In this document: piece after piece, positions 1 through 10,738 of the stretch
Layout: every line of letters begins with the position of its first letter
Position numbering within the stretch: position 1 is the stretch's first letter
Source: Saprospiraceae bacterium
GTDB lineage: Bacteria; Bacteroidota; Bacteroidia; Chitinophagales; Saprospiraceae
DNA length: 10,738 nt
NCBI GenBank assembly: GCA_947441325.1
Contig: CANETR010000023.1
Coordinates: 1 to 10,738 of the forward strand
Direction: 5' to 3'
Notes under the pieces: model-generated
Databases searched by the model: none
What the model was told of the DNA's origin: nothing
Seen by the model: the letters and a program-made list of their open reading frames with translations, nothing else
Position numbers and translations under genes: made by a program

Positions 1-1440
1 AAAAGAATATTGTTTAACATCGTAGCGACGTTCTTCGATAATATAACGGGCGCGATTTTCAGTTCCCGAGAAATTCTCGTCAATACTGCTTCTGTTGGCA
101 GAAAACATGCCGTCCCAATTCACCTGTAATAAATCGGGGTTTGCAACTAGCTGATCGCGGAGCTGAGAAGCAACTGTGCTGTCAGTGTCATCGAAATAGC
201 TAGGCCATTTTCTGTAATATTCGGGACGAGGATCCGGAGCATTATACCAATTGAGTGCAGTGCTTCCATTTGTTCCAAACTGATACCCAAGAGAAGTACT
301 TAGATTTTGTTTCTCATTAATATCCCAATCATGTGTAAGGATAAATACTGGTATGTGTGAGGATGAGTAACGGCTGTTGCGCATTACGCGTCCACTTCCG
401 TCTTCTTTGGTTTGCCAACCCCAGGCAGGATTGTAGAAATAGCCATTTTTGCCATAGGCATCGCGTGCTATTTCCTGTTGCTCCAAGGTTATCGGACTAT
501 TTGCACCTCTTACGCGGGGTGCACCAAAAACTGAAAGGTTCAAACTATGACTTTTATTAAATCTTTTTTCTGCAGCAGCATAATAGGAGGCAGCGCTATA
601 GTAAGAACCAGGAATCTGAGCCTGTTCGGCTCCACGGAAAGAGCCCGAAATAGAAAATGCCCAACCGTTTTTCATCATACCTGTTGAGTAGATGAACATA
701 GGTCTGTAAACATATGAACGGTTTGATACTGCTACGCCAGCTCTGAATTGTTTCCACTGAGCAGAGGCTCTAACATCCATCTGAGTTGCACCACCCGGAC
801 CACCAAAGGTGTAGTCGGTAACACCAAGTCCAACGGTATTGTCTCGGCTGCGGAAAGCATCGTTCAATCCACCCCAAAGTGTCCAACTTGCTCTACCATT
901 TTCCAATGAGTTCATTGGTATGCCATTAATATATACTGTTGAATACTCAGAATCATAGCCTCTGATACTAAAGCGCATGGCGCCAAAGGCAAATGCAGCA
1001 GTGTTAAAAAACACATCGCGAGAGGAGGTAAGTACACCAGAAACGTTCTGTGTTCCACCTGCATCATTCAAATCAGCATCAGAGAGACTAACAGAGGGGA
1101 TGAGTTCTTCACTCGAGAGTTGGTCAACGCCATCTTCAATACTTAGCACTACTGTGCCAATTTCTTTGCTTTCTGAACCTAAAACAACACTTACAAAGCT
1201 AAGTTTCCATTGTTCTTTTTTGAAAACCAACCTGTAGGTCCCGATTGGAAGGTCATCAAAAATAAAACTACCTGTTGGGTCAGATACGCTAACTAGCTCA
1301 CTGCCTTCAATTCGAACCTCCACAGATTCGATGGGTTCTCCATTTGCATTGAGTACCTTTCCGCTGATACTGTTTTGCGCATTTAACCCCGTAAATAAGA
1401 GGCTAAAAAACAGTGTGAGCAAAAGCAAATTTTTGTTCAT
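1..1440 (-). CDS. TonB-dependent outer-membrane receptor with carboxypeptidase-regulatory-like N-terminal domain, 3' part missing
   Basis: The minus-strand frame is open from an ATG at 1440 to the left edge, giving 480 codons with no stop. The product begins with a signal peptide (hydrophobic LLLLTLFFSLLF, cleavage likely after GLNAQ, residue 22). Residues about 23-101 form a CarboxypepD_reg-like beta domain (ISGKVLNANGEPIESVEV, then DPTGSFIFDDLPIGTYRL). Residues about 115-225 look like the receptor plug (FSIRGYDSEYSTVYINGIPMN at 157-177, then a Gly-rich FGGPGGATQMD). The remainder has the alternating aromatic/polar pattern of barrel strands. The family imports large ligands across the outer membrane using TonB energy; the ligand here cannot be read from the sequence. 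No SusD-type partner is visible on this side. The gene diverges from a secreted nuclease/phosphatase, which might act on the same ligand (inference). Family is confident; the missing barrel end prevents finer assignment. Confidence 0.9.
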   Translation of the reverse strand, partial: MNKNLLLLTLFFSLLFTGLNAQNSISGKVLNANGEPIESVEVRIEGSELVSVSDPTGSFIFDDLPIGTYRLVFKKEQWKLSFVSVVLGSESKEIGTVVLSIEDGVDQLSSEELIPSVSLSDADLNDAGGTQNVSGVLTSSRDVFFNTAAFAFGAMRFSIRGYDSEYSTVYINGIPMNSLENGRASWTLWGGLNDAFRSRDNTVGLGVTDYTFGGPGGATQMDVRASAQWKQFRAGVAVSNRSYVYRPMFIYSTGMMKNGWAFSISGSFRGAEQAQIPGSYYSAASYYAAAEKRFNKSHSLNLSVFGAPRVRGANSPITLEQQEIARDAYGKNGYFYNPAWGWQTKEDGSGRVMRNSRYSSSHIPVFILTHDWDINEKQNLSTSLGYQFGTNGSTALNWYNAPDPRPEYYRKWPSYFDDTDSTVASQLRDQLVANPDLLQVNWDGMFSANRSSIDENFSGTENRARYIIEERRYDVKQYSF

Positions 1441-1591
1441 GATTTGGTTTTTGAATGTGAACTCCTTAAAGTACACCGAAAAAAAATATAAGTTTAGATT
1501 TCCCTGCGAAGTTATAATTTTTTTGAGACAGCTAAGGCGATTATTTAATTAAATTAACAAAAAGTTATTCTTATAAAGCAGTTTTAAATTA

Positions 1592-1620
1592 TTTGATTTA
1601 AACGGACTTATATATCTTTG
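1592..1620 (+). promoter_or_regulatory. Bacteroidota-type promoter for the secreted nuclease/phosphatase gene
   Basis: TTTG at 1592-1595 and TATCTTTG at 1613-1620 match the -33 (TTTG) and -7 (TAnnTTTG) consensus of the Bacteroidota primary sigma factor, with 17 bp between the boxes. A start site a few bases downstream would give a leader of roughly 40 bases before the ATG at 1665. I found no equally good box on the minus strand for the divergent receptor. Confidence 0.65.
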
Positions 1621-1664
1621 AGCATCGTTGGAACAAAACCTTAATATTATAAATAGCCTCAGAA

Positions 1665-2723
1665 ATGAATTCTAACAAATTTTCTGCTTTTTTTACGCTT
1701 GTAATAACCTTTGTGTCAGTCACTTTTTCGGCCTTTGCACAGAGTGATTACAGGGTGGCCTGTATTGGCTTTTATAACCTCGAAAATTTATTTGACACAC
1801 TTGACACTCCCGATAAAAACGATTCGGAATTTTTGCCTAATGGAAGCAATCAATACACCGGTTTTGTTTACAAGGATAAATTAAAAAATCTTTCAAGAGT
1901 CATCTCAGAACTGGGTACCGAAATGACACCCGATGGTGTAGCAATTTTGGGCGTTGCAGAAATTGAGAACCGTTCCGTTTTGGAAGATTTAGCTGCTCAA
2001 CCGCCGCTTAAAAACAGAAATTATAAAATTGTACACGAAGAGTCGCCCGATAGCAGGGGTGTAGATGTTGCAATGCTTTACAATCCAAAATATTTCAGAG
2101 AGTTATATCACAGAGTCATTCCAGTTTTGTTGGAAGGCGATAATGGTAGTAGCTATTATTCGCGAGATATTCTGCATGTAACCGGTATCTTAGGTGGTGT
2201 AGATACGCTTCATGTTTTTGTGAACCACTGGCCCTCTCGTAGAGGTGGTACTTCTTCCATTTCAAAAAGAAATTATGCTGCTTCTTTATGTAAAAAGGCC
2301 ATAGATTCGCTTACTGCATTGAATCCCAATGTAAAAATCTTTATAACTGGTGACTTAAACGATGACCCTATCAATGAAAGTATCAAAGATATTTTAAATG
2401 CAAAAGGTAAAACAAAGGAGGTAAAACCAGGCGGATTATTTAATCCAATGTGGATAAAATACAAAACGGGTGATGGTACACTGACTTACAATGACAGTTG
2501 GAATCTTTTTGATCAGACAATTATCTCCAGCGCATTTCTGGATAAAAACCAGAAAGGATACTTTTTTCAAAGCGCTGTTGTTTATAAAAAGCCCTATCTT
2601 CTAAATAAAGATGGCCGTTTTAAAGGTTCGCCTTTTAGGACTTATTCTTTTGGAAATTACATTGGCGGTTTTTCAGACCATTTACCGGTTTATAGCTTCT
2701 TTTTGCAGAAAATCATCAAATAA
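1665..2723 (+). CDS. Secreted endonuclease/exonuclease/phosphatase (EEP) family protein
   Basis: A 352-residue protein with a cleavable signal peptide (hydrophobic 8-23, SAFAQ at 22-26), so it acts in the periplasm or outside. The EEP catalytic landmarks appear in order: the Asn motif GFYNLENLFD (35-44), the metal-binding Glu in VAEIEN (97-102), RGVDVAMLY (131-139), the His motif VNHWPSRRGG (186-195), GDLNDDP (229-235) and the C-terminal SDHLPV (337-342). All acidic and His residues expected for a Mg-dependent DNase I-like phosphoesterase are present, so the enzyme is probably active. The family contains nucleases, sphingomyelinases and inositol phosphatases; motifs alone do not decide the substrate. 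It has its own promoter and diverges from a TonB-dependent receptor, which suggests breakdown and uptake of a phosphorylated polymer such as DNA (inference). Start chosen because it gives a complete signal peptide about 45 bases after the -7 box. Confidence 0.88.
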   Translation: MNSNKFSAFFTLVITFVSVTFSAFAQSDYRVACIGFYNLENLFDTLDTPDKNDSEFLPNGSNQYTGFVYKDKLKNLSRVISELGTEMTPDGVAILGVAEIENRSVLEDLAAQPPLKNRNYKIVHEESPDSRGVDVAMLYNPKYFRELYHRVIPVLLEGDNGSSYYSRDILHVTGILGGVDTLHVFVNHWPSRRGGTSSISKRNYAASLCKKAIDSLTALNPNVKIFITGDLNDDPINESIKDILNAKGKTKEVKPGGLFNPMWIKYKTGDGTLTYNDSWNLFDQTIISSAFLDKNQKGYFFQSAVVYKKPYLLNKDGRFKGSPFRTYSFGNYIGGFSDHLPVYSFFLQKIIK

Positions 2724-2727
2724 AATC

Positions 2728-2804
2728 AGAAATAGGAAGGTAGAATTCAGAATTCAGCGTTTAGAATTTTAATACTCTGAATTCATCCTTCTAATTTCTA
2801 CCTT
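2728..2804. repeat. Imperfect inverted repeat between convergent genes, possible bidirectional terminator
   Basis: Two 23-base arms (2728-2750 and 2777-2799) are complementary at 19 of 23 positions around a 26-base AT-rich middle. A second, shifted pairing is available: AAGGTAGAA (2737-2745) with TTCTACCTT (2796-2804). The left arm also contains a short direct repeat of AATTCAG (2744-2750 and 2751-2757). The element fills the spacer between convergent genes and covers the TAG stop of the minus-strand ligase (2798-2800), so it may end transcription from both sides. It lacks a clean run of T on either strand, so it is not a textbook intrinsic terminator; it could instead be a dispersed intergenic repeat. 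Confidence 0.55.
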
Positions 2805-5500
2805 AATAGCTTGTTTCTTTCTGCGCCAAACGCTAAAATGCTATCGATAAAATCTGCTGGACTGTAGCCATTTAAGGCGCATTGATGGAAAATACAGGTT
2901 GCTGGTGTCATGCCTGGAAGTGAATTTACTTCAATCACAATCGTTTCAGCTCTGCCATCGGCATAAACTCTTACAAAGGCATCGATTCGGGCATATCCGC
3001 TAACGCCAAGAACCTTGGCAGCCTTCTCCAAATCTTTGCGCACCTGAGTAGAGATATGTTCATGCGAAATGCCATTTACAGCAAAACGGGCTGGGGTTAT
3101 ATTTTGGCCTTCACCTGCAAGGAATTTTTCCTCCAGAGAAAGTACTTCTCCTCCGGCAAGTGTTTCAGAGGGTTCAAAAATTTCATATTCAACTTCACCC
3201 TTTTCATTAAATCTGGTAAGCAAGCCCCCTGTTATTTCAAGAAAATGAATTGCCTCTCCTTTCTCAATTAAAGTTTCGAGTAGGGCAGTTTTTTTAATTG
3301 GAAATTCTTCCTTGGTTTTTAATTGTAGGATTTCTGCAATTGCAGTCGGAATTTCCTCCTTTTCCCGGAAAATCGCATTCAAAAATGCCTCTAACTGAGT
3401 TCTGTTTTTAATTTTCTTCACAGCAGAACTGCAGCCGTCGTCAACAGGTTTGGCTATGAGGGGATACTTCAGTACTGCTTCTATTTCGTTAAGCAGGGAG
3501 TCACTGTTGTGTGAAAACTCTTCAGCATCAATCAACATCTGATCTGTAACGGTGAAGCCAGCTTTTTTTAACTGTTGCAGGGTTTCATATTTGTTAATGG
3601 TGATATTTGCAGAGGCAGCATTTGAACCATTGTAGGGAATCCTTAGTGCCTCGAGTTTTTGCTGAATGACACCATCTTCGCCGGGGCGACCATGCAGGGC
3701 TATAAAAACAGCATCGCATTTGCTTTTTAAGTCCTCGAAACTGAGTTTTATCGGTTCAAAAATTGCCTTATTGCCAGTAAATCTTTTAGTTATGGCTAAA
3801 CATTGATCCTGAATGCTCAATGTAACCTTATGTCGGCTGAAATGATAAATTTTATCGCGTATGTCGTCGGCATTATCTTTCAGCAAAAGATTGATTGGCA
3901 GTTGGTAAAGCTCCAAATTTTCAGCATTGCCACAGAGAAAAACTGGTATAGGCTCGTATTTGGCCGAACTCGATAGTTTTTCATAAATATTGCGTCCACT
4001 TTCAACCGAGATGTGTCGCTCGGAACTATACCCGCCTAAGATGACGGCAACTTTTGTTTTTACGGAACTATGAGAATTTCTGGCAACAATTTGCGCATCA
4101 AATTTTTTCAGTAAATTGTCAAAAAGATTCAGCTTCATGCTGTTTCTAATGCGTTCAGACAAGGATGTTCTGATGATGTATGTAAGGAAATTACTCGGAT
4201 TTAGTCCTATTTCTGCAGCCTGATGAAAGAAAAAGGAGGAGGGTAACATGCCCGATGTTGTGTTCGGGTCGTTCAGTATAATAGTTCCATCAGACTTTAT
4301 AAAACCGTCAATTCGGGCATAAACATTAAATTCCAAATATTGGAATAGTCGCTCACATTCCAGGCGAATTGCTTGTATTTGATCAGTTGGTAAATCGATT
4401 GGTGTGACTTTTCTTGACAGGCCTGCCAAATATTTGGAGCGGTAGTCAAAAACTTCCTTTCCTTTTAAAATTTCGGTAGGAGGCAGTGCTACGGCTTCGC
4501 CATTTTCATCCTGAATTACAACACAGGAAAACTCTCTGCCCTCGATAAAGCCCTCCAAAACAACACGTTGCTCGCTATGATGCCCTTCGAGTTGCAAGAA
4601 AGCACTTTTGTTTTTCTCAAAATAGCTGTCAAGAAATTCAAGAAGTTTCTCTGGGTGATAAATTATTGAAGTCTGCCCTCCTAAAATCGGTTCCGAAACA
4701 GTCATTGGGAAACCTATTCCATAACGGATGTCGGTCCAGTCGCGCATGAGTTGAATCTTTTCAATTTCGTTGTATTGTAGCCAATCTTCAGCAGGCAGGG
4801 TTTTAATAAAAAATGCAGAATCAATGGCATTTTCCAATTGATCAAGTCTGTTAACAATTGATACCCCAATTGAAGAGCCCTGATTTGCAGGTCTTACAAC
4901 CAGGGGCAGTTTAATTTTTTCAGCAGCGGAAGATAAAAGTGTATTTCTGTCGGGACAGCAAAGCCAATGTCTTCTTTGTAAAATCTGCATTTCGGGACTA
5001 TGGAATCCGCCTGCATTCATCACTTTTTTCTGGAAAGATTTGTCCATGCCAATGCTGCTTGCCCTAATACCAGAACCGCTGTATGGAATTTTAAGGCTTT
5101 CGAGCATTCCTTGTAGCTGCCCATCTTCGCCCCATTCGCCGTGTAAGGCCAAAAAGGCAAAGTCAATAAGGTTTGGCAAATCATTTAAGTTGATCTTTTT
5201 TCCTATTTCAGAAATTAGAATTTCAATATTTTTTTCGCTTAGATTTTCAATACTCTCCGCATAAATCTGAAATTGATGCTGGCTTTCTGGAAGAAAGTTA
5301 ACAGGGGGATAAAAGTCACGAATTGTTCCTTTGTAGAGGTAGGACCAATCCAATAGTATCAGATTTCCAATACTGTCTACAAAAATCGGAACTGCTTCGA
5401 ATAAGCTTTTGTCGAGGTTGTCATAAACTGTTCGCCCGCCTGCAAATGAAATTTCTCTTTCTCTCGAGCTGCCGCCAAAAAATATACCTGTACGAATCAT
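2798..5500 (-). CDS. Tandem D-alanine-D-alanine ligase-like protein (two ATP-grasp ligase units in one chain)
   Basis: A 900-residue protein, over twice the usual 300-370 residues of Ddl, which joins two D-Ala into the dipeptide used for peptidoglycan precursors in the cytoplasm. Unit 1 (about 1-463): GGSSREREIS (9-18), HGEWGEDG (120-127), GSGIRASSIGMDK (142-154), RPANQGSSIGV (203-213), FDYRSKY (351-357), YARIDGF (394-400), NDPNTTSGM (410-418). Unit 2 (about 482-900): GGYSSERHIS (489-498), HGRPGEDG (603-610), INK (635-637), KPVDDGCSSAV (684-694), EEKF (790-793), YARIDAF (836-842), EVNSLPGMT (857-865). Unit 1 keeps the Glu/Ser/Tyr triad but has Arg for the usual ATP-site Lys and Asp-Pro-Asn for Glu-x-Asn. 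Unit 2 shows the reverse. Start: a TTG at 5521 in frame is possible, but the ATG at 5500 begins directly before the first ligase strand, and a -7 box at 5530-5537 would put the transcript start beside the TTG. Either half may be catalytic; Ddl family membership is sure, exact product is not. Confidence 0.88.
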   Translation of the reverse strand: MIRTGIFFGGSSREREISFAGGRTVYDNLDKSLFEAVPIFVDSIGNLILLDWSYLYKGTIRDFYPPVNFLPESQHQFQIYAESIENLSEKNIEILISEIGKKINLNDLPNLIDFAFLALHGEWGEDGQLQGMLESLKIPYSGSGIRASSIGMDKSFQKKVMNAGGFHSPEMQILQRRHWLCCPDRNTLLSSAAEKIKLPLVVRPANQGSSIGVSIVNRLDQLENAIDSAFFIKTLPAEDWLQYNEIEKIQLMRDWTDIRYGIGFPMTVSEPILGGQTSIIYHPEKLLEFLDSYFEKNKSAFLQLEGHHSEQRVVLEGFIEGREFSCVVIQDENGEAVALPPTEILKGKEVFDYRSKYLAGLSRKVTPIDLPTDQIQAIRLECERLFQYLEFNVYARIDGFIKSDGTIILNDPNTTSGMLPSSFFFHQAAEIGLNPSNFLTYIIRTSLSERIRNSMKLNLFDNLLKKFDAQIVARNSHSSVKTKVAVILGGYSSERHISVESGRNIYEKLSSSAKYEPIPVFLCGNAENLELYQLPINLLLKDNADDIRDKIYHFSRHKVTLSIQDQCLAITKRFTGNKAIFEPIKLSFEDLKSKCDAVFIALHGRPGEDGVIQQKLEALRIPYNGSNAASANITINKYETLQQLKKAGFTVTDQMLIDAEEFSHNSDSLLNEIEAVLKYPLIAKPVDDGCSSAVKKIKNRTQLEAFLNAIFREKEEIPTAIAEILQLKTKEEFPIKKTALLETLIEKGEAIHFLEITGGLLTRFNEKGEVEYEIFEPSETLAGGEVLSLEEKFLAGEGQNITPARFAVNGISHEHISTQVRKDLEKAAKVLGVSGYARIDAFVRVYADGRAETIVIEVNSLPGMTPATCIFHQCALNGYSPADFIDSILAFGAERNKLLR

Positions 5501-5529
5501 TTTTATTAGACTTTTTTTCAAATACTTCG

Positions 5530-5537
5530 CAAAGATA
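5530..5537 (-). promoter_or_regulatory. Promoter -7 box for the tandem ligase gene
   Basis: Read on the minus strand the sequence is TATCTTTG, an exact match to TAnnTTTG and identical to the boxes at 1613-1620 and 6191-6198. I see no clear TTTG at the -33 distance. A start site about 5-7 bases downstream falls near 5523-5525, leaving a leader of about 23-25 bases before the ATG at 5500; this argues against translation from the TTG at 5521. Confidence 0.5.
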
Positions 5538-5702
5538 GTAATTTTAGGAATTGTCTTTTACATTATAAATTATCCAAAATTTGTATTTTGAGCAATTCAC
5601 TTAAAACTAAGGTAAAAAATCCTAATATTAAAGGTTTTATTTTTACTAATAGGCTAGTAATGAACAGTGTAAAATAATTAATCAATTTTAAAGCAAATAA
5701 CT

Positions 5703-6125
5703 ATGCTAATGCCATTTCACCTTGCAGTTCCTGTAAAGGATTTAATTGAGACAAGAGCTTTTTACAGAGATGTTTTGGGTTTGGAAGAGGGAAGAAGTTC
5801 TGATAGTTGGGTCGATTTTAATTTTTATGGACATCAGTTTGTAATTCACCTGAAGCCAGAATTTTTTGAACGATCAGATGTGTACAGTAATCCGGTAGAT
5901 GGCCACAATGTACCAGTACCTCATTTTGGAATTGTGCTCGAATGGGAAAACTGGGAGCTTTTGGCCGAGAGATTAAAATCTTTTGATGTAAAATTTGGTA
6001 TAGAACCTTATATCCGTTTCAAGGGTCAGGTAGGAGAGCAGGCAACCATGTTTTTTTATGACCCATCTGGGAATGCACTGGAGTTTAAAGCTTTCAAAGA
6101 CATGTCATTACTCTTTGCAAAGTAA
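5703..6125 (+). CDS. VOC-superfamily (glyoxalase/dioxygenase-fold) protein
   Basis: A 140-residue cytoplasmic protein with the two beta-alpha-beta-beta-beta modules of the vicinal-oxygen-chelate fold. The first runs from [20 protein letters not shown] (residues 5-24) through [21 protein letters not shown]. The second begins with [11 protein letters not shown] (71-81) and ends in [15 protein letters not shown] (117-131). Residues placed like the family's metal ligands are H6, H74 and E127, so a divalent metal site is likely. The family includes glyoxalase I, extradiol dioxygenases and antibiotic-binding proteins; I cannot say which reaction this one performs. A second ATG six bases downstream (5709) would give MPFHLAV and is an equally good start. 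It lies between two genes with their own promoter-like boxes and is probably transcribed alone. I found no convincing promoter in 5522-5702 for it. Confidence 0.85.
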
Positions 6126-6170
6126 ACAGTTAAAAATTAAGTTTATTTGATAAAAAATAAAAATTAGCAG

Positions 6171-6198
6171 TTTATTAAATTAAAAGCATATATCTTTG
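6171..6198 (+). promoter_or_regulatory. Probable promoter of the TPR/PD40/OmpA-type gene
   Basis: TATCTTTG at 6191-6198 matches the Bacteroidota -7 consensus exactly. The best -33 candidate is TTTA at 6171-6174, 16 bp upstream, one base from the consensus. The leader to the ATG at 6252 would be about 50 bases. Confidence 0.5.
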
Positions 6199-6251
6199 CA
6201 GCGCCAAAATTAATACAAAATTAATTTCACTAACAACTTAAAGATTTCCCC

Positions 6252-8468
6252 ATGCGTTTTGTATTTTTAATGTTTGCGCTCTTATTGATTTTTCATGTAG
6301 AAGTTATTGCCCAAAAAAGCCTGAAAGTGGCAGATAAAGCTTACAAGTCAGGCGATTATTACACGGCTGTTGAGAACTATGAATTAGCTTTTGAAGATAA
6401 AAAATTTGAAAAGCATAAATCAAAAAGCGAGGCATATTATAAGTATGCCGAATCCTGCCGTTTTAGCCATAATTTCACAAAAGCCGAAGTTTATTACAAA
6501 AAAGCAGCTGAAAGCGGAGATTACAAGAACAAATTATCTGCAATCGATTTCTGGTATGCCTATACCCTTAAACACAACGCCAAATACCAACCTGCGCTCG
6601 AAGAATTTCAAAAGTTTATTGAGCTTAACAAAAATGTAAAAGAGTACGAATCTCTGATTCGTATGGCTAAGCAGGATATAAAATCCTGTAGCCTTGCACT
6701 AGAAATATATCAGCATCCAATTGAGGGAGTTTCTGTTGAGAGTGTAGGCGAAAATGTAAATACTAAGTTTTCAGACTTTGCACCACATTTGGTCGATGGC
6801 GATTTGTACTATTCGTCTTTAAAATTTGAAGCTCAAACTCAAAGAAGAGCTGGGGTTGATGACAAAACCGAAAAACACCTTTATGGAAAGTTAATGGTGG
6901 CTAAAGAAGCCGGTAAGAAAAAGGGGGGATTATTGGCTAATTTAAACCTGAAGTATCAGAATGTAGGTAATTCCTGTTTGAGTCCTGATGGCAAAAGGTT
7001 GTACTATACTGTTTGTGAGAAGGATCTTGAATTTGAATTTGTATGCAAACTTTATGTCGCCGAAAGAGCAGCAAAAAACAAGTCTTGGGGCAGAGGCGTT
7101 GAATTGCCTTTTAACTCAAAAAAAGGCACAAACACACATCCAAATGTTTCTTTTGACAGTACGCTAAATAAAGAGGTTATTTACTTTGTATCCTCAAGAG
7201 ATGCAGGTCAAGGTCAAATGGATATTTATTTTGTCACTTATGAAGGTAAAGGCAAGTATTCTGAACCTGTTAATCTTGGAAATATTATTAACACAGAAGG
7301 CAAAGAAGCTACTCCATTTTTTCAACAAAGCTCGCAAACACTTTTTTTTAGTTCTACATGGCATCCTGGATTGGGAGGCTTTGATATTTTTAAATCAAAA
7401 AAAGAAAATGGTCAATGGTCAGAGCCAGTGAATGTTGGTGTACCATTAAACAGTGCTGCGAATGACCTATATTTTTATATCTCTCCTCAAGTTGACACCT
7501 TCGGTTATTTTTCGAGTAATCGTCCCGGTTCTAAAGTATTGACAGGAGAATCCTGCTGCAATGATATTTATGCATTGGTTTTGCCTAAGGAAATCGAACC
7601 TGGCAAATCGGTAGAGCTTTTGGTTTCTGTTGAACCAGAGCCAACACCTGAACCCGAAGTAAATCCAGTTCCGGAACCCAAACCAGAGCCGATTGTAGTA
7701 AAAACTGAACCAGAGCCTATTGTCAATCCCGAACCAGAGCCGATTGTAGCAAATGCCGAACCAAAGCCCACTGTCAATCCGGAACCAGAGCCTGAAATAA
7801 TTTTATTGTCTCCTGAGCCAATCGTCCAGCCTGAAATTAAAACTTTGCCCGAATCGAAGCCGCTGCCAGAGGTTGATGTGAACGTTTTGGAGAAAATGTT
7901 GCCGCTCACGCTTTATTTCCACAATGACGAGCCTGATTCAAATACTTATGCCATTACAACAAAGACAAATTATACACAGGCCTATAATAGCTTCATGGCA
8001 TATAAAGGCATGTACATGAATGAATTTGCCGCTCAATACAAAGATGCAGAAATGAAGATTTCGGCAACTGACAAGGTGAAAACATTTTTCGATAAAACAG
8101 TTACAGGAGAGTATCAGCGCATGAATGAGTTTATGGCACAATTGTCTAAGCTTATGGAGAAAGGTGAGGCAATAGAAATTTCTGTAAGAGGTTTTTGTAG
8201 CCCAAGATCCAGTAGTAATTACAATATCAACTTAGCTAAAAGACGCATAGCCTGTTTGAAAAATCAGATAAAAGATTTCGATAATGGAGCATTACAAAAA
8301 TATATCAAGAACGGTAAAATAAAATTTATTGAATTGCCAATAGGTGAGGCTCAGTCGCCACTTGGAGTAAGTGACAACTTGCTCGACCCAAGAAATTCAA
8401 TATTCAGCCCGGAGGCTTCTGCTCAGCGTAAAGTACATATCGAATCAATCAAAAAGGTTGTAAAATAA
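6252..8468 (+). CDS. Envelope protein with TPR, PD40 beta-propeller, Pro/Glu linker and divergent OmpA-type C-terminus
   Basis: A 738-residue exported protein. In order: signal peptide (about 1-21, ending VIAQ); TPR-like helices (about 23-145, e.g. [20 protein letters not shown] at 27-46 and [11 protein letters not shown] at 115-125); a PD40/WD40-like propeller (about 165-443) with blades such as [12 protein letters not shown] (242-253), [20 protein letters not shown] (309-328), [20 protein letters not shown] (363-382) and [11 protein letters not shown] (417-427); a Pro/Glu-rich linker (about 459-540); and a C-terminal domain (about 545-738). The last contains [24 protein letters not shown] (643-666), resembling the OmpA peptidoglycan-binding core, with a long helical insertion before it. 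The Asp normally found in the OmpA TDxxG motif is not present here, while the Arg of the following helix is. This architecture recalls PorE-type periplasmic proteins of Bacteroidota, some linked to type IX secretion or gliding; that role is unproven here. It is monocistronic, with a promoter and a strong terminator. Confidence 0.82.
7683..7784 (+). repeat. Two copies of a 51-base in-frame repeat coding a Pro/Glu linker
   Basis: Copies at 7683-7733 and 7734-7784 agree at about 43 of 51 positions. Each codes a 9- plus 8-residue pair (PEPIVVKTE + PEPIVNPE, then PEPIVANAE + PKPTVNPE), inside a longer Pro/Glu-rich stretch from about 7626 to 7871. The repeat lies in the linker between propeller and C-terminal domain, a rigid extended segment whose length could vary by repeat slippage. 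Confidence 0.8.
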
Positions 8469-8505
8469 AAATTAGAAAGCTGCAATTTGCAGCTTTCTAA
8501 TTTTT
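8467..8505 (+). terminator. Strong hairpin terminator of the OmpA-type gene
   Basis: Arms 8467-8485 and 8487-8505 are perfectly complementary over 19 bases around a single central base (in practice a 3-5 base loop). The core is GCTGCAA/TTGCAGC, flanked by an A-rich left side and a right side ending in TTTTT. It begins inside the TAA stop codon (8466-8468), so transcription stops immediately after translation ends. The symmetric A/T flanks mean it could also act on the other strand. Confidence 0.85.
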
Positions 8506-8539
8506 AAAGCGAAACTCTAAATAATATTGACTGCAATCA

Positions 8540-8570
8540 TTTCAATATAATTGAAAAAACGCTAAATTTG
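8540..8570 (+). promoter_or_regulatory. Probable promoter of the Fe(II) dioxygenase gene
   Basis: TAAATTTG at 8563-8570 fits TAnnTTTG exactly; TTTC at 8540-8543 lies 19 bp upstream at the -33 position, one base off TTTG. It sits after the previous gene's terminator and about 77 bases before the ATG at 8648. Confidence 0.5.
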
Positions 8571-8647
8571 TGACTTCTCAAAAAAACTGATTTAGTATCA
8601 GAATTTTGATTTAATAATATTAACTAACCTTCATTTTCTTTAACCCA

Positions 8648-9604
8648 ATGGCAACTACTAGCGGTATCCCTCAGGTTGATTTAAGTAAATTTATTGACGG
8701 TAATGCAATTATGCAGGCCGAGTTTGTACAAGAGCTGGGCAAGGCTTTTTCTGAAATTGGTTTTGTAAGTGTTACAAATCACGGAATTCCGCTCGAGCTT
8801 GTCAATAATTTTTTCAAACTCTCCGAAAAGTTTTTTGCAATGGATTTGGACAACAAATCCAAATACGAAGTAAAAGGTGGCGCCGGTCAGCGTGGTTATA
8901 CCTCATTCGGTCGCGAGCACGCTAAACACTCAAATGTAGGTGATCTCAAGGAGTTTTATCAGTTTGGACAGGAACTTCCAAGTGGACACGAATTGGAAAA
9001 GGAATACCCCGAGAACATTTATGTTGACGAATTACCAGATTATAACCAGGTAGCAAGGGCCCTTTATCAAGCTTTTGAAAAATCAGGAGGCCATCTATTG
9101 GAGGCAATTTCTCTATATTTAGGCTTGCCAAGAGATTATTTCGATAAACATATTGAAGGTGGTAACTCCATATTGAGGGCTATTCATTATCCGCCCATCA
9201 GCTCAGAACCTAAATCAGCCATCCGTGCCGATGAGCATGAAGATATTAACCTAATAACACTTTTGTTTGGCGCTTCTGCCGATGGGCTTCAAGTAAGACC
9301 ATTGGGTCACGACTGGATTGACGTGAAGGCCTTGGGAGACAGCATTGTAATCAATGTTGGCGATATGTTACAAAGACTTACCAATAATGTATTGCAATCG
9401 ACTACCCATAGAGTAGTAAATCCTCCAAGAGAACTTTGGGGTACAGCCAGAATTTCAATTCCATTTTTCCTGCATCCACGTAGTGATATGGATCTAAGCT
9501 GTTTGGAAGGTTGTATCAGTGCTGAAAATGCCTTGCAATATGAACCAATTACAGCAGGAGAATACCTGGATGAGCGCCTACGTGAGATTGGGTTGAAGAA
9601 ATAA
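8648..9604 (+). CDS. Isopenicillin N synthase family Fe(II)-dependent 2-oxoglutarate-type dioxygenase
   Basis: A 318-residue cytoplasmic enzyme of normal length for the family. The N-terminal DIOX_N part (about 7-125) contains IPQVDLSKF and EIGFVSVTNHGIP (36-48). The C-terminal double-stranded beta-helix holds the iron triad H197-x-D199 (in DEHEDINLITLLFG) and H254 (in STTHRVVNPP), plus R268-x-S270 (ARIS), which in 2-oxoglutarate users binds the co-substrate carboxylate. GLQVR (213-217) and VINVGDMLQRLTNN (234-247) are further family signatures. All catalytic residues are present, so it should be an active oxygenase. No peptide synthetase or beta-lactam gene lies next to it, so the isopenicillin N name describes the fold, not the product; the substrate is unknown. 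The ATG start follows a plausible promoter by about 77 bases, and a hairpin terminator lies 64 bases past the stop. Confidence 0.88.
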   Translation: MATTSGIPQVDLSKFIDGNAIMQAEFVQELGKAFSEIGFVSVTNHGIPLELVNNFFKLSEKFFAMDLDNKSKYEVKGGAGQRGYTSFGREHAKHSNVGDLKEFYQFGQELPSGHELEKEYPENIYVDELPDYNQVARALYQAFEKSGGHLLEAISLYLGLPRDYFDKHIEGGNSILRAIHYPPISSEPKSAIRADEHEDINLITLLFGASADGLQVRPLGHDWIDVKALGDSIVINVGDMLQRLTNNVLQSTTHRVVNPPRELWGTARISIPFFLHPRSDMDLSCLEGCISAENALQYEPITAGEYLDERLREIGLKK

Positions 9605-9633
9605 GCAGGCAACATTGACAAAAAATTCATAGA

Positions 9634-9666
9634 ATTGCAGAATAAATTCTATTTATACTATATTTG
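9634..9666 (+). promoter_or_regulatory. Promoter-like boxes directly before a terminator hairpin
   Basis: TATATTTG at 9659-9666 fits TAnnTTTG; ATTG at 9634-9637 lies 21 bp upstream as a weak -33 candidate. The predicted start, about 9672, is inside the hairpin that follows, so any transcript would be only about 40 bases. It may be a chance match in AT-rich DNA. Confidence 0.35.
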
Positions 9667-9668
9667 CG

Positions 9669-9710
9669 CAGTCTCGTTGCTTGTTTTTCGAGTAACGAGG
9701 CTGTTTTTTT
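9669..9710 (+). terminator. Intrinsic terminator after the Fe(II) dioxygenase gene
   Basis: CAGTCTCGTTGCTTG (9669-9683) pairs with CGAGTAACGAGGCTG (9689-9703) over 15 bp (three are G-U in RNA), with a TTTTT loop (9684-9688) and a run of seven T at 9704-9710. This is a textbook rho-independent terminator. It separates the dioxygenase from the OmpH genes. Confidence 0.88.
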
Positions 9711-9711
9711 G

Positions 9712-9730
9712 GTTAATATTCGTTAATATT
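9712..9730 (+). repeat. Short direct repeat upstream of the OmpH promoter
   Basis: GTTAATATT occurs at 9712-9720 and again at 9722-9730, a 10-base period, which places both copies on the same face of the helix. It lies between the terminator and the likely OmpH promoter. It could be a regulator binding site, or simply AT-rich sequence. Confidence 0.3.
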
Positions 9731-9755
9731 TTCTTTTTTTAATTCCGCAACAATT

Positions 9756-9786
9756 TTTGGCACGTTTGTGTAAGTTATAATTTTTG
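9756..9786 (+). promoter_or_regulatory. Probable promoter of the OmpH gene pair
   Basis: TTTG at 9756-9759 and AATTTTTG at 9779-9786 are spaced by 19 bp; the second box misses the TAnnTTTG consensus at its first base. The position, about 48 bases before the ATG at 9835 and after the terminator, suits the start of a two-gene transcript. Confidence 0.4.
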
Positions 9787-9834
9787 TCCGGAACCGACGT
9801 CTAAACAAAGAATTTACTAAGGACCAAAAAATTT

Positions 9835-10350
9835 ATGATTATGAGAAAATTAGCACTTTTTATTGCCTTTGCCTTTTTGGGTTCATTTACTGTAAATGCT
9901 CAAAGAATGGCCTATGTGGACATGGAAAAGATTATGGAATCTGTTCCAGATTATGCCAAAGCTCAAAAAGAGCTTGAAGAAATCGCTGAACGTTGGAGAC
10001 AGGAGATTTCAAAAGAATACGATAAAATTGATCAGATGTACCGCGACTATCAGGCACGAGAAGTACTGATGAGTGATGATACCCGTAAGCAGAAACAAGA
10101 CGAAATTGTGGCCAAAGAAAAAGAAGTAAGAGAACTTCAGAAAAAACGATTTGGTCCCGAGGGAGAACTTTTTACCAAAAGACAAAGTCTTGTCAAACCG
10201 ATACAGGAGAAGGTTTATACGGCAATTGAAAAATTTGCCAATGACCGTAACTACGATGTGATTTTTTCTGCACCTGATGGCAGTACCATTATCTATGCTA
10301 AAGCAGATAAGGATGTAACTGCGGATGTTATCAAGTCGCTTCAAAAATAA
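9835..10350 (+). CDS. ompH: OmpH/Skp-family periplasmic chaperone
   Basis: A 171-residue exported protein. The signal peptide (KLALFIAFAFLGSF, cleavage near VNAQ) is followed by RMAYVDMEKIMESVPDYAKAQ, the conserved first strand and helix of the OmpH family. A long charged coiled-coil arm follows (about 45-130, rich in Glu, Lys, Gln and Arg, with AKEKEVRELQKKRFG), then a returning C-terminal body (AIEKFANDRNYDVIFSAPDGSTIIYA). Skp-type proteins form trimers that hold unfolded outer-membrane proteins in the periplasm before delivery to the BAM complex. AAGGA at 9819-9823 lies 11 bases before the ATG at 9835; a second ATG at 9841 is too far from it for normal spacing, though it also gives a full signal peptide. 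A second OmpH-like gene starts 39 bases after the stop with no terminator between them, so the pair is probably co-transcribed. Confidence 0.9.
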   Translation: MIMRKLALFIAFAFLGSFTVNAQRMAYVDMEKIMESVPDYAKAQKELEEIAERWRQEISKEYDKIDQMYRDYQAREVLMSDDTRKQKQDEIVAKEKEVRELQKKRFGPEGELFTKRQSLVKPIQEKVYTAIEKFANDRNYDVIFSAPDGSTIIYAKADKDVTADVIKSLQK

Positions 10351-10389
10351 ATTACCATTTTCAACAACATAATCATACGCTCTTCAGAA

Positions 10390-10738
10390 ATGAAAAACTT
10401 CTTTTTCCTTCTTTTTGCAGCTTTTGTATTGCTTTCCTGTTCAAAAGGAGCAACTGACAAGAAAAATGATAAACCTGTACCCACAGGGAACCTTAAAATT
10501 GCGCATGTAGATCCGGAACAGGTTATTCCAAATATGCCAGAATATAAAGCGGCAAAGGAAGAATTGGAAAAGCTTAAAACCCAACTGCAGGCACAAATGG
10601 AAACTGAGCAGCAAAGAGTACAACAGTATTATGCCACTGTTATGCAAAAAGCACAACAGGGTATATTGGCCCCTGCTCAGCAAAAACTTGAAGAAGACAA
10701 ACTCGTGAAAATGCAGGAAGAATTGCAGCGCAAGGCTA
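10390..10738 (+). CDS. OmpH/Skp-like lipoprotein, cut by the right edge
   Basis: An open frame runs from the ATG at 10390 to the end, giving 116 codons. It begins with a lipoprotein signal (MKNFFFLLFAAFVLLSC, lipobox LLSC with Cys17), so the mature protein should be lipid-anchored rather than free. After a short polar spacer (KGATDKKNDKPVPTGN) comes KIAHVDPEQVIPNMPEYKAA, the OmpH entry motif, then a Gln/Glu/Lys-rich coiled coil that is still open at the edge. It looks like a paralogue of the gene before it, probably in the same operon. A membrane-tethered OmpH beside a soluble one suggests separate tasks or mixed trimers (inference). Closing part of the protein is not visible. Confidence 0.82.
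   Translation, partial: MKNFFFLLFAAFVLLSCSKGATDKKNDKPVPTGNLKIAHVDPEQVIPNMPEYKAAKEELEKLKTQLQAQMETEQQRVQQYYATVMQKAQQGILAPAQQKLEEDKLVKMQEELQRKA

Follow-up and report, generated by a model that had tools for sequence, protein, structure and literature searches.

A fused, asymmetric pair of D-alanine–D-alanine ligase units in Saprospiraceae and some Cytophagales, often linked to PASTA domains

The window analysed here (10,738 nucleotides from a Saprospiraceae bacterium, contig CANETR010000023.1 of assembly GCA_947441325.1) encodes a chain of two fused D-alanine–D-alanine ligase (Ddl) units whose active sites depart from the standard residues at different places. We think it likely, if with some reserve, that this tandem protein serves as the organism's housekeeping D-Ala:D-Ala ligase, that unit 2 helps in the same job, and that in many members the double unit has a second role connected with the membrane and with PASTA domains. 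This reading comes from sequence: it draws on the residue pattern, on the lack of another Ddl in most of the tandem genomes checked, on a PASTA link in 26 of 35 tandem genomes (among the matches listed), and on decay and selection in the family; from these we infer the activities, the division of labour and the second role. Ddl makes the cell-wall dipeptide and is a target of the antibiotic D-cycloserine (excerpt of PMC5717164). Organisms whose sole Ddl is such an uneven tandem, in many cases with a PASTA connection, would offer a natural test of how Ddl activity may be regulated. The protein is already in databases as D-alanine–D-alanine ligase, and a search of the open-access literature, with subscription papers mostly outside its scope, returned no paper on a tandem Ddl fusion.

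Results

Two Ddl units in one chain

The sequence-only reading of this DNA had described two fused Ddl units with marked residue differences, and the 900-residue protein and our alignments confirm those residue assignments (Table 1). Scored over the full chain with its two units, the Pfam Ddl N- and C-domains reach 159.8 and 195.4 bits, both above cut-off. The whole protein also exceeds the cut-offs of three NCBIfam Ddl models (best 379.7 against 243 bits), both units adding to the score; taken singly, unit 1 (229.4 bits) and unit 2 (157.3 bits) stay below the same 243 bits. Rows from the structure-based comparison mostly cover residues 1–458, and absences in that comparison are uninformative. 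In E. coli DdlB numbering, unit 1 has the full Glu-Ser-Tyr triad but carries Asp for the metal ligand Glu270, along with Arg for Lys144, while unit 2 has the full set of ATP and metal residues but a changed pocket, with Cys for the triad Ser and Phe for the triad Tyr.

Table 1. Features of the tandem ligase gene in window coordinates, with DdlB equivalents and census counts of readable rows
Feature	Position	Strand	Description or census
Tandem D-alanine–D-alanine ligase gene	2798..5500	(-)	900 aa + stop
Unit 1, residues 1–459	4124..5500	(-)	Ddl fold, Glu-Ser-Tyr triad complete
Unit 1 E14 = Glu15, triad	5459..5461	(-)	E 334/335
Unit 1 R203 = Lys144, ATP site	4892..4894	(-)	Arg 217, Lys 152 (n = 369)
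Unit 1 S209 = Ser150, triad	4874..4876	(-)	S 367/371
Unit 1 Y357 = Tyr216, triad	4430..4432	(-)	Y 413/414
Unit 1 D411-P412-N413 = Glu270-x-Asn272, metal	4262..4270	(-)	D 429/432
Linker, residues 460–480	4061..4123	(-)	helix 461–476 predicted
Unit 2, residues 481–900	2801..4060	(-)	Ddl fold, substrate pocket altered
Unit 2 E494 = Glu15	4019..4021	(-)	E 436/436
Unit 2 K684 = Lys144	3449..3451	(-)	K 386/387
Unit 2 C690 = Ser150, triad Ser to Cys	3431..3433	(-)	C 384/386
Unit 2 E755, profile-aligned to ribose Glu187	3236..3238	(-)	E 367/371
Unit 2 F793 = Tyr216, triad Tyr to Phe	3122..3124	(-)	F 358/364
Unit 2 E857-V-N859 = Glu270-x-Asn272, metal	2924..2932	(-)	E 353/354, N 353/353
Unit 2 T868 = Ser281	2897..2899	(-)	T 351/357

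Conservation of the marked residues

The census in Table 1 comprises 463 aligned rows: 357 proteins from databases, some of them partial, 105 locus open reading frames and the protein of the window itself. Its counts take readable rows only, fragments included. It leans towards close relatives, the protein searches having supplied the best 120 of 4248, 1355 and 1471 matches. A smaller count took in tandem proteins (150) and the one-unit Ddls of relatives (19). Apart from Arg203, the marked residues do not vary freely but are nearly fixed across the 463 rows, so that the asymmetry appears real and is probably selected. Of the reciprocal split proposed from the sequence, Asp270, Cys150 and Phe216 hold up as nearly fixed, and Lys144 to Arg does not. 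We ruled the latter out of a fixed reciprocal set, as Lys and Arg both occur; on these alignments it reads as a lineage trait only. E. coli CarB carries Arg in a similar Lys144-type motif in both of its halves (a likeness by motif), and the exchange thus need not harm ATP use.

The exceptions to D411 in unit 1 are L030, L031 and L032, whose genomes also carry a separate Ddl. Unit 1 further has Ser at Pro275 (430/432) and Phe at Leu282 (440/441). All 19 one-unit Ddls have Lys144, Ser150 and Tyr216, and 18 have Glu270, the remaining one showing a gap; Asp at this metal position was found in none of the 19, which could mean that unit 1 is weak.

The substitutions in unit 2 fall on what we take to be substrate-pocket residues, and T868 occupies the Ser281 position, presumably a contact to the acceptor carboxylate. 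Ala stands at Gly153 in 382/388 rows, and Arg255 (353/356) and Asp257 (355/356) are retained. Two distant but intact tandems, L172 (28% identity, from genome G368) and L180 (34%, a fragment from G135), still have Asp270 in unit 1 and all of Cys150, Phe216 and Thr281 in unit 2. We set aside the possibility that unit 2 is without the ribose Glu187: a count by spacing from Glu180 had hit a variable residue, but both MAFFT and profile alignment give the near-invariant E755, which we favour as the probable equivalent.

Could the asymmetry be nothing special, left by a chance Ddl duplication and lineage-specific neutral drift? Homologues are indeed common and annotated plainly as D-alanine–D-alanine ligase, and position 203 wavers between Arg and Lys, but hundreds of sequences show next to no variation at the remaining marked positions, in units that share only about 26% identity with each other, and we regard drift as very improbable.

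Gly81 of BpDdl is a reported dimer residue (excerpt of PMC6899670), and Gly74 is its equivalent as renumbered in this analysis. Gly occupies this position in unit-1 rows (139/150) and in one-unit rows (18/19), and in unit 2 it is not among the four commonest states. The apparent loss of a dimer-interface glycine from unit 2 speaks against the two halves packing as a Ddl dimer.

Substrate pocket of unit 2

With nearly fixed pocket changes next to a retained ATP and metal set, unit 2 could be suspected of a specificity of its own, such that unit 1 makes D-Ala-D-Ala and unit 2 joins D-Ala to D-lactate, D-serine or the like. The Leuconostoc D-Ala-D-Lac ligase has Phe at the Tyr216 position. Structures of the DdlB Y216F variant (1iow) and of the L. 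mesenteroides D-Ala:D-Lac ligase (1ehi, LmDdl2) have been solved, and the shared Phe means that unit 2 might conceivably use D-lactate. The tandem differs from LmDdl2 in having two units, in the Cys at the triad Ser of unit 2 and in scoring far below the D-Ala-D-Lac cut-off: the NCBIfam D-Ala-D-Lac equivalog (550 bits) was reached neither by the whole protein (201.1) nor by unit 2 alone (92.2), and the same was true of the D-Ala-D-Ser equivalog (520 bits; 223.3 and 99.8, respectively). Unit 2 also stays below the cut-offs of the D-Ala-D-Ala models, so these scores say little alone. In the excerpts of PMC5717164, PMC6268094 and PMC3410885, Y216F appears in reference-list entries.

Distribution and number of Ddl genes

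We found the fusion in Saprospiraceae and some Cytophagales. A tandem was present in 2 of 109 genomes sampled evenly over the phylum (the window's own included), which makes it a trait of some clades, and its occurrence within the order is patchy. Among 60 genomes, the window's own and 59 relatives, 32 had a tandem only (broken over contigs in 3 of them), 23 a single Ddl only, 3 both and 2 neither; the one-unit Ddls of relatives are frames of about 320–420 residues. In a named set, for which 50 of 80 named loci were examined, 48 of the 50 tandem genomes had exactly two Ddl N-domain matches and 2 had three; this set and the 60 genomes overlap, several sharing coordinates, so the counts are not additive. 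The two-match genomes include isolates of Rufibacter, Pontibacter and Rhodocytophaga, as well as Saprospira grandis Lewin, for which the record title says complete. With only two Ddl N-domains in each of these 48, the tandem is very probably the sole Ddl there, and from such counts it is probably the cell's Ddl. Another ddl, for which the sequence-only reading had advised looking, was likewise not found in the window's own genome, where Ddl_N matches occur only in the window protein, although this genome is 63% complete and the absence of a second Ddl from it proves little. A hidden second Ddl was considered there and rejected: other Ddl_C matches exist, of which the C1 frame was read, without Ddl_N matches.

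A link to PASTA domains

Several tandem open frames are 1140–1341 residues long, the C-terminal extra part consisting of a membrane segment and a tail that bears PASTA. All eight long members tested scored above the PASTA cut-off, and no kinase or penicillin-binding family was among their Pfam matches. In the 35 tandem genomes that gave the total above, the tandem is fused to a membrane segment and PASTA in 9; among the matches listed, a PASTA frame lies directly downstream on the same strand in 17, and 9, the window's own genome included, show neither fusion nor neighbour. This PASTA link of the tandem Ddl is new in this analysis. By eye, one-unit ddl genes also adjoin PASTA frames, downstream in G045, G049 and G055 and divergently in G044 and G053.

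Decay of tandems beside a second Ddl

The 105 locus open reading frames are all distinct tandems. All 20 positions of our list are kept in 102 of them, allowing for a gap in one; the exceptions come from G006, G023 and G025, the same three of the 60 genomes that also have a one-unit Ddl. A family scan then covered 298 genomes. Unusual match counts or scores led us to inspect 24 of these. All 13 three-match genomes were inspected or already known, and we took the remaining two-match genomes as tandem-only without inspection. A tandem and a one-unit Ddl occur together in 17 genomes, and in 16 of them, spread over seven genera, catalytic residues are missing from the tandem. Only G368 (66% complete) departs from this, with the distant but intact L172 beside a single Ddl; in G135, G242, G257 and G309 the three matches reflect extra tandem pieces, with no one-unit Ddl. 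Nine of the 16 decayed tandems are 34–50% identical to that of the window, and their residue placement is firm; in the other seven (23–32%) it is unsure. Three of the 16 sequences, from G133, G175 and G228, are short as available.

Unit 1 is dead in G025 and G276, and unit 2 is nearly intact there, with Ser again at position 150 and Ala at position 281. G211 shows the opposite, a dead unit 2 beside a unit 1 in which, of the catalytic residues listed, Lys215 alone is gone and position 270 is Glu. In the other decayed tandems both units look dead. The losses in these relatives concern Arg255, Asp257 or Asn272. Decay thus singles out neither unit (G025 and G276 as against G211), an observation that runs counter to our main reading. 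The membrane segment and a tail of 224–259 residues are kept in 14 of the 16 decayed copies, the other two being partial sequences. On a tree of the tails, the decayed state takes four changes by parsimony (a quick method); at least two are forced by well-supported branches, and G211 groups with an intact relative. The series from intact, through one unit dead and both dead, to one unit apparently lost shows a ligase becoming a retained pseudoenzyme.

For a unit 2 with its own product, the nearly intact unit 2 beside a separate Ddl in G025 and G276 is favourable evidence. In six of the seven genera with a separate Ddl and a decayed tandem, however, catalytic residues of unit 2 are gone, or the whole unit is, which would be unexpected if its product were separately needed. 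That both units usually decay beside another Ddl speaks against unit 2 supplying an essential product of its own, despite G025 and G276. The idea of two specificities, one of the two meanings first proposed for the asymmetry, is weakened by this pattern, and we find it quite unlikely.

Selection on dead units

We estimated dN/dS with our own Nei-Gojobori script. For the dead units of one genus (G202, G275, G322 and G355), four pairs gave values of 0.04–0.06 for unit 1 and 0.02–0.04 for unit 2; dS exceeded 1 in three of the four pairs and was 0.2–0.3 for G275/G322. For two further pairs, both involving G023, saturation of the synonymous sites precluded an estimate, and G025/G276 gave about 0.13–0.14. 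In the intact pair used as yardstick, G008/G200, dN/dS of unit 2 was 0.067 (saturated), and unit 1 gave no value. These ratios support strong purifying selection on the dead tandem copies of the one genus. Wherever the tail of a decayed copy can be read, that copy is a PASTA fusion, and mainly the PASTA part may therefore be what is retained, though dN/dS of the Ddl units is also low.

The persistence of dead units under selection in some genera bears on the other meaning first proposed, that one half is catalytic and the other structural or regulatory. In its simplest form, with one unit a plain structural pseudo-ligase in all members, it could also appeal to the altered metal ligand of unit 1 and the altered triad of unit 2. 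We consider this form rather unlikely, as both units of ordinary members keep the ATP and metal set at about 99% (with Asp270 in unit 1), of which a purely structural unit would need none, and as the decayed tandems of relatives present another picture, lacking Arg255, Asp257 or Asn272. A structural or regulatory role gains ground for the double unit as a whole, given the purifying selection on dead copies in one genus.

Origin of the units

In a tree of 74 rows, the unit-1 rows (19) and the unit-2 rows (19) each make up a clade of their own with 100/100 support, separate from the one-unit Ddls. That the two clades are sisters was considered and dropped, since long branches underlie their grouping, and the tree does not establish a single duplication. 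The one-unit Ddls that G006, G023 and G025 have in addition split over two separate clades, indicating at least two acquisitions or retentions.

Discussion

We favour unit 1 as the maker of the dipeptide and unit 2 as a modified helper, judging from the residues that each has kept. Long ago, a Ddl unit would have been duplicated, or two such units joined, to give one chain that stands in for the ordinary Ddl. Both units would bind ATP and magnesium, and unit 1, with its full Glu-Ser-Tyr triad, would make D-Ala-D-Ala. Unit 2 would be a modified ligase, either a second, relaxed site or a regulatory partner that binds ATP and D-Ala, and would not serve to make an essential product of its own. Many tandems are also tied to a membrane PASTA protein, by fusion or as the neighbouring gene, and there the double unit may have a non-catalytic second role able to outlive catalysis. 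The decay of tandems beside a separate Ddl, together with the low dN/dS of dead units, suggests that the tandem probably has both the Ddl job and a second, non-catalytic one. A bolder version, which we hold tentatively and with more doubt than belief, would make the double Ddl a bifunctional cell-wall hub that combines D-Ala-D-Ala synthesis with PASTA-linked sensing or scaffolding, and that persists under selection as a dead double pseudo-ligase where a separate Ddl is present.

The tandem shares its Pfam domains, fold, ATP and metal residues and the unit 1 triad with DdlA and DdlB, and differs from them in its two units, the near-fixed reciprocal substitutions, the insertions in each unit and, in many members, the PASTA link. 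Some tandem Ddls end in a membrane segment and PASTA and resemble PASTA membrane proteins of the PBP2x/PknB type in this, but the eight long members tested are without a kinase or penicillin-binding family among their Pfam matches. CarB also has two ATP-grasp units per chain, but its chemistry is different, and the window protein is below the cut-off of the Pfam CPSase ATP-binding family (17 against 19.8 bits). A MurC-Ddl fusion is known from Chlamydia. Like the tandem, it joins a Ddl to another module in one chain; the window protein, however, reaches 165.8 bits against a cut-off of 1015 for the MurC-Ddl model NF011171, and its Pfam matches include no Mur ligase family. JGI labels some of the tandem homologues UDP-N-acetylmuramate–alanine ligase.

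Variant architectures of the tandem Ddl

In nine genomes (G006, G011, G013, G019, G023, G025, G028, G035 and G036), a C-terminal membrane segment and PASTA are fused onto the tandem D-alanine–D-alanine ligase (Ddl), the resulting product being a membrane-bound Ddl-Ddl-PASTA protein. In a shortened form at locus L169, the first Ddl unit is degenerate and leads into a membrane segment and then PASTA; the second Ddl unit appears to be gone.

Reading frame of the shortened form
Locus	Genome	Frame	Residues
L169	G133	1471-3879	803

In genome G211, the tandem Ddl (L159) carries Glu rather than Asp at position 270 of the N-terminal unit 1 (E. coli DdlB numbering), and its C-terminal unit 2 looks catalytically dead. 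The tandem Ddl is intact in G036, a genome of the same genus, in which a genome search for Ddl matches found no separate one-unit Ddl.

A far tandem type was seen at L172 (G368) and L180 (G135), with 28% and 34% identity, respectively, to the window's protein. Both share the pattern of the other tandem Ddls (Asp270 in unit 1; Cys150, Phe216 and Thr281 in unit 2), and Gly153 of unit 2 is still Gly. The two loci possibly represent a second tandem lineage, or contamination.

Distribution, neighbourhood and annotation

Genome searches for the Ddl N-domain gave no match in G014, G050 and 14 other genomes of the family; many of the assemblies without a match are fragmented or incomplete, and one (G188) has a listed completeness of 99%.

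Assigned by eye, the neighbouring genes in the window (1-2723 and 5703-10738) comprise two OmpH/Skp-like genes and others for an outer-membrane receptor of the TonB type, for VOC-like, OmpA-type and endonuclease/exonuclease/phosphatase-like proteins, and for a 2OG-Fe oxygenase-like protein. A cell-wall operon was not seen around this copy of the tandem gene.

Among the database matches listed, several tandem Ddls (e.g., P0005, P0012 and P0014) are named UDP-N-acetylmuramate--alanine ligase by JGI, likely a misannotation. Lastly, L140, a Bacteroidota-type tandem Ddl, lies on a contig titled Candidatus Saccharibacteria, which is probably a wrong label or bin.
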